Part shown: in pieces, positions 1-64,000 of the stretch
How positions within the stretch are numbered: position 1 is the first letter of the stretch
Layout: every line of letters starts with the position of its first letter
Source: Hymenobacter baengnokdamensis
Lineage (GTDB): Bacteria; Bacteroidota; Bacteroidia; Cytophagales; Hymenobacteraceae
DNA length: 64,000 bases
Direction: 5' to 3'
Assembly (NCBI RefSeq): GCF_008728635.1
Contig: NZ_CP044285.1
Location: 186,001-250,000 of the forward strand
Notes under the pieces: generated by a model
Seen by the model: only the letters and a program-made list of their open reading frames with translations
The model's database searches: none
What the model was told of the DNA's origin: nothing
Program-made: the position numbers and the translations under genes

Positions 1-210
1 GTATTCTCGCTTGACATTCACGGCGCCAACGCCAAGGGAAGCCTCGGTGTGCAGGTAGTTAATACGCTCGGCCAGGTAGTATACACGGGCTCGGCCCGCG
101 ATAACTACAGCAACAAGCTCGACCTGAGCAACCTGGCTCCCGGCCTCTACAACCTGCAGCTGCGCAACGGCGACGATACGCTGACCCGTCAGATTGCCAT
201 CGTGAAATAA
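1..210 (+). CDS. C-terminal end of a T9SS-exported protein (5' partial)
   Basis: The frame is open from the first base of the window and ends at a TAA at 208-210, giving 69 visible residues. They contain NTLGQVVYTG, then a polar stretch, then LAPGLYNLQLRNGDDTLTRQIAIVK. This is the usual layout of a type A T9SS sorting domain, in which a beta strand with a GQ-V/L core is followed by L-x-x-G-x-Y and a short basic end. The domain sends a protein through the outer membrane, where PorU (encoded at 15946) removes it and anchors the cargo. The passenger part lies outside the window, so its function cannot be stated. A strong hairpin terminator follows 20 bp downstream. Confidence 0.85.
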   Translation, partial: VFSLDIHGANAKGSLGVQVVNTLGQVVYTGSARDNYSNKLDLSNLAPGLYNLQLRNGDDTLTRQIAIVK

Positions 211-230
211 GCTCACATACGATTCCCAAC

Positions 231-262
231 AAAAAGGCCACCCCGCTGGGGTGGCCTTTTTT
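231..262 (+). terminator. Rho-independent terminator
   Basis: Perfect stem AAAAAGGCCACCCC / GGGGTGGCCTTTTT with a four-base loop, ending in T residues, just after the stop codon at 210. It ends the T9SS cargo gene. Confidence 0.9.
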
Positions 263-548
263 GCAAGCCCGGCCGCACCCATGGGCGCATTCATGTTTAA
301 TATTTATATATGAAATACTATATTATACACTCGTATTCCGCCGCCGTGTCGCCTTCCGCGAAAACCTCAGTTACAGCGATTTCCTACTCAGTGTACGGGT
401 CCATGTAGAACGGGGTGGCTGGGCGGGCCTGCCAGGAAGCATGGCCCCAAACCCAGAATTTATTATAGTATACAAGTCAGCAATCCTGCGGAACGCCAGC
501 CAGTAAAGCTCACTTAGAGCGGAGTACGAACTGCGGTTCAGGACGGTA

Positions 549-631
549 TAGAGACGCCTCTTTGCGTCTCGTCGTTGTTTAAACCGCGCAGCTATAGTCG
601 TTCAGCGCCGAGACGCAAAGAGGCGTCTCTA
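549..631. repeat. REP-like palindromic doublet
   Basis: Two 23-bp arms (549-571 and 609-631) are exact inverted copies, separated by 37 bp. Each arm is itself a small palindrome, GAGACGC-N6-GCGTCTC. Paired inverted copies of a short palindrome in an intergenic gap resemble REP/BIME elements. No transposase lies nearby. The motif was not seen again in this window. Confidence 0.7.
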
Positions 632-675
632 CGGCATATACCCTGGCTTAGAAACTGCGCTAAAAGCACTGCTAT

Positions 676-737
676 TTGCACGTATCTCACAAAAAAGGCG
701 CTCTGATTAGAGCGCCTTTTTTGTGAGATACGTGCAA
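676..737. terminator. Long perfect hairpin, bidirectional terminator
   Basis: The arms are 29 bp and perfectly complementary around a GATT loop. The left arm carries AAAAAAGGCGCTCT and the right arm AGAGCGCCTTTTTT, so the hairpin can terminate in both directions. It sits 5 bp past the ccmF stop codon. Confidence 0.8.
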
Positions 738-742
738 GCTGG

Positions 743-3328
743 CTAGCTGGCCAGCACCTGCGAGCGGGCGGCCCCGGCCCGGCCTACGGGCTCAGCGGCA
801 GGCACGGCGCGGGCAGCCCGGCGCTGACGCATGCTCAGCACCAGGCCAAAGCCCATGAGCAGCGTGCCGCCCCAGAGCAGGTTGATAAAGGGCTTTTCGG
901 TGGCCTTCAAAATGATGTAATCTTTGCCGGTAGTGCTGATGGCAAAGGTGAACTTACCCTTAACGGGGTCAATCTGGTCGAGGGTGAGGCGCAGGCCCAG
1001 GTCCTCGATAATCTCGGGCACGCGGCCCACCTGGCGGTCGCGCAGCAAGAATATAGGGTGCGCGTGATATTGCCGCCCCTTCTCGCCGGTGATAATCATG
1101 TCGGCCTGCAAGGCAATGTCGCCGGTTTGCAGCTTAATGCCGGGCACCTCGTGCGCCTGCTCGATGGCACGGAACACGGCGAAGTAGTCGTTCAAGAACA
1201 GCGTATCGCCCACGCTGAGCTCGTGCGGAATGGCCGGGCTCCACGGAATCTCCTTGCGCGGGTCGGGCACGGAGGAGATGTGCGAGTAGATGTCGTGGTC
1301 CCAGAAGCGCTGCAGAGCGGGCGAGGCCAGCAGGCCACCCATCTCCTCATTTACCTGGGCGCGGGGGTAGAGCGTAAATTTCTGCCCGGTCTTCTTGTCG
1401 TTGTACTCGACGCGGTAATAGGTGTTTTCGGGGCGAATCGTGAGCGTATCACCGGTGTGGTAAAACGTTTTGTCGCCCTGCTTAATTTCGCCCCGCGCCA
1501 CGGCCTTATACTCGTCATCGGTGCGGTACAGCAGCTGAGTGTTTACGTAGTCGGGCACGCCGGGCACGTCGAGGTACTGGCCGGTGTAGGTTACGTCGTA
1601 GCCATTCATCAGGCCGGTTTCGTTGCGCCACAGCAGCACGTTGTTTTCATTGTCTTGGTCGTTCATCTCACGCGAGATGAGCTTGCCGCTCATGTTGCGC
1701 GAAATCACGTTGGAGTAACCCGCCGAGGCCAGAATGCCCAGCAGCATCAGGGCAATGCCCAGGTGGGCAACGGCCCCGCCCGAAAGCGTAATACCACGAC
1801 GCCACAGCCCGAAGAGCGTGCCGGCATTGGTCATGATGCCAAACAGCCCCGCCAGCAGCAGCACCACGTAGGGCGCCGACATGGTATGGCCGAAATAGCG
1901 GGTCAGCAGCACCACCAGCGCCGTGGTGAGCAGCGCCAGCATGGTCGGCGTAGCCAGGGCATTGATAACCGACTCCTTGGTGTTGCGCCACCACAGCACC
2001 TGCGCCACGCCCGAGAGCAGGCCAATCAGCACGCCGGCCCACAGCTGAATGCGGGTGTAGTGCTGAATCTGGTCGGCGGGCAGCGCTAAGTTAGATTTAA
2101 TACCGATAAAGCCCAGAAAGGCATTATAAACCGGGATACTGGTAGTAGCCACTACCTGGAAAGCGGCCAGACAGAGGACCGTAGCTCCCAGAAACACCCA
2201 CAGCTCGGGGCTATAGGCCGTCAGCTCTTTCTCCGAAACCGGGATGCTCTTCCAGCGGGCCGCCAGCAAGGCAATGGCGCCCACCGCGAAGAAAGCCAGG
2301 TAGATAATCAGCTGGCCCGACAGGCCCAGGTCGGTAAAGGAGTGCACCGAGGCATTGCCCAGCACGCCGCTGCGCGTCAGGAATGTAGCGTAGAGAATGA
2401 GTACGAACGTGGCAATTACCAGCGTATAAGCAGTGCGCAGGCCGATGCGCCGCCGCTGCCACAGCACCATTCCGTGCAAAGCCGCGATGAGTACAAGCCA
2501 CGGAATATAGACGGCATTTTCTACGGGGTCCCAGTTCCAGAAGCCGCCGAAGTTCAGGGTTTCGTAGGCCCAGTAGGCTCCCATCATAATACCGATACCC
2601 AATACCGCGCCGCCGAAGGCGGTCCAGGGCAGGGCGGGCTTTACCCAGCCTGTCAACTCCTTTTTCCAGAGGCCGGCAATAGCAAAGGCAAACGGCACCA
2701 GCGTGAGCGCAAAGCCCAGAAACAGCGTGGGCGGGTGAATTACCATCCAGTAGTTCTGGAGTAGGGGGTTGAGGCCCGAGCCGTCTTTGGGCACGAAGTT
2801 GGGGTTGATTTTCCAGACCGGCAGGTCTACCATAAAGTCACGCAGCAGGATAAACGGCGACGAGCCGATTTTTACGCCTCCCACCACTACGCCCAGAATC
2901 ATGCTTACCAGGAAGGCCTGCACCGTGGCAAACACGGCCAGCACGGGCGCTTCCCACTGGCGGTTGAATTTCATAATACCCAGGCCCAATACTACGTGCC
3001 AGAATATCCAGAGCAGAAAGCTTCCCTCCTGCCCTTCCCAGAAGCAGGAAATCATGAAGTGTACCGGCAGGTGGTTGCTGGAGTGCGACCAGGCGTAGTA
3101 GTACTCGTAGCGGTGCGTGTAGATGATGGTAAACAGGCAGGCGACTACCGCCAGCACGGCCGCGCCGTGCACAAAAAAAGCTCCGCGCGCCAGCCGCAGC
3201 CAGCTGCCCTCGGGCTGGCCCAGAGCCCGGCCCCGCGCCGCCTGAAAGTAGCCATAAGCGGCTACTGCCGCTGCCACGAACGCCAGAATTACACTGGCCT
3301 GACCAAGATTTCCAAGTACTAAATTCAC
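743..3328 (-). CDS. ccmF: Cytochrome c heme lyase subunit CcmF
   Basis: 861-residue polytopic membrane protein of the CcmF/CcsA family, which works with CcmE in ligating heme to apocytochrome c on the periplasmic face. The tryptophan-rich heme-handling motif appears as GGFWNWDPVENA about residue 260, with many hydrophobic helices around it and a long periplasmic region between about residues 560 and 790 before the last helix. The frame could extend to 3397, but a GTG at 3328 lies 19 nt after a TAccTTTG box (3355-3348), and the peptide after it (NLVLGNLGQASVILAFVAA) starts directly with the first membrane helix, so I prefer that start. It is separated from the other ccm genes by a two-component system on both strands. 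Confidence 0.9.
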   Translation of the reverse strand: MNLVLGNLGQASVILAFVAAAVAAYGYFQAARGRALGQPEGSWLRLARGAFFVHGAAVLAVVACLFTIIYTHRYEYYYAWSHSSNHLPVHFMISCFWEGQEGSFLLWIFWHVVLGLGIMKFNRQWEAPVLAVFATVQAFLVSMILGVVVGGVKIGSSPFILLRDFMVDLPVWKINPNFVPKDGSGLNPLLQNYWMVIHPPTLFLGFALTLVPFAFAIAGLWKKELTGWVKPALPWTAFGGAVLGIGIMMGAYWAYETLNFGGFWNWDPVENAVYIPWLVLIAALHGMVLWQRRRIGLRTAYTLVIATFVLILYATFLTRSGVLGNASVHSFTDLGLSGQLIIYLAFFAVGAIALLAARWKSIPVSEKELTAYSPELWVFLGATVLCLAAFQVVATTSIPVYNAFLGFIGIKSNLALPADQIQHYTRIQLWAGVLIGLLSGVAQVLWWRNTKESVINALATPTMLALLTTALVVLLTRYFGHTMSAPYVVLLLAGLFGIMTNAGTLFGLWRRGITLSGGAVAHLGIALMLLGILASAGYSNVISRNMSGKLISREMNDQDNENNVLLWRNETGLMNGYDVTYTGQYLDVPGVPDYVNTQLLYRTDDEYKAVARGEIKQGDKTFYHTGDTLTIRPENTYYRVEYNDKKTGQKFTLYPRAQVNEEMGGLLASPALQRFWDHDIYSHISSVPDPRKEIPWSPAIPHELSVGDTLFLNDYFAVFRAIEQAHEVPGIKLQTGDIALQADMIITGEKGRQYHAHPIFLLRDRQVGRVPEIIEDLGLRLTLDQIDPVKGKFTFAISTTGKDYIILKATEKPFINLLWGGTLLMGFGLVLSMRQRRAARAVPAAEPVGRAGAARSQVLAS

Positions 3329-3347
3329 GGGCAAGCTGTTTTTTCTA

Positions 3348-3355
3348 CAAAGGTA
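3348..3355 (-). promoter_or_regulatory. -7 box upstream of ccmF
   Basis: TACCTTTG read on the minus strand matches the Bacteroidota sigma factor -7 consensus TAnnTTTG. It lies 19 nt before the chosen GTG start. No good -33 element was seen at the usual spacing. Confidence 0.6.
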
Positions 3356-3441
3356 CCGCCCAAAGGGCAGGGCGGGGCGCGGCGACCAGTGTGGCAACGA
3401 CCAACCGACCAGCTTTTTTGTTTACCTTCAACACCGGTTGA

Positions 3442-6245
3442 TTGCTACACCTTCTATCTGCTCCTGGTTCCTTGACCTCTCCTACGCCCACCCTGCCAGC
3501 CGCTGCGCCTCATGACTTTGCTGCCCTGGAGCTGGAATTGCGCCAGGCCCGCGCCGAGGCGGCTACCGCCCGCCAACAGCTTGCGGCCCTTACCGACTCG
3601 CTGAGCGAAGGGCTTCTGCTAATTGGAGCCGATGGGTACGTGCTGCTTATTAATGACCAGTTTTGCCGCCTCATCGGCTTGCAGCTGCCGGCGGGGCAGT
3701 GGTTAGGAATAAAAGCCTTGAAGCTGGCAGGCCAGGTACGCGAGTACGTGGCCGACCCCGTGGCCTATGACGAAGAAATAACGCAGGAGCTAAGCGAAAC
3801 CCGGCGTAGCGGCCCGCTGCTGCTGCGCGATGGGCGTACCCTGGAGCGCGAGTCGCACCGCGTGAGCCTGGGCGATACAAGCGGCTGGCTGCTGAGCTAC
3901 CGTGATGTGACCCGGCACCGCCAGATGGAAGCCCAGCGCGACGCGCAGCGCCGATTTTACGAAACTATTCTGGATGAGGTACCGGTCGAGATTGCCGTGC
4001 TCGACGAGCAGCGCCGCTATGTGTACGTCAATCCGCAGGCCGTGCCTGATGCCGAGCACCGCGCCTGGCTGCCCGGCCGCACGCTTCGGGAATACTGCGC
4101 CCGCTATGGGTTTCCGATGGCCCTGGCCGAATACCGCGACCGCATGTTTGAGCAGGCCGAGGCTAGCACGGAGCCGGTCAACTGGGATGACTGCACCCCG
4201 GTACCCGGCGGCGAAGTGCACCACCAGCGGCAGTTCAAGCTGCTGTCGGGGGCCGGGAAGGGCCTGCCCTACATGCTGGGAAGCGGCCTCGATGTAACGG
4301 CCCGCGTGCAGGCCGAGGAGCGCAGCCAGCGCAGCGAGGCGGCCCGGCGTGAGCAGCAGGAATTTATTCAGCAGGTGCTCGATACCAGCCCTAACCCGAT
4401 ATATGTGCGCGATTCTGCTGGCCAGGTAGTATTTGGCAACCGGGCGTTGTTTAAGCTTGATGAGCCTCAGCCTCAGCTACCTAATGAGGCGCTACGCAAC
4501 ATAAAAGCGCAGGAAGCTGCGCAGTATGCCGCCGTAGATGCCCAGGTGCTGGCTACTGGCCGCGAAGTAGCCGCCGAAGAGCCATCAACTTCCCCAACTG
4601 GCGAGCTGCGCTGGTTTTATTCTATCAAGCGCCCGCTGGTGCGCCCCGATGGCACGGTGCAGGTGCTGGGCGTGAGCACCGATATCACGGCGCTGAAAGC
4701 TGCTCAGCTGGCCGCCGAAGAATCGGCGAAAGCCCGCGAAAACTTTCTGGCCAATATGAGCCACGAAATTCGCACTCCCATGAACGGTGTGCTGGGGATG
4801 GCTGCCCTGCTGGCCAAAACCCGTCTTAGCCCGCAGCAGCAGGAGTTTGTCCGCACCATTCGCAGCTCGGGCGCCCATTTGCTGGGCGTGCTCAACGACG
4901 TGCTCGATGTGTCTAAAATCCATTCGGGCAAGCTGGAGATGGAGCACGTGGCGTTTCATCTCCACGAGTCGATGCAGCAGGCCGTGGCCACGCTCACCCT
5001 CCAGGCCCAGGACAAAGGGCTGACGTTCGGCTTCAAGCCCTTTGCCAGCGACGAAGTACCCTGGGTATTGAGCGACCCGTTTCGCCTCAATCAGATTCTG
5101 CTCAACCTGCTTTCCAACGCCATAAAATTCACTACCAGTGGCAGCGTGTGGCTACGCAGCTTTCTGGTGGGCGAAACCGACGAAGAGCTGCTGGTGCGAT
5201 TTACGGTGCAGGACTCCGGCATTGGCATTGGCGAAGAAGCGCTGGAGCGCATTTTTGAAAGCTTCACGCAGGCCTATGCCGATACCACCCGGCGCTACGG
5301 CGGTACGGGCCTGGGGCTTACCATCAGCCGGGCGCTGGTAACGCAGCTGGGGGCGAGCTACAGGTAACCAGCAAGCTGGGCCAAGGCAGCACCTTTTCGT
5401 TTACCCTGCCGCTACGCAAAACCGCAGAGCCGGCCCCGGTTATTGCCGGGGCTTTCGATACCGGGCAGCTGCGCGGCATTCGGGTGCTGCTGGCCGAAGA
5501 CAACCCCATCAACCGCACCGTAGCCCGCCTGCACCTGGTGCAGTGGGGCGTGGAGGTAGACGAAGCCGAGGATGGACTGGTGGCCCTGCAAAAGCTCCAG
5601 GCCCAGCTCTACGATGTGGTGCTGATGGATATCCAAATGCCCGGCATGAGCGGTATTGAGGTGACGCAGCGCCTGCGCCTTATGCCCGAACACGCCCGGG
5701 CTGCCCTGCCCGTGCTGGCCCTCACGGCCAACGTGTTTCGGAGCGATAACGAAAAATACCTGGCCGCCGGGATGGACGACTACCTGGCCAAGCCCTTTAC
5801 CGAAGAAGACTTGTATGCCAAGCTGGTAGCTTTGCTAAGCCGGCCGCAAGCTGAGCCGGGGCCGGCCGGACTGCCTGCCTACAGCCTTACCCGCCTGCGC
5901 GAAGAAGTAAAAGGCAATGCCACCTTCGTGGCGGCAATGGTCAACTCTTTTCTAACGCACATGCCCGCCAGCCTGCAAAAAGTGCGGGCGGCAGCCGAAG
6001 CCCACGACTGGCTACAGGTAGCGGAGCTGGTGCATCACATCAAGCCCAATATTCTTACCCTCGATATCGAAGCTGCCCGGGCGGTGCTACCCATCCTGGA
6101 GCCCGCGCCGGCGCTGTTTCCAACCCCCGACGCGCCCGCCCGCCAGGTGGCCGTGACGCAGCTGCTGGCCGCTATCGAAGCCGTATTGCTGGAGCTGCCG
6201 GGCGAGCTTACCCAGCCGGCCGGGCACCAAGCGGCGCGACGCTAA
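3442..6245 (+). pseudogene. Hybrid histidine kinase (PAS-PAS-PAS-HisKA-HATPase-REC-HPt), interrupted by a one-base frameshift
   Basis: The first frame (3442-5367) starts at TTG because a stop codon lies directly upstream and no early ATG exists. It encodes an N-terminal coiled stretch, about three PAS-like segments (near residues 50-150, 175-290, 310-420), a HisKA domain with phospho-accepting His441 in NFLANMSHEIRTPMNG, and a HATPase domain up to GTGLGLTISRALVTQLG. It then runs out of frame at a G5 run (5349-5353). The next frame continues exactly where expected (GELQVTSKLGQGSTFSFTLPL), followed by a receiver domain (LLAEDNPINRT, VLMDIQMPGMSG, AKPF) and an HPt domain with the His in LVHHIKPN. 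Total length is 2804 nt; adding one G gives 934 codons. The stop codon overlaps that of the convergent LytTR gene. Whether the break is real or a sequencing error is unresolved. Confidence 0.8.
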
Positions 6246-7030
6246 ATGCCGCGCAGCCGCTTGAAAAAGCCCTCCTGGTAAGCCTTAGCCACGGGTACTT
6301 CGTGGCCGCCGGGCAGCTGCAGCTGATTGTCTTCTACTGCTTCGATGAGCTCGGTATTTACCATGTAGGAGCGGTGCACGCGCACGAAGTGCGCGAACGG
6401 CAGACGCTCTTCAAAGGTCTTGAGTGTAGCATACACAATGTGCTTATGCTTTAGCGTTACGAGCACCGAGTACATCGACATGGCTTCGATGTACAGCACT
6501 TCATCGAAATTGATGCGGGTGAGGCGGTTATTTATCTTTAAAAACAAGGCGTTGCCATCGGCTCCGAACATAGCCTCGCCCAGCTCTTCGGGGGCTGGGG
6601 CGTGGGCTATGCGCTCGCTCCGGATGCGGTCTACCGTCCGGATAAAGCGGGCATAGTCGAGCGGCTTTACCAGGTAATCGGACACGCGCAGCTCGAAGGC
6701 ATCAACGGCGTAATCGCGGTGGGAGGTTACGAGGACCACCGCCGGGGTAGGCTCGGGCAGAATGCGTACCAGGTCGAGGCCGGTAAGCTCGGGCATACTA
6801 ATATCAAGCAGCAGGATATCAGCAGTTCCACCTTTTCGAAAGTAGTTCAGGCAGGTCACGCCGTCGGCAAAAGAGCCGGCGAGCACAAGCCCATCGGTGA
6901 TGTTTACGTAATGCTCCAGCATGAGCCGGTTCATTTCATTGTCATCAACTACGACGCAGGCTAGCTGGGGTAAAGCAGCCGCAGTAGAAGTGCCGGTAAA
7001 GTTCATCAGAGGAGCAAGAGAGGTAGGCAC
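6242..7030 (-). CDS. LytTR-family response regulator
   Basis: 262 residues. The receiver domain has the acidic pair VVDDNE (residues 29-30), phosphorylation site D76 in LLLDISMP and conserved Lys in YLVKPLDY (K122). A LytTR DNA-binding domain follows from about residue 160 (FLKINNRLTRINFDEVLYIEA, then FVRVHRSYMVN). Such proteins bind direct repeats upstream of target genes after phosphorylation. The start could also be the inner ATG at 7006. The gene converges on the hybrid kinase, with stop codons overlapping by four bases. The kinase carries its own receiver and HPt, so a His-Asp-His-Asp relay ending at this regulator is plausible, but the pairing is inferred from position only. Confidence 0.9.
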   Translation of the reverse strand: MPTSLAPLMNFTGTSTAAALPQLACVVVDDNEMNRLMLEHYVNITDGLVLAGSFADGVTCLNYFRKGGTADILLLDISMPELTGLDLVRILPEPTPAVVLVTSHRDYAVDAFELRVSDYLVKPLDYARFIRTVDRIRSERIAHAPAPEELGEAMFGADGNALFLKINNRLTRINFDEVLYIEAMSMYSVLVTLKHKHIVYATLKTFEERLPFAHFVRVHRSYMVNTELIEAVEDNQLQLPGGHEVPVAKAYQEGFFKRLRGI

Positions 7031-7357
7031 AGTAAGAGCAGCGCAGCAGCTAGAAGCCAGGTCAGCAAGTTAAGTCAGAAGCTGGCAGTCGCCCGCCAGC
7101 GACCCTGGCCGGCTACACTTCAGCAGCCAGTGGCTCAGGGTAATAGTCCTGCCTATTTTCTAGCCTAAAGCTAATAATCACAAAGGCCGCTTACTGTTGG
7201 CAGATTTGCTGCGCTTATCGTGCTTTAGCAAGTATTTTATATATAGTAAATCATTTATATAACCTAAGGAATCGGTAGGCAGAGCGTGGACCCACGCCAA
7301 AGCGACAGCCATGAACTGCACTGGCCGGCCTGCTGCCAAGCAGCCTGTTCATTCCGC
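7031..7357. other. Intergenic region between LytTR gene and ccmE
   Basis: These 327 bp are AT-rich in the middle (around 7230-7262). They hold the upstream region of the LytTR gene and the 3' side of ccmE. No gene, clear terminator or full promoter was recognised. Confidence 0.5.
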
Positions 7358-7798
7358 TTAATTATTCATGGCTGTGGCGGGCGGACCAGTTTTGCCCAGG
7401 TCTTTCTCCACATATTTACTGGGGCATTTGGTCAGAATCTGGTCGGCCTCAAAAACGCCGTCTTTCATGGCTCCTACAATCACCACCTGCTCCGACTTAT
7501 CGAGGTCCTGCGGCTTAGGATTACGGTACACCACGCGCTGCGCTACGTGTAGCGTATCTACCATAGTGAAGGCGAAGTAGTTTGGGTTAGCTACGGGGTC
7601 ATATTCCAGGCCTATCGGGCGCTTATCGGCATCGCGGGGCAGGGTGCCCACTACGTGCACCTTCGCCGGGTTGCCAGCGGCTGCCTGCTGCCGGGCGATA
7701 GTAAACGTCGAATACGTACTGGCATCCGACATAGTACTGATGATAATACCTACCGCGGCCGCGATAACCACTAAAACAAAAATGTGCGACTTTTTCAT
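7358..7798 (-). CDS. ccmE: Cytochrome c maturation heme chaperone CcmE, Cys-type
   Basis: 146 residues: one N-terminal membrane anchor (about residues 5-22), then a small beta-barrel with the family pattern VHVVGTLP, DPVANPNYFAFTMVD and VVIVGAMKDGVFEADQILTKCPSKY. CcmE carries heme covalently from CcmC to the CcmF lyase. In most proteobacteria the heme-binding residue is His in an HxxxY motif; here it is Cys125 in CPSKY (C125, Y129). The Cys form is known from archaea and Desulfovibrio and is expected here. The gene lies 134 bp after the ccmD-like gene on the same strand. Confidence 0.93.
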   Translation of the reverse strand: MKKSHIFVLVVIAAAVGIIISTMSDASTYSTFTIARQQAAAGNPAKVHVVGTLPRDADKRPIGLEYDPVANPNYFAFTMVDTLHVAQRVVYRNPKPQDLDKSEQVVIVGAMKDGVFEADQILTKCPSKYVEKDLGKTGPPATAMNN

Positions 7799-7932
7799 GC
7801 GGGCAAATGTGAATATGGGCGGAATATAGAAAAAATGGGCGGAATAGAGAAGGGTGCTAAGTAAAAGCTTGCTACGTGGTTAATGAGTAACATTTTCCAC
7901 ATTTTCAAATTCCATATACTCCCCCCATTTTA

Positions 7933-8181
7933 TCAGCGGCCCTCTACCTCGCGCTCCAGGCGACTCACCTTGCGGTCGAGGCGCACCAGATACAGCAGCA
8001 GGCCGCTTAGAATGATGACAATAACCAGCACGACCACGTAGATTTTGCCGCTCTGGCGCAGGGCATCGGCCATCTCGGGCTGGTCGGCCGCCACGGCGCT
8101 GGCCTGAGCCAGGACCGGGCCAGCCAGCAGCAGCAAGGGCAGCAGCCAGGCCAGCGACCGGCTAAGCAAGTTGTTTTTCAT
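7933..8181 (-). CDS. CcmD-like small membrane protein
   Basis: 82 residues. An N-terminal signal or membrane segment (LLSRSLAWLLPLLLLAGPVLAQ) is followed by a short periplasmic linker, one membrane helix (IYVVVLVIVIILSGLLLYLVRLD) and a basic/acidic tail (RKVSRLEREVEGR). Size, topology and position directly after ccmC match the CcmD-like proteins of Bacteroidota. Proteobacterial CcmD helps release holo-CcmE from CcmC; here the role is inferred. It overlaps the end of ccmC by 20 bp, which suggests translational coupling. Confidence 0.75.
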   Translation of the reverse strand: MKNNLLSRSLAWLLPLLLLAGPVLAQASAVAADQPEMADALRQSGKIYVVVLVIVIILSGLLLYLVRLDRKVSRLEREVEGR

Positions 8182-8830
8182 ATATTTTCTCTTTTACAAA
8201 AGCCAGGCGGCAAGCTACTTCGGTAATCCAGACGCCCAGGAGCGTCCAGCCGATAACGGCCGGATAAAACACCATGCGCATTGCGCTATCAAGGTCGTAC
8301 TTCGAGAAGCCGGGATTGCCCCCCATGCCGGGGTGCAGCGACGCCGATGCCAGCCGGGGCATGATAAACAGCAGCGGAATGGCCGCCGCAAACGCAAAAA
8401 TATTATAGATGGCCGAAAGCCGCGCCCGCTGCTGCTCATCGGGCACGGCCCCGCGCAGCACCAGGTAAGCCGCATAAATGAGCATGGTAACGGCCGCCCC
8501 GTTGAGCTTCACGTCGGTAGTCCACCAGGTGCCCCAGGTGTAGCGGGCCCACAGGCTGCCGGTCATCAGCCCCAGGCAGCCCAGCAAAATGCCGGTTTTG
8601 GCCGACTCGTGGGCCAGAATATCGAGGTGCGTGCTGGGGCTGCGCAGGTAGCGGATAGAGTTGACGACCGAAGCGAGGAGGATAATGGTCATCCCAAACC
8701 ACATCGGCACGTGGAAGTACAGATTGCGCTCCGTTTCGTTGAGAATAGCCAGGCGGGGCACATGGCCCAGCAGGCCCATCACCGCCGTGTAGAGCAGCAG
8801 CACAATGGCCAGGTATTTCCACCACTTCAT
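8162..8830 (-). CDS. ccmC: Heme exporter/handling protein CcmC
   Basis: 222 residues, six predicted membrane helices. The tryptophan-rich motif is WARYTWGTWWTTDVKL, and a likely heme-ligand His lies in NLYFHVPMWF. A second candidate His is in the ASLHPGMGG loop. CcmC loads heme onto CcmE. The frame stays open to 8863, but ATG at 8830 (MKWWKYLAIVLLLYTAVMG) begins with the first helix and is the better start. It lies 86 bp downstream of ccmB. Confidence 0.92.
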   Translation of the reverse strand: MKWWKYLAIVLLLYTAVMGLLGHVPRLAILNETERNLYFHVPMWFGMTIILLASVVNSIRYLRSPSTHLDILAHESAKTGILLGCLGLMTGSLWARYTWGTWWTTDVKLNGAAVTMLIYAAYLVLRGAVPDEQQRARLSAIYNIFAFAAAIPLLFIMPRLASASLHPGMGGNPGFSKYDLDSAMRMVFYPAVIGWTLLGVWITEVACRLAFVKEKIYEKQLA

Positions 8831-8916
8831 TTTGTAAATGCTTAGCTGGCAGCGGTTAGCCAACAGCTTCTTTTAGGAAGTAAAAGCGAAGTAAGCTTGG
8901 GTTTAAAACCCGCCGC

Positions 8917-9590
8917 TCAGCTGCGCCATAGAAAAGGAAACAACAGATAAGACACCGCGCCCACAATAAAGTTCAGCGCCACCAGCGTAATGACCGAGCT
9001 CTGGCTGGCTTCCCAGGGCAGGCCATCAAGCGCATTTTTACTTACTTTCACCAGCAGCAGCAGCACGGGCACCAGCACCGGCAAGCCCAGCACAGCCAGC
9101 AGCGTACCACCCCCCTGCCCGGCCCGCGCCGCAATACCCGATACCAGCGTCAGCGACGAAGCCAGGCTCAGGGCACCCAGCGCAATACTGCTAGTGTAAA
9201 GCAGCCAGTCCTGCACCGGGTTGCCGAGCAGCAAGGTATACAGCAGCAGCCCCGGAATAGCCAGCGCCAACAGCAATAGCGCGTTGTAAAAAATCTTAGC
9301 CAGTATTACGGCCTCGGGCCGGGCCACGGTGTAATAGTAGAGCCGCAGGCCGGCCGACTCCTGGGCCAGCCCCCGCCCCGCCGCCCCGAGGGCCGCAAAG
9401 AGCAGAATAACCCAGAACAGCGCATTCCAGGCAGGCGGGGGCGGAGCCCCCCGCGAAAGCTAAAGCTGAGGTAGCTAACGTACACTGTGCCACCCACATA
9501 GAGTAGCAGACCACCCAGGGCGCTGCGCTGCCGCCACTCCAGGCGCAGGTCTTTCAGCAGCAACAACCAGATTTCAGCAAGCAGCGACAC
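8917..9590 (-). pseudogene. ccmB: Heme exporter subunit CcmB, interrupted by a one-base frameshift
   Basis: The N-terminal part (MSLLAEIWLLLLKDLRLEWRQR, then GGLLLYVGGTVYVSYLSFSF) and the C-terminal part (AWNALFWVILLFAALGAAGR, then LYYYTVARPEAVILAKIFYN and further helices) are the two halves of CcmB in different frames. The join falls in a C/G-rich stretch at 9437-9452 (G5 then C6 on the plus strand). The span is 674 nt; one more base gives 675 nt and a 224-residue protein, the normal CcmB length. The start is GTG at 9590, 5 nt after a TActTTTG box. CcmB is the membrane subunit of the CcmAB transporter; no ccmA is in the window. Loss would block heme c formation, so a sequence error is likely. 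Confidence 0.85.
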
Positions 9591-9595
9591 GGCTG

Positions 9596-9603
9596 CAAAA
9601 GTA
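9596..9603 (-). promoter_or_regulatory. -7 box upstream of ccmB
   Basis: TACTTTTG on the minus strand, 5 nt before the GTG start of ccmB. A transcript starting a few bases downstream would have almost no leader. Confidence 0.6.
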
Positions 9604-9604
9604 A

Positions 9605-9671
9605 TGCGTAATGGGTAGTAGGTAATGTTGCACCGTCTACCCGGCCTACACTACCTACTACCCATTACGCA
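9605..9671. repeat. C-depleted hairpin repeat (TAATGGGTAGTAGGTA type)
   Basis: Two perfect 20-bp arms (9605-9624, 9652-9671) flank a 27-bp loop. The left arm has almost no C and is built from TAATG/TAGTAGG-like units. A related copy lies at 26236-26331. It fills the gap between ccmB and the propeller/barrel gene and may end transcription of the latter. Confidence 0.75.
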
Positions 9672-9679
9672 CTACCTGC

Positions 9680-12600
9680 TTAAAAGTCGTGGCCCAGCGT
9701 GAGATAGGGCTTGGGCTTGGAGGTTACGTAGTTTTCGCGGGCCCAGGCCATGTCGAACTTCACGTAAAAGCCCAGCAGACTGCTGCGCACGCCGGCCCCG
9801 TAGCCCATCAGGATGGGATTGCTGAAGTTGGTGACGGTACCGAAGAAGGGGCTGCCCGAGTTGACGTTGGCGATGGGAACGGTATTGTTGGAATTGTCTT
9901 CGCCAAACGGGTTAGTGCCATTGTAAGCGGTACCCGCATCGAAGAAGCCCACAAACTGCAGATTCCGCAGAAAGCCGGAATAGATGGGCCGGTTGGCGAA
10001 ATACTGCACAATGGGAATGCGCAGCTCACTATTGAACAGCACGTAGCGCGTGCCGGTGCGCTTGCTCAGGTCAAAGCCCCGCAGATTGGTTACGAACTGC
10101 TGGTAGAACATGGTAGTGGGGTCGGGCAGAGCCTGATTGCTGCCCGCAGGCACCAGCAGGCGGTCGCCGGTATAGCTTTGGTTTATCCAGTTGTCCATGC
10201 CACCGAGGCGAAACACCTGCGGATTGCTACCCGACTCGGCCAACCCAAAAAACTGGCCGTAGCTGGCCCGGTTGGCCCACACTATCTGGCGATGAATCTT
10301 TTGATAGTGACGCAGGTCGATGTAGAACTTGCCAAAGTTGTTGGCCTTGGTCTGAATATCGTTAATTTGCAATATACCCACTTTCATGCGGGTACCTACC
10401 AACATATTGACCCCGGTGGCCCGCGAGTTATCGAACACCAGTTCGGCGTTGTAGCCCAAGTAGTTACGGGCAATGTCACCGTCGGTCGTGCTGTTGCCGG
10501 TAAGCGCCCGGCTAATGTTGTCGTAGCGGGGCCCGCCCCGCAAGCTCAGGCTATGCGTGAGCGGGTAGGCCAGCGTAGGAGCCACCTCGTGGCGGCCAAA
10601 GCGCAGCAGCTGACCCGAGCCCGTGCCATCATCGAAGAAATAAGCCTGCTTCTGATACGCCAGGGTCCAGTCGAAGCGCCGGGTCACATTGGTGTACGAA
10701 ACGTTGATGTTGCTCGTACGGAAATCGAGCTGCCCAAAGATGCTGGCCTGAAAGCGGTTATTCTCAAACGCATCGGAAAGGTTGGCCTGCAGCGACAACC
10801 CGAAGCCCAGCAGGGGGTCGATAGCCACGCCTGTCATCAGGTTATCGGCCATGAAGCGGGTGTCGTAGCGGTAAGGGCCGGCAATGGCCGGGCTGCTTCC
10901 CGGCCTGCCGGTAGTGGTAGCCGCGCGGGCCGGCGTACGGCGAGGGCGTACCGGCGCAACATCCTCATCCTCCTCAAACTGATAGTTGTTGGGGTTGAGC
11001 GGCGCGGTGCTGCCACGATGTTTGCCCGGCGTGGCAGTGGCAGCCGGCGTAGCCGCCGCAGGCGTGGTGGCGGGGGCCGCCGTTTGCGGCGCGGCAGCCT
11101 GCGGCCGTACCGGCGCCGGCTGCGAGCGGTTTTCCAGAATGCGCTGGCGCGAGGTTTTGCCAACTACCAGGTTGGCAGGCAGGTCGTAGTGCGGATACAG
11201 GAAGAGCAGGTCGCGGGCCTGCACCTGCGGAATAAAGGCCAGCGCGCCCGAAGGCATGCTGAGGTCAAAGTCCTGAATATTCGCCGCAAAGTTGCTTACC
11301 GGCTGGTGCTGGCCGGTTTTGCGCGAGTAGCGAAACAACCCCCGCACCCCGCTTTCTTCGCCCAGGTACACTATCTCGTCGTCGGAAAGCGGGCGGGGGC
11401 GGGTTTCGTTGGAGATAGTGCTTACCAGCGGCTCAATGGGCGTAGCGCGGCCATCGAGGTGGCAGATAAACAGGTCGTAGTTGTTGACTACGTTCGGAAA
11501 AGTAGCCGGCCGGGCATGGCCGGTCGAGTCGAGGTAGCGGTTAGAGCTGAATACCACTTCCTGGCCGTTGGGCATAAATACTGCCTGCTGGTCGTCAAAC
11601 AGGTCATTGGTCAGCCTTTCGGGCTGCCGGCTGCCGGCCCGCAGCAAATAGATATCGTTCTGCCCATTTTGCACGGCCGTAAATACCAGCGCTTTGCCAT
11701 CGGCCGAGTAGTTCATATCAAGCACCTCATCATAGGGCGCGAAAATGGTGGCCGGGTGGCGTAGGCGGAGCGCGCCGCGCAAGCGGCCAACTAACACCGT
11801 GCGGGTGGCATCGTGCACGTGCAGGGTCATGCGGCCTTGCTGCATCTCGGCCACGGCAAGCTGGGCATTGCCGCGCCAGGCCAGCACGGGCAGCCGGGTT
11901 TCTACCTGCTGGTCGGGCGTACGGTAGCCGCCCTGAAGCAGCGTGTGGCGGTGCGAGCCGTCGCGGTTAGCTATTACCACATGGTAGCGGCCCTGCTCAT
12001 TTACGGCGTAGGCCAGGTGCTGGCCATCGGGGCTGAAAACGGGCTGCGAAAACACGTCGAGCCCACGCTTATTGCGGCTGCTGAGGCGGTTAGCCTCGGC
12101 GGGCACCACCAGGGTAGCCAGCGCGCCCCCCGTGTTGATATCGCGGTAGTAGCTCACCCAATTACGCAAAAATACCTTGTAGGGCACATTGAGCGACGAC
12201 GAGATGCCTACTTCCACGTCGCGGGTGATGCGCGTAAGATTCAGCACGTTCTGCACCGTGCCGTAGCCGTAGCGCTCGGCAATGTAATTCCAGATGCTGT
12301 GGCCGGCCAGCCGCGGGTTGCGGGTAAAGAACTGGGCCGTCCGGTTGCCGCTTGGGTACTGGCGCACCATGTCGCGCATGTACGCATCCATGTCGATGCT
12401 CCAGCCCTCGGCCGCGTAGGCCGAGGCCCCACTGACAAACCAGTCGGGCAGCTGCAACATATAGTTACTTTGCAATACTTCACGCAGCGAGCCGCCGTAT
12501 AGCATATCGTTGAGCAGCACCTGCGTTATCTGGAAGCTCAGCTCGCGCTTGAAGTCGGTTTGGCGGCCCGTAAAGGCCACTTGTACTTTAGTTTGCTTGG

Positions 12601-13000
12601 CCAGCTGGGCCTCGCCCCCGTTCACGGCATTGGCCACGGGCAGCCCGATGTTGCTCTGCCGCAGGTCGCCGACCGAGTTGTAGAGCATGAGCGTGGTCTT
12701 GCTGTAGGGGAAGTACCCCACCAGGGCCGTAATGCGTTGCAGCTCCTGCTCGGCATACTCGGCCGTGCGGCGGGCGCTTGCTTCTCCGCCTGCATAAAAA
12801 TAGACGTTGAAATTCTGGGTTGAAAACTCCTCCCAATTGAATTTCTTGTACTGAATGCGCACCCGGCCAAAGGGCTCCTGGGCAGTTTGGGCGCGGGCGG
12901 GCAGCACCGTGGCGCCGGCCAGCAACAGCAGCAGTACCCAATAGCCTGCTTCCCGCAGTGGGCCGGCGGCAAGCCGGCGAAATGATTGGAAAAAATTCAC
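9680..13000 (-). CDS. Outer-membrane protein: degenerate peptidase-like domain, TolB-like propeller, surface-antigen barrel
   Basis: 1106 residues. A signal peptide (VLLLLLAGATVLPARAQ) precedes an N-terminal region (about 45-290) that resembles the gluzincin 'peptidase MA-like' layout (FNVYF, LPDWFVSGASAYAAEGWS) but has no HExxH; ELSFQITQVLL stands where it would be expected. Residues about 310-620 hold WD40/PD40-type repeats (FSPDGQHLAYAV, MNYSADGKALVFTAVQNGQNDIYLL, FMPNGQEVVFSSNR). After a Pro/Ala/Thr-rich linker (about 640-720), the C-terminal 380 residues look like a BamA/surface-antigen beta-barrel (DLRHYQKIHRQIVWANRASYG, FNSELRIPI, GYGAGVRSSLLGFYVKFDMAW). The protein probably sits in the outer membrane with a periplasmic propeller. 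The substrate is unknown. Confidence 0.75.
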   Translation of the reverse strand: MNFFQSFRRLAAGPLREAGYWVLLLLLAGATVLPARAQTAQEPFGRVRIQYKKFNWEEFSTQNFNVYFYAGGEASARRTAEYAEQELQRITALVGYFPYSKTTLMLYNSVGDLRQSNIGLPVANAVNGGEAQLAKQTKVQVAFTGRQTDFKRELSFQITQVLLNDMLYGGSLREVLQSNYMLQLPDWFVSGASAYAAEGWSIDMDAYMRDMVRQYPSGNRTAQFFTRNPRLAGHSIWNYIAERYGYGTVQNVLNLTRITRDVEVGISSSLNVPYKVFLRNWVSYYRDINTGGALATLVVPAEANRLSSRNKRGLDVFSQPVFSPDGQHLAYAVNEQGRYHVVIANRDGSHRHTLLQGGYRTPDQQVETRLPVLAWRGNAQLAVAEMQQGRMTLHVHDATRTVLVGRLRGALRLRHPATIFAPYDEVLDMNYSADGKALVFTAVQNGQNDIYLLRAGSRQPERLTNDLFDDQQAVFMPNGQEVVFSSNRYLDSTGHARPATFPNVVNNYDLFICHLDGRATPIEPLVSTISNETRPRPLSDDEIVYLGEESGVRGLFRYSRKTGQHQPVSNFAANIQDFDLSMPSGALAFIPQVQARDLLFLYPHYDLPANLVVGKTSRQRILENRSQPAPVRPQAAAPQTAAPATTPAAATPAATATPGKHRGSTAPLNPNNYQFEEDEDVAPVRPRRTPARAATTTGRPGSSPAIAGPYRYDTRFMADNLMTGVAIDPLLGFGLSLQANLSDAFENNRFQASIFGQLDFRTSNINVSYTNVTRRFDWTLAYQKQAYFFDDGTGSGQLLRFGRHEVAPTLAYPLTHSLSLRGGPRYDNISRALTGNSTTDGDIARNYLGYNAELVFDNSRATGVNMLVGTRMKVGILQINDIQTKANNFGKFYIDLRHYQKIHRQIVWANRASYGQFFGLAESGSNPQVFRLGGMDNWINQSYTGDRLLVPAGSNQALPDPTTMFYQQFVTNLRGFDLSKRTGTRYVLFNSELRIPIVQYFANRPIYSGFLRNLQFVGFFDAGTAYNGTNPFGEDNSNNTVPIANVNSGSPFFGTVTNFSNPILMGYGAGVRSSLLGFYVKFDMAWARENYVTSKPKPYLTLGHDF

Positions 13001-13130
13001 AGCAAATCAAGTCAGAATAATGGCAGAAGAAATGTAGACCGGCCACAACAAAAGCCTCTCCCGGAACCAGCAGCAGCGCTTCCTGTTCTTAACGCACAAC
13101 CGGCCGGTCTGGTGTGCGAGTATCGGCAAC

Positions 13131-14213
13131 TTAGGAAGGACAATGCGCATAGTAACGAGCTAAGGTAACATCGGGCCAGAGCTCGGCACCACTGCCAAGG
13201 TGTTCGGCTAGCAAGGCGGCCAAGCGCGGAGCCAGGCTCACCCCCTTGGAGCCAAAGCCGCCAAAAAGGGTCAGCCACGGCAGGGTGGGATGCCGGCCCA
13301 GCAGCGGGCGGCGGTCGCGCACGGCGGGCCGCACGGCGCGGCGCTCGCCCCGCACCTCAAACGGCAGGGCCGTAAGCCCGGCCAGCCGCCCGGCCAGCTC
13401 GCGCCGGTCACTGTCGTCGGGCTCGGTAGCAAAAGGCGGCCAGCGGTAGGTGGCGCCCACCCGAAACTGGCCTTCGGACCCGGCCGGCACTACGTAGGCA
13501 CCCCGATTGAGTACCTGGTCCGGGCTAAGGCCGGGCACTACCACATCGAGCACCGCGCCCTGATTTGGGGTAAGCGGCAGCCAGCTGAAGTGCGGGCAAG
13601 CCAGCGCCGCTACGCCCTGGCAGCACACTACCTGCCGCGCCCGTAGCTGCCCCGGCGCATAAGCCACGCCCGTGCCGCTGCTAACGAGGTGCTGCCAGCT
13701 AAAAGTTTCTTCGCGCAGCCAGCCCTCCGCCCGGCCTTGCCGGGCAAGCAAGTTCAAAAGCCACTCTACGCGCAGGTGGCCGCCCCCGCGCAGCCAGGCG
13801 CCGCCAAAGGGAGCCAGCAGACCCGCCCGCTCAATGGGCGCCGACTCGATTTTCTCGACGAAGCCTTCCCAGGGGTTGGCTGAGGCCCGCGCCAGCATCT
13901 GCTGCTGCTCCTGCTCGGAGCCGAATACCTTCAGAATAGGACTGGCCTGAAAAAAATCTTCGCCAAATTCGGCAGCAAGGGCTTCATAGTAGGCAACAGC
14001 GTAAGGCAGCGTTTCCTGCGCCCGCCAGGTAAGGGCAAAGCGCTTGCCGGCCACGGGGTTCATAAGGCCAGCCGCCACGCGGGACGCCGTATCGGGCCGG
14101 GGGTCGTCGTACACCAGCACGCGGTAGCCGCGCCCGCGCAGCTCGCGCGCCAGCACCGCCCCGGCAATGCCGTGCCCTACTAGCAGGTAATCGTAGTCGG
14201 AGAAATCAGTCAT
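13131..14213 (-). CDS. FAD-dependent oxidoreductase of the DAO family
   Basis: 360 residues. The N-terminus has the dinucleotide-binding fold YDYLLVGHGIAGAVLARELRGRGYRVLVYDD, with GHGIAG in place of the common GxGxxG. The C-terminus has the DAO-type end (AVRPAVRDRRPLLGRH, then TLFGGFGSKGVSLAPRLA). Proteins of this family oxidise amino acids or related amines; the substrate here cannot be told. ATG at 14213 (MTDFSDYDYLL) was preferred over 14225 because it lies just after a promoter-like TACTTTG. It diverges from the hydrolase gene at 14322. Confidence 0.85.
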   Translation of the reverse strand: MTDFSDYDYLLVGHGIAGAVLARELRGRGYRVLVYDDPRPDTASRVAAGLMNPVAGKRFALTWRAQETLPYAVAYYEALAAEFGEDFFQASPILKVFGSEQEQQQMLARASANPWEGFVEKIESAPIERAGLLAPFGGAWLRGGGHLRVEWLLNLLARQGRAEGWLREETFSWQHLVSSGTGVAYAPGQLRARQVVCCQGVAALACPHFSWLPLTPNQGAVLDVVVPGLSPDQVLNRGAYVVPAGSEGQFRVGATYRWPPFATEPDDSDRRELAGRLAGLTALPFEVRGERRAVRPAVRDRRPLLGRHPTLPWLTLFGGFGSKGVSLAPRLAALLAEHLGSGAELWPDVTLARYYAHCPS

Positions 14214-14321
14214 TGGCAGCAGCAAAGTACGGTGGGAGGAAGTGAGGGCGGCAGCAGCGCAGAAAGGCAGCGCGCCCCTGGGGTTCGGCGGCCCTCACTT
14301 CCTCCCAATTACCTTTGCCGC
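14214..14321. promoter_or_regulatory. Mirror-image divergent promoter
   Basis: Perfect 17-bp inverted arms (14233-14249 and 14291-14307, GCCCTCACTTCCTCCCA read outward) are followed on each side by a -7-type box: TACTTTG on the minus strand (14229-14223) and TACCTTTG on the plus strand (14310-14317). Each gene therefore has the same sequence just upstream of its box. The boxes lie 9 nt and 4 nt from the two start codons. Confidence 0.7.
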
Positions 14322-14966
14322 ATGCTCCGAATAGTCAGCTTTACCTTCAACGCTTTCAGCGAGAATACTTACCTGCTTATCGACGAGGCGAGCCGGGCCA
14401 CGGCCATTGTGGACCCCGGCGCCTACTCGGCCGATGAGCAGCGCACCCTGCGCCACTACCTCGAAAGCGAAAAGCTGGTTGTGCAGTACCTGCTCAATAC
14501 TCACGCCCACATCGACCACGTGCTGGGCAATGCCTTTGTGCTGCGGCACTACCCAAACATACCCTTTTTGCTACATTCGCTCGACCTGCCCACCCTGCGG
14601 GCCGTGCCAACTTACGCCGGCCCCTACGGCTTTGCGGCCTACGAGCCGGCCGAGCCCACGGGTGAGCTAACCGCCGGGCAGGTTATTGAGCTGGGGGAGA
14701 GCCGGCTGGAGGTGCGCTTTGCCCCTGGCCACGCGCCGGGCCATGTGGTGCTCTATGATGCCGCCGGCGGGCAGCTGGTGGGCGGCGACGTGCTGTTTAA
14801 GGGCAGTGTGGGCCGCACCGACCTGCCGGGCGGCGACCACGCCACGCTGCTGGCCAGTATCAGAAAAGAGCTGTTTTCGCTGCCCGATGCCACGGTGGTG
14901 TACCCTGGCCACGGCCCGGCCACAACTATCGGCGAGGAGCGGCGGAGCAATCCGTTTTTGCAGTAA
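14322..14966 (+). CDS. Metallo-beta-lactamase-fold hydrolase (glyoxalase II-like)
   Basis: 214 residues. The zinc-binding signature is THAHIDH (TxHxHxDH), followed by further expected ligands: His in APGHAPGH, Asp in VGGDVLF and His in VYPGHGP. Length and the pattern GGDVLFKGSVGRTDLPGGD match the short YcbL/GloB-like branch that hydrolyses thioesters. The exact substrate is not evident. ATG 14322 is chosen because a TACCTTTG box ends 4 nt upstream, and in-frame codons further up lie inside the promoter. The transcript is probably leaderless. Confidence 0.9.
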   Translation: MLRIVSFTFNAFSENTYLLIDEASRATAIVDPGAYSADEQRTLRHYLESEKLVVQYLLNTHAHIDHVLGNAFVLRHYPNIPFLLHSLDLPTLRAVPTYAGPYGFAAYEPAEPTGELTAGQVIELGESRLEVRFAPGHAPGHVVLYDAAGGQLVGGDVLFKGSVGRTDLPGGDHATLLASIRKELFSLPDATVVYPGHGPATTIGEERRSNPFLQ

Positions 14967-15102
14967 GCGCTGAATTCGGACTTTTAACTTTTATCAGGGT
15001 AAAGGGGAAGCAGCTACTCACGGCTTCGCTTGTCAGAATTACTACTCACAACAGTGGCGTAAGGCATGAGAAAGCCGGCGCTGTGCTCAGGCAGTCAACT
15101 CC

Positions 15103-15837
15103 TTGAAACGACATATTCCCAACGCTGTTACCTGCCTCAACCTGCTGTGCGGGTGCCTGGCGCTCACGTTTATTTTTCGGGGCAACCTGGTAATGGGCGC
15201 CTACCTGGTGGGCATCGCCGCCGTAGCCGACTTTTTTGACGGAATGTTGGCGCGGGCACTGCGCGTGTCGTCGCCCATCGGCAAAGACCTCGATTCGCTG
15301 GCCGATATGGTATCGTTTGGGGTAGTGCCGGGGGCCATCTTGTACATGCTGCTGACCAGCCACGAGGCGTGGGCAGCGAGCGGCTGGCACTGGCTGGCGC
15401 GCCTGGGGTTCGTGGTGAGTATTTTTTCGGCCCTGCGCCTGGCTAAGTTCAATAACGACACGCGGCAGACAACCTCGTTTATCGGCCTGCCTACGCCGGC
15501 CTGCACGCTGGTAGTAGCCTCGCTGCCGCTCATTCTGGCCCACGACCGGTTTGGGCTGAGTGGTATCATCCTCAATCCGTGGCTGCTGCTGGGCCTTACT
15601 GCGCTGCTCTCGGGCCTGCTGGTGGCCGAGCTGCCGCTCTTCGCCCTGAAATTTAAGAACCTGCGCTGGCTGGGAAACCGGCGGCGGTTTATTTTTGTAG
15701 GGGTGGCGCTGGGGCTGGTCGCCACGCTGCGGTCGGCCGGCATACCGGTGGCGGTGCTGCTCTACGTGCTCATGTCGGTGCCCGGCCGGGTGCGCAGCCG
15801 CGACGGCTTCGAACCCAGCCCCGGCAGCCCGCAATAA
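15103..15837 (+). CDS. pssA: CDP-diacylglycerol-serine O-phosphatidyltransferase
   Basis: 244 residues, about seven membrane helices. The CDP-alcohol phosphatidyltransferase signature DGxxARx8GxxxDxxxD is complete: D-G-M-L-A-R, then G-K-D-L-D-S-L-A-D. The N-terminus MKRHIPNAVTCLNLLCGCLA is typical of PssA. It makes phosphatidylserine, the precursor of phosphatidylethanolamine, in the inner membrane. The start appears to be TTG at 15103, since the conserved N-terminus begins there and no ATG fits. No decarboxylase gene (psd) lies next to it. Confidence 0.92.
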   Translation: MKRHIPNAVTCLNLLCGCLALTFIFRGNLVMGAYLVGIAAVADFFDGMLARALRVSSPIGKDLDSLADMVSFGVVPGAILYMLLTSHEAWAASGWHWLARLGFVVSIFSALRLAKFNNDTRQTTSFIGLPTPACTLVVASLPLILAHDRFGLSGIILNPWLLLGLTALLSGLLVAELPLFALKFKNLRWLGNRRRFIFVGVALGLVATLRSAGIPVAVLLYVLMSVPGRVRSRDGFEPSPGSPQ

Positions 15838-15912
15838 GTTGGCCGCTATTACTGTTAGGTTGCCGCCAATCGTGTAGCCGCCTGACAGCTGCCGGGCCAC
15901 GAGCAGCCTGTT

Positions 15913-15920
15913 TATATTTG
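15913..15920 (+). promoter_or_regulatory. -7 box upstream of porU
   Basis: TATATTTG, 25 nt before the porU ATG at 15946, matches TAnnTTTG. Confidence 0.6.
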
Positions 15921-15945
15921 AGTAGTGCCTTAGCAGGTAGTATAT

Positions 15946-18900
15946 ATGCGAAACCTTTTCTCGATGCTGCTGCTGGGAATACTGGTGGGCTTTACCGTGC
16001 CAGCGTATGCCCAGGCGGGCGGCCCGGCGCAGGTAGTGCCCGTTAGCCTCAGCTGGACCACCTACGCCAGCCTGCCCAACCCGCGGGCCAACGCCGACGA
16101 TGCTCCGCGCCGCGTACCTAGCTTTAAGGGCGCTTATCATGGGCCCGGTGCCGTGGTGGGCACCTACACGCTGCGCCTGGCCGGCACCATCGGCAGTGGT
16201 GAGCTGCGCGATGCCGTGTACGAAGCCTTTCCGGCCGCTGATGTCAAGCTGCTGGGCAATACTACCTTACCCGCCGCGCCGGCCGTGCAGCTGCGCTACG
16301 GCACCGAGGCCCGCCGCCCATACACCTACGTGCTGATTCAGCCCGTGCGCCGCAACCCGCAAACCGGCCAGGCCGAGCGCCTGCTGTCGTTTTCCTACGC
16401 CGGCCAGGCTACCGGCAGCAGCGCGGCCGCCCGCTCCACGGCGGGCCGGGCCCACGTCAGCACGTCGGTGCTGAGTAAGGGCGACTGGTTTAAAATCGGC
16501 GTGCCGCACAATGGCGTTTATAAGCTCGATAAGGCGACGCTCAAAAGCCTGGGCCTGCCCGTAGCCACCCTGGACCCACGCCGTATCCAGCTCTTTGGCA
16601 ACGCCATCGGGCTGCTGCCCCAGGCCAACTCTGCGCCCCGCCCCGACGACCTGGCCGAAAACAACCTGCTGTTTGTAGGCAATGGAGATGGCGTATTCGA
16701 TGACGGCGAATACTTTCTGTTCTATGCCAGAGGGCCGCATACCTGGCGGGCCAGCCAGCCGGGGGCTATCGCGCTTGCCGCCGACCCTACCCGGCCCGGC
16801 TTGTTCGGGCTGCTGGGCGAAGGCGGGCGCTTCAAGCACATCAACAACTTTTACTGCGACACGGCCTACTACTTTGTGACGGTGGGCAACCAAAACGGGC
16901 GGCGTATTCCAACGGTAGCTGCCCCCGGCAGAGCGCCGCAGGGAGCACCCATCACGACGTTTCTGGACCGCCGCTTCTACGAGCATGACCTCGTCAACCT
17001 TCTACACTCGGGCCGCCGCTGGCTGGGCGAAGCTTTTACGAGCAGCAACCCCCAGCGCGACTTCGTTTTCAGTGGCGACGGCAACCAGCCGCTGGCCGAC
17101 CTGGTAGCCGGCGATACCCTGCGCCTGACCGTAGCCACGGCCAATACCGCTTTGCAAAACAGCAGCTTCGATGTGGCGCTTAACGGTGCCAAGCTGGGTA
17201 GTCAGTCGCTGCCCGGCATCCCCAACGGCTCGTTTACGGCCGTGGCTACCAACGATTTTCACACCTTTACCACCCTCACCCCGGCCGGCCTCACCGACCC
17301 CAAGGTGACGCTGACTTTTTCCTCGTACGATGCGGCCGGCACCGGCTACCTCGACTACCTGGAGCTGGTGGTGAAGCGCCAGCTGCGCCTCAGCGGCTCT
17401 TACCTGGAGTTTAACTCGCTCAACTACAAGCGGGGGGCCGGCACCGTAGGCACCTTCACGGTAGCCAATACCAGCCCCGGCACTCAGGTGTGGGAAGTAA
17501 CCAACCCGCGCCAGCCGCAGGCGCAGACCCTGGACGCCAGCGGCAGCTTTCTGGCCTACACCGACTCGCTGCGCGAGTTTATAGCCGTGCAGCCCAGCGG
17601 CACCTTCGATGCGCCCCGGCTGTTTGGCAAAATTCCGAATCAGAACCTGCACGCGCTCAACAGCGATGGCAAGCTGAATCTGGTGATTGTAACCTACCCG
17701 CCCTTCCAGGCGCAGGCGGAGCGGCTGGCCCAGCACCGCCGCGACTACAACGGCCTGAATGTGGCCGTGGTAACCACCAAGCAGGTGTACAACGAATATA
17801 GCTCGGGTGGGCAGGACGCCACCGCCATCCGCGACCTGATGAAGCAGGTGTACGACCGCAACCCCGACCCGGTAGGCAACCGCGGCTACCTGCTGCTGTT
17901 TGGCGATGCTTCGTTCGACTATAAGTCGTCGCCCTACAACGATGCCAGCCAGCAGCCCGCCTGGTGGGCGACCCGCGCACCCTTCAAAACCACTTCCAAC
18001 TTCAACGCGGCTAACCAAGACTTCGTGCCTACCTACGAGTCGCGCGAATCGTTTCAGCCGGTGGACAACTTCAGTAGTAGCCGTGACAATATTGAGGGGC
18101 TAAACAGCTATTCATCAGAAGACTACTATGGCTTGCTCGACGATAGCGAGGGCGAGTGGATAGAGGCTAACGTGGGCAATTTCGAAGCCACCGACATCGG
18201 CATCGGGCGCCTGCCCGTGCGGACGCCCATCAACGACCGGGCTAATACGGCTCAGGCCCAGCAGGTGGTAGATAAGCTCATTGCCTACGACTCGCCGGCC
18301 AGCTTTGGCAAGTGGCGCAATCGCATCACCCTCACGGCCGACGATACGGACGCGGAAAAAACGAACGAGTTTGCCTTCGATTCGGAAACGATTTTTGCCC
18401 CCACTATCAGCTCCAGCGAGCCGGCCTACAACCTGCGGAAGGATTATCTTGACCTGTTTCCGCAGGTAAGCGTAGCGGCCGGCCAGCGCTCGCCGGCCGC
18501 CGTGGCCGCCATCGACGAAGCACTGGAGCAGGGTTCGCTGCTCATCGGCTATACCGGCCACGGCGGGCCGCGCGGCCTGGCCGATGAGCAGATTATCACG
18601 ATTCCTTCGCTGCTGGCGCTCAATAACCAGAACCGCCTTACTTTCTTCGTAACCGGCACCTGCGACCTGAGCACCTACGACAACCCCGACTTTACTTCGG
18701 CGGGCGAGCAGGTGCTTACCGATAATGCCACGGGGGGCGCAGTCGGGCTATTTACCACTACCCGCGTAGTCTATTCAAATTTTAATACGGAAGTTGTTAA
18801 TAATTTTTACACCCAGGTGTTAACCCGCAATGCAGCGGGCACCCTGCCCTATCTGGGCCTGGCGGCCAGCACTGCCAAAAACAATTCGCCCGGCGGCGAC

Positions 18901-20079
18901 CTTAACAACCGCAACTATACTCTGCTCGCCGACCCTACTACCCGCCTGGCCTACCCTGGCCAGCGCGTGGTACTCGATTCTATCAATGGCCACCACGTGC
19001 AAACAATTACGACCAGCCTCGACACGCTGCAGGCCCTTGGCCAGATGCGCCTGAGCGGTCACATCGAAAACAATGGCGTGCTGAACCCCGGCTTCGGCGG
19101 CACGGCCGACATCACTATTTTCGACAAGCCCATAACGGTGCAGACCCTGGGTGATGCAGGCTCCCCTAAAATTGATGTGCAGACGCAGGAAAACGTAATT
19201 TATGGCGGGCAGGCCACCGTACGGGCCGGCCGCTTCTCCGTTAAGTTTGTGGTGCCCAAAGACATTGCCTATAACGTGGGTAAAGGTAAAATCAGCCTGT
19301 ACGCCGCCGACCTCGTCAACAAAGTAGATGCCCAGGGGTATCAGCTGGCCCTGGTGGGCGGGGCCGCGCACGGGGCCACCAGCGATACCCGGCCGCCGCT
19401 GGTTCACTTGTTTATTTCTACCTCAGCCCTGCCCAACGATACGTCCTTTGTATCGGGCGCCACTGCTACCCCAAACCCGCTGCTCATTGCCCGGCTCAAG
19501 GACGCATCGGGCATCAACACGTCGAGCGCGGGCATCGGGCACGATATCACCCTCACGCTCGACAACGACCCCACCAAGCTGGTAGTGGTAAACGATGCCT
19601 ATACTACCGATGTCGACAACTTCCGCACCGGCCTGGTGCGCTACCTCTACAAAGACCTGGCGCCCGGCCCCCATACTATTCGCCTCAAGGCCTGGGATAC
19701 GCACAATAATTCGGCCGAAGGCACAGTTGACTTCCTCGTTGCGCAATCGGCGCAGCTGGCCCTCGACCACGTCTTAAACTATCCCAACCCTTTCAGCAAC
19801 ATCACAACCTTCCACTTCGACCAGACCCGCGCGGGCTCCGAGCTGGATGTGCAGGTGCAGATATTTACCATAGCCGGCCGCCTCGTCAAAACCCTGCACG
19901 CCAGCTTTCCGTCCAGCACGGCCCATATCCCCAGCACTCACCAGGACCCCAGCCTGAGCTGGGACGGCCGCGACGACTACAACGACCAGCTGGCGCGGGG
20001 CGTGTACGTGTACCGGGTCAGCGTCCGCTCGGGCGACCAGGTAGCTACGAAGTTTGAAAAGCTGGTGCTATTAAATTAG
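15946..20079 (+). CDS. porU: Type IX secretion system sortase PorU
   Basis: 1377 residues. After a signal peptide (MLLLGILVGFTVPAYAQ) comes a long beta-rich region, then a gingipain-type C25 peptidase domain from about residue 575 (LNLVIVTYPPFQAQAERLAQ). The catalytic pair is visible: His872 in GYTGHGGPRG and Cys906 in TGTCDLSTYDNP. The C-terminus carries a T9SS-like domain (NYPNPFSNITTFHFDQ, then ARGVYVYRVSVRSG). PorU cleaves the sorting domain of T9SS cargo at the cell surface and attaches the cargo to lipopolysaccharide in the species studied. It is followed by porV, the usual order in Bacteroidota; the two proteins act in one outer-membrane complex. Confidence 0.95.
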   Translation: MRNLFSMLLLGILVGFTVPAYAQAGGPAQVVPVSLSWTTYASLPNPRANADDAPRRVPSFKGAYHGPGAVVGTYTLRLAGTIGSGELRDAVYEAFPAADVKLLGNTTLPAAPAVQLRYGTEARRPYTYVLIQPVRRNPQTGQAERLLSFSYAGQATGSSAAARSTAGRAHVSTSVLSKGDWFKIGVPHNGVYKLDKATLKSLGLPVATLDPRRIQLFGNAIGLLPQANSAPRPDDLAENNLLFVGNGDGVFDDGEYFLFYARGPHTWRASQPGAIALAADPTRPGLFGLLGEGGRFKHINNFYCDTAYYFVTVGNQNGRRIPTVAAPGRAPQGAPITTFLDRRFYEHDLVNLLHSGRRWLGEAFTSSNPQRDFVFSGDGNQPLADLVAGDTLRLTVATANTALQNSSFDVALNGAKLGSQSLPGIPNGSFTAVATNDFHTFTTLTPAGLTDPKVTLTFSSYDAAGTGYLDYLELVVKRQLRLSGSYLEFNSLNYKRGAGTVGTFTVANTSPGTQVWEVTNPRQPQAQTLDASGSFLAYTDSLREFIAVQPSGTFDAPRLFGKIPNQNLHALNSDGKLNLVIVTYPPFQAQAERLAQHRRDYNGLNVAVVTTKQVYNEYSSGGQDATAIRDLMKQVYDRNPDPVGNRGYLLLFGDASFDYKSSPYNDASQQPAWWATRAPFKTTSNFNAANQDFVPTYESRESFQPVDNFSSSRDNIEGLNSYSSEDYYGLLDDSEGEWIEANVGNFEATDIGIGRLPVRTPINDRANTAQAQQVVDKLIAYDSPASFGKWRNRITLTADDTDAEKTNEFAFDSETIFAPTISSSEPAYNLRKDYLDLFPQVSVAAGQRSPAAVAAIDEALEQGSLLIGYTGHGGPRGLADEQIITIPSLLALNNQNRLTFFVTGTCDLSTYDNPDFTSAGEQVLTDNATGGAVGLFTTTRVVYSNFNTEVVNNFYTQVLTRNAAGTLPYLGLAASTAKNNSPGGDLNNRNYTLLADPTTRLAYPGQRVVLDSINGHHVQTITTSLDTLQALGQMRLSGHIENNGVLNPGFGGTADITIFDKPITVQTLGDAGSPKIDVQTQENVIYGGQATVRAGRFSVKFVVPKDIAYNVGKGKISLYAADLVNKVDAQGYQLALVGGAAHGATSDTRPPLVHLFISTSALPNDTSFVSGATATPNPLLIARLKDASGINTSSAGIGHDITLTLDNDPTKLVVVNDAYTTDVDNFRTGLVRYLYKDLAPGPHTIRLKAWDTHNNSAEGTVDFLVAQSAQLALDHVLNYPNPFSNITTFHFDQTRAGSELDVQVQIFTIAGRLVKTLHASFPSSTAHIPSTHQDPSLSWDGRDDYNDQLARGVYVYRVSVRSGDQVATKFEKLVLLN

Positions 20080-20207
20080 ATTTATACTATATAATGAATT
20101 TTTAATTTAATAGCTCCTTCGTGTTGAGTAAGAATAACCTTCTTTCTTTGCAACGTTTTCAGTGACGCTTGTATTCTTACATTCAGAGTAGCACTTTACT
20201 AAATCCT

Positions 20208-21434
20208 ATGACTTTTTTTCGTACGCTGGGCTTTACGCCGGCGCTCTTGCTGCTGGCCGCCCCCGCGGCGCTGGCGCAAGTAGCCACTGCCGACCTGCAC
20301 ACCATCACCACAGCAGTGCCCATCCTGACGCTGAGCCCCGATGCGCGCGGCGCGGCGCTGGGCGATGCCGGCGTGGCGACCTCGCCCGATGCCAACGCAG
20401 CCTTTTACAACCCCGGCAAGCTGGGCTTTGTAAATTACAAGTATGCCTTTTCGCCGTCGTATTCGCCCTGGCTGCGCCAGATTACCGACGACATGAGCCT
20501 GAGCTACCTGTCGGGCTACGGCAAGGTGGGCGACCGGGGCGCTATATCGGCCTCGCTGCTTTACTTCAACCTCGGTAATATCGACTACCGCGACTTCCAG
20601 AACCTGCCCAACGGTAATTTCAACCCCAAGGAGTATGCCTTTACGGTATCGTATGGCCAGAAGCTGGGAGAAAACTTCGGCGTAGGCGTGTCGGCACGCT
20701 ACGTGCGCTCCAACATCATCGGCTCGTTTCCGGGCGGGGGCGATGCCCAGCCGGGCAGCTCATTTGCGGCCGACCTGGGCGCTTATTACAGCAAGGATGC
20801 CACCATTGGCACGGGCGTGTATAACCTGGCCTTTGGCCTGGCGGTCACCAATATTGGCAACAAGATGGTGTACCGGGATGCGACCAACCCCAGCTTTCTG
20901 CCCACTCAGCTGCGCCTGGGCACGGCCATTACCCGCGAAATAGACTCCTACAATAAGATAACGCTGGCCTTCGACGCAACCAAGCTGCTGGTGCCCTCGC
21001 CCTACTACGAAACCCCCAATAGCAAAGACACTGCCCAGACAGCCCGGGTGCAGCGCATAGACCGCGAACGCCAGCAGCAGGGCATTGTTTCGGGTATCTT
21101 CAGCTCGTTTAACGACGCGCCGGGCGGCTTTAAAGGAGAGCTTCAGGAAATTAACCTGCACGGCGGCATGGAATACTGGTACGACAATAAGATTGCGGCC
21201 CGCGTCGGCTATTTTTACGAAAACCCACATACCGGCGCCCGCCAGTACCTGAGCTTCGGCCTGGGCGCGCAGTTGTCGGTATTTGGCGTCGATGGCACGT
21301 ACCTGGTGCCCAACTCGCAGGCCAACCCATTGGCGCAGACCATCCGCGTATCGCTGCACTTCAACCTCAACAAGCTGGCCGATGCCTTTGATGAGAAAGG
21401 CGCGGGTGGCACGCAGGGCACGCTGCCCAACTAA
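20208..21434 (+). CDS. porV: Type IX secretion system outer-membrane protein PorV
   Basis: 408 residues from ATG 20208, which is followed by a clean signal peptide (LLLLAAPAALAQ). The frame is open back to 20169, but that codon is TTG and the extra residues lengthen the signal without purpose. The mature start TAVPILTLSPDARGAALGDAGVATSPDANAAFYNP is the PorV/LptO hallmark of a FadL-like barrel. PorV binds cargo sorting domains and shuttles them from the translocon to PorU. It lies 128 bp after porU, behind an AT-rich gap that may hold its own promoter. Confidence 0.95.
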   Translation: MTFFRTLGFTPALLLLAAPAALAQVATADLHTITTAVPILTLSPDARGAALGDAGVATSPDANAAFYNPGKLGFVNYKYAFSPSYSPWLRQITDDMSLSYLSGYGKVGDRGAISASLLYFNLGNIDYRDFQNLPNGNFNPKEYAFTVSYGQKLGENFGVGVSARYVRSNIIGSFPGGGDAQPGSSFAADLGAYYSKDATIGTGVYNLAFGLAVTNIGNKMVYRDATNPSFLPTQLRLGTAITREIDSYNKITLAFDATKLLVPSPYYETPNSKDTAQTARVQRIDRERQQQGIVSGIFSSFNDAPGGFKGELQEINLHGGMEYWYDNKIAARVGYFYENPHTGARQYLSFGLGAQLSVFGVDGTYLVPNSQANPLAQTIRVSLHFNLNKLADAFDEKGAGGTQGTLPN

Positions 21435-21463
21435 AGGGGCAATAAGCGGTACGACGTACAAAA

Positions 21464-21514
21464 GGGGCTGGGGAGCAGGACTGAAGCAGTCGCCGCTCCC
21501 CAGCCTCACTTTTT
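21464..21514 (+). terminator. Terminator after porV
   Basis: GGCTGGGGAGC and GCTCCCCAGCC form an 11-bp stem with an 18-bp loop, followed by TCACTTTTT. Confidence 0.7.
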
Positions 21515-21515
21515 A

Positions 21516-22889
21516 GTGCTGGCTGCTGCATGTAAACTGCCCGTTTACTGCATTATTTTTAAGCTTTTATTCAAAAACGCTGTGCTCAATCGCCTTCAGC
21601 CCCCTCCTACCCAGCCCCTTACCCAGATTGTACTACCCAGCCCGCAGGTGAGCACCCTGCCCAATGGCGCGCGCCTGCACCTGCTGGCCAACGATGCTCA
21701 GCCCGTGCTGCGCCTGCAGGTAGTGCTGCCCGCCGGCAAGCGCCAGGAGCCGCAGCCAGGTATCGCGCAGCTCACGGCCCGCATGCTGACCGAAGGCACG
21801 GCCACGCGCTCGGCACGCGAGATTGCCGATATGGTAGCTTTTTACGGGGCCTCGCTCGAATGCGAGTCGGGCCCCGACCGCAGTACGCTCACGCTCTACT
21901 GCCTGGCCCGGCACCTGCCCGACCTGCTGCCGCTGGTGGCCGAAGTACTGGCCGCCCCCAGCTTTCCCGAAACCGAGCTGCGCCAGCTGCAAACCCGCAT
22001 CAGCCAGAATATGCGCGTAGAGCGCCAGAAAACCAGCTACCGCGCCAGTGAGGAGTTTAACCGCCACCTGTTTGGGGCCGAGTCGGCCTACGGCCGGCCG
22101 TTTGACGAAGCCTCCTTTACTGCCTTTACGGCGGCCGAGCTGCGGGCTTTTCATGCGGCCGCCTACGCACCGGCCGGAGCCGAGCTGTTTTTGAGCGGCG
22201 ACGTGGCCGCCGCGGCCGCGGCCGTGGCGACGCAGCTGGGCCAGTGGCAGCCCGCTACCGGCGCGGTGCCCGCCGCGCTGCCTACCCAGCCGCCACTGCT
22301 GCCCGAGCCCGCTCCTACCGGGATAGTCAGCGTACCGGTTGAGGGGAGTATTCAGGCTTCGCTACGCGTAGGGCGGCGCTGGCCGGCTCCTACCGAAGCC
22401 CAAACGCCCGAGCTGCTGCTGCTGGTCAAGATTCTGGGCGGCTACTTTGGCTCGCGGCTCATGAAGAATATCCGGGAAGACAAGGGCTTTACCTACGGCA
22501 TTCATGCCAGCGTGGTAGCGCGCGAGCAGGCTACCGCCCTGGTTATCGGCACCGATGTAAACGGCGAAAGTGCCGGCGCCACCCGCTTCGAGATTGCCGC
22601 CGAGCTAACCCGCCTGCAGGAAGAGCCGCTGGCTGACGATGAGCTCGAAACCGTTAAGAACTATACGCTGGGCAAGCTGCTGGGCGAAACGGCCACCGTA
22701 TTTGAGCAGGCCGACCGCTACCGCTACGTGGTGCTGCAAGGCCTGCGGCCCGACTACTATACCTACCTGGTGCAACGCACCCAGGCCGTGACGGCCGCCG
22801 AGCTACAGGCCCTGGCCCGCACCTACCTCAGCCCCGCCGACATGCTGACCGTAGTGGCCGGCGGCGAAGTGCCGGAGCTGGTTTATTAA
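21516..22889 (+). CDS. M16-family peptidase homologue lacking the zinc motif
   Basis: Up to 457 residues; the start is either GTG 21516 or GTG 21582, and no signal peptide is obvious from either. The fold is that of M16 proteins: PNGARLHLLANDAQPVLRLQVVLPAG in the N-terminal half, and GGYFGSRLMKNIREDKGFTYGIHASV, the R/Y-containing second-half signature. The zinc-binding HxxEH of the active subunit is replaced by AQLTARMLTEG. In two-subunit M16 enzymes one partner lacks this motif and helps bind substrate. Here the partner with HxxEH is not adjacent, so it may be elsewhere or the protein may act differently. Confidence 0.85.
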   Translation: MLAAACKLPVYCIIFKLLFKNAVLNRLQPPPTQPLTQIVLPSPQVSTLPNGARLHLLANDAQPVLRLQVVLPAGKRQEPQPGIAQLTARMLTEGTATRSAREIADMVAFYGASLECESGPDRSTLTLYCLARHLPDLLPLVAEVLAAPSFPETELRQLQTRISQNMRVERQKTSYRASEEFNRHLFGAESAYGRPFDEASFTAFTAAELRAFHAAAYAPAGAELFLSGDVAAAAAAVATQLGQWQPATGAVPAALPTQPPLLPEPAPTGIVSVPVEGSIQASLRVGRRWPAPTEAQTPELLLLVKILGGYFGSRLMKNIREDKGFTYGIHASVVAREQATALVIGTDVNGESAGATRFEIAAELTRLQEEPLADDELETVKNYTLGKLLGETATVFEQADRYRYVVLQGLRPDYYTYLVQRTQAVTAAELQALARTYLSPADMLTVVAGGEVPELVY

Positions 22890-22894
22890 TTCTC

Positions 22895-22966
22895 CGTTTT
22901 TGTTACGCGCTGCTCGTTGATAGTCTTTTTAGTTTGGCTATCAACGAGCAGCGCGTAACAAAAACG
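22895..22966. terminator. Long perfect hairpin between convergent genes
   Basis: 29-bp perfect arms (22895-22923, 22938-22966) around a 14-bp loop. The arms start with GTTTTTGTTACGCGCTG and its complement. It separates the M16 gene from the convergent lipoprotein gene and can serve both. Confidence 0.8.
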
Positions 22967-22974
22967 CGTACACT

Positions 22975-23916
22975 CTACCGACTCAGGTTAGGAATGCGGA
23001 ACTGAAGGCCCAGCGAAGGAATAAACGTGACCCCACTGAGCGAGGTAGTGCTGCCGTCGAGCAGAGTGAAATCGCCGTAATTCTGATAGTACAGGCTGAG
23101 GGCGGGCACTACGTACACGTATTTATAGCCGAGCTTGAGGTTGAGAAACAGGCCATAGGACGAAAAATTGCGGCTCTGCCGGGGCAGGGCGGGTAATCTG
23201 GAACCACCGGTGGCGTTGTACAAATTGCTAGGGGTGAAGCCATAGCTCACCCACGAGTGCGCGTACACCGCGCCGTAGCTAATAGCGCCAATGCTTTCCT
23301 CCGGCCCGAATGACTGGCTCACCGTGAGCGGAATCAGCACATCGTGGCGCGAGGCCGAGATACCCAGCAGGTTATTGACGTCCGTCAGGAATGACAGATT
23401 GGGCAGGGCCGCCCGCTGAATGGCATACTGCAAGCCAATGCTGGCATATGTGGTACCGCCGGCCGCGTCCCGGTCAGGGTTTTCGACCGAGCCCGTGGGG
23501 CCGAGCAGCTGATACTGGGTGTCGAAGACGTGCGAGCCAAAGGCATACTTATAGCCCACATCGAGGCGCGGCACCACCCCATAGCGAATGCTGAGGTCGG
23601 CCGTGGGCTGCAAAGGGTCGAGCAGGTAGGCCAGGGCCGCCGTCTGCAGGTTGCTTACCGCCCCCGAGTAGCGCACGGTATCGCCACGGGCCGCCTGATT
23701 ACCCAGCTGGCTGGCAGCCGTTTTTACCGCCGAGCCGGCCTTGCTGAGCGGGGCCGAGCCCACGTTAAACCCTTGGTTGTAGGCCAGCCGAAACTCACCC
23801 TGGGGCGTGACCTTGCCCGAGGTAGTGATGCCACGCGGCGCAGTACAGGCCGTAGCCGCCAGGGCCAGCAAAGCGGCAGCCCGGCCCAGTGGAAAAGAAG
23901 CAGCAGAAATACACAT
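22975..23916 (-). CDS. Putative outer-membrane lipoprotein, beta-rich
   Basis: 313 residues from ATG 23916. The N-terminus (FPLGRAAALLALAATACTAP) is a lipoprotein signal with Cys after ATA. The frame is open to 23970, but the longer start moves the signal far inside. The mature part alternates short amphipathic strands rich in Tyr, Gly and Ser (DLSIRYGVVPRLDVGYKYAF, LNLKLGYKYVYVVPALSLYY, FIPSLGLQFRIPNLSR), which suggests a beta-barrel or barrel-like sheet. I do not recognise the family. It diverges from the redoxin gene with about 130 bp between them. Confidence 0.65.
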   Translation of the reverse strand: MCISAASFPLGRAAALLALAATACTAPRGITTSGKVTPQGEFRLAYNQGFNVGSAPLSKAGSAVKTAASQLGNQAARGDTVRYSGAVSNLQTAALAYLLDPLQPTADLSIRYGVVPRLDVGYKYAFGSHVFDTQYQLLGPTGSVENPDRDAAGGTTYASIGLQYAIQRAALPNLSFLTDVNNLLGISASRHDVLIPLTVSQSFGPEESIGAISYGAVYAHSWVSYGFTPSNLYNATGGSRLPALPRQSRNFSSYGLFLNLKLGYKYVYVVPALSLYYQNYGDFTLLDGSTTSLSGVTFIPSLGLQFRIPNLSR

Positions 23917-24046
23917 AAGCAGAAAGAGTGTGGAAGCGACGTGTACGGCCCAATACGAAAACCGGGCCAACCCGGAACCCCAGTCCGCTGGCTGGTGTCT
24001 GGGCTAGCACCACCTTACTCTGACGGGCCATCGGCCACTTTCCGCG

Positions 24047-24586
24047 ATGAGGCTACTTTTTCCTGGCAAACTACTCTTGCTACTCGGGCTGGGCATGCTG
24101 GCCGGAGCCAGCCGCCCCGCCGCGCCGCGCCTACCCGTCACGGTATATGTTTTTCTGGCCGAAAGCTGCCCCATCAGCCAGCAGGCAACGCTGCCGCTGC
24201 GGGCGCTTTATGCCCGCTACGCCCCGCTGGGGGCGCAGTTCGTGGGCGTATTTCCGGGGGCGGGGGCTACCGCGGCCAGCGTAGCGGCTTTTGCCCGCAC
24301 CTATACGGTGCCGTTTACTACGCAGCCCGACCCCGGCCAGGCACTGGCGCAGCGCCTGGGGGCGCGCATCACGCCGGAAGCAGTGGTAGTAGCCGCCGAC
24401 CAGCATACCATCCTTTACCAAGGCCGGCTCGACGACCAGTATGCCGCCCTGGGCCAGCGCCGCACCCTAAGCCAGCACCACGAGCTGGCCGATGCCCTGG
24501 CCGACCTGGCGGCGGGCCGCGCCGTAGCCGTGCCGCACACCCAGGCGGTGGGCTGCTACATCGAAAAAGCCGGGCTGGGTCAGTAA
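24047..24586 (+). CDS. Exported thioredoxin-fold protein (redoxin)
   Basis: 179 residues with a signal peptide (LLLLLGLGMLAGASRPAA). The mature part VTVYVFLAESCPISQQATLPLRAL is the start of a thioredoxin/peroxiredoxin fold with a single Cys (SCPIS) instead of CxxC. A cis-Pro segment follows (ARITPEAVVVAADQHTILYQGRLDDQY). A second Cys lies near the end (VGCYIEK). Similar domains are found fused to, or next to, copper monooxygenase-like proteins in other bacteria. Its neighbour 64 bp downstream is such a protein, so a joint role in copper or thiol redox handling is inferred. Confidence 0.8.
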   Translation: MRLLFPGKLLLLLGLGMLAGASRPAAPRLPVTVYVFLAESCPISQQATLPLRALYARYAPLGAQFVGVFPGAGATAASVAAFARTYTVPFTTQPDPGQALAQRLGARITPEAVVVAADQHTILYQGRLDDQYAALGQRRTLSQHHELADALADLAAGRAVAVPHTQAVGCYIEKAGLGQ

Positions 24587-24650
24587 AAAAGGCTAAACAG
24601 GGCCGGTTATTATTTCTTAATTTTCAGATAATCAAGTATTACGCAGTATT

Positions 24651-26234
24651 ATGAGAAGATTTTTCTTACTATTCCTCCTTTTAGCGGGTTTTATGCGGCC
24701 CGGCCGCGCTCAGGCCCAGGCTACCCAGCTAAATTTCAGCGAGCACATAGCCCCTATTATCTATTCACACTGCGCCCGTTGCCACCGGCCGGGCGAGGTG
24801 GCACCGTTCTCACTGCTGAGCTACCAGGACGTGGTCAGCCACGGCACCACCGTTATGGCCGTTACGGGCTCGGGCTACATGCCGCCCTGGAAGCCCGACC
24901 CCAACTACCGCCACTACCTTGACGAAAATACTCTCTCTACCACGGAGATAGCCAGCATCCGGAGCTGGGTAACCAGCGGCATGCCCCAGGGCAACCCGGC
25001 CCTGGCGCCGGCCGTGCCAACCTTCCCCAGCGGCTCGCAGCTCGGCACCCCCGACCTGGTAGTGCCAATGCGCCAGACCTTTACGGTACCGGGCACCAAC
25101 CAAGACCTGTACCGGGTGTTTGTGCTGCCGGTTACTATATCTGCCGACCACGATATTGCCGCCGTGGAGTTTCGGCCCGGCAACAAGCGGCTGGTGCACC
25201 ACGCCATCATCGGCCTCGACACCACCAGCCAGGGCGAGCAGCGCGATGCCCAGGACCCCGGCTACGGCTACACCAGCTTCGGCGGCTTCGGGTTTACCAC
25301 CGTGGAAGACAACTTTGCCGGCTGGGTGCCGGGCAATCAGGCGCGCTTTTATCCGGCGGGCATGGGCAAAAAGCTGTATCGCCATGCCCGCCTGCTGGTG
25401 CAGGTGCACTACGGCCCCACGAGCGTGGCCCAAACCGACTCGTCGGTTATCAACATCTTTTACAGCCGCCAGCCGGTGCAGCGCTACGTAGCCACGCAGC
25501 CCGTTATTACGCCCTTCTGGGGCCTTACCAACGGCCCGTTTGTCATTCCGGCCGGCCAGGTCAAGACCTTTCACTACACCTTCGGCGTGTCGCAGGATGT
25601 AAGCCTGCTTTCCGTGCTGCCCCATTCGCACCTGCTGGGTAAAAGCTGGAAGGTATGGGCCATCAAGCCCAGCGGCGACACCATCAAGCTCTTGAAAATC
25701 AACGACTGGAATTTTCGCTGGCAGGGCAACTATCGCTTCCCGACCATGCAGTACATTCCGGCCGGCTCGCGCCTGGAGGCCGATGTTACCTACGACAACA
25801 CGACCAGCAACCCCAACCAGCCCAACTTGCCCCCGAAAACCGTGACCTGGGGCGAAAATACCAGCGACGAGATGATGGTCGGCTTCTTCGACCTGGTGCC
25901 CTACCAGCCCGGCGACGAAGCCGTGGCCCTGGCCACTCGCTCGGCCGTGCCCGTGGGCAATGCCGCCGGGGCCGAAAGCGACTTCCTGCTCCACCCCAAC
26001 CCGGCCGAGCTGGGGGCGGCCACCGCCAGCTTTACCTTGCTCCAGGCTGGCCCCGTCAGCCTGCGCATCCTCGATGAGAAAGGCCGCCTGGTACGCAACG
26101 TGCTTACGCAGCAGACGCAGCCCGCCGGCCCGCGCCAAGTGCCGCTACCGCTGCAAAATCTGCCCGCCGGCCTCTACCTGGTGCAGCTCGAAGCCAGCGG
26201 CAGCACCCGCACCGGCAAGCTGCTTATTCAGTAG
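24651..26234 (+). CDS. Heme c / copper type II monooxygenase-like protein with T9SS sorting domain
   Basis: 527 residues. Signal peptide to about residue 22; c-type heme motif C41-A-R-C44-H45 with possible axial Met77 (YMPPWKP); then a domain like peptidylglycine hydroxylating and dopamine beta monooxygenases. All six copper ligands of that family have counterparts: H183-H184 (VHHAI) and H253 (VHYGP) for one site, H325 and H327 (PHSHLLG) and M408 or M409 (DEMMVGF) for the other. Residues about 445-527 are a type A T9SS sorting domain (LHPNPAELG, VSLRILDEKGRLV, AGLYLVQLEASG). The heme could supply electrons in place of ascorbate. The substrate is unknown. Confidence 0.85.
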   Translation: MRRFFLLFLLLAGFMRPGRAQAQATQLNFSEHIAPIIYSHCARCHRPGEVAPFSLLSYQDVVSHGTTVMAVTGSGYMPPWKPDPNYRHYLDENTLSTTEIASIRSWVTSGMPQGNPALAPAVPTFPSGSQLGTPDLVVPMRQTFTVPGTNQDLYRVFVLPVTISADHDIAAVEFRPGNKRLVHHAIIGLDTTSQGEQRDAQDPGYGYTSFGGFGFTTVEDNFAGWVPGNQARFYPAGMGKKLYRHARLLVQVHYGPTSVAQTDSSVINIFYSRQPVQRYVATQPVITPFWGLTNGPFVIPAGQVKTFHYTFGVSQDVSLLSVLPHSHLLGKSWKVWAIKPSGDTIKLLKINDWNFRWQGNYRFPTMQYIPAGSRLEADVTYDNTTSNPNQPNLPPKTVTWGENTSDEMMVGFFDLVPYQPGDEAVALATRSAVPVGNAAGAESDFLLHPNPAELGAATASFTLLQAGPVSLRILDEKGRLVRNVLTQQTQPAGPRQVPLPLQNLPAGLYLVQLEASGSTRTGKLLIQ

Positions 26235-26235
26235 G

Positions 26236-26331
26236 GTAATGGGTAGTGGGGCGGGAAGTGACGTTCTTTACTGCGCATTGGGTATTACCCATTAGTCAGT
26301 AGTTACTACTTATTACCCATTACCTACTACT
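26236..26331. repeat. C-depleted hairpin repeat, second copy
   Basis: TAATGGGTAGTGG on the left and TTATTACCCATTACCTACTAC on the right form an imperfect hairpin; TTGGGTATTACCCATTAG lies between as a smaller palindrome. The units match the repeat at 9605-9671. It fills the gap before the glycosyltransferase gene, ending 5 bp before its ATG. Confidence 0.7.
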
Positions 26332-26336
26332 TCTAA

Positions 26337-27398
26337 ATGACCATCCTCTACGGCGTGCCGGGCGAGGGCCTCGGCCACGCTACCCGCAGCAAAGTCATCA
26401 TTGCCTGGCTGCTGGAGCAGGGCCACGAGGTGCGAGTAGTTAGCAGCTCGCGGGCTTTTACGCTGCTCGACAAGGCTTTTCCGGGGCGGGTGCTGGAGAT
26501 AAAGGGCTTTCACCTGGCGTATAAGCAGCTGACGGTATCAAAATCGCGCACGCTGGGCCTGACGCTGCGCACCGCGCCCGAGGCGCTGCAAACCAACTTC
26601 CGGCAGTACCGGCAGCTGCTGCGCGGCTTCCGGCCCGCGGTGGTGATTTCGGATTTTGAGTCGTTCAGCTATTTCTTTGCCAAGCTCTTGCGCGTACCGG
26701 TCATCAGCATTGATAATATGCAGATTATCAGCCGTGCCCGACTCAATGTGGCTATACCCCCGGCCATACGCGAAGACTACGACCTGGCCCGCTACCTGGT
26801 GCGGGCCAAGCTGCCCCGCGCCCGACACTACCTCATCACCACCTTTTTTGAGCTGCCGCTGCGCCCGCGCTACGCTGGGCGCACCACGCTGGTGCCCAGC
26901 ATTATCCGACCCGAGATTCAGGCGGCCCAGCCAACTCGCGGTGACTATATACTGGTTTACCAATCGGCCACTACGCAGGGCGACCTTATTCCCATCTTGC
27001 AGCAGCTGCCGGAGCAGGAGTTTCGGGTGTATGGCTTCAACAAAGACGAGGCGCACGGCAACGTGCGGCTGCGGCCCTTCTCCGAGGCGGGCTTTATTGC
27101 CGAGCTGGCGGGCTGCCGCGCGGTGCTGACTAATGGCGGCTTTTCGCTGATTTCGGAGGCGGTGTACCTGCACAAGCCGGTGTGCGCAGTGCCCATCCCG
27201 GCGCAGTTCGAGCAGTGGCTGAATGCCGCCGAGATTGAGCAGCGCGGCTATGGCCAGCATTTTGAGGCCATTACGCCGGCGAATGTGCAGGCTTTTCTGG
27301 CCGGCTTGCCGCAGTTTGAGGCCGCGCTGGCCAGCTACCAGCAGCCGGGCAACGAGGTGCTATTTGCCCGGCTGACCGAAGTACTGGCCGAGTTATAA
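26337..27398 (+). CDS. Glycosyltransferase of the MJ1255 type (GT-B fold)
   Basis: 353 residues. The N-terminus MTILYGVPGEGLGHATRSKVIIAWLLEQGHEVRVVSSSRA has the GEGLGHATR loop typical of the MJ1255/MurG-like group. The C-terminal half has TNGGFSLISEAVYLHKPVCAVPIPAQFEQWLNA, the nucleotide-sugar binding site of GT-B enzymes. It therefore probably moves a sugar from an NDP-sugar to a lipid or cell-envelope acceptor in the cytoplasm. The acceptor is not predictable, and no other glycan genes lie beside it. Confidence 0.8.
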   Translation: MTILYGVPGEGLGHATRSKVIIAWLLEQGHEVRVVSSSRAFTLLDKAFPGRVLEIKGFHLAYKQLTVSKSRTLGLTLRTAPEALQTNFRQYRQLLRGFRPAVVISDFESFSYFFAKLLRVPVISIDNMQIISRARLNVAIPPAIREDYDLARYLVRAKLPRARHYLITTFFELPLRPRYAGRTTLVPSIIRPEIQAAQPTRGDYILVYQSATTQGDLIPILQQLPEQEFRVYGFNKDEAHGNVRLRPFSEAGFIAELAGCRAVLTNGGFSLISEAVYLHKPVCAVPIPAQFEQWLNAAEIEQRGYGQHFEAITPANVQAFLAGLPQFEAALASYQQPGNEVLFARLTEVLAEL

Positions 27399-27450
27399 GC
27401 GAATAGCGAACGATATCGGAGCGTTTTAGTATTGAACAAAAGAGTTTCCA

Positions 27451-27774
27451 ATGGAAAAAGTGATTGTTGAACTCCACCTGAAACAAAAGCTACAGGCACC
27501 ACCCGATATACTGGCAGGAGCAAGACTGCTGGATTCATCAGCTACGTTCTACGTCTACAAAAGCGAGGGGGGATTTATGGGAGAATTGTTGGAGAAGGTA
27601 GATTGTGAACAGTATGAAATGGCGGTTTGCATAACTCAACTGGAATGGCGCTATGAAATCCGGCGTTTGAACATGCTCGACTCAAAGCAGTACTCCTGGC
27701 TTTATTCTTACCCGGAAATGCTGGCAATTTTTCAGCGGCTTTCGGGCTGGAACGAGTTCCTTTTAGGGAAGTAG
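27451..27774 (+). CDS. Small hypothetical protein, AT-rich for the region
   Basis: 107 residues, no signal peptide or membrane helix. I do not recognise it. It is rich in Leu, Glu and Tyr (EYMAV-type core, LEWRYEIRRLNMLDSKQYSWLYSYPEML) and looks like a compact soluble protein. GC in a sampled 60-base line is about 42%, well below its neighbours, and codons such as AAA, GAA and ATA are more frequent. It ends 2 bp before the enolase promoter box. An acquired accessory protein is possible. Confidence 0.6.
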   Translation: MEKVIVELHLKQKLQAPPDILAGARLLDSSATFYVYKSEGGFMGELLEKVDCEQYEMAVCITQLEWRYEIRRLNMLDSKQYSWLYSYPEMLAIFQRLSGWNEFLLGK

Positions 27775-29091
<1,317 letters not shown>

Positions 29092-29093
29092 AT

Positions 29094-29182
29094 TTTGATG
29101 GTTAATAGTTAATTATCAATGGTTAATACCTCATCAGCATCCCCTTGATAATTAACTAGTAGTCATTAACCATTAGTCATTA
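29094..29182. repeat. C-depleted hairpin repeat (GGTTAATAGTTAATT type)
   Basis: AGTTAATTATCAA (29107-29119) pairs perfectly with TTGATAATTAACT further down, and outer AATGGTTAATA-type units pair again with CATTAACCATT. It fills the gap between eno and the DivIC/FtsB gene. Confidence 0.65.
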
Positions 29183-29185
29183 AAA

Positions 29186-29500
29186 ATGCAGCTTCCCGCC
29201 TTTCTCTCGCCTACTCTGCGCGTGCTGCGCAACTTCTACTTCCTCACGGCCGCCGGCTTTGTAGTGTGGATGACCGTGTTCGACTCGAACGACCTCGGCA
29301 AGCAGTACGACATGTACCACAAGTGGCGCGAGCTGCGGGCCGAGAAAGAATATTACGAGGCTAATATTGAAGTGGTGAAGAAGGACCGCGCCGAGCTGCT
29401 CAGCTCGCCGGCTTTGCTGGAGAAGTTCGCCCGTGAGAAATACCTCATGAAGCGCCCCGGCGAAGACGTATTTGTACTGGTGCCTAAGCCTACGGAGTGA
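29186..29500 (+). CDS. Septum formation initiator (DivIC/FtsB family)
   Basis: 104 residues: one membrane helix (FYFLTAAGFVVWMTVFD) and a following coiled coil (DMYHKWRELRAEKEYYEANIEVVKKDRAELL) with the family end FAREKYLMKRPGEDVFVLV. DivIC/FtsB joins FtsL and the division complex in the inner membrane. Gene position after eno is conserved widely. ATG 29186 follows directly on a repeat element, so no proper ribosome-binding site is evident. Confidence 0.88.
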   Translation: MQLPAFLSPTLRVLRNFYFLTAAGFVVWMTVFDSNDLGKQYDMYHKWRELRAEKEYYEANIEVVKKDRAELLSSPALLEKFAREKYLMKRPGEDVFVLVPKPTE

Positions 29501-29509
29501 GCCTGTTGT

Positions 29510-29566
29510 GCAGTATATAAAAAATGCCCGCCAGTATATAACTAGCGGGCATTTTTTATATACTGC
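29510..29566. terminator. Terminator after the DivIC/FtsB gene
   Basis: Perfect 22-bp arms (29510-29531, 29545-29566) with AAAAAATGCCCGC on the left and GCGGGCATTTTTT on the right; 13-bp loop. Confidence 0.85.
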
Positions 29567-30038
29567 GCTGGTATCTTTCATCCGCCAAACTCACTGGAGC
29601 GGTTTAGGAAGTCAAATTGGGCGGCATCGCCGGCGGGCTGCCGGCGGGCCCCTGATGTCCGGGCCGGCAGCGTGGACGGGTCATCGAGCGCTACCTACCA
29701 GGGGTCCGGCTGGGCAAAGGCAGTGATTTTGCCGGCTTGCCTCTACCCGCGACTCGGGGTATGGCAGCCTTCCGCACCTGCCACAGCTAGGAGCAAGACG
29801 ACAGTCGGGCCAACTCGGGCGCGTGGTAGTCGCACCAGCCAGGGAGCCGGGCGGCACAGCGCCCCAGCAAGTCGGTAGCAGTAGCAGGCGAAGGTGACGA
29901 ACCCTACTCTCATAAGTTTGACGGTGTGCCAGGAAACGCTAGGACAGGGGCGTTTCGCGCCGGCGGCGCGGACCCGGCCGAAGGCAAAAAATTCAGAAAA
30001 CGGCATTTTCTATTGGCTTAGTTAAACGGCGGCCATAC
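29567..30038. other. Gene-free stretch of about 470 bp
   Basis: GC-rich sequence with several small G/C-rich inverted segments. Six-frame reading gave no recognisable protein, and no RNase P, tmRNA or SRP RNA hallmark was found on either strand. It may be upstream regulatory DNA of the giant surface protein or a decayed gene. Confidence 0.5.
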
Positions 30039-30046
30039 TACCTTTG
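30039..30046 (+). promoter_or_regulatory. -7 box upstream of the giant surface protein
   Basis: TACCTTTG, 27 nt before ATG 30074. A TTG 22 nt further upstream (30014-30016) could be the -33 element. Confidence 0.6.
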
Positions 30047-30073
30047 CATGATGCACTTTCTGTTTTTTTAATT

Positions 30074-33000
30074 ATGAAAGCCAACTATTTACCCTTTGTA
30101 GGCGCTGCGGCTGGCTCCCTCACTACCGCACGGTGGCGCTGCCTGCTACTGCTGCTGGTAATGCTGAGCGCAGTCGGCGCCCGGGCACAGACCACGAGAA
30201 CGCTGCCGGGCGACTACAGTAGCTTCACGCAAGCCATCAACGACATTAATTCCAGCTTTCCTAACGGGGGCGTGACGGTGAACGTGGCGGCCGGTTACGT
30301 CGAAACGGCCCCGGCGGGCGGCCTGCCGCTGCTCACGGCTCAGGGCACGGGTGGCGCCACGGGGCAGATTATCTTCCAGAAAAGCGGTACCGGGGCCAAC
30401 CCGCTCATTCAGGCCGGCGTGGGCACCTCTCCCATCTTTGATGGCATCGTGCGGCTGAGCGGGGCCGACTACGTGACCTTCGACGGCATCGACCTGCTCG
30501 ACCCGGCCAGCAACAACAGCCAGACCACGGCGGCTGAGTATGGCTACGGCCTGTTTCGGGCCACAGCCACCAATGGCTGCCAGAACAACACCATTCAGAA
30601 CTGCACCGTGACCATGAACCGCTCGGGCAGCAACTCGACGTCGGGCGTTATCTACGGCATTTACCTGGCCCAAACCACCAGCACCGGCACGGCCGTGACG
30701 CCCACGACGGCGGCCGGCAGCAACTCGGGCAACCACTTTTACACCAACACTATTCTCAATACCCAGCTGGGTATCTATGTTAACGGCTACACCGCAGCTT
30801 CGCCCTACACGCTGGCCGACCAGAATAACGACTTCGGGGGCGCTTCGGCCGCCACGGGCAACACCATCCGCAACTTTGGCGGCGTGGGCAGCCTGACCGG
30901 CAGCGGCATCCAGCTGGTAGCCCAAAGTGCAGTGAATGCCAGCTACAACACCGTGGACAACGCGGGCAGCGGGGGCGTGGCGGCCCCCAACGGCATGGTG
31001 GGCGTGTACGCCAGCCAAGGCCAAAGCGGCGACTGCAACCTGAACAACAACCAGGTGACGCTGACGCAGGCCGCCAACGCCAGCATCGGTACGGCCACGG
31101 GGGTGTACGCGGGCCATACCGGCACGGGCACCATTAACCTGCTCAACAACGTGGTAATCTACACCACCACGGCCGCCGCCACGGCCGGCACCAACACCCG
31201 CATGCTGGTGCAGTCGGTCAGCGGCTCCGGCATCGGGGCGCTGAACGTGACCGGCAACCAATTGACCTACAATCTAAATAATACGGGGGCGGGCGGCCTC
31301 AACCAGGCAGCTCAGGGGATGAACTGCGGGGGTACGGTGACGGGCGCGGCTACCATCAGCAGCAACGTGGTCACCTTCAACGTGAGCAACTCCGGCCCCG
31401 GCACCATCGCGGCCGGCTCCAGTGCTCACCTCGGCCTCAACATCGGCGTGACTACCACCAACCTGACGGTAAGCACCAACACCGTTACCTACACGCTGAC
31501 TAACACCGACAGCGGCGGCGCAATTTCGGCCTCGCCCCAGGCCATCGTCACCAGTGGCCAGGTAAGCGGGACGCTGACTATCAGCGGCAATACCATCCGC
31601 TATACGGTGCCGGCCGCCCCGGCCACGGTCGGCGTTCTTTCCGGCAACGTGCAGGGCGTTACCAACACAACAGCCTTACCGGGCAGCCTGGTCGTCAGCA
31701 ACAACAACTATACGGTAGACATCACTAACAGCGGGGCCACTATCAGCCCGGCGATGACGGGAGTAATAAACCAAGGCGCCGGGATAAGCGGTACAACCAG
31801 CTTCAACGGCAACACCTTCACTTTTGGGCTGGCTACCTCGGCCGGCGCTACTACGTCGGGGCTTACCGGGATTATCAACCTGGCCCCGCTGACGGGCGCG
31901 GCCGCGATGAGCAACAATACCCTTACCTACACCGGCACCCACACGGGCGGCACGTTTACTTCTAGTTTTACGGGTGTCGCTAACAGCAGCTCCACGGCCT
32001 CGACGCTCACCTTCGACAGCAACACCCTGCTGAACAGCAGCACCACCAGCACCGGGGCCATGACCATTATCCAGGCGACGGGCAGCAGCACGGGGCTACT
32101 CACCATCAGCAACAACCGCTACCAGAACAGCAGCACGGCCTCGACGAGCGGGGTTACCTTCCTCAACGCCAGCAGCACCAGCAGCAACGTACTGGTGCAG
32201 GGCAACCAGTTCACGGGCTTTACCAAGAATGCTACTTCCGGTAGTGTAGTATATGGCTACGTCAATACAGGCACGCCCGCCAGTGCCGGTACACACACGC
32301 TCACCGGCAACACCTTTACCGGCCTCAACCTGCGGGGAACGGCGGGCACCTTCACCTCGCCCTTCGTGGGCCTGCTGGCTCCGACCGGCCCGAGCACCAC
32401 GCTGGTAGTCAGCAATAACACCATCGGCTCGCTGGCTACCGGCGGGGGCATCAGCACGGGTGCCTCGACACTGACGGGCCTCTGGGTGGCCGGCAACGCG
32501 GCGGCCGGCGCCAGCCTCGCGGGCAACACCATTCAGAACCTGAGCGGGGCCGGCGCGGTGGTGGGCATCAGCACCAGCGGCAGCACCAGCAACCCGCTCA
32601 CGACTATCAGCAACCTGCCGGGCGGCAGCCTCACGGGCAACACCGTCGGCAGCCTGAGCAGCAGCGGGGCAGCGGGCGTATACGGGATGTTTCTGGCCAG
32701 CAGCACCAGCGCCACCGCGCCGCTGCTCACCAGCGGCAACAAAATCAGCGACCTGAGCGTCACCGGCGCGGGCACCGCCACGGTGTATGGCCTGTACACG
32801 GCCCTCGGCAGCATGCACACGCTGGCCAACAACGTGGTGGGCAACCTGACGGCCCCGGCCAGCACCAGCAGCCCGGCCGTGACGGGGCTCTACCTGAATG
32901 CCGGCACCACCCTGAATGCCTACTACAATACGGTGTACCTGAGCGGTAGCGGCGGTACCAACTTCGGAGCGGCGGGCATCGCCTTCACGGGTACACCCAC

Positions 33001-36000
33001 TACCATCACCCTCAACAACAACCTGGTGTATAATAGCGCTACCGCCAGCGGCACCGGCAAGAGCGTGGCCCTGGGCCGCGTGGCAGCCGGCACGGCCGGC
33101 ACCCCGCCGGCCAACCTGGCCGGCAGCAGCACCAGCAACCTGCTCTACGCCGCCAGCGGCCTGCTCTACGCCGAGGGCCTGGCCACGGCCACCCCCACCA
33201 ACGCCAAAACCACGCTCTTCACCTACCGCAGCTTTATGTACACCGCGCCGGGAGCGGGCAACAGCAGCCTGAGCCGCGAGCAGCGCACCATCAGCCAGCC
33301 GGTGAGCTTCGTGAGCACCACTGGCACCGACGCCAATTTTCTGCAGCCCACGGGGGCGGCCCCCATCGAGGGCGGGGCGCTCCCCCTTGCCGACATCACG
33401 ACGGACTACACGGGCACCACGCGCAGCACTACCACGCCCGACATCGGGGCCTACGAGGGCAGCTACACCTACCTCGACCTGGTGGCGCCGGGCATCACCT
33501 ACACGCCCTTCAGCAGCCGTGTCTTTACCAACGTGCTGGTGCAGGACGTGACGCCCGGCAGCGGCGTGAACGGCGCCAGCGGCGCCCGGCCCCGGGTATA
33601 TTACAAGCTTTCGACCGACCCCAACGCCTACACCGATAACACCAGCGCCACTTCGGGCTGGAAGTGGGTGGAGGCCAGCGGCAACACCTCACCCTTCAGC
33701 TTCACGCTCGATTATAGCCTGCTGCCCACCATGCCAGGGGCGGGTACTACCATTCAGTACTTCGTGGTGGCCCAGGACGGGGCGGCCACGCCCAACGTGG
33801 GCCTCGACGCGGGTACCTTCGCGGCCGCGCCGGCCAGCGTGGCGCTCAGCAGCGCAGCCTTCCCCATCGGAGCCCCGCTCAGCCCCGCCGGTAGCACCCT
33901 CAACCAGTATACGCTCGCGGGGCTGCCCACGGCACTGACAGTGGGCGCGGGCCAGCCCTATACCTCGCTCACCAACGCAGGCGGCGTGTTCGACGCCCTC
34001 AACAACGGGGCGCTGGCGGGCAACACCACCGTCACCATTACCTCAGACCTGGCGGGCGAAACGGGCGCGGTGGCGCTGGCAGCGCTGGCCGACGGCGGCA
34101 ACGGCTACACGCTCACCGTGCAGTCGGATGGCACGCTGCGCAACGTCACGGCCACGGCCACCACTACTGCGGGCCTGATACGCCTGGTGGGGGCCAGCCG
34201 CGTTAGCTTCAACGGGCAGCAGCCGACGGGCGCGCAAAACCTGCGCTTCAGCAACACCACGGCCAGCGCGCCCACCTTCAGCCTGACCGGCGACGCCAGC
34301 AACAACACGCTGAGCTACCTGCTGGTAGAAAGCGCCAACACCAACGCCGGCAGCGGCACCATCGTGCTGGGCAGTGGCAGCAGCACCGGCAACAACAACA
34401 ACACCTTCACCGGGCTCGACGTGCGCAGCCCCGGCAATGCCACTACCGCCAGCTACGCCAATGGCATCTACTCGGCGGGCCTGAGCGGTACGGTACCCAA
34501 CTCGAACAATGCCGTTTCGAACAGCCAGCTGCATAATTTTTCGGCGGGTGCGGTGTACCTGGCCGGCAGCAATAACTCTGCCTGGTCAATAGTGGGCAAC
34601 TCCCTCTACCAGGAGGCGGCCCGCTCGACAACCCTGATTTTTGTGCAGGTGGCCGGTGGCAACGGCCACACGGTCAGCAATAACAACATTTACCAGACGG
34701 CGGGCACCAACAGCGCGGCCTTCACGGGTATCTATTTCAGCGGCGGTGCCGGCCACACGGTAAGCGGCAACTACATCGGCGGCACGGGCAGCGGAGCCAG
34801 CGGCGGCACCATGACCGTGGGCTCCTCCTCGGGCAACCTGAACGGCATTGCGCTGGTGGTCGGCAACGCGCCGGCTACCAGCGTACAGGGTAACGTCATC
34901 CGGGCCCTTACCAACGCGGGCTCGTCTTCCTTCAGCAATGGCATCAACGTAGGGGGGGGCGCGGTAAACATCGGTGACGTCAGCGGCAACATCATCGGCG
35001 ACGCCTCGCCTACGCAGGGGCTGAAGGTGGGCTACGGCTACGGCATCTACGTAAGTAGCACCGCCGCTGCCACCATCGCCAACAACCAGGTGCTGAACCT
35101 GCAAACCAACGCCGGCCTGATGGGGGGGGTGTTCCTATTCGGCATCTACGCTACCGGCACCGGGGCCGCGCCCATAGTGCGCGACAACATCGTCAGCGGC
35201 CTCGTCAACAGCTCGACGCCTAATGCTACGCGCAACGCCCAGACCGTCGGTATCTTCACGGCGGCCACCGGGCTGGTGACCGTGACGGGCAACCAGCTCA
35301 GTAACATCGGCAATACGTCGACCACCGCCCCGACTTCTACTTTTTATCACTACGTGAGCGGCATTTACGTGACCGGCGCAGCCACCGGCAGCGTGGTAGC
35401 CCGCAACCGCGTGGCCGGCCTCTTCTCCTCCAGCACCGGCACCGGCTCGCTGGCCGACCGCCTCCTCTTGCTCTACAACGACGGCACGGGCGTAACGGTG
35501 GCCAACAACCAGCTGTCGAGCACCGGGGCCATGGCCGCCACGCCCAACCTGTACGGCCTCTACGAAAATGGCACCGGCAATACCTACGCCTACAACGCGG
35601 TGTATCTGGCCGGCACGGGCAGCAGTAGCACCTACGCGCTATACCGCAACAGCACCACTGCGGGCCTTGTGCTGCGCAACAACATTCTCTACAACGAACG
35701 GAGCGGGAGCGGCCTAAATCTGGCGCTGACTACGCCCTCGACTACCAATTTCGTGGGCTCCCCCACGAACCCGGGCACCAACACGGCCGACTACAACCTG
35801 TACGTCAACGCTAACAGCAGCAGCTACGTCAACCAGTACGGCGGCAGCGTCTACACCTTCGCTGCCTACAAAGCGGCCACCGGCGGCGACGGCAGCAGCC
35901 TGAGTGAGCAGGCGTCGGTGCTGCCCTCGGCCAGCCTCTTCACCAATACCAGTACCGGCGACCTGTCGGTGAATCCGGCCAACCCGGCCGCCTGGTACGC

Positions 36001-37126
36001 CAACGGTACCGGCACCCAGCTGGCTACCCTCGGCACCGACTATCTGGGCGCGGCCCGCTCTACCACCGTGGCCGCCGGCGCCCCCGACCTCGGCTCAGTG
36101 GAAATGACGCCCACGAGCACCCCGCCGGCGCTGGCTGTGTCGGCCGCGCCCGCGTCGGGCAGTACGCAGGCATTTTCGCTGGGCGGGCGCACCCTGGTCC
36201 AGCTCAGCTACGGCAGCACCGGCACGGTGCCCAGCAGCGTGACGGGCCGCTACTACTCGGGCACCAACCCGCCCGCGCCCTTTGCAGCCGGCGCCCGCTA
36301 CGCCAACGCCTACTTTACCTTCAGCAACGACAACGCCGACGGTAGCGGCTACACCTACCAGCCCACGCTCACCTACGACCCGGCCTCACTGGGCACCATC
36401 GCCAGCGAGGCTGCCCAGCGCATCAGTCAGCGTAATGCCGACAACAGTGGCTACGACACCTACGCTACCACCGTCAACCCTGCCCCGGTTCGTACGCTGG
36501 TCGGCCCCAGCCAGTTCGCCCGCTTCAGCCTGCTGGCCCTCAGCGACCAGGCTGCCCCGCTGCCCGTAGAGCTGGTACGCTTCGAAGCCGTGCGCCAGGG
36601 CTCCGACGTCGTGCTGAGCTGGACCACGGCCACGGAGCTGGCTAACAAAGAATTTGAAGTGCAGGTGAGCCTGGACGGGCAAAGCTTCCGGGCGCTGGGT
36701 CTGGTGGCCGGGGCGGGTAATAGCGCCACCCCCCGTAGCTACAGCTTCACCGACCGCGAAGCCGGCAAGAGCGGCCTGCGCTACTACCGCCTGCGCCAGC
36801 TAGACCAGCAGGGCACAGCCACTTTCTCGCCGGTGCGCACGGTGCTGTTCGATGCCCCGGCCGGCCTGTTGGTAGCCTGGCCCAATCCCTATCAGCAAAC
36901 CGTACAACTGCGCCTGGTGCTGCCGCAGGCTACCGCCTCAGCCACCCTCACGCTCCTCGATGCGGTTGGCCGCCAAGTACTGAACCAGGAATTGGGCCCC
37001 TTACCCGCCGGCGCCAGTCAACCCGCACTCGAACTAACCTTCTTTAGCAGCTTGCCAACAGGGGTATACCTGCTCCGGTTAGCAACCGCTGCGGGAGTTC
37101 AGACGCTGAGACTGATAAAGGAGTAA
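30074..37126 (+). CDS. Giant T9SS-exported beta-helix surface protein
   Basis: 2350 residues. The start ATG 30074 (MKANYLPF) leads to a signal peptide ending near residue 39 (LLLLLVMLSAVGARAQ). The body is two similar modules: a long parallel beta-helix region of NTxTxx and SNNxxxx turns up to TDYTGTTRSTTTPDIGAYEG (near residue 1120), then a second region from about 1280 to TDYLGAARSTTVAAGAPDLGSVE (near 1990). Both close with a D-x-G-x-x-E end. Then follow an FN3-like segment (LPVELVRFEAVRQGSDVVLSW) and a sorting domain (WPNPYQQTVQLRL, LLDAVGRQVLNQE, GVYLLRLATAAG). Very high Thr, Ser, Gly and Asn content suits a long surface fibre or polysaccharide-binding protein. No catalytic motif was identified. 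Confidence 0.88.
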   Translation: MKANYLPFVGAAAGSLTTARWRCLLLLLVMLSAVGARAQTTRTLPGDYSSFTQAINDINSSFPNGGVTVNVAAGYVETAPAGGLPLLTAQGTGGATGQIIFQKSGTGANPLIQAGVGTSPIFDGIVRLSGADYVTFDGIDLLDPASNNSQTTAAEYGYGLFRATATNGCQNNTIQNCTVTMNRSGSNSTSGVIYGIYLAQTTSTGTAVTPTTAAGSNSGNHFYTNTILNTQLGIYVNGYTAASPYTLADQNNDFGGASAATGNTIRNFGGVGSLTGSGIQLVAQSAVNASYNTVDNAGSGGVAAPNGMVGVYASQGQSGDCNLNNNQVTLTQAANASIGTATGVYAGHTGTGTINLLNNVVIYTTTAAATAGTNTRMLVQSVSGSGIGALNVTGNQLTYNLNNTGAGGLNQAAQGMNCGGTVTGAATISSNVVTFNVSNSGPGTIAAGSSAHLGLNIGVTTTNLTVSTNTVTYTLTNTDSGGAISASPQAIVTSGQVSGTLTISGNTIRYTVPAAPATVGVLSGNVQGVTNTTALPGSLVVSNNNYTVDITNSGATISPAMTGVINQGAGISGTTSFNGNTFTFGLATSAGATTSGLTGIINLAPLTGAAAMSNNTLTYTGTHTGGTFTSSFTGVANSSSTASTLTFDSNTLLNSSTTSTGAMTIIQATGSSTGLLTISNNRYQNSSTASTSGVTFLNASSTSSNVLVQGNQFTGFTKNATSGSVVYGYVNTGTPASAGTHTLTGNTFTGLNLRGTAGTFTSPFVGLLAPTGPSTTLVVSNNTIGSLATGGGISTGASTLTGLWVAGNAAAGASLAGNTIQNLSGAGAVVGISTSGSTSNPLTTISNLPGGSLTGNTVGSLSSSGAAGVYGMFLASSTSATAPLLTSGNKISDLSVTGAGTATVYGLYTALGSMHTLANNVVGNLTAPASTSSPAVTGLYLNAGTTLNAYYNTVYLSGSGGTNFGAAGIAFTGTPTTITLNNNLVYNSATASGTGKSVALGRVAAGTAGTPPANLAGSSTSNLLYAASGLLYAEGLATATPTNAKTTLFTYRSFMYTAPGAGNSSLSREQRTISQPVSFVSTTGTDANFLQPTGAAPIEGGALPLADITTDYTGTTRSTTTPDIGAYEGSYTYLDLVAPGITYTPFSSRVFTNVLVQDVTPGSGVNGASGARPRVYYKLSTDPNAYTDNTSATSGWKWVEASGNTSPFSFTLDYSLLPTMPGAGTTIQYFVVAQDGAATPNVGLDAGTFAAAPASVALSSAAFPIGAPLSPAGSTLNQYTLAGLPTALTVGAGQPYTSLTNAGGVFDALNNGALAGNTTVTITSDLAGETGAVALAALADGGNGYTLTVQSDGTLRNVTATATTTAGLIRLVGASRVSFNGQQPTGAQNLRFSNTTASAPTFSLTGDASNNTLSYLLVESANTNAGSGTIVLGSGSSTGNNNNTFTGLDVRSPGNATTASYANGIYSAGLSGTVPNSNNAVSNSQLHNFSAGAVYLAGSNNSAWSIVGNSLYQEAARSTTLIFVQVAGGNGHTVSNNNIYQTAGTNSAAFTGIYFSGGAGHTVSGNYIGGTGSGASGGTMTVGSSSGNLNGIALVVGNAPATSVQGNVIRALTNAGSSSFSNGINVGGGAVNIGDVSGNIIGDASPTQGLKVGYGYGIYVSSTAAATIANNQVLNLQTNAGLMGGVFLFGIYATGTGAAPIVRDNIVSGLVNSSTPNATRNAQTVGIFTAATGLVTVTGNQLSNIGNTSTTAPTSTFYHYVSGIYVTGAATGSVVARNRVAGLFSSSTGTGSLADRLLLLYNDGTGVTVANNQLSSTGAMAATPNLYGLYENGTGNTYAYNAVYLAGTGSSSTYALYRNSTTAGLVLRNNILYNERSGSGLNLALTTPSTTNFVGSPTNPGTNTADYNLYVNANSSSYVNQYGGSVYTFAAYKAATGGDGSSLSEQASVLPSASLFTNTSTGDLSVNPANPAAWYANGTGTQLATLGTDYLGAARSTTVAAGAPDLGSVEMTPTSTPPALAVSAAPASGSTQAFSLGGRTLVQLSYGSTGTVPSSVTGRYYSGTNPPAPFAAGARYANAYFTFSNDNADGSGYTYQPTLTYDPASLGTIASEAAQRISQRNADNSGYDTYATTVNPAPVRTLVGPSQFARFSLLALSDQAAPLPVELVRFEAVRQGSDVVLSWTTATELANKEFEVQVSLDGQSFRALGLVAGAGNSATPRSYSFTDREAGKSGLRYYRLRQLDQQGTATFSPVRTVLFDAPAGLLVAWPNPYQQTVQLRLVLPQATASATLTLLDAVGRQVLNQELGPLPAGASQPALELTFFSSLPTGVYLLRLATAAGVQTLRLIKE

Positions 37127-37174
37127 GCGGAAATAAAAAGACCTCAGCTGCCACTGAGGTCTTTTTATTTCCGC
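37127..37174. terminator. Terminator after the giant surface protein
   Basis: Perfect 21-bp arms, AAAAAGACCTCAG inside the left and CTGAGGTCTTTTT inside the right, six-base loop. It starts at the first base after the stop codon. Confidence 0.88.
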
Positions 37175-37346
37175 TGCGCAGTTGGGCCAGTCACGTCGCC
37201 GCTCAGCTAGTTAGGTAGTAGAATCAGGGTATCGCCGACTGTACACTCATCGGGCGCCCAAAATCGTGTGGTCAGCGAGCGGACAGCCGGCGAAAAAGTC
37301 GGCAGCCCGCGTCAGACTCAAACGATTATACCCGGCAATTACCTTA

Positions 37347-38510
37347 CTAGCCGGGCAGCGAGATTTTACCCAGGCGTAGGCCCGACTGTCCGGCCAGCGC
37401 CTCGTTGGCCAGCACCGCGAACAATACGGCTTCTTTGGCATCGGGCGGCACGCCGGCCTCGGCGGTACTGCGCCACTCGGCGGCTGGTAGCTGCCGGGCC
37501 AGGGCAGCCAGCAGGGCCTTATTGTGGGCACCGCCGCCACTCACCAGCACCTCGGCCACCGGCTGCGGGCCGAGGTAGTGGCGGGCGGCCTGGGCCACGG
37601 CGCTGGCCGTCAGCTCCACGAGGGTGGCCAGCAGGTCGGGCACGGGCAGCGCCTCAGTGCCCGTAAGCTGCTGGCTCGCCGCCAGTAGAGCCGGCGAAAA
37701 CAGCTCCGGGCCGGTAGTTTTAGGGAAAGGCGCGGCAAAAAAAGGCTGCGCCCGCAGCGCCGCCAGCAGCCCGGCGTGGGGCCGCCCCTGCGCCGCCAGC
37801 TGCCCACCCGCGTCGTAGGCCCGGTCGGGGTAGTGCCGGCGCACCACGTAGTCGAGCAGCGTGTTGGCCGGGCCGGTGTCGGTGGCCTGGGCGGGGCCAC
37901 CGTCGGCGGGCAAAAGGGTAAAGTTGGCGATACCACCCAGGTTGAGCAGTAGCCGGTTGGTGCCCGGCCGCCGAAACAGCAGCTCATCGGCCAGCGGGGC
38001 CAGCGGCGCGCCCTCGCCCCCGGCCGCCACGTGCTTCTGCCGGAAATCGGAGAGCGTAATAATACCCGTGAGCACCGCCAGATGGTCGCCGTCGCCGATT
38101 TGCAGCGTGGCATGGTGCGCAAAACCTTCCTGCCCGTGCTGGTGGCGCGGCGCGTGCCAGATAGTCTGCCCGTGGCTGGCCAGCACATCCACGGCCGCCG
38201 GCGGCACCCGCCAGCGGGCCAGGCAATCGAGCACCAGCTGGGCATGGTAGCGGGCCAGCCCGGCATGCAGCAGCACCAGCTCTTCCAGCTGCACCACCGG
38301 CTGGCTGATGGCCCGCAGGCGCTGCTGCCAGTCAGCCGGGTACGGCACGGTAGCAAACTCTTCCAGCGCAACCTGCAGTGAGGGGCCGGCGCCGGTGCAG
38401 CGGCACAGCGCCACGTCGAGCCCATCGAGCGAGGTGCCCGACATCAGCCCCACGATGCGGCGGCTGGGCTGCTGCGCCACGGCCAGCAAACGGCTCAGGT
38501 GTGGATTCAT
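37347..38510 (-). CDS. anmK: Anhydro-N-acetylmuramic acid kinase
   Basis: 387 residues. The diagnostic ATP-binding start is RIVGLMSGTSLDGLDVALCR (residues about 18-37), followed by ASHGQTIWHAP, LLLNLGGIANFTLL, ATDTGPANTLLDYVV and VLVSGGGAHNKALLAAL, all standard for AnmK. It phosphorylates 1,6-anhydro-MurNAc released from peptidoglycan turnover so that the sugar can be reused. The lytic transglycosylase MltG encoded upstream produces 1,6-anhydro ends. It is last in a minus-strand group with a MazG-like gene and dtd. Confidence 0.95.
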   Translation of the reverse strand: MNPHLSRLLAVAQQPSRRIVGLMSGTSLDGLDVALCRCTGAGPSLQVALEEFATVPYPADWQQRLRAISQPVVQLEELVLLHAGLARYHAQLVLDCLARWRVPPAAVDVLASHGQTIWHAPRHQHGQEGFAHHATLQIGDGDHLAVLTGIITLSDFRQKHVAAGGEGAPLAPLADELLFRRPGTNRLLLNLGGIANFTLLPADGGPAQATDTGPANTLLDYVVRRHYPDRAYDAGGQLAAQGRPHAGLLAALRAQPFFAAPFPKTTGPELFSPALLAASQQLTGTEALPVPDLLATLVELTASAVAQAARHYLGPQPVAEVLVSGGGAHNKALLAALARQLPAAEWRSTAEAGVPPDAKEAVLFAVLANEALAGQSGLRLGKISLPG

Positions 38511-38513
38511 CTG

Positions 38514-38595
38514 GAGAATGAAGAATTGGAAATGAGGAATGAAGAATTACGCGGGCAATAATTCCTCATTCCTCATTCTGCATTCCCAATTTCTG
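38514..38595. repeat. C-depleted hairpin repeat (AATGAGGAATGAAGAATT type)
   Basis: Imperfect arms of about 36 bp (38514-38550, 38559-38595). The left arm holds almost only A, G and T. The right arm supplies the last codons and stop of the MazG-like gene; the left arm reaches to 4 bp before the anmK start codon. Confidence 0.7.
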
Positions 38596-38919
38596 ACTCA
38601 GCTTGGGATTATCGTGGTGCCGGGTGGCGTCGCGCTGGGTTTTCTTGGCCAGGTTGCGGGCGAGGGCTTCGGTAAGGTCGATGCCGGTCTGATTGGCCAG
38701 GCAGATGACGACAAACAGCACATCGGCCAGCTCATCGCCCAGCTCGCGGCCCTTGTCTGACTCCTTGAACGACTGCTCGCCGTACTGCCGCGCAATGAGG
38801 CGCGCCACCTCCCCCACCTCCTCGGTCAGGATGGCCATGTTGGTTAACTCGCTGAAGTAGCGCACACCGGTGGTGTTTATCCACTCGTCTACCGTAGCCT
38901 GGGCCTGCTGAATAGTCAT
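38566..38919 (-). CDS. MazG-like nucleotide pyrophosphohydrolase
   Basis: 117 residues. The metal-binding pattern of the all-alpha NTP pyrophosphatase fold is present: TEEVGEVARLI and, further on, ELGDELADVLFVVICLAN (ExxE then ExxD). Such proteins hydrolyse nucleoside triphosphates to monophosphates and may clear damaged nucleotides; the exact substrate is unknown. The last residues (about KLGMQNEE) are encoded inside the hairpin repeat, so this C-terminus was probably added or replaced by the repeat. Confidence 0.85.
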   Translation of the reverse strand: MTIQQAQATVDEWINTTGVRYFSELTNMAILTEEVGEVARLIARQYGEQSFKESDKGRELGDELADVLFVVICLANQTGIDLTEALARNLAKKTQRDATRHHDNPKLSQKLGMQNEE

Positions 38920-38948
38920 TATATTAATTATTTACTATATTCAAACTT

Positions 38949-39395
38949 CTAAGCCGGCGAATCAAGCACGATGGTTACCGGCCCGTCGTTGAGCAGGCGC
39001 ACCTGCATATCGGCCCCGAAAATGCCGGTGGGCACGGCCTGGCCCAGCTCCTGCGCCACCAGCGCCACGAAGCGCTCGTAGAGCGGCTCGGCCACGGCGG
39101 GCGGCGCGGCCCCGATGTAGCTGGGCCGGTTGCCCTTGCGCGCATCGGCCAGCAGCGTAAACTGGCTCACTACCAGCACCTGGCCGCCCACGTCGCGCAC
39201 GCTGCGGTTCATCTGGCCCTGCTCGTCGTTGAAAATCCGCAGGCCCACCAGCTTGCGGGCCAGCCACGTCAGGGCCGCCTCGTCGTCGGTGGGCGCGCAG
39301 CCGGCCAGCACCAGCAGGCCGGGGCCAATCTGGCCGGTAATCGTATCCTTGACGGTAACGGAAGCTTCGCGAACACGCTGGATAACAAGGCGCAT
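38949..39395 (-). CDS. dtd: D-aminoacyl-tRNA deacylase
   Basis: 148 residues, normal length. Motifs are [15 protein letters not shown] at the start, [23 protein letters not shown] with the active-site Ser-Gln-Phe-Thr, and the [11 protein letters not shown] segment holding the cross-subunit Gly-Pro equivalent. Dtd removes D-amino acids from tRNA in the cytoplasm. It lies 29 bp upstream of the MazG-like gene on the same strand. Confidence 0.96.
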
Positions 39396-39483
39396 AGTTG
39401 GTTTGTGGAAATTGGTTTTTAGTTTTGTTTTATTTATTTTTAAATATATTACTTAATAATTATATTATTTAATGAAATCAAGC

Positions 39484-40581
39484 CTACCTTTTGATTTTCA
39501 GACTATCCAGGTGGTGCTGGTAGCGGCGGGCGTTCTGCTTGTGCTGAGCAAAGGTGGCGGCAAAATCGGAAAAGCCGCTGCCATCGGGCCGGGCGCAGAA
39601 AAAGACGTAGTGGTGGTGCGCGGGGCGTAGCACCGCCTCCAGCGCCTGCGGGTAGGGCGTGGTGATGGGGCCGGGCGGCAGGCCTTTGTGCCGGTAGGTG
39701 TTATAGGGCGAATCGACGCTTTTATCGACGTTGAGCACGCGCTTGCGGGTGCCCAGGCCGTGCAGCGGCCACAGCAGCGTGGGGTCGGCCTGCAAGGGCT
39801 GGCCCCGGCGCAGGCGGTTGAGGTAGACACCCGCGATAATGGGCTTATCAGTAGGCTGGGCCGTTTCGCGCTGTACGATGCTGGCGAGGACCGCTACCTG
39901 CACCGGGGTCATGTTCAACGAGTCGGCTTCGGCCAGCCGCTTAGCATTCCAGAAGCGCCGGTGGCGGGCGGCCACCGAGTCGAGGAAGGCCGCGGCCGGG
40001 GTAGGCCAGCACAGCCGCAGCTGGCCCGGTATGAAAAGCGTCCGCACGGTAGCGGTGTCGAGGCCGTAGCGCCCGACCAGGTACGCGTTATCGGCCAGCA
40101 GCATATGCAGCCGGGCGGTATCGGTGTCGAGCTGGCGGCCGGCCTGGCGCGGCAGCTGCGGCAGGTAGTGAAAGGGCCGGAGCGTGAATACCAGCGTATC
40201 CTGCCGGCCGCTTTCGAGCAGGCGCAGCAGGTCGAGGTTGCCGGTTCCGGCCGGCAGCGTGTAGCGGCCGGGGCGCACGGGCCGGGCCGGGCTGCCGTAG
40301 CCGCGCCAGCGGGCCACGCAGGCAAAATCTTCGGGCCGGCTTAGCTGCCCCGGTTGCCGCAGCGAGTCGAGCACGGCCTTCAAGCCCGCGCCGCGCCGGA
40401 TGTAGAGATAAGCCGGGCCTTCCACGGCCGCCGGCACGTTGGAGCGGTACAGCAGCTGGTAAGCCAGGCCTGCTGCCAGGGCGGCCAAAGCTAGCACCAG
40501 GACGACCAGCCAGCCGCGCCGGCTCTGCCGGGTGGGCCGGGAAGAGTCGACAACGAGCACAGGCACAACAGGTTCGGTCAT
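39484..40581 (-). CDS. mltG: Endolytic peptidoglycan transglycosylase MltG (YceG)
   Basis: 365 residues from ATG 40581; the frame runs further up, past a promoter-like TACTTTTG (40627-40620), so the longer start is unlikely. One membrane helix (GWLVVLVLALAALAAGLAYQLLY) follows a short cytoplasmic tail. The catalytic region is QVAVLASIVQRETAQPTDKPIIAGVYLNRL with the active-site Glu in QRET, followed by QADPTLLWPL, YNTYRHKGLPPGPI and HYVFFCARPDGSGFSDF. MltG cuts nascent glycan strands at the inner membrane. Confidence 0.93.
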   Translation of the reverse strand: MTEPVVPVLVVDSSRPTRQSRRGWLVVLVLALAALAAGLAYQLLYRSNVPAAVEGPAYLYIRRGAGLKAVLDSLRQPGQLSRPEDFACVARWRGYGSPARPVRPGRYTLPAGTGNLDLLRLLESGRQDTLVFTLRPFHYLPQLPRQAGRQLDTDTARLHMLLADNAYLVGRYGLDTATVRTLFIPGQLRLCWPTPAAAFLDSVAARHRRFWNAKRLAEADSLNMTPVQVAVLASIVQRETAQPTDKPIIAGVYLNRLRRGQPLQADPTLLWPLHGLGTRKRVLNVDKSVDSPYNTYRHKGLPPGPITTPYPQALEAVLRPAHHHYVFFCARPDGSGFSDFAATFAQHKQNARRYQHHLDSLKIKR

Positions 40582-40619
40582 AAGGTAGCCCGCGGAGTAG
40601 CCATCCGGCAGCAAATTGC

Positions 40620-40627
40620 CAAAAGTA
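40620..40627 (-). promoter_or_regulatory. -7 box upstream of mltG
   Basis: TACTTTTG on the minus strand, 38 nt before ATG 40581; matches TAnnTTTG. Confidence 0.55.
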
Positions 40628-40974
40628 GTGCCAGCCGGGTAAGCCACGCACTGACCAGTTGCGCCGCGCCACGCATATAATTTTCTATATATTTACTGCT
40701 TCCGCCGGCACACCACGAATACGCTCACTGGCATAATGCATACGCTAACATTCTGACTTACAAATCCGTAGCAAGGCTTCAGTCAGGAAATTACAGGCAT
40801 GAACCGTGGCATGTACCAGACATCCGCGCAATAACCACGTCTTATATCCTAAGTATTATGTATAAATATAAATAATACTTGATTTTCCCTATTTGACAGT
40901 CTGTATAGGTTTGCCGGGCTTACCAGCCTAACAATATACCTGGGAAGTGTGGCAGCACGCTTAGTGCTATCTCG
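40628..40974. other. Gene-free AT-rich stretch
   Basis: About 350 bp between the mltG promoter and the end of rnd. AT-rich around 40670-40700 and 40850-40890. No gene, tRNA or clear terminator was seen. Confidence 0.5.
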
Positions 40975-42156
40975 CTAGCCCTGCAACGCATCTTCTAATT
41001 CCGTGATTTCCAAACCATGACGGGCAGCAGTTTCGCCCAGCAGCTGGCGCTGCCAGGGGCGCAGGGCGGCCAGGCTGCCCTGCTCTACCACATCACCAAT
41101 CAACCGGTTGCTGAGCACGGTATTGGCCAGCACGGGGCTGTAATCGGTCGCCAGATGATTTTTGATAGTCGTAAGCAGCGCTTCGCGGGCTTCGGCGCGC
41201 GCGGCCACGGGGCCGCCAAAGCGGCGGCGAAAAGGCTGCGGCCGGCGCTGGTCGGCGGGCAGCGGGCCATCGGGCACCAGGTCGGCGGTAGCCAGGGCCA
41301 CCAGCTCGTCGGCGTAGGGCGCGCGCTTTAGCTCGGGGTGCAGGCCTCCGGCATTGCGCAGGGCCCCGTGCGAGGCAATAGGCTGATGCGCCAGCTCGGC
41401 CAGCCGGTCGTTACTGAGCACCATGTAGCTGGGCCGGTCGAGCTGCCGCGCCACGCGGTCGCGCAGGGCATACAGCTCGCGAAACAGCGGCAACTCGGCC
41501 GGACCGATGCGAAACTTGCCGGCCAGGCGCAGGTGGGGGCGCAGCTCGTCGCGGCCGTAGCGCACGGCTTCGAGCGCCAGGTTTTCCTCGGCCGCCCACT
41601 GGGCCCGGCCCTGCTCCTGCAAGCGCACTGCCAGGCGGTCGGTCAGCTCAAAAAGATAGAGCACATCATTGGCCGCGTACTCTTTCTGGGCTTCGGTAAG
41701 CGGGCGCTTCAGCCAGTTCGACTTTTGCTCGCCCTTGTCTACCTCAAAGCCCAGCTCGCTCTGAATCAGGCGGCCCAGCGAGATATTGTTATCCTCGAGC
41801 GCCAGCAGGGTAAACTGCACGCTGGTATCGACGATGGTGCGACAGTGCACATCAAACAGCTCGTCGAGGAGCAGGATATCGGACTTGCAGGAGTGAAACA
41901 CCTTGGCCACGGCGGGGTCGCGCAGCACCGCAAACAGCGGCTCGAGCCCGGCGGCCATCTCGGGCTCCAGCGGAAGGGGGTCAATTAAGTAAACACTTTC
42001 TCCATCAAATACCTGAATAAGGGCAACATGACGGCCGTACCGATAGCGGTTGTCGTCAAACTCCAGGTCGATGCCAATGCGCGGCAGGGTGGCGAAGTGA
42101 GCGGCGGCCTCGGCCACCTGGGCCGCCGTAGTGAGGTAGTGGATAGTAGGCTTCAT
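40975..42156 (-). CDS. rnd: Ribonuclease D family 3'-5' exonuclease
   Basis: 393 residues from ATG 42156. The DEDD exonuclease residues are visible: IGIDLEFDD (D and E), KVFHSCKSDILLLDELFDV (D) and KEYAANDVLYLFELTDRL (Y and D of ExoIII). An HRDC domain follows (FRELYALRDRVARQLDRPSYMVLSND). RNase D trims tRNA precursors and other structured RNAs. A TACCTTTG box (42173-42166) ends only 9 nt before the start codon, so the message is probably nearly leaderless. Confidence 0.92.
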   Translation of the reverse strand: MKPTIHYLTTAAQVAEAAAHFATLPRIGIDLEFDDNRYRYGRHVALIQVFDGESVYLIDPLPLEPEMAAGLEPLFAVLRDPAVAKVFHSCKSDILLLDELFDVHCRTIVDTSVQFTLLALEDNNISLGRLIQSELGFEVDKGEQKSNWLKRPLTEAQKEYAANDVLYLFELTDRLAVRLQEQGRAQWAAEENLALEAVRYGRDELRPHLRLAGKFRIGPAELPLFRELYALRDRVARQLDRPSYMVLSNDRLAELAHQPIASHGALRNAGGLHPELKRAPYADELVALATADLVPDGPLPADQRRPQPFRRRFGGPVAARAEAREALLTTIKNHLATDYSPVLANTVLSNRLIGDVVEQGSLAALRPWQRQLLGETAARHGLEITELEDALQG

Positions 42157-42165
42157 GCGTGGCAG

Positions 42166-42173
42166 CAAAGGTA
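42166..42173 (-). promoter_or_regulatory. -7 box directly before rnd
   Basis: TACCTTTG on the minus strand, 9 nt before ATG 42156. Confidence 0.6.
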
Positions 42174-42434
42174 CGGGGCCAGGCTAAACGCAACAGACAT
42201 CGAAATCACCATAGCTTTTCAGAGGAACTAGGGAAACATGAAGATTTTATGTAAGGCATCAACGGCGAAAAACTATGCTTTTTTCTAATTTACCTAAAAT
42301 TATTAAGGCAGTTTTGCACAGTGCTTATCATTTTTGGGGTAAAATATCCTTTATTTGTAGGCAGTTGTGAAAAGTTTGTTTTTACTGCTTCAGGGCAGTA
42401 GGTTCTTTTATCATCTCTCTCCTAAATATCATTT

Positions 42435-45400
42435 ATGAGAAAATTTTTAACCCCCATACTGGTAGTAGCTGCGTTACCAGCGCTAGCTCAAAGCCAGGTA
42501 GTTACAGGACGTATAACAGGGCCTGATGGTAGCGCAATTCCAGGGGCTACTATTGTAGAACGCGGTACTACCAACGGCGTAAGCAGCGGACCAGATGGCA
42601 ATTTTTCGCTTTCTGTTAAGCCTCAGGCTACACTTGTTATCAGTTCTATCGGTTACACCTCTCAAACCGTAGCAGTAGGAGGCCGCAGCTCGCTTTCCGT
42701 CACACTAGCAGCCAGCGCCACCGACTTATCTGAGGCAGTAGTTGTAGGCTATGGTACCCAGAGCAAGACTGACCTTACAGGTTCCATAGCGCAGATATCT
42801 GCCAAAGATGTTGGTAATCAACCCGTTCAGTCATTTGAGCAGTCTATTCAAGGTAAGGCAGCCGGCGTATTTATCGAAAGCAGTAGCGGCAAGCTAGGCC
42901 AAGGCATTCGGGTACGAGTACGAGGTGTGTCATCTATTAGCGGTGATACTCAGCCGCTATATGTAGTAGATGGAATTCCGGTACTCACCGATAATCTATC
43001 ATCGAATGGTAGTGCCACTAATCCCATTGCCGATATTAACCCCAATGACATCGAAAGCATCAACGTGCTCAAAGATGCATCGGCTACGGCTATTTACGGC
43101 TCGCGAGCTACTAATGGCGTTGTCATTGTTACAACCAAGCGCGGACGGGCTGGGGCCACGAAATTCTCGATTGGCTATCAGACAGGGATAAGCAATCCAA
43201 CCCATCTGCGAGAATTCTTAAACGCCTCGCAATATATTGATTTACTGACTGAAGCGCGAAATAATGCTGGTTACTCAGCAGCTTCGACAGCCAGCCGCCT
43301 GAAAATTATTTCGGCTGGCCAAGACCCAACCAGCTTCAATACTGACTGGCAGCACCAGGCATTTCAACGGGCTCCGTTCTCGCAGTATGACTTGAACGCG
43401 AGTGGCGGCAATGACAAAACCCGCTTCTTCATCTCAGGGCAGTATAGTGACCAGCATGGTATCATAGTTGGTAACCGCTACCAACGCATGAACGCACGTT
43501 TCAATCTCGACCATCAAGCAACTGACAAGCTGTCGTTTGGTATCAACCTCGGGGCTACGCGCTCGGTCAACGACCGCCTGCCAAACGATGATGCCTTCAG
43601 TTCCCCGATGCAGATTGTAGCCCTTTCGCCTCTTACACCCCTCACTGACCCACGTACGGGATTAATTAGTGGCGCCCTCGACCCAGCTACTGGTATCTAC
43701 AGCACCAACTTTCCTTTTTACTACAACCCGCTACTGAGCATAATTGGCGGCTCATACAAAGCCACCACCTATCGGCTGCTAGGTAATACGTATGCTCAAT
43801 TTAAGTTCACACCTGAGCTATACTTCCGCTCCGAGGTGGGCGTAGATTTTACCAACTATGATGAGGAGCAGTACTTGGGGCGTGTAACCTCACGCAATAC
43901 CAACCCTACTAATGGGTATGGGTACAATGCAGCACAGGTGAATACTAAACTGGTAATCAATAACTATTTCAATTATCATAAAACCTTTGCTGAACAGCAT
44001 TTAGTCGACGTCACTGTAGGAACGGCCTATGAGCAGGGCCAACTAACGGGCAATAGCGTAACAGGTACTCAGTTTGCCTCTGATGCTTACAAAACAATTG
44101 TCAACGCCTCGCTTATTACGGCTGGTAACTCCTTTAATAACGGTGGCAACACCTTGGTTTCGTACTTCGGCCGCCTTTCCTACGCATTTGCAGGTAAGTA
44201 CCTGCTGGGCGGCAGTGCTCGTCTAGATGGCTCATCGCGCTTTGGCTCTAACCACCGCTACGGACTATTCTCCGCTGCCTCGGCTGGCTGGCTCATCTCA
44301 GAAGAAGACTTCCTAAAGGGAAATCCTACACTAAGCCTACTTAAGATACGGGCCAGCATTGGTAAGACTGGTAACCAAGGATTTGGCAACTTTGGGTCTC
44401 GCAACCTGTTTAGCGGTACGTCAGGTTATGTGGGCGTACCCGGTCAGGCACCTTCGCAACTCGGTAATCCCGACCTGACGTGGGAATCAACCACGCAATA
44501 TGACGCTGGCTTGGAGTATGGCTTCCTCGACAACCGTATCTCGGGTGAGTTTGATGCATACTTTAAAAACACCAATGGCTTGCTGCTCAATCAGCCTGTG
44601 CCCTTGACTACTGGCTTCACCTCGGTTGCTCGCAATGTGGGTAGCCTCGAGAACAAGGGCTTGGAATTTGTGCTTACTACCCGTAACCTCGTGGGGGCTT
44701 TCACTTGGACGACCAGCTTCAATGCCGCCATCAACCGCAACAAAATCACGAATCTTAGTGGGCCTGCGATTTTGGGTAGCAACTTAAGTCGGGCGCAAGA
44801 AGGCCAGCCATTAGGCGTGTTTGTAGGGCCAGAGTATGCTGGAGTGGACCCCGCAAACGGTGATGCACTCTATTATGTAAATGCTACGAAGGCGGATGGC
44901 ACCCTTGACCGCTCGACAACTAACGATATCAATGGGGCTACTTCCGTAGTAGTGGGCAATCCGAATCCAACATGGACAGGTGGTATAACCAACACGTTAT
45001 CTTATAAAGGCATTGACCTGACGGCTACACTTGTTGGCGTATTTGGCAATCAGATTTATGATGGAGGAGCTCAGTATTATTCTGTAGGCTTTAACAACGG
45101 CTACGATAACCAGACCATCGACCAACTTGGCCGTTGGCAGAAGCCGGGAGATATTACCAACATTCCTAAAGCTTCTCTCTTCACTGGCAATGGTACGGGT
45201 GCTTCGTCACGCTTTGTACGTAACGGCGACTACGGTCGCCTACGAACCGTTGTGTTAGGTTACAACTTACCTGCCACCCTAGTTAAGCGCGGTTACCTGC
45301 AATCGGCACGCGTGTTTGTGCAGGCACTCAACTTGTTGACGTTTACCAAATACAAGGGCTGGGACCCCGAAGTAAGCGCTGACTACCTGACGGGTGGTAC

Positions 45401-45494
45401 CAGTACCAGCCAGAATAATATCAACCAGGGAGTTGATTTCTACACCGCTCCACAGCCACGCACCTTCACGGCAGGCGTCAATCTGGGCTTTTAA
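42435..45494 (+). CDS. SusC/RagA-type TonB-dependent outer-membrane transporter
   Basis: 1019 residues. A signal peptide (TPILVVAALPALAQ) is followed by a carboxypeptidase-like domain (VVTGRITGPDGSAIPGATIVERGT) and the plug with the family hallmarks LSEAVVVGYGTQSKTDLTGSIAQIS, VRVRGVSSISGDTQPLYVVDGIPV and DIESINVLKDASATAIYGSRATNGVVIVTTKRG; the rest is the barrel. It takes up an oligomer, usually a glycan or peptide, with its SusD partner using TonB energy. It lies 37 bp upstream of the SusD gene. GC is about 50% in sampled lines, far below the flanks. No glycosidase, peptidase or regulator is linked, so the substrate is unknown. Confidence 0.95.
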   Translation: MRKFLTPILVVAALPALAQSQVVTGRITGPDGSAIPGATIVERGTTNGVSSGPDGNFSLSVKPQATLVISSIGYTSQTVAVGGRSSLSVTLAASATDLSEAVVVGYGTQSKTDLTGSIAQISAKDVGNQPVQSFEQSIQGKAAGVFIESSSGKLGQGIRVRVRGVSSISGDTQPLYVVDGIPVLTDNLSSNGSATNPIADINPNDIESINVLKDASATAIYGSRATNGVVIVTTKRGRAGATKFSIGYQTGISNPTHLREFLNASQYIDLLTEARNNAGYSAASTASRLKIISAGQDPTSFNTDWQHQAFQRAPFSQYDLNASGGNDKTRFFISGQYSDQHGIIVGNRYQRMNARFNLDHQATDKLSFGINLGATRSVNDRLPNDDAFSSPMQIVALSPLTPLTDPRTGLISGALDPATGIYSTNFPFYYNPLLSIIGGSYKATTYRLLGNTYAQFKFTPELYFRSEVGVDFTNYDEEQYLGRVTSRNTNPTNGYGYNAAQVNTKLVINNYFNYHKTFAEQHLVDVTVGTAYEQGQLTGNSVTGTQFASDAYKTIVNASLITAGNSFNNGGNTLVSYFGRLSYAFAGKYLLGGSARLDGSSRFGSNHRYGLFSAASAGWLISEEDFLKGNPTLSLLKIRASIGKTGNQGFGNFGSRNLFSGTSGYVGVPGQAPSQLGNPDLTWESTTQYDAGLEYGFLDNRISGEFDAYFKNTNGLLLNQPVPLTTGFTSVARNVGSLENKGLEFVLTTRNLVGAFTWTTSFNAAINRNKITNLSGPAILGSNLSRAQEGQPLGVFVGPEYAGVDPANGDALYYVNATKADGTLDRSTTNDINGATSVVVGNPNPTWTGGITNTLSYKGIDLTATLVGVFGNQIYDGGAQYYSVGFNNGYDNQTIDQLGRWQKPGDITNIPKASLFTGNGTGASSRFVRNGDYGRLRTVVLGYNLPATLVKRGYLQSARVFVQALNLLTFTKYKGWDPEVSADYLTGGTSTSQNNINQGVDFYTAPQPRTFTAGVNLGF

Positions 45495-45531
45495 ATCGAG
45501 CGGATTCTTCTCTCTCTAACGTGTTTCTTTT

Positions 45532-46908
45532 ATGAAAAAAATAGTATTAGGTCTGCTGGTTGCCGGTCTGGCAGCGGGCACGACCACGAGCTGCAATAAA
45601 AAGCTCGATGTAACGCCCGTCGATGCTATCGATGCTAATCAGGCACTTAACACCCCCGACGATGTCCAGGCTGCCTTAGTAGGCAGTTATACCAGTCTGC
45701 AGGCCGCTGAGTCATACAACGGGTATATCCAGTTCATGCCAGACCTACTGGCAGATAATGGGGATATCAGTTACGTAGGAACTTACTCACAGCCTCAAGA
45801 ATTCCAGCGCAAAGCTATTCGGAAGGATAATAGCTTTGTCTATTCAATGTGGCAGCGCGCCTACATTACCATTAACCGCACAAACAATGTGCTGGCCAAC
45901 TTAGACAAGGTGACCATCGCAGCTAATAAGACGCGTATTGAAGGAGAAGCCGAGTTTATTCGCTCCCTGACGTACTTTGACTTGGTACGCCTTTACGCCC
46001 GCGACTGGAGCGATGGCACACCTAGCAGTAATCCAGGCGTACCGTTGGTGCTCACACCGACTACCGTCGTTACCGATGCGAACAACGTAAAGCGTAATAC
46101 AGTTGCTGAGGTATATACCCAGATTATTGCCGACCTAACAAAAGCGGAAGCGGAACTGCCTGCCAGTAATGGCTTCTTTGCTACCAAATATGCGGCAGCG
46201 GCTATTCTTTCTCGCGTGTATTTGCAGCAGGGCCGCTTCGCTGACGCGGCGGCGGCGGCAAACCGTGTTATCGCTAGTGGGTCGTTCTCACTCGACCAGA
46301 GTTACGCCGATGAATTCTATCAGGGTGGTGACTTAGTGAGCAATACCCCGGAAGATATTTTCACTATTCAGAACTCGGCGCAGAGCGGTAGTAATAGTGG
46401 CAGCAATCAACTCAATAACTTCTATTCGCAGTTCCAGCGCGGAGAAGTAAACGTTAATGACCAACTTCTGAATCAGTTTGAACCAGGTGATGACCGGAAG
46501 AATCTGTTTACTTTAACCTCAAGTCAGGTCTATTCAGATAAATTTGATGCGCAGTACGGCACCGTAAAACTTATTCGTCTGGCTGAAATGTATTTAACCC
46601 GTGCCGAGGCGAACTTTCGCGCTGGCACAACGGTAGGTGATACACCCCTTAACGATATCAACCTTGTCCGTGCCCGCGTTAATCTACCCGCTCTGACGAG
46701 CCTGACACTACCTGCTATTCTAAAAGAACGTAAACTGGAGCTAGCTTTTGAAGGCTTTCGTCTTGGCGACCTTAAGCGCAACAAAGAATCGACTACCGAC
46801 CCAGTTGCAAATACTCCCATCGCTTGGAATTCTCCTCGTCTGGTATTTCCAATACCACTGGCAGAAATTAATGCCAACCCTAACATAACACAGAATCAGG
46901 GCTACTAA
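45532..46908 (+). CDS. SusD/RagB-type surface lipoprotein
   Basis: 458 residues. The lipoprotein signal is VLGLLVAGLAAGTTTSC with Cys21, followed by NKKLDVTP. The body has TPR-like helices typical of SusD (ALVGSYTSLQAAESYNGYIQF, RSLTYFDLVRLYARDW, AAAILSRVYLQQGRFADAAAAANRVIASG) and the C-terminal LIRLAEMYLTRAEANFR and LKERKLELAFEGFRLGDLKR. SusD caps the SusC barrel and binds the substrate. It shares the low GC of the SusC gene, and the two form one operon ended by the terminator at 46921. Confidence 0.95.
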   Translation: MKKIVLGLLVAGLAAGTTTSCNKKLDVTPVDAIDANQALNTPDDVQAALVGSYTSLQAAESYNGYIQFMPDLLADNGDISYVGTYSQPQEFQRKAIRKDNSFVYSMWQRAYITINRTNNVLANLDKVTIAANKTRIEGEAEFIRSLTYFDLVRLYARDWSDGTPSSNPGVPLVLTPTTVVTDANNVKRNTVAEVYTQIIADLTKAEAELPASNGFFATKYAAAAILSRVYLQQGRFADAAAAANRVIASGSFSLDQSYADEFYQGGDLVSNTPEDIFTIQNSAQSGSNSGSNQLNNFYSQFQRGEVNVNDQLLNQFEPGDDRKNLFTLTSSQVYSDKFDAQYGTVKLIRLAEMYLTRAEANFRAGTTVGDTPLNDINLVRARVNLPALTSLTLPAILKERKLELAFEGFRLGDLKRNKESTTDPVANTPIAWNSPRLVFPIPLAEINANPNITQNQGY

Positions 46909-46920
46909 GACTGAACGCCT

Positions 46921-46960
46921 ACAAAAAGACCCGCTACTTACGTGACGGGTCTTTTTTGTT
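46921..46960. terminator. Terminator after the SusD gene
   Basis: ACAAAAAGACCCG pairs with CGGGTCTTTTTTGT over 13 bp with a 12-bp loop. It separates the SusC/SusD operon from the convergent feo genes. Confidence 0.85.
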
Positions 46961-47050
46961 TAAGGTCAATTGACCAGCTTATCTATTAATAAGTGGCGCA
47001 ATACTGCGGTCAACGCCCGGTTCACTGACATAAGCATTCGGGCGGGGGCG

Positions 47051-47521
47051 CTATTCCTGGTCGTCGTCTTCCTCATCGAAACTCAGCTCCCGCGCCAGGT
47101 CCACAGCCTCGGCCTGCACCTGGGCCAGCAGGTCGGGCGCGTCGGCGTCGAGCGTGCGGGCGAAGAGGTCGAGCAGGGCTTCGCCTTCGTCGTTGACGTA
47201 GAGGTTGGTATAAATCTGCTCAAACAACTTGTTTTCCTTGCCAATCTGCTTGTCGATTTCCTGCGGCGAGTGGGCCGTGTTCAAGGCGCGGTGCAGTACT
47301 TCGGCAGCGCGGCGGGCTTCGTCGTGGTCGCCCAGGTCGCCGAGCAGGCGCAGCAGGCTCATGGCCACACCCAGGCGCCACTGCTCGAAGCGGAAAGGCT
47401 GGTCGCGGCCGGTAGCCTGCTCGAAGCCGGCTTCGGCACCCAGCGCAGCGGGCGTAAGATAGTGAGCTACTTCAGCGGGCTCACGGAAGGTAAGGCGAAG
47501 CAGGGTTTCGTAGGTCGTCAT
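47051..47521 (-). CDS. Hypothetical protein behind feoB
   Basis: 156 residues from ATG 47521 (MTTYETLLRLTFREPAEVAHYL). It is mostly helical and ends with a strongly acidic tail (ELSFDEEDDDQE). I do not recognise the family. It starts 14 bp after the feoB stop on the same strand, so it is probably co-transcribed and may be involved in iron uptake, for instance as a FeoC-like accessory, but it has no visible Cys motif or winged-helix pattern. The acidic tail could bind metal; this is a guess from composition. Confidence 0.7.
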   Translation of the reverse strand: MTTYETLLRLTFREPAEVAHYLTPAALGAEAGFEQATGRDQPFRFEQWRLGVAMSLLRLLGDLGDHDEARRAAEVLHRALNTAHSPQEIDKQIGKENKLFEQIYTNLYVNDEGEALLDLFARTLDADAPDLLAQVQAEAVDLARELSFDEEDDDQE

Positions 47522-47535
47522 CTGTTTGGTGTTGT

Positions 47536-49710
47536 TTAGCTCCCCCATACCTGCCATACAAACAGCGAGGCCACGTAGGCCAGGCCGGTCATGTACACGA
47601 GCTGGCCCAGGGGCCAGCGCCAGCTTTTGGTTTCGCGGTACGTAACGGCCAGTGTGCTCATGCACTGCATGGCAAACACGTAAAATACCAGCAGCGACAA
47701 GGCCCGCACCGGCGTAAAGAACGGCCGGCCCTGCGCATCTTTTTCGCCGGCCAGCTTTTGCTGCACCGTGCCCAGGTCGGCATCCTGGCCCACGCTGTAA
47801 ATGGTGCTCATAGTGCCCACAAATACCTCGCGGGCCGCGAAGGACGTGAGCAGCGCAATCCCGACTTTCCAGTCGAAGCCCAGCGGCCGGATGGCGGGCT
47901 CCAGCACATGCCCGAAAGAGCCCGCGTAGGAGTTTTCGAGGCGGGCCGAAGCCACACGCCGCTCGGTTTCGGCAGCCGACCAGTGCCCGGCGCTGGCCGT
48001 TTGCTGCACCTGAAGGGCAGCCTGCTCCTGCCGCCGGCCCGGACCATAGCTGGCCAATACCCACAGCAGTATTGAGATAGCAATGATTACCTTGCCAGCC
48101 TGCGTTACGAAGGCTTTTACTTTCTCCACAATCGTCAGGCCCACGTTTTTCCAGCGCGGCCAGCGATACACCGGAAACTCCATGATGAAGTAGCTGCGCT
48201 CGCGGGCTTTGAGCACGGCTTTCAGCAGCAGCGCCGACAGCAGCGCCGACGTGAGCCCCAGCAGGTAGAGGCCCATCAGCACGAGCCCGCGCAGGTTGAA
48301 GATGCCGAGCCACGCCTCGTCGGGCACTACCAGCGCCACCAGCACCGTGTATACCGGGATGCGCGCCGAGCACGACATCAGGGGCGTGACGAATATCGTC
48401 AACATCCTATCTTTCCAGCTCTCAATGGTGCGGGCGCCCATAATGGCCGGCACCGCGCAGGCAAGCCCCGAAATAAGCGGCACCACGCTCTTGCCGCTGA
48501 GCCCAAACGGACGCATCAGCTTGTCCATGAGAAAAGTAACCCTGGCCATGTAGCCGGTTTCTTCCAGCACCGCCAGGAAGGCAAAGAGCAGGGCAATCTG
48601 CGGAATAAAAATCAGCACCCCGCCCAGGCCGGCTATCACGCCCTCCGTGAGCAGCCGCACCAGCGGCCCGTGAAAACGCGCCTGAATGGCGGCGCTCAGG
48701 GCCGAAATGCCCTGGTCTATCCACTGCATCGGATACTGCGCCCAGGCAAAAATGGCCTGAAACAGCAAAAACAGAATTGCCAGAAAAATGAGGTAGCCCA
48801 ATACGCGGTGCGTCAGCACTTTGTCGATGCGGTTGGAAGCTGGCTCGCGGCGCTCGGTGCGCGTCACGGTCACTACCTCCAGCAGCAGCTCATTTATGTG
48901 GGCGTAGCGCGCTACCGTTTCGGCCGCCTGCTGGGCGGTAGAGTTGAAAGCAGCTTTTTCGGTAAGCGTGGCCAGGTACTGGCGGTCGTCTTCGCTCAGA
49001 AAGTGCAGCTGCCGGAACTGGTGGGCATAGTGCAGAGCCAGGTAATCGTTGGGCAGCTTAAAGTGCTGGCGAATCTCGGCCAGCAGCAGCCGCAGCTCGG
49101 GCGCCGGCTGCCAGAAGCGGCCGGCCGGCGGCCGGGCGGCCAGGCGGTCGGCCATGACGATGCGCAGCGCGGCCAGGCCCACGCCCCTGCGCGCATTCAT
49201 CGGCACCACGGGCACGCCCAGCTCCCGCTCCAGCGTCGCTACATCGAGCTGAATACCGCGCTCAGCAGCTACATCGGTCATGTTGAGCGCTAGGATGGCC
49301 GGCAGGCCCAGGTCGGCGAGCTGCGAAAACAGCAGCAGGCTGCGGCGCAGGTTGCTGGCATCCACGGTCACTACCACAAAGTCGGGATAGTCGGGCGAGC
49401 GCGGGTTATAAAGCAAATCGGCAATAACGCGCTCATCGAGGCTCTTGGGATAGAGCGAGTACGTGCCGGGCAAATCCACGACTTCGGCCCGGCGCTGCCC
49501 GCCGAGCTGGGCAATGCCCGTTTTGCGGTCAACGGTAACGCCGGGAAAATTCCCCACCTTCTGGTTAAGGCCCGTCAGCTGATTAAACAGCGAAGTTTTG
49601 CCCGAGTTGGGGTTGCCGATAAGGGCCAGGCGGGGCAGGCGCTCCGGGGCCATCTCCCGCAGGCCGGGGAGCGGCGCCGCCGGCCGCACATCCTTGGTAG
49701 CGCCCACCAT
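47536..49710 (-). CDS. feoB: Ferrous iron transporter FeoB
   Basis: 724 residues from ATG 49710. The N-terminal G domain shows G1 GNPNSGKTSLFNQLTG, G2/switch region NFPGVTVDRKTG, G3 DLPGTYSL and G4 NMTD. The membrane part contains two Gate domains (IFIPQIALLFAFLAVLEETGYMARVTFLMD; ISGLACAVPAIMGARTIE with the conserved Cys; FVTPLMSCSARIPVYTVLVA with the second Cys) and the final helices. FeoB takes up Fe2+ across the inner membrane, linked to GTP hydrolysis. It follows feoA with a 10-bp gap. Confidence 0.95.
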   Translation of the reverse strand: MVGATKDVRPAAPLPGLREMAPERLPRLALIGNPNSGKTSLFNQLTGLNQKVGNFPGVTVDRKTGIAQLGGQRRAEVVDLPGTYSLYPKSLDERVIADLLYNPRSPDYPDFVVVTVDASNLRRSLLLFSQLADLGLPAILALNMTDVAAERGIQLDVATLERELGVPVVPMNARRGVGLAALRIVMADRLAARPPAGRFWQPAPELRLLLAEIRQHFKLPNDYLALHYAHQFRQLHFLSEDDRQYLATLTEKAAFNSTAQQAAETVARYAHINELLLEVVTVTRTERREPASNRIDKVLTHRVLGYLIFLAILFLLFQAIFAWAQYPMQWIDQGISALSAAIQARFHGPLVRLLTEGVIAGLGGVLIFIPQIALLFAFLAVLEETGYMARVTFLMDKLMRPFGLSGKSVVPLISGLACAVPAIMGARTIESWKDRMLTIFVTPLMSCSARIPVYTVLVALVVPDEAWLGIFNLRGLVLMGLYLLGLTSALLSALLLKAVLKARERSYFIMEFPVYRWPRWKNVGLTIVEKVKAFVTQAGKVIIAISILLWVLASYGPGRRQEQAALQVQQTASAGHWSAAETERRVASARLENSYAGSFGHVLEPAIRPLGFDWKVGIALLTSFAAREVFVGTMSTIYSVGQDADLGTVQQKLAGEKDAQGRPFFTPVRALSLLVFYVFAMQCMSTLAVTYRETKSWRWPLGQLVYMTGLAYVASLFVWQVWGS

Positions 49711-49720
49711 TGCGTTTGAG

Positions 49721-50001
49721 TTAGTCTTTGAGCTGTATTGTGAGGGCCTCACTTACGCGCAGCGACAGCGTGTACTCTTCATCTCCGAGCACCAGCATGA
49801 GCGGGTCGCCGAGGGGGCGCGGCCCGCCAGGCGCACCTGCGTACCCGGAATGCACCCCATATCGAGCAGCTTAAGGGCCATCTGCGGGTCTTTCAGGCAG
49901 CATACGGTGGCCGATTCGCCGGGCCGCAGGTCGTTGGCGGTGCGGCGGCCGGAGGCCGGCTGCGGAGCAGCCACGGCGGTGGAGCGACGAAAAATAGCCA
50001 C
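49721..50001 (-). pseudogene. feoA: FeoA, interrupted by a one-base frameshift
   Basis: The first part (TANDLRPGESATVCCLKDPQ, then MALKLLDMGCIPGTQVRLAGRAP) is the FeoA SH3-like fold. The frame is then lost in a run of five G on the plus strand (49813-49817). In the next frame the protein continues correctly with LGDPLMLVLGDEEYTLSLRV and ends SEALTIQLKD at 49721. The span is 281 nt; one more base gives 94 codons including the stop, the normal FeoA length. The start is GTG at 50001. FeoA is the small cytoplasmic partner of FeoB. The lesion looks like that in the hybrid kinase and ccmB. Confidence 0.85.
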
Positions 50002-50038
50002 GATAGCAGAGCGTTTGGTTATTTAGATTTAATTCAAA

Positions 50039-50046
50039 CAAAGATA
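50039..50046 (-). promoter_or_regulatory. -7 box upstream of feoA
   Basis: TATCTTTG on the minus strand, 37 nt before the GTG start; matches TAnnTTTG. No clear Fur box was seen next to it. Confidence 0.6.
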
Positions 50047-50192
50047 CGGCACTTTAGTTGCCGGGCCCAGCCAATAGGATTTTTTATCCGCTTTACGACC
50101 ATTCGCCTACAATCCGGCGGGGTTCGCCGCAACGCACTAAAGTCTTGGCTAAAAGGCCGGCTTACCTATGCACAACCTAAGCTTTTCAAGCT

Positions 50193-50200
50193 TATTTTTG
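50193..50200 (+). promoter_or_regulatory. -7 box upstream of the gene at 50229
   Basis: TATTTTTG, 28 nt before ATG 50229; matches TAnnTTTG. Confidence 0.5.
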
Positions 50201-50228
50201 CATTAGGCAGTCCTTTTTCTACTTACAA

Positions 50229-51146
50229 ATGTTTCAACGTTTATTTTATTTTGCACTATTCGTATGCATTGCCAGCGGCACCGTACGAGCCCAGTCTACT
50301 TCGCCCACTCCTTCGCTCTTAGCCGGCAAAATTATTGACAAAGCCACGAAGGAGCCCCTGCCGTTTACCTCCCTCAGCCTGAAGGCGGAACAGACCGGAG
50401 CACTCAGCAATGAGTTTGGGGTTTTTCAGCTGCCGGGGCCGGTGAAAAACGATACCGACTCGCTCATTGTAATGGCGCTGGGCTATGAGCATCTGGCTAT
50501 CGCAGTAGAAAAGGGTAAGCCGATGGCCAACCTCGTGCTCGAAGTGAGCCGCCGCGCCATTGCCCTGAAAGAAGTAACGGTGAAAGGGGGCAAAGTGAAA
50601 AACCTGGAGCTGGGCACCAGCTCCAACCGGCCGGGCGATGGCCTGCTGCAAGGGCAGCCCGGTGGGCAGTATGCCTTTTTTGTTAAGAATGACAAAAACA
50701 AGCGGTTGGGCAACATCCGCTCGGTGTCGTTCTACATTGGCGAAAACGGCTTCCCCCGCGAGCCGTTCCGGGTGCGCCTCTACAAGCCCGATGGCAACTA
50801 CAACTCGCCCAATACGGATATTCTGACCGATAACGTGGTAGTATCGGCCCCGAAAGGCGGCCAATGGTACACGGTTGACCTGACGCCCTACAACGTGGTA
50901 GCGCCCGAAGAAGGCTTCTTTGTGGCGATGGAATGGATTGTGAGCGGCGACAAGTTCTTCAATACCAACTTTATGGACGACAGCTACACGCCCTACGGCC
51001 AGATTATGCGCCCGACCTTCGAGTTCAAGGAAAGCCGTACCTGGACGTACTCCATCGCCAAAGGCTGGACGCTGCTGACGATGGCCACCGCCGCCGGCCA
51101 GCACTACAATGCCATGATTAAGGCAGAAGTGGACATGATTAAGTAA
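50229..51146 (+). CDS. Exported protein with carboxypeptidase-regulatory-like domain (paralogue 1)
   Basis: 305 residues with a signal peptide (LFYFALFVCIASGTVRAQ). An N-terminal beta-sandwich of the CarboxypepD_reg type (LLAGKIIDKATKEPLPFTSLSL, NEFGVFQLPGP) is followed by a C-terminal region of about 160 residues with VSFYIGENGFPREPFRVRLYKPDG, WYTVDLTPYNVVAPEEGFFVAMEW and PTFEFKESRTWTYSIAKGW. The protein shares its whole length with the product of 53012-53911. The second region looks like a stand-alone beta domain; no enzyme motif was recognised. Its place is the periplasm or cell surface. Confidence 0.75.
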   Translation: MFQRLFYFALFVCIASGTVRAQSTSPTPSLLAGKIIDKATKEPLPFTSLSLKAEQTGALSNEFGVFQLPGPVKNDTDSLIVMALGYEHLAIAVEKGKPMANLVLEVSRRAIALKEVTVKGGKVKNLELGTSSNRPGDGLLQGQPGGQYAFFVKNDKNKRLGNIRSVSFYIGENGFPREPFRVRLYKPDGNYNSPNTDILTDNVVVSAPKGGQWYTVDLTPYNVVAPEEGFFVAMEWIVSGDKFFNTNFMDDSYTPYGQIMRPTFEFKESRTWTYSIAKGWTLLTMATAAGQHYNAMIKAEVDMIK

Positions 51147-51163
51147 AAACTATATAGTTAATT

Positions 51164-51222
51164 CAAGCTAAAAGAGTTGCCGCCGCTCCATACCCCGGAG
51201 CAGCGGCAACCCTTTTAGCTTG
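51164..51222. terminator. Terminator between paralogue 1 and the hydrolase
   Basis: 26-bp arms (51164-51189, 51197-51222) with two mismatches; the arms contain CAAGCTAAAAG and CTTTTAGCTTG. It can serve both convergent genes. Confidence 0.75.
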
Positions 51223-51232
51223 GCTGGAATAC

Positions 51233-52681
51233 TTAGTTACCCGCGTGCCCAACCACCCACCGCCGGATAAACTCCTGCACGCCGGGGTCAAACGTAGGCT
51301 TGGGCTCGCCGCCCAGCATATTCCACTGGTATAGTGGCGGTTGCATGAGGTGGTTGATGCCCTTGGGCCGGTATAGGGTCACCAAACGGTTGCCGCTGGC
51401 CTTAAAGGCATGCTTCAGGGCCGGCAGGTGCCGGGCGGGCGGGGCCTGCTCATCGGCCTGGCCCGTAATCAGCAATACCGGGCACTGCACGGCGTAGATA
51501 TTCTCGGTCGGGTCGAACGATAAAAAGGAACGATGCCAGGGCGTGAGCAGCGCGGCCGTCTGGCGCTGGCCCTCGGCAGCCGACAGGGCTGGGTCGCCCT
51601 GGTGTAGCATATTGGCCACGATGGTCTGGGTTTGGGCCAGGTTGGCCGGGTTGCGGATAATGTCGTACAGCTCCTGCTGCCGACGCACCCGCAGGCTAAA
51701 CTGCGCGGGCGGGAGCTTCTGCGCCCGCCACACCTGCTCTTGCTGCAACAGCAGGGTTTCGTGGCCGGGCAGGCCGTAGATGCCCAGGCCCACTACAAAA
51801 GCCGGCGGCAGCGGCGAGGCAGCCACCAGCAGCGCCACGTTGGCTCCTTCGCCGTGGCCGATTACCCCCAGGTGCAGCAGGTCTATCTCGGGGCGGGTAC
51901 GCAGGTAGTTGAGCGCCGCCTGCAAGTCGCCGGCCCGCTGAATAGGTGTAGCGGAGTCGCCGCTGCCGCCCGATTGCCCCGTGCCCCGGTCGTCGAGGCG
52001 CAGCACGGCGATACCGCGGCGGGTGAGGTAATCGGCCAGGGTGCCCAGCATGCGGTAGCTCAGCATCGTAACCGGCGCGCCCGGCGTAAGCCCGTCGCGG
52101 TCCTGCTGGCCGAAGTCGGATACCAGTACCACGGCCGGAAACGGGCCCGTGCCCGGTGGCAGCGTGAGGGAGCCCGCCAGCCGCAGCCGCGCGGTATAGC
52201 TCGTCACCGTTACCTCTTCAACCTGGTAAGGAGGCCTAAACCGGGCCGCCGCATCGGCGGGGGTGCTGCTGTCGAAGGCCTCGTGGTGCAGGGTTAGGGG
52301 GGTGCGCTGGCCCTGCCGGCACCACAGGCCGCTTAGCTCCTGGCCATCGGGCGAGCGGCGGCCCAAAAACCGGCTGCTGGTTTCCGACACCAGCAGCACC
52401 ACCGAGTCGGTGCCGGTGGGCTGCCGCACGTCAATGGGTATCCGATTGAGTTTCTGCACGGGCACGTCGAGCGCTGCAAAATAGCGGCCGCCCGTCAGGC
52501 GCACCATGCTCACGCTTAAGTCAAGGGCGCCGCCGGCGGCCAGCAGCTTCCCCCGCCATAATCCATCGAGGGTTGCGGCCGGGCCGGCATGGCTGGCGGC
52601 AGAGGTACCGGGCTGCGCCCGTACGCCCTGCGCCAGCCACACCAGCACCATCGCCAAGCCAAGCAGCCTACTTGTTTTCAT
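51233..52681 (-). CDS. Alpha/beta-hydrolase fold protein lacking the nucleophile
   Basis: 482 residues from ATG 52681, with a signal peptide (LLGLAMVLVWLAQGVRAQ). An N-terminal beta domain of about 130 residues (LDGLWRGKLLAAGG) precedes the hydrolase fold (LRLAGSLTLPPGTGPFPAVVLVSDFG, then AVLRLDDRGTGQS). The nucleophile elbow, normally GHSEGG in this family, reads GVIGHGEGANVALL, with Gly277 in place of Ser. Other acid and base positions look present (ITGQADEQ, GINHLMQP). It may be inactive or use another residue. It lies between two paralogous genes on the other strand. Confidence 0.85.
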   Translation of the reverse strand: MKTSRLLGLAMVLVWLAQGVRAQPGTSAASHAGPAATLDGLWRGKLLAAGGALDLSVSMVRLTGGRYFAALDVPVQKLNRIPIDVRQPTGTDSVVLLVSETSSRFLGRRSPDGQELSGLWCRQGQRTPLTLHHEAFDSSTPADAAARFRPPYQVEEVTVTSYTARLRLAGSLTLPPGTGPFPAVVLVSDFGQQDRDGLTPGAPVTMLSYRMLGTLADYLTRRGIAVLRLDDRGTGQSGGSGDSATPIQRAGDLQAALNYLRTRPEIDLLHLGVIGHGEGANVALLVAASPLPPAFVVGLGIYGLPGHETLLLQQEQVWRAQKLPPAQFSLRVRRQQELYDIIRNPANLAQTQTIVANMLHQGDPALSAAEGQRQTAALLTPWHRSFLSFDPTENIYAVQCPVLLITGQADEQAPPARHLPALKHAFKASGNRLVTLYRPKGINHLMQPPLYQWNMLGGEPKPTFDPGVQEFIRRWVVGHAGN

Positions 52682-53011
52682 AGATAGCAGTGAGGGAGCC
52701 AAGCTATTGTGCATCCGGCAATTAAAAAGCTGGCCCAATAGCCATTACTCGGGCGAAGTTAGGGGCCAAACGCAACGAAACCAGCGGCGCAATGCGCTTC
52801 CAGCTACCCGGATTTTATAAGTGGCCGGCAGCGGGCCGCTACGCCCAGCCGGGCGGCAGCGGCGGGCTGGAGCAGGGTTGCGGACTAGTCACCACTTTTT
52901 TTATTTGCCAAGTAGGAATTTTTCTAGAAATTTCCCGGCTACCCTACTTTAGATGCGAAGCCTTGTAATTAAATTTGTGGGCCGGAGCCCTATCCATTTC
53001 TTTTTTACTGT
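52682..53011. other. Divergent intergenic region
   Basis: 330 bp between the hydrolase and paralogue 2. A -7 box for paralogue 2 lies at 52970-52977. No gene or further element was recognised. Confidence 0.5.
52970..52977 (+). promoter_or_regulatory. -7 box upstream of the gene at 53012
   Basis: TAAATTTG, 34 nt before ATG 53012; matches TAnnTTTG. Confidence 0.5.
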
Positions 53012-53911
53012 ATGATTAAGCGTTTACTATTCCTTTTGATTATTGGCAGCCTGCTGCCCACGTTGAGCTGGGCCCAGCAGGAAGGCCGCATTACGGGCCG
53101 CGTGGTTGATGAAAAGACGCAGGACCCTATTCCGTTTGCCTCCATCAACCTGCGCGAAGAGCAAACCGGCGCGCTCACCAACGAATACGGCTACTTTCAG
53201 CTGGCTATGCCCACCAAGGTGACCGAAGACTCGGTTGTCGTGATGGCGCTGGGCTATAAGCGAACTGCCCTCTACGTGAAGCGCGGGGCCAATATGGAGG
53301 AGATTATCATCCAGCTTCCGAAGCAGGCCGTGGCGCTTGCCGAAGTAAAAGTGGAAACCAAGGGGGTAAAACCCACGCTGTTGGGCGCGCACTCCAACTC
53401 GCCGGGCGCCGGCATGATTCAGGGCCTGCCGGGCCAGCAGTATGCCTTCATGTGCAAAAACGACAAAGCTAAAAAGCTCGGTCTTATCCGCACAGTATCG
53501 TTTTTTATCGGAGAAAACGGCTTCCCGCGTGAGCCGTTCCGAGTACGTATCTACAAAGCGAACGGCAACTACAACGCGCCCAACGAAGACATGCTGACCG
53601 AGAGCGTTATCGTATCGGCCGCCCGCGGGGGCGAGTGGTTTACGGTCGATTTGTCGCCCTACAACCTGGTAGCGCCCGAAGAAGGCTTCTACGTAGCGAT
53701 GGAGTGGATTGTGAGCGGTGACAAGTTCTACACCACCAATTTCATGGACAACTACACGCCCTACGGCCAGATTCTGCGGCCCACTTTCGAATTCAAAGAT
53801 AGCCGCACCTGGAGCTACGCCATCGGCCGCGGCTGGAACCTGGTAACGCTTGCCAACGGCGGCTCGCACTTCAACGCCATGATGCGCGCCGAGGTAGACG
53901 CCTATAAATAA
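53012..53911 (+). CDS. Exported protein with carboxypeptidase-regulatory-like domain (paralogue 2)
   Basis: 299 residues with a signal peptide (LLFLLIIGSLLPTLSWAQ). Domain order equals that of paralogue 1: RITGRVVDEKTQDPIPFASINL, NEYGYFQLAMP, VVVMALGYKRTALYVK, then VSFFIGENGFPREPFRVRIYKANG, WFTVDLSPYNLVAPEEGFYVAMEW and PTFEFKDSRTWSYAIGRGW. The second half is more conserved between the two than the first. The gene pair with a hydrolase between looks like a duplication followed by divergence or insertion. Confidence 0.75.
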   Translation: MIKRLLFLLIIGSLLPTLSWAQQEGRITGRVVDEKTQDPIPFASINLREEQTGALTNEYGYFQLAMPTKVTEDSVVVMALGYKRTALYVKRGANMEEIIIQLPKQAVALAEVKVETKGVKPTLLGAHSNSPGAGMIQGLPGQQYAFMCKNDKAKKLGLIRTVSFFIGENGFPREPFRVRIYKANGNYNAPNEDMLTESVIVSAARGGEWFTVDLSPYNLVAPEEGFYVAMEWIVSGDKFYTTNFMDNYTPYGQILRPTFEFKDSRTWSYAIGRGWNLVTLANGGSHFNAMMRAEVDAYK

Positions 53912-53978
53912 GGAGCCCCCCCTCCTGCTAGCCATTCGATAAGGCACTACCCGGCAACACTATAAAGGCGAATTACTA

Positions 53979-54013
53979 AAAATGCCTCCGTCGCTAAGCG
54001 ACGGAGGCATTTT
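53979..54013. terminator. Terminator between convergent genes
   Basis: Perfect 17-bp stem AAAATGCCTCCGTCGCT / AGCGACGGAGGCATTTT with one spare base, between paralogue 2 and the OmpA gene. Confidence 0.9.
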
Positions 54014-54075
54014 GTATTTTAACAAGGATGGCTATTGCGCAGCCAATAACTTTACCTGCTGCCAGCCGGCCGGGC

Positions 54076-54732
54076 TTACTTCACGCGTACGGCAATTTCT
54101 ACGCGGCGATTTTCCTGGCGGCCGGCGGCCGTTGCATTGGAGGCAACCGGCGCACTGGCACCAAAAGCCTCGGTGCTTACGTGGTCGGCCGCGAGCTTAT
54201 CGGTGGTAGTAAGGTAATTTTTAACTGCCTGGGCGCGCTGCTCGCTCAGCTCGCGGTTGTAGTTTTTGTCGCCACGGGCATCAGCAAAGCCGAGTACGCG
54301 CACCTCTTTCCCGGCGTAGCGCTGGTTGATGGAGGCGCCAATTTGCTTGAGCGCAGCGGCAGCGCTGGGTTTGATATCCGACTTGTTGGTATCGAAGAGG
54401 ATTTTCTCGTCCACCCCGTATACCTGATACTCTTCATTGCCGCGCACGGTGACGCCGGGCGTGTTAATCTCCGAAAGCTTTACATCGGAGAGCTTGGCCT
54501 TGGTGAGGTCGAAGGCGTTGCTGATGGCGCTGCCGGTTTTGCTGGCGGCGCTATCGACGCCATTCGCGGCTCCGGTAGCAACATCGCTCACCGTTTTGCC
54601 GGTGCGGGCCACTACAGCGGTATCCTTGGTCGCTTCGCCAAGGGTGTTTTTCTCATCCGATTTTTTAAGGTCGCTGCAGCTGGCAAAAACGAGCGTGGCC
54701 GCCGCCAACAGCGGAAACAATGATTTGGTCAT
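54076..54732 (-). CDS. OmpA-family lipoprotein
   Basis: 218 residues. The lipoprotein signal LFPLLAAATLVFASC has Cys19. A low-complexity Ala/Ser/Lys region follows (TVSDVATGAANGVDSAASKTG). The OmpA domain starts near residue 100: ILFDTNKSDIKPSAAAALKQ, RVLGFADARGDKNYNRELSEQRAQAVKNYL, GRQENRRVEIAVRVK, with the residues that bind peptidoglycan (Asp in ADARG and Arg in QRAQAV). It tethers the outer membrane to the wall. It precedes murF-alr in reverse order with about 77 bp between. Confidence 0.9.
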   Translation of the reverse strand: MTKSLFPLLAAATLVFASCSDLKKSDEKNTLGEATKDTAVVARTGKTVSDVATGAANGVDSAASKTGSAISNAFDLTKAKLSDVKLSEINTPGVTVRGNEEYQVYGVDEKILFDTNKSDIKPSAAAALKQIGASINQRYAGKEVRVLGFADARGDKNYNRELSEQRAQAVKNYLTTTDKLAADHVSTEAFGASAPVASNATAAGRQENRRVEIAVRVK

Positions 54733-54809
54733 GGTGAAAGAAGGGTTAGAACGAATGCAAAAAGCTAGGCCACATACGGAAACCCGGCCGTAGTGTTAGC
54801 ACCTTCACA

Positions 54810-57404
54810 TCATTCGCTCACAAACACCCGCTTCACCCGCTCGCTCACGTTGGTCAGCAGCTCATAGGCAATAGTGCCAATGCGAGCCGCCAACTCACTA
54901 ATGCCCAGCGCTTCGCCAAACACTATCGCCACGTCGCCGGGCCGCGCATCGGCGATATCCGTCACGTCGACCATCACCATATCCATGCACACCGAGCCCA
55001 CCACCGGGGCGCGGCGGCCGTGCAGCAGCACCACGCCCCGGCCGTTGCTGAAGCGCCGGTCGTACCCATCGGCGTAGCCAATGGCCAGCGTGGCCACGCG
55101 GCGCTCGTGGTCGGTCGCGGCGCCGCGCCGCCCGTAGCCCACGGTGGTACCGGCCGGCAGCGTTTTTATCTGGGAGATAGTTGTTTTCAAGGTGCTTACC
55201 GGTAGCAGATTAGCAGCATCCTCCGCCCCCGCCTCTACCCCATACAGGCCCACGCCCAGGCGTACCATATCGAGCTGCGCCTCGGGAAAGCGCCGAATGC
55301 CGGCTGAGTTGAGCGCGTGCTTGAGCGCCGGGTAGCCCAGCACGGCCTCGATGGCGGCGGCCATGCGCCGGAAAGTGCTCAGCTGCTGCCTGGTAAAGTC
55401 GTCGTGGGCCGGGTCGTCGGCCGCCGCCAGGTGGGTCATGATGCCCGCCACCGGCAAGGCGGCGCGGTGGGCGGCCAGCAGCGCCAGCAAGTCGGGCAAT
55501 TCTTCTTCGGCAAAGCCCAGGCGGCGCATACCCGTATCGAGCTTGATATGCAGCGGCGGCAAGGGCCCGGCCCCATCGCTGGTGGCCTCGCGGGCGGCTT
55601 GCAGGTAGTCGTGCAGGCGCTCCAGCGAATATATCTCGGGCTCCAAGCGGTAGCGCCGCAGCTGGCCGAAAGAATCGGGCCCCGGGTTCAGCACCATGAT
55701 GGGCAGGCTGATACCACTATCGCGCAGCTGCTGGCCTTCGTCGGCATAGGCCACGGCCAGGTAGTCGGCCCGCTGAAACTCCAGCAGGCTGGCCACCTCG
55801 TACGAGCCGCTGCCGTAGGCAAAGGCCTTGACCATCACCATGAGCTTGGTGCCGGGGTTCAGGCGCTGGCGGTAGTATTGGAGATTGTGCGTGAGCGCAT
55901 CCAGGTTCACTTCCAGCACCGTGCCGTGCTGAGGCTGCTGCAACGCCGCTACCACGCGCTCGAAGCCAAAGCGCCGCGCGCCCTTTATGAGGATAGTTTC
56001 GTTCTGAAAATCAGCCGGTCGCAGCTCCGCCAGCAGCGCTTCGGTGGAAGGGTAAAATTGAGTCAGGAGTTTTGAGTTAGGAGTTAGGAGTTGGTTATGT
56101 TGAACCCCTTCTGCTAACTCATAACTCAACTCCTCTCCCACCCCAATGAGGCGTGTCACGCCGTGGGCCTGCACCAGCGCCGCCACGCGGGCGTACAGCT
56201 CGGCGCCACTGAGGCCCGATTCAAGCACGTCGCTGAGAATGAGCGTGCGCCCGCCCGGTCGGGCCTGCCGGCTCAGGGCATCGAGCGCCAGCGAGAGGCC
56301 AGCCAAGTCATTATTATAGGTATCATCGAGCAGGTAGCAGCCGTGGCGGCCGGCCTTCATTTCGAGGCGCATAGCTACCGGGTGCAGGCGCAGCAGGCGG
56401 CGCTGAATCTCGGCCGGGGCCAGGGCTTTGGCCGGGTCGAGCTGCCGCCACAGTAGCACCGCCAGGCAATGCAGGGCATTCTCCACCGATGGCTCATCGG
56501 CGAAGGGCAGCGTGAAGCGGGCGGCCAGCCGCAGCGCCAGGCGCTCGTTAGTAAAATGGGCCGCGGCTTCGGCTTCGCCCAGCCGTACCCGCACGCTGGT
56601 GGTACCAGCCGAGTTGGCGGTCAGCCGAAAGCGCAGCGCCGCGCCGGGCGCAGCGCCGCGCGTCCAGGCCAGGGCCGGCAGACCCCGCGACCGCACGGCA
56701 GTGTGCACGGCCGGCTGGTCGGCGCAGTACACCAGCAGCTCGAAGCCGGGCCGCTCGAACAGCCGCAGCTTCTCGCCCAGCTTTTCTGCGGCCGAGGCAA
56801 AGCCCGCGTCGTGGGCCGTGCCGAGCGTGGTAAAAATGCCGTGGGTGGGCCGGATAATCGCGGCCAGCCGGGCCATCTCGCCGCGCTCCGAGATACCAGC
56901 CTCAAAGATGCCCAGCGTGTGCCGGCCGGGCGCCAGCTCCCACACGCTCAGCGGTACGCCCACCTGCGAGTTGTAACTCTTGGGCGAGCGGCAAATGTCT
57001 TCATCGGGTGCCAGCAGCTGAGCCAGCCACTCCTTCACGATGGTTTTACCGTTGGAGCCCGTGACGGCCCACACCGGCCCGGTAAAGGCGGCCCGGTGCT
57101 GCGCCGCCAGCGCTTGCAGCGCAGCCAGCGTATCGGCCACCTGCACGAAGCCCGCGCCCGCAAACGGGGCCAGGCTGGCCGGCGGCTGGCTCACTACAAA
57201 CAAGCGTATGCCTTTGGCATACAAGGCCGCCAGGTGCTGGTGGCCATCGTGATTAGGCCCGCGTAAAGCGAAAAACACTGCGCCTTCGGTGAGGCCGACG
57301 CGGCGGCTGTCGAGCAGCAGCGTGGCAACGGGGGTGTCAGCGGCGGGCGCTTGCAGCAGGGTGCCGCTCAGCCGTCTGGGCAAGTCGGAGAAACGAATAG
57401 ACAT
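54810..57404 (-). CDS. Fused MurF ligase and alanine racemase
   Basis: 864 residues. The N-terminal half is MurF: VAVTGSNGKT-type P-loop (AVTGSNGKTIVKEWL near residue 115), FEAGISERGEM and the ligase C-terminal domain with LLDDTYNNDLAGL. The C-terminal half from about residue 500 is alanine racemase: PLP Lys in VMVKAFAYGSG (near residue 525), LDTGMRRLGF, RLGVGLYGV, IGYADGYDRRF with the catalytic Tyr, and CMDMVMVDVTD. It adds D-Ala-D-Ala to the muramyl tripeptide and makes D-Ala. This fusion is usual in Bacteroidota. Residues about 424-447 (EELSYELA, then LLTPNSKLLTQ) are encoded by a hairpin repeat inserted in frame. Confidence 0.95.
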   Translation of the reverse strand: MSIRFSDLPRRLSGTLLQAPAADTPVATLLLDSRRVGLTEGAVFFALRGPNHDGHQHLAALYAKGIRLFVVSQPPASLAPFAGAGFVQVADTLAALQALAAQHRAAFTGPVWAVTGSNGKTIVKEWLAQLLAPDEDICRSPKSYNSQVGVPLSVWELAPGRHTLGIFEAGISERGEMARLAAIIRPTHGIFTTLGTAHDAGFASAAEKLGEKLRLFERPGFELLVYCADQPAVHTAVRSRGLPALAWTRGAAPGAALRFRLTANSAGTTSVRVRLGEAEAAAHFTNERLALRLAARFTLPFADEPSVENALHCLAVLLWRQLDPAKALAPAEIQRRLLRLHPVAMRLEMKAGRHGCYLLDDTYNNDLAGLSLALDALSRQARPGGRTLILSDVLESGLSGAELYARVAALVQAHGVTRLIGVGEELSYELAEGVQHNQLLTPNSKLLTQFYPSTEALLAELRPADFQNETILIKGARRFGFERVVAALQQPQHGTVLEVNLDALTHNLQYYRQRLNPGTKLMVMVKAFAYGSGSYEVASLLEFQRADYLAVAYADEGQQLRDSGISLPIMVLNPGPDSFGQLRRYRLEPEIYSLERLHDYLQAAREATSDGAGPLPPLHIKLDTGMRRLGFAEEELPDLLALLAAHRAALPVAGIMTHLAAADDPAHDDFTRQQLSTFRRMAAAIEAVLGYPALKHALNSAGIRRFPEAQLDMVRLGVGLYGVEAGAEDAANLLPVSTLKTTISQIKTLPAGTTVGYGRRGAATDHERRVATLAIGYADGYDRRFSNGRGVVLLHGRRAPVVGSVCMDMVMVDVTDIADARPGDVAIVFGEALGISELAARIGTIAYELLTNVSERVKRVFVSE
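56062..56132. repeat. C-depleted hairpin repeat inside murF-alr
   Basis: GAGTTTTGAGTTAGGAGTTA lies on the left of the plus strand, and CTAACTCATAACTCAACTCC on the right, giving an imperfect hairpin. The reading frame stays open through it and codes for LLTPNSKLLTQ and EELSYELA. It resembles the intergenic repeats at 9605, 26236, 29094 and 38514 in strand bias and unit length. Confidence 0.7.
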
Positions 57405-57411
57405 GGCCCGG

Positions 57412-57419
57412 CAAAGGTC
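57412..57419 (-). promoter_or_regulatory. Near-consensus -7 box before murF-alr
   Basis: GACCTTTG (one base off TAnnTTTG) on the minus strand, 7 nt before the ATG at 57404. Confidence 0.45.
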
Positions 57420-57529
57420 GGGACGGAGTTTTTTAAACCACCCGAAGGCCGCTGCTGGGCTGGACGCGCCTTTTAAACATATAAAATATATTATGCCCTC
57501 ATAACTAGAACGCCAGCACGGTCGATGGC

Positions 57530-57560
57530 TTTGTTTACCTCCCAGGTTAGGCTACCTTTC
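57530..57560 (+). promoter_or_regulatory. Promoter of the AraC-type regulator
   Basis: TTTG (57530-57533), then 19 bp, then TACCTTTC (57553-57560). The spacing is that of the Bacteroidota -33/-7 pair. The box ends 3 nt before ATG 57564, which indicates a leaderless message and rules out the ATG at 57525. Confidence 0.65.
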
Positions 57561-57563
57561 AAC

Positions 57564-58379
57564 ATGCAGCATCACGAAGTTGAGCCTCCCGAAGCGCTAC
57601 GCGCTGCCATTAAATGCGTGTGGTACACCAGCATGGACCTGGGAGACACCCCAGCGAGCTTTGAGGTGGTACCGGATGGCTACGCGGAAATTATTTTCCA
57701 TTTTGGAAGCGCTTGCAGCATTGCCACCCCCGAAGGCTTGCAGCCGCTGCCCTCCCCGTTTCTGGTGGGGCTGCTCAATCAGCCGGCCGTTTTTTACTCG
57801 AAAAACCGCTTGCAAGTCCTTGGCATCCGGTGCTTTCCCTGGACGGTATTCGAGCTGCTCGGGCTGACGGCCGGCAAAGACGGCGTGCGCACTTTTGAGC
57901 ATCCTATTGCCCAGCTTCACGCTGCGTTGGCCGAGTGGGTGCAAGCAGGCCGGGTAGCGGAAGCCCTGGCTCAGCTACTCGACTATTTTCGGACTGCCCG
58001 CGCGCAACCAGCCAGCGACGGCCTGCTTGACAAGGCGGGCGGGGCAATGCGGGCCGCCAACGGCACCTTGCCGGTAAGCCAGGTAGCGGCGGCGCATGCT
58101 ACGGTCCGCACCCTGGAAAGAAAGTTCAAGCAGGCGGCTGGCCACACGGTGAAAGACGTATCGGGGCTGATGCGCTTTGAGCAGGTACGCAACCACTTAT
58201 GGCATTCGCCCGATGCCAACCTGGCCGGCCTGGCGCAGGAGTTGGGCTATACCGACCAAGCTCACCTCAGCCGGGAGTTTAAGCGCTACAGCGGCACAAC
58301 ACCCGCCGCCTTCGCCCGCAAAGCCAAAAAAGAGCAACGGGCAGTGAGCCCCGATTTTGTCGCGTTTGTACAAGCCTGA
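57564..58379 (+). CDS. AraC-family transcription regulator
   Basis: 271 residues from ATG 57564. An N-terminal sensor region (PDGYAEIIFHFGSACSI, then LVGLLNQPAVFYSKNRLQVLGIRCFPW) is like that of the DUF6597-type AraC proteins. The C-terminal double helix-turn-helix is VSQVAAAHATVRTLERKFKQAAGHTVKDVSGLMRFEQ and LAGLAQELGYTDQAHLSREFKRYSGTTPAAF. It lies 62 bp upstream of an FAD monooxygenase gene on the same strand and may control it. Confidence 0.88.
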   Translation: MQHHEVEPPEALRAAIKCVWYTSMDLGDTPASFEVVPDGYAEIIFHFGSACSIATPEGLQPLPSPFLVGLLNQPAVFYSKNRLQVLGIRCFPWTVFELLGLTAGKDGVRTFEHPIAQLHAALAEWVQAGRVAEALAQLLDYFRTARAQPASDGLLDKAGGAMRAANGTLPVSQVAAAHATVRTLERKFKQAAGHTVKDVSGLMRFEQVRNHLWHSPDANLAGLAQELGYTDQAHLSREFKRYSGTTPAAFARKAKKEQRAVSPDFVAFVQA

Positions 58380-58441
58380 CGCCGGTGGCTTCCGGAATTT
58401 TGTATCGCTTTCACCAGTAGCTGAAAGCGACTCTTAATTAC

Positions 58442-60037
58442 ATGAAATCCGCACAAAATCAGGCTGTTTACGATGTCATCATTGCCGGAGCCGGGCCAGT
58501 AGGGCTGTTTCTGGCCTGCGAGTTGGCTTTGGCCAACTGCTCGGTGCTGGTGCTGGAAAAGGCCCCGAGCCCGCACTCGCCCCTAAAGCAGCTGCCGTTT
58601 GGGCTGCGGGGGCTCAATGCGCCGTCCGTTGAGGCGCTTTTTCGCCGGGGGCTGCTCGACGAGCTGGAGGTGTCGAAGCGCATCGGCTTCCCGCACAACC
58701 CCTCCCCGGCCAGCCAAACGCCTAAGCCCCAGACAGGTGGTCATTTCGCCGGCATTGCGTTTTCGGGCAGCACCATTGATATCTCCCAGTGGAAATACCG
58801 CCTGCCCAGCTCGACGAGCACCCAGCTTTTATCTGAGATAGAAGAGCTTGAAACCGTATTGGCGCGCCGGGCAGCGGCCTTGGGGGTGGTAATCAAGCGC
58901 GGGCGGGCCATTGCCGGCTTGCAGCAAACCCCGGACGGGGTGACTGTGCAGGCGGGTGATGCCTGCTTCGAGGCTGGCTGGCTGGTGGGCTGCGACGGGG
59001 GCCGGAGCGCAGTGCGCAAAGCAGCTGGCTTCGATTTTGCCGGCACGGAGCCCGAATTTACCGGCTACACCGCGCAGGTTGACCTGGCCGACCCCGAGAA
59101 GCTCAAGCCAGGCCGCAACGTAACCCCGACCGGCATGTACATGCAGTCGCAGCCCGGCTACCTGATACTGCAGGATTTTGATGCGGGCACCTTTCACCAG
59201 GCCCAGCAGCCCGTTACGCTGGAGCACCTGCAGCACCTGCTGCGCCGGGTTTCCGATACTGATGTGACTATTCAGGCCCTGCACCTGGCCACCACCTGGA
59301 CCGACCGCGCCCGGCAGGCCACTACCTACCGCCGCGGCCGGGTGCTGCTGGCCGGCGATGCGGCCCACATTCATGCGCCCTTGGGCGGCCAGGGGCTCAA
59401 CCTGGGGCTAGGCGATGCCCTGAACCTGGGCTGGAAGCTTGCTGCCACCATCCACGGGACAGCGCCGGCAGGCTTGCTCGACAGCTACCACACCGAGCGG
59501 CATCCTATCGGGGCGCAGGTGCTGGATTGGTCACGCGCTCAGGTGGCCATTATGAGGCCCGACCCCCATGCCCGCGCGCTGCACGCCATTGTGCGCGACC
59601 TGCTGCATACCCGCGACGGAGCGACTTATTTTGCCGGGCGCATATGGGGCATTTCCACGCACTACGAGCTGGGCAGCGCCCATCCGCTGGTCGGCCACAG
59701 CGCGCCCAACTTTGAGTTTGAAACCGGCACCACCCTTGGCGAGCTCATGCGCGAGGGCCACGGCATGTTGCTCGATTTCGAGGATAACGCTTCCCTGAAA
59801 GCATGCGTGAGTGCTTACGACGGCCAACTAACCTACATCTTAGGCCGCGCCAAGGACCAGCTAGGCATAAGCGCCGCCCTCATACGCCCCGATGGGTTTG
59901 TGGCTTGGGCTGCCGACCGCGACCCCGATTACACCGAGCTTGAGCGGGCGGCGGCCCGCTGGTTTGCGGGCAATTTGGCAAGCAGCGCAGTAGTAAAAGC
60001 GGCCGGTTCGGCAAGCTCTGCGCCGTCGGCATCGTAA
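58442..60037 (+). CDS. FAD-dependent monooxygenase, aromatic hydroxylase type
   Basis: 531 residues. FAD site: YDVIIAGAGPVGLFLACELALANCSVLVLEK; the conserved GCDGGRSAVRKAAG; and RVLLAGDAAHIHAPLGGQGLNLGLGDALNLGWKLA. The C-terminal 120 residues are a thioredoxin-like extension common in the PheA/TfdB/Rox group, with no CxxC. Enzymes of this group hydroxylate phenols, polyketide antibiotics or rifamycins with NAD(P)H. The substrate cannot be told. An AraC-type regulator precedes it, as is common for inducible detoxification genes. Confidence 0.88.
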   Translation: MKSAQNQAVYDVIIAGAGPVGLFLACELALANCSVLVLEKAPSPHSPLKQLPFGLRGLNAPSVEALFRRGLLDELEVSKRIGFPHNPSPASQTPKPQTGGHFAGIAFSGSTIDISQWKYRLPSSTSTQLLSEIEELETVLARRAAALGVVIKRGRAIAGLQQTPDGVTVQAGDACFEAGWLVGCDGGRSAVRKAAGFDFAGTEPEFTGYTAQVDLADPEKLKPGRNVTPTGMYMQSQPGYLILQDFDAGTFHQAQQPVTLEHLQHLLRRVSDTDVTIQALHLATTWTDRARQATTYRRGRVLLAGDAAHIHAPLGGQGLNLGLGDALNLGWKLAATIHGTAPAGLLDSYHTERHPIGAQVLDWSRAQVAIMRPDPHARALHAIVRDLLHTRDGATYFAGRIWGISTHYELGSAHPLVGHSAPNFEFETGTTLGELMREGHGMLLDFEDNASLKACVSAYDGQLTYILGRAKDQLGISAALIRPDGFVAWAADRDPDYTELERAAARWFAGNLASSAVVKAAGSASSAPSAS

Positions 60038-60129
60038 AAGTAGCTTGTGCCCTGGGCGGCTTGCTACCTGCATACCCGCCCCGGCGCTACCTTCGGGCTT
60101 CCATTGCCCAATCGTATTTAAACCGCCCG

Positions 60130-62715
60130 ATGGCCGTTTCCGCTTCGCTTACCCCTCCGCCTGCGCCGCTGTGGCAGCGGGCCTGGCCGCACGTGCTGGC
60201 CGTGTTGTTCTTCGTGGTGCTGGCCGTGGCCTACTTCGCGCCCATCGTCTTCGACCACCAAACATTAGCGCAGCACGATATTACCCAGTTTCAGGGCGGC
60301 GCGCACGAGACGCAGCAGTGGGCCGCCGAGCACGGCCACGAGCCGCTGTGGACCAACTCCATGTTCAGCGGGATGCCGACCTACCTCATCTCGGTGCACT
60401 TTCCCGGCGACCTGTTCGTGTTTGTGCAGAAGGCCGTGGCGTTGGGTTTGCCGGGCGTAGTGAGCAATTTATTTGTGGCCTTGCTCTGCGGCTACGTGCT
60501 GCTGGTGGCGCTGGGCGTGCGGCCCCTGGTGGCGGTAGCCGGCGCGGTGGCGCTGGGCTTTTCGAGCTACAACCTCGCCATTCTGGCGGCCGGGCACAAC
60601 ACCAAGTCGTGGGCGCTGGCCTACGCGCCGCTGGTGCTGGGCGGGCTGCTGCTGGCTTTCCGCCAGAATAAATGGCTGGGCGCGGCCCTCTTCACGCTGG
60701 GCCTGACCATGAACGTGCGGGCCAACCACCCGCAAATCACCTATTACCTGGGTTTGCTGGTGGCTATTTATGGTCTTATTGAGCTGGTGGCCGCCATTCG
60801 GGCCGGGCGCTTGCCCGACTTTCTTAGCCGCGTAGCCTTGCTGGGCGTGGGTGCGCTGCTGGCTGTGGGCGTCAGCTTCGGCCGCCTCTACACTACCTAC
60901 GAATACAGTAAATACAGCAACCGCTCGCCCTCTGAGCTAAAAGTCCTGCCGCCCCAGCCCGGCCAGACTAGCCCCAGCGCCCGGCAGCAGGACCGTGACT
61001 ACGCCTTTGCCTATAGCTACGGCGTGGGCGAGACAATGACGCTGCTGGTGCCCAACTTCTATGGCGGCAGCAGCGCCATGCCACTGGGTAAAGACTCGCA
61101 CCTGGCCGCCGCCGGCCTGCCCGAAGAATACCTGGGCAGCATGCCCACCTACTGGGGCGACCAGGCCTACGTGGCCGGCCCGGTGTACGTGGGCGTCACG
61201 GTTTGCTTTCTGTTTGTGCTTGGGCTGTTCGTGGTCGATAAGCGCACGCGCTACTGGCTGCTGGCGGGCACGCTGCTCTCGTTCGTGCTGGCCTGGGGCA
61301 AGAACTTTGAGACCATTAATAACCTGATATTCGACTACCTGCCGGGCTACCGCAGCTTCCGCGCCGTGAGCATGGGCCTGGTAATAGCCCAGCTGGCTAT
61401 GCCGCTGCTAGCCGCGCTGGCGCTCTCGCGCATCCTGCGGCCACGCCCGGTAGCGGTGCCTCCAGGCGCCGGACCCGCTGCCGAGCCGGTGCATCCGGCC
61501 CTGGCCAAAGCGGCACGCGCCGCCGCCGGCACGCCGGCCGTGGTGGTCGAGTCGGCCGACAATCAGCTGCGCACCCGGCAGTTGCTGTATGCCGGCGCCA
61601 TTACGGCCGGCTTTCTGCTGCTGAGCTGGATTGCCAGCCTGAGCTTCGATTATGCCTCGCCGCAGGATGCCGGGCTCTCGCAAAGTGGCTTTACGCCCCA
61701 GCTGATGACGGCCCTGCGCGCCGACCGCGCCGATTTGCTGCACAACGATATCTGGCGCGGGCTGCTGTTTGTGGGCCTCACGCTGGCGGCGCTGTTTTTC
61801 TATTTGAAGGGCAAAATCGACGCCCGCCTTGCCGCGCTGGCGGTGGCAGCGCTGGTCTTGCTCGACCTCTGGACGGTGGACAAGCGCTACCTCGGCGAGA
61901 AGAATTTTCAGAATGAAACCATCGTCGAGAGCTTCCAGCCTTCGCCCGCCGACCAGCAGATACTCCAGGACAAGGACCTGAGCTACCGCGTGCTCAACCT
62001 CGGCAACCCGTTCAACGAGGCCCGCACCTCGTACTTTCATAAGAGCATCGGCGGCTACCACGGCGCCAAGCTGCGCCGCTACCAGGACCTCATCGAGCGC
62101 CAGATTTCGCAGAACAACACCGGCGTGCTCAACATGCTGAACACGCGCTACGTGATAGTGCCGCCCCAGAAGCAAGGCGAAGCCGAGCAGGTGCAGCGCA
62201 ACCCCGGCGCGCTGGGCAACGCCTGGTTTGTGCGCGAGCTGAAAGCCGTGGCTAGCCCCGACGAGGAAATGAACGCCCTCTCCAGCCTCAATACCAAACA
62301 GGTAGCGGTGGTGGATACCCACAAGTTTCCCGACGTGAAGCCGGCGACCTACGCCGACTCGTCGGCCACCATTGCCCTCACCAGCTACGCACCCGATGCC
62401 CTCACCTACCGCTACTCGGCCGCCCAGCCGGCCACGGTGGTGTTCTCCGAAATCTATTACGCCGACGGCTGGCAGGCTTTCCTCGATGGCAAGCCGGTGC
62501 CGTATTTCCGGGCCGACTGGGTGCTGCGGGCCATGCAGGTGCCGGCCGGCTCGCACGAAATCAAGTTTGTATTCGAGCCCAAAGAATATAAGATTGGCAA
62601 TACAGTATCGCTGCTTTCCAGCATTGGGGTGCTGCTGGCGGTGGTGGCGGCGGGCATCTTCGGCTTCCGGCAGCGCCGGATTAATGAGGATAATGACACT
62701 GCCAAAGCCGCCTGA
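60130..62715 (+). CDS. YfhO-family membrane protein
   Basis: 861 residues from ATG 60130 (MAVSASLTPPPAPLWQRAWPH); the frame extends to 60061 but a promoter-like TACCTTCG lies at 60088. There are about twelve helices, an early loop with DITQFQGGAHETQQWA and the GFSSYNLAILAAGHNTKSWALAYAPL segment, a soluble region from about 560 to 800 (FQNETIVESFQPSPADQQILQDK, NMLNTRYVIVPP) and a final beta domain and helix (VFSEIYYADGWQAFLDGKPVPYF, then VSLLSSIGVLLAVVAAGIF). YfhO proteins are GT-C-like and linked to lipid or polymer glycosylation. The substrate is unknown. Confidence 0.88.
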   Translation: MAVSASLTPPPAPLWQRAWPHVLAVLFFVVLAVAYFAPIVFDHQTLAQHDITQFQGGAHETQQWAAEHGHEPLWTNSMFSGMPTYLISVHFPGDLFVFVQKAVALGLPGVVSNLFVALLCGYVLLVALGVRPLVAVAGAVALGFSSYNLAILAAGHNTKSWALAYAPLVLGGLLLAFRQNKWLGAALFTLGLTMNVRANHPQITYYLGLLVAIYGLIELVAAIRAGRLPDFLSRVALLGVGALLAVGVSFGRLYTTYEYSKYSNRSPSELKVLPPQPGQTSPSARQQDRDYAFAYSYGVGETMTLLVPNFYGGSSAMPLGKDSHLAAAGLPEEYLGSMPTYWGDQAYVAGPVYVGVTVCFLFVLGLFVVDKRTRYWLLAGTLLSFVLAWGKNFETINNLIFDYLPGYRSFRAVSMGLVIAQLAMPLLAALALSRILRPRPVAVPPGAGPAAEPVHPALAKAARAAAGTPAVVVESADNQLRTRQLLYAGAITAGFLLLSWIASLSFDYASPQDAGLSQSGFTPQLMTALRADRADLLHNDIWRGLLFVGLTLAALFFYLKGKIDARLAALAVAALVLLDLWTVDKRYLGEKNFQNETIVESFQPSPADQQILQDKDLSYRVLNLGNPFNEARTSYFHKSIGGYHGAKLRRYQDLIERQISQNNTGVLNMLNTRYVIVPPQKQGEAEQVQRNPGALGNAWFVRELKAVASPDEEMNALSSLNTKQVAVVDTHKFPDVKPATYADSSATIALTSYAPDALTYRYSAAQPATVVFSEIYYADGWQAFLDGKPVPYFRADWVLRAMQVPAGSHEIKFVFEPKEYKIGNTVSLLSSIGVLLAVVAAGIFGFRQRRINEDNDTAKAA

Positions 62716-62738
62716 ACCCGCCGGGCGTTGCGCTCGAA

Positions 62739-63635
62739 ATGACAAACAATTTTTTACTTCCTATCCTCCACCCTGCCGCCGAGCGCCACGGCGTGCGCCT
62801 GCTGCTCTGGCGCGACGACCTACTCAACCCCGACCTGCCCGGCAACAAGGCCCGCAAGCTTAGGTACAACCTGCAAGCGGCCACTGCGCAGGGCCACGCG
62901 CGCCTGCTGACCTTCGGCGGCGCGTACTCCAACCACCTCGCGGCCGTAGCGACGGCGGGGCGGCTCTACGGGTTTGCCACTATTGGCCTGGTGCGCGGCG
63001 AAGAGCACCAGCCCCTCAACCCGACCCTGGCGCAGTGCGTGGCCGATGGCATGGCTCTGCACTATCTCGACCGCGCCACTTACCGCCGCCGCAATGAGCC
63101 GGAATTTTTAACCGACATCCGGCGGCAGTTCGGCCACCCCTATCTGCTGCCCGAGGGCGGCACCAATGCGCTGGCCCTGCGCGGCGTGGCCGAGCTTATC
63201 GGCGAGCTGCGCCGGCACACCGACTTCGATGCCGTGGCCGTGGCGGCCGGCACCGGCGGCACCCTGGCCGGCCTGGCGCTGGGGCTGGCCGAGGCCGCCT
63301 ATCCGGCCCGCGCGCTGGGCATAGCGGCCCTGAAAGGCGCTGATTTTTTGCGCGCCGAGATTGACGCGCTGACGCAGGCCGCCGCCAACCGCCCGCTCAC
63401 CAACTACGAGCTGCACACCGGCTACCACTTCGGCGGCTACGCCCGGCTGCCGCTTAAGCTACGGGCATTCATTCAGCAGTTTCAGGCTGACTATGGCGTG
63501 TTGCTCGACCCTATCTATACCGGCAAGCTGCTTTTTGGGGTGCTGGACCTTATCAAAAAAGGGCACTTTACGCCCGGCAGCACCGTGGTAGCCGTGCATA
63601 CGGGTGGCCTGCAAGCCTGGGCGGGGTTCTTGTAG
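62739..63635 (+). CDS. PLP-dependent ACC deaminase / D-cysteine desulfhydrase family
   Basis: 298 residues. The PLP Lys is in LPGNKARKLRYNL, followed by TFGGAYSNHLAAVATAG (substrate-binding Ser-Asn-His), VAAGTGGTLAGLALG (phosphate cradle) and LDPIYTGKLLFGVLDLI. The family opens 1-aminocyclopropane-1-carboxylate or breaks down D-cysteine; motifs do not separate the two with certainty, so a symbol is not given. It begins 23 bp after the YfhO gene. Confidence 0.9.
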   Translation: MTNNFLLPILHPAAERHGVRLLLWRDDLLNPDLPGNKARKLRYNLQAATAQGHARLLTFGGAYSNHLAAVATAGRLYGFATIGLVRGEEHQPLNPTLAQCVADGMALHYLDRATYRRRNEPEFLTDIRRQFGHPYLLPEGGTNALALRGVAELIGELRRHTDFDAVAVAAGTGGTLAGLALGLAEAAYPARALGIAALKGADFLRAEIDALTQAAANRPLTNYELHTGYHFGGYARLPLKLRAFIQQFQADYGVLLDPIYTGKLLFGVLDLIKKGHFTPGSTVVAVHTGGLQAWAGFL

Positions 63636-63669
63636 GCAATAAAAAACCCGTGGCCGGGAAAGCGCCTGC

Positions 63670-64000
63670 TCACCGCTTGCTGTTGGCCGTGAGCTGCAAA
63701 GCAGCCAGCCCAAACACAAACGGCAGCACCGGGGCCAGAAAGCGCACGTCGTAGTCATCAACGGTGAGCATCACCACGGCGGCTTGCAGCAGCGGCACGC
63801 CAGCCAGAAACGCCCGCGCCGGCAGCCACACGTCGGTGCGGCGGATGGCGCGCGCCGCCAGCCAGTACAACGGCCACAGCACCAGCACACTCAGCAGGCG
63901 ATGACCAAGTGAATAGTAGGGCTTTACGCTGCTGAAGAACACGAGGAGCTTCCCCAGCATGAGCCGGGCCAGGAAGCCGGGGTTGTGGGCGGCAAAGTAC
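63670..64000 (-). CDS. Membrane protein, C-terminal part (5' end outside the window)
   Basis: The frame is open from the window edge to TGA at 63670-63672, giving 109 residues: YFAAHNPGFLARLMLGKLLVFFSSVKPYYS, then helices VLVLWPLYWLAARAI, LAGVPLLQAAVVMLT and FLAPVLPFVFGLAAL, with YDVRFLAP between the last two. This end pattern is common in dolichyl-phosphate mannosyltransferase-like (GT-C) proteins, where R-x-L-A-P precedes the last helix. It converges on the deaminase gene with 34 bp between. The family is a tentative call because most of the protein is missing. Confidence 0.6.
   Translation of the reverse strand, partial: YFAAHNPGFLARLMLGKLLVFFSSVKPYYSLGHRLLSVLVLWPLYWLAARAIRRTDVWLPARAFLAGVPLLQAAVVMLTVDDYDVRFLAPVLPFVFGLAALQLTANSKR

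Follow-up and report, generated by a model that had tools for sequence, protein, structure and literature searches.

A putative dicopper monooxygenase of the PHM/DBM fold joined to a heme c domain, a surface-sorting tail and a redoxin partner in Hymenobacter baengnokdamensis

The window analysed here, a 64,000-nucleotide stretch of the single-contig, 4.43 Mb genome of Hymenobacter baengnokdamensis, carries two neighbouring genes whose products combine a redoxin, a c-type cytochrome domain and a copper domain of the PHM/DBM type. The fold of the copper domain, the positions of its copper ligands, the heme motif, the sorting tail, and the frequent pairing and fusion with a redoxin are computed observations. 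Taken as a whole, we consider it moderately probable that they describe a bacterial PHM/DBM-fold dicopper monooxygenase with an N-terminal heme c domain, exported to the cell surface by the T9SS and assisted by a periplasmic redoxin helper.

Gene pair, export and surroundings

The 527-aa copper protein is arranged, from its N-terminus, as a signal-like segment, a CXXCH domain, a Cu2_monoox_C-like region and a T9SS tail, and its gene follows that of the 179-aa redoxin after a gap of 64 bp (Table 1). Both open reading frames and their spacing, as given in a preliminary description of this locus, were re-derived from the window sequence. Among the matches listed, the nearest named locus belongs to Hymenobacter sp. 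BRD67, with 98% identity over the best segment.

Table 1. Features of the redoxin and copper-protein genes, with positions in the window.
Feature	Positions	Strand	Basis
Secreted redoxin, 179 aa, AhpC-TSA/Redoxin family; C41-P-I-S, T109-P110-E111, G169-C170	24047..24586	+	Pfam, PDB relatives, conservation
Redoxin C41 (CPIS motif)	24167..24169	+	120/120 close homologs; invariant in 43 diverse homologs
Redoxin C170 (GCxI motif), second conserved cysteine	24554..24556	+	120/120 close homologs; invariant in 43 diverse homologs; 114/120 fused
Heme c / PHM-like copper protein with T9SS tail, 527 aa	24651..26234	+	ORF, Pfam, NCBIfam, conservation, fold
Probable signal peptide, residues 1-22	24651..24716	+	Hydrophobic N-terminus by reading sequence
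c-type cytochrome domain, residues 24-118	24720..25004	+	
Heme c attachment motif C41-A-R-C44-H45	24771..24785	+	118/118 ungapped rows; 120/120 fused relatives
M77 of MPPW, candidate distal heme ligand	24879..24881	+	119/119 ungapped rows; 120/120 fused relatives
PHM/DBM-like dicopper domain, residues 132-424	25044..25922	+	Foldseek and VIA matches to PHM/DBH; profile match to DBH
CuH (CuA) ligands H183, H184	25197..25202	+	Align to DBH H262/H263; invariant
CuH ligand H253	25407..25409	+	Aligns to DBH H333; invariant
CuM (CuB) ligands H325, H327 (H-S-H)	25623..25631	+	Align to DBH H412/H414; invariant
CuM ligand M408	25872..25874	+	End offset of VIA alignment vs PHM M314; invariant
T9SS type A sorting domain, residues 448-527	25992..26231	+	

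The T9SS tail, and PorU and PorV in the window, had already been put forward for this locus, and both assignments hold. The C-terminal domain of the copper protein scores 28.6 against the TIGR04183 cut-off of 23 (NCBIfam) and lies slightly under that of the Pfam T9SS tail (25.8 versus 27); in split systems, where the redoxin is a separate chain, 48 of 50 aligned copper proteins, including the window's own, have a match to such a tail at E ≤ 0.01. The adjacent PorU sortase and PorV genes (15946-21434) stand about 3 kb from the tailed gene and, together with the TIGR04183 score and the matches of the C-terminal domain, they mark the protein as a T9SS type A cargo. None of 43 redoxins of split systems, not all of which partner tailed proteins, carries such a tail. 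As for the Ccm machinery likewise placed in the window for heme loading, it comes down to one Cytochrom_C_asm (CcmF/CcsA-type) protein of 884 aa (743-3397, minus strand), the sole one among the window proteins scanned.

Upstream of the redoxin gene lies a divergent open reading frame (22975-23970) with no Pfam match at E ≤ 1e-5, and a cluster resembling it by eye recurs in the flanks of nine Hymenobacter loci. The window also encodes a FAD aromatic-ring hydroxylase (FAD_binding_3 with Rng_hyd_C, 58442-60037), which bears no relation to the copper protein.

Copper and heme domains

Fold comparison places the copper domain within the PHM double jelly-roll fold, and the PHM/DBM-like assignment made earlier is backed by fold matches and by the profile alignment with DBH. 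PHM was found only by fold (Foldseek, VIA), and DBH was reached by sequence only with the copper-domain profile (E 9.6e-8, PDB sequence search); PDB searches with the whole protein or a whole-protein profile returned no PHM or DBH, and mainly T9SS tails. The window protein scores 19.9 bits for Pfam Cu2_monoox_C, under the gathering score of 23; this domain has matches at E ≤ 0.01 in 40 of the 50 aligned sequences and is carried as a label by several relatives. The N-terminal Cu2_monoox domain gave no listed hit in the window protein at E ≤ 1. The heme pair C41 and C44 are the only cysteines of the 527-aa chain, and the disulfides of PHM/DBH type are therefore absent. Such disulfides are present in the copper domains of PHM and DBH (PMC3197665).

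The three histidines of CuH and the two histidines and methionine of CuM are all in place by position, in a metal-free model. H183, H184, H253, H325, H327 and M408 are identical in 121 of 121 sequences (the query plus 120 listed of at least 2012 homologs, E 0.001) and unchanged in 51 copper domains, made up of the window's and those from 50 loci selected to be diverse, of which one is a fusion. The residues named in the preliminary description (C41-x-x-C44-H45, the five histidines, and M408 or M409) thus stand where they were claimed, and its choice between the two methionines can be narrowed: since M408 is invariant and position 409 is Leu, Phe or Tyr in most of the query and 120 listed homologs, M408 is the likely ligand. 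By the C-terminal offset of the VIA alignment, M408 would fall on PHM M314, which we take to be its counterpart, in 16 of the 25 PHM rows; in the remaining 9 it would lie two residues away. The two copper sites expected from structure prediction are accordingly borne out in fold and in ligand order, in a model without metals.

A surface copper/heme electron sink, or a copper-handling protein that keeps the PHM fold, would be a non-oxygenase way of accounting for these sites, and it would agree with the gene neighbourhood of the copper-protein loci, where no substrate clue was seen across 79 loci. Nevertheless, the full CuM set, including its methionine, is strictly conserved, and so is Gln251 (121/121 split, 119/120 fused), which presumably sits where PHM Gln170 is. 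This conservation suggests catalysis, and a non-oxygenase role appears quite unlikely to us.

Sharing fold and ligands with PHM, the protein might also be a bacterial peptidylglycine amidating enzyme, that is, PHM proper. In this regard, residue 412, which we take as the position of PHM Tyr318, holds a Tyr in 95 of the 121 split and in 91 of the 120 fused sequences; the window protein has Phe there. However, at residues 323 and 410, the assumed positions of the glycine-carboxylate anchors Arg240 and Asn316 of PHM, the window protein has Leu323 and Val410, and no Arg or Asn is found there in the 121 split or 120 fused sequences; neither was a lyase-like neighbour seen to recur in the locus neighbourhoods. 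Because both anchors are missing from split and fused sequences alike, peptidyl-glycine is an unlikely substrate and peptide amidation an unlikely reaction, and an identity with PHM proper would be highly improbable.

The N-terminal domain bears the CXXCH signature of c-type cytochromes. Within the query and 120 listed of at least 2012 homologs, the motif is kept in every ungapped row (118, with 3 rows gapped), as is M77 of MPPW (119, with 2 gapped). Foldseek with the heme domain gave no significant match.

Regarding distribution, the full-length query mostly matches T9SS tails, and its tally of 126 of 198 genomes was set aside; 17 of the 198 have a best E below 1e-40 with this query among the matches listed. 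In a family-level sample, 13 of 120 genomes have a copper gene of the same type at E ≤ 1e-20. The same bacterial family also includes a tail-less subfamily of copper proteins (L017, L050, L051, L052), with 36-40% identity to the query and no redoxin nearby.

The redoxin: pairing, fusion and role

The redoxin exceeds the Pfam cut-offs for both AhpC-TSA and Redoxin. It had been described as a single-Cys protein, a view that we revise: besides C41 it has a distant second cysteine, C170, and each is present in 120 of 120 close homologs. The window redoxin, with CPIS, departs from the CxxC of the Thioredoxin/ResA type, and the fourth motif position varies across 84 domain hits, duplicate loci included (45 CxxC, 35 CxxS, 2 CxxT, 1 CxxV, 1 gapped). 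Peroxiredoxins carry the peroxidatic motif PxxxT/SxxC; since the position three residues before C41 is Ala (Ala38) here and in 116 of 120 close homologs, the typical peroxiredoxin motif is missing. A copper-binding histidine in the redoxin was considered and rejected, as His144 and His145 are kept in close homologs (112/120 and 119/120) and not in wider sets.

These features bear on the idea of a peroxygenase, in which the copper site would use H2O2 in place of O2 and electrons, and the redoxin and heme would tune peroxide or keep copper reduced. Membership of the partner in the AhpC-TSA family and an analogy with lytic copper enzymes speak for this idea, but Ala38 stands where the peroxidatic motif would require otherwise, and both copper sites are retained, which a peroxide route should not need; we hold it to be very unlikely.

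Conserved linkage with the redoxin had been expected in other genomes, and pairing proved frequent without being universal, with single-chain fusions besides. The sample comprised the best 80 of at least 584 matched stretches (79 distinct loci), of which two were left out for too short a copper-domain match; gene order was read from domain boundaries. A redoxin lies within 1200 nt of the copper gene in 63 of the remaining 77 loci, always on the same strand (48 upstream, 15 downstream), and in 5 of the 14 loci without one (L080, L085, L098, L103, L126) the sequence available on one side of the gene is shorter than 300 nt. No other family of open reading frames of at least 110 aa recurs in more than 9 of the 79 loci, clusters located mostly over the copper gene, but in a different frame or on the other strand, being set aside, and the nine-locus clusters are the nine Hymenobacter loci, in plain synteny. 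Five Flavobacteriales loci (L087, L093, L094, L095, L097) show a copper-redoxin-copper order on one strand, with a single redoxin between two copper proteins; L109 also has two copper proteins, with the redoxin downstream.

A further set from other genomes (29 non-duplicate loci, 28 after a length filter dropped the fusion L025) has the redoxin in 15 loci, 14 on the same strand and 1 on the opposite one, and lacks it in 13. With the flanks of these 13 widened to 7-8 kb a side, less at contig ends, no redoxin was found at E ≤ 1. Six of the genomes hold a strong unlinked redoxin, at E 2e-43 or better (G166, G301, G293, G190, G101, G105), one has it adjoining its other copper gene (G206), and six hold, genome-wide, only weaker relatives, at 1e-20 or weaker (G192, G136, G027, G144, G113, G041). 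Both the locus and the genome sets are best-match samples in which related genomes count more than once.

The fusion L025 (protein P0241, Aegicerativicinus sediminis) is a single chain of 599 aa that contains the redoxin, heme and copper parts. Among 120 listed of at least 2913 relatives of P0241 at E 0.001, 117 bear a redoxin Pfam label and most redoxin columns are filled in all 120; CXXCH, the six copper ligands and M77 are kept throughout; and C41 is kept in 118 (all ungapped rows, 2 being gapped) and C170 in 114. Ala replaces the cis-Pro in 105 of the 120, and the redoxin motif is mostly Cxx-Val. None of these 120 carries a T9SS Pfam label. Tailed loci have a redoxin in 63 of 79 cases, and tail-less loci with enough flank have a separate one in 4 of 9 and none in 5 of 9. 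There is, with exceptions, a tendency for the redoxin to stand apart from exported enzymes and often to be fused to those that stay. Together with the tail-less state of the redoxin, this pattern suggests a periplasmic action of the redoxin that precedes export of the enzyme.

We therefore favor a periplasmic assembly role. The copper protein would cross the inner membrane, be loaded in the periplasm with two coppers and a covalently attached heme, and then pass through the T9SS to the cell surface. The redoxin, without a tail, would remain behind and, working by its C41/C170 pair, most likely assemble or maintain the enzyme, by delivering copper(I) or by reducing thiols for heme or copper loading; in many relatives lacking the T9SS tail it would be permanently fused to the enzyme. 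CuM (H325, H327, M408) would activate O2 and CuH (H183, H184, H253) would supply the second electron, with the heme c domain as the entry port through which electrons from an outside donor would reach the coppers, the role that ascorbate has in animals. The earlier notion of a self-contained monooxygenase is made doubtful by the very existence of a partner redoxin that has no T9SS tail.

The main rival to assembly is a direct role of the redoxin as catalytic electron donor, in which the C41/C170 dithiol would reduce heme or copper, and heme and redoxin together would replace ascorbate. Close same-strand pairing and permanent one-chain fusion, with the conservation of C41 and C170 given above, argue for it. 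Against it, a tail on the copper protein and none on the redoxin should leave the two in different compartments, some genomes with the copper protein have no strong redoxin, and the cis-Pro is mostly lost in fused redoxins. On balance we judge a donor role rather unlikely.

Relation to known systems

Databases already label members of this group as 'redoxin domain-containing protein', 'mono/diheme cytochrome c family protein' or 'ascorbate-dependent monooxygenase', so the domains themselves are recognised. Among the titles and abstract openings of the open-access papers listed, no study of an architecture joining heme c, PHM-type copper and redoxin was found. We tentatively put forward, as a reasonable possibility, that these proteins form a large, unstudied bacterial PHM/DBM branch with its own reductase chain of redoxin, heme c and two coppers, whether on a single chain or divided between a surface enzyme and its partner in the periplasm, and made independent of ascorbate by a relay through heme c that is as yet undescribed in enzymes of this class.

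In animals, a copper domain of this type occurs in the enzymes responsible for completing peptide hormones and producing noradrenaline. The bacterial branch, in which one fused member alone has at least 2913 relatives at E ≤ 0.001, would offer accessible enzymes in which heme spectroscopy could track electrons as they reach and cross two distant coppers, and it points to extracellular oxidation chemistry still to be explored in Bacteroidota.

Several known proteins resemble parts of the system. The structural-genomics entries 2cvb, 2ywi and 3u5r, whose names say no more than probable isomerase/thioredoxin, hypothetical or uncharacterized, align with the window redoxin through the CP and the C-terminal GCxI, and PccH (4rlr) is a monoheme cytochrome without a copper domain. 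The redoxin-cytochrome c-copper fusions of the P0241 type ('redoxin family protein') share with the split system the three parts, the ligands and the heme motif, and differ in being one polypeptide, in having no T9SS Pfam label (120 listed), in a mostly Cxx-Val motif and in Ala at the cis-Pro position. Compared with PHM, the window protein has in addition an N-terminal heme c domain, a T9SS tail and a redoxin partner, and it lacks the disulfide cysteines and the peptide-carboxylate anchor residues. DBH bears a DOMON domain ahead of its copper domains (PMC3197665); a c-type cytochrome domain occupies that place here and would be the natural point of electron entry.
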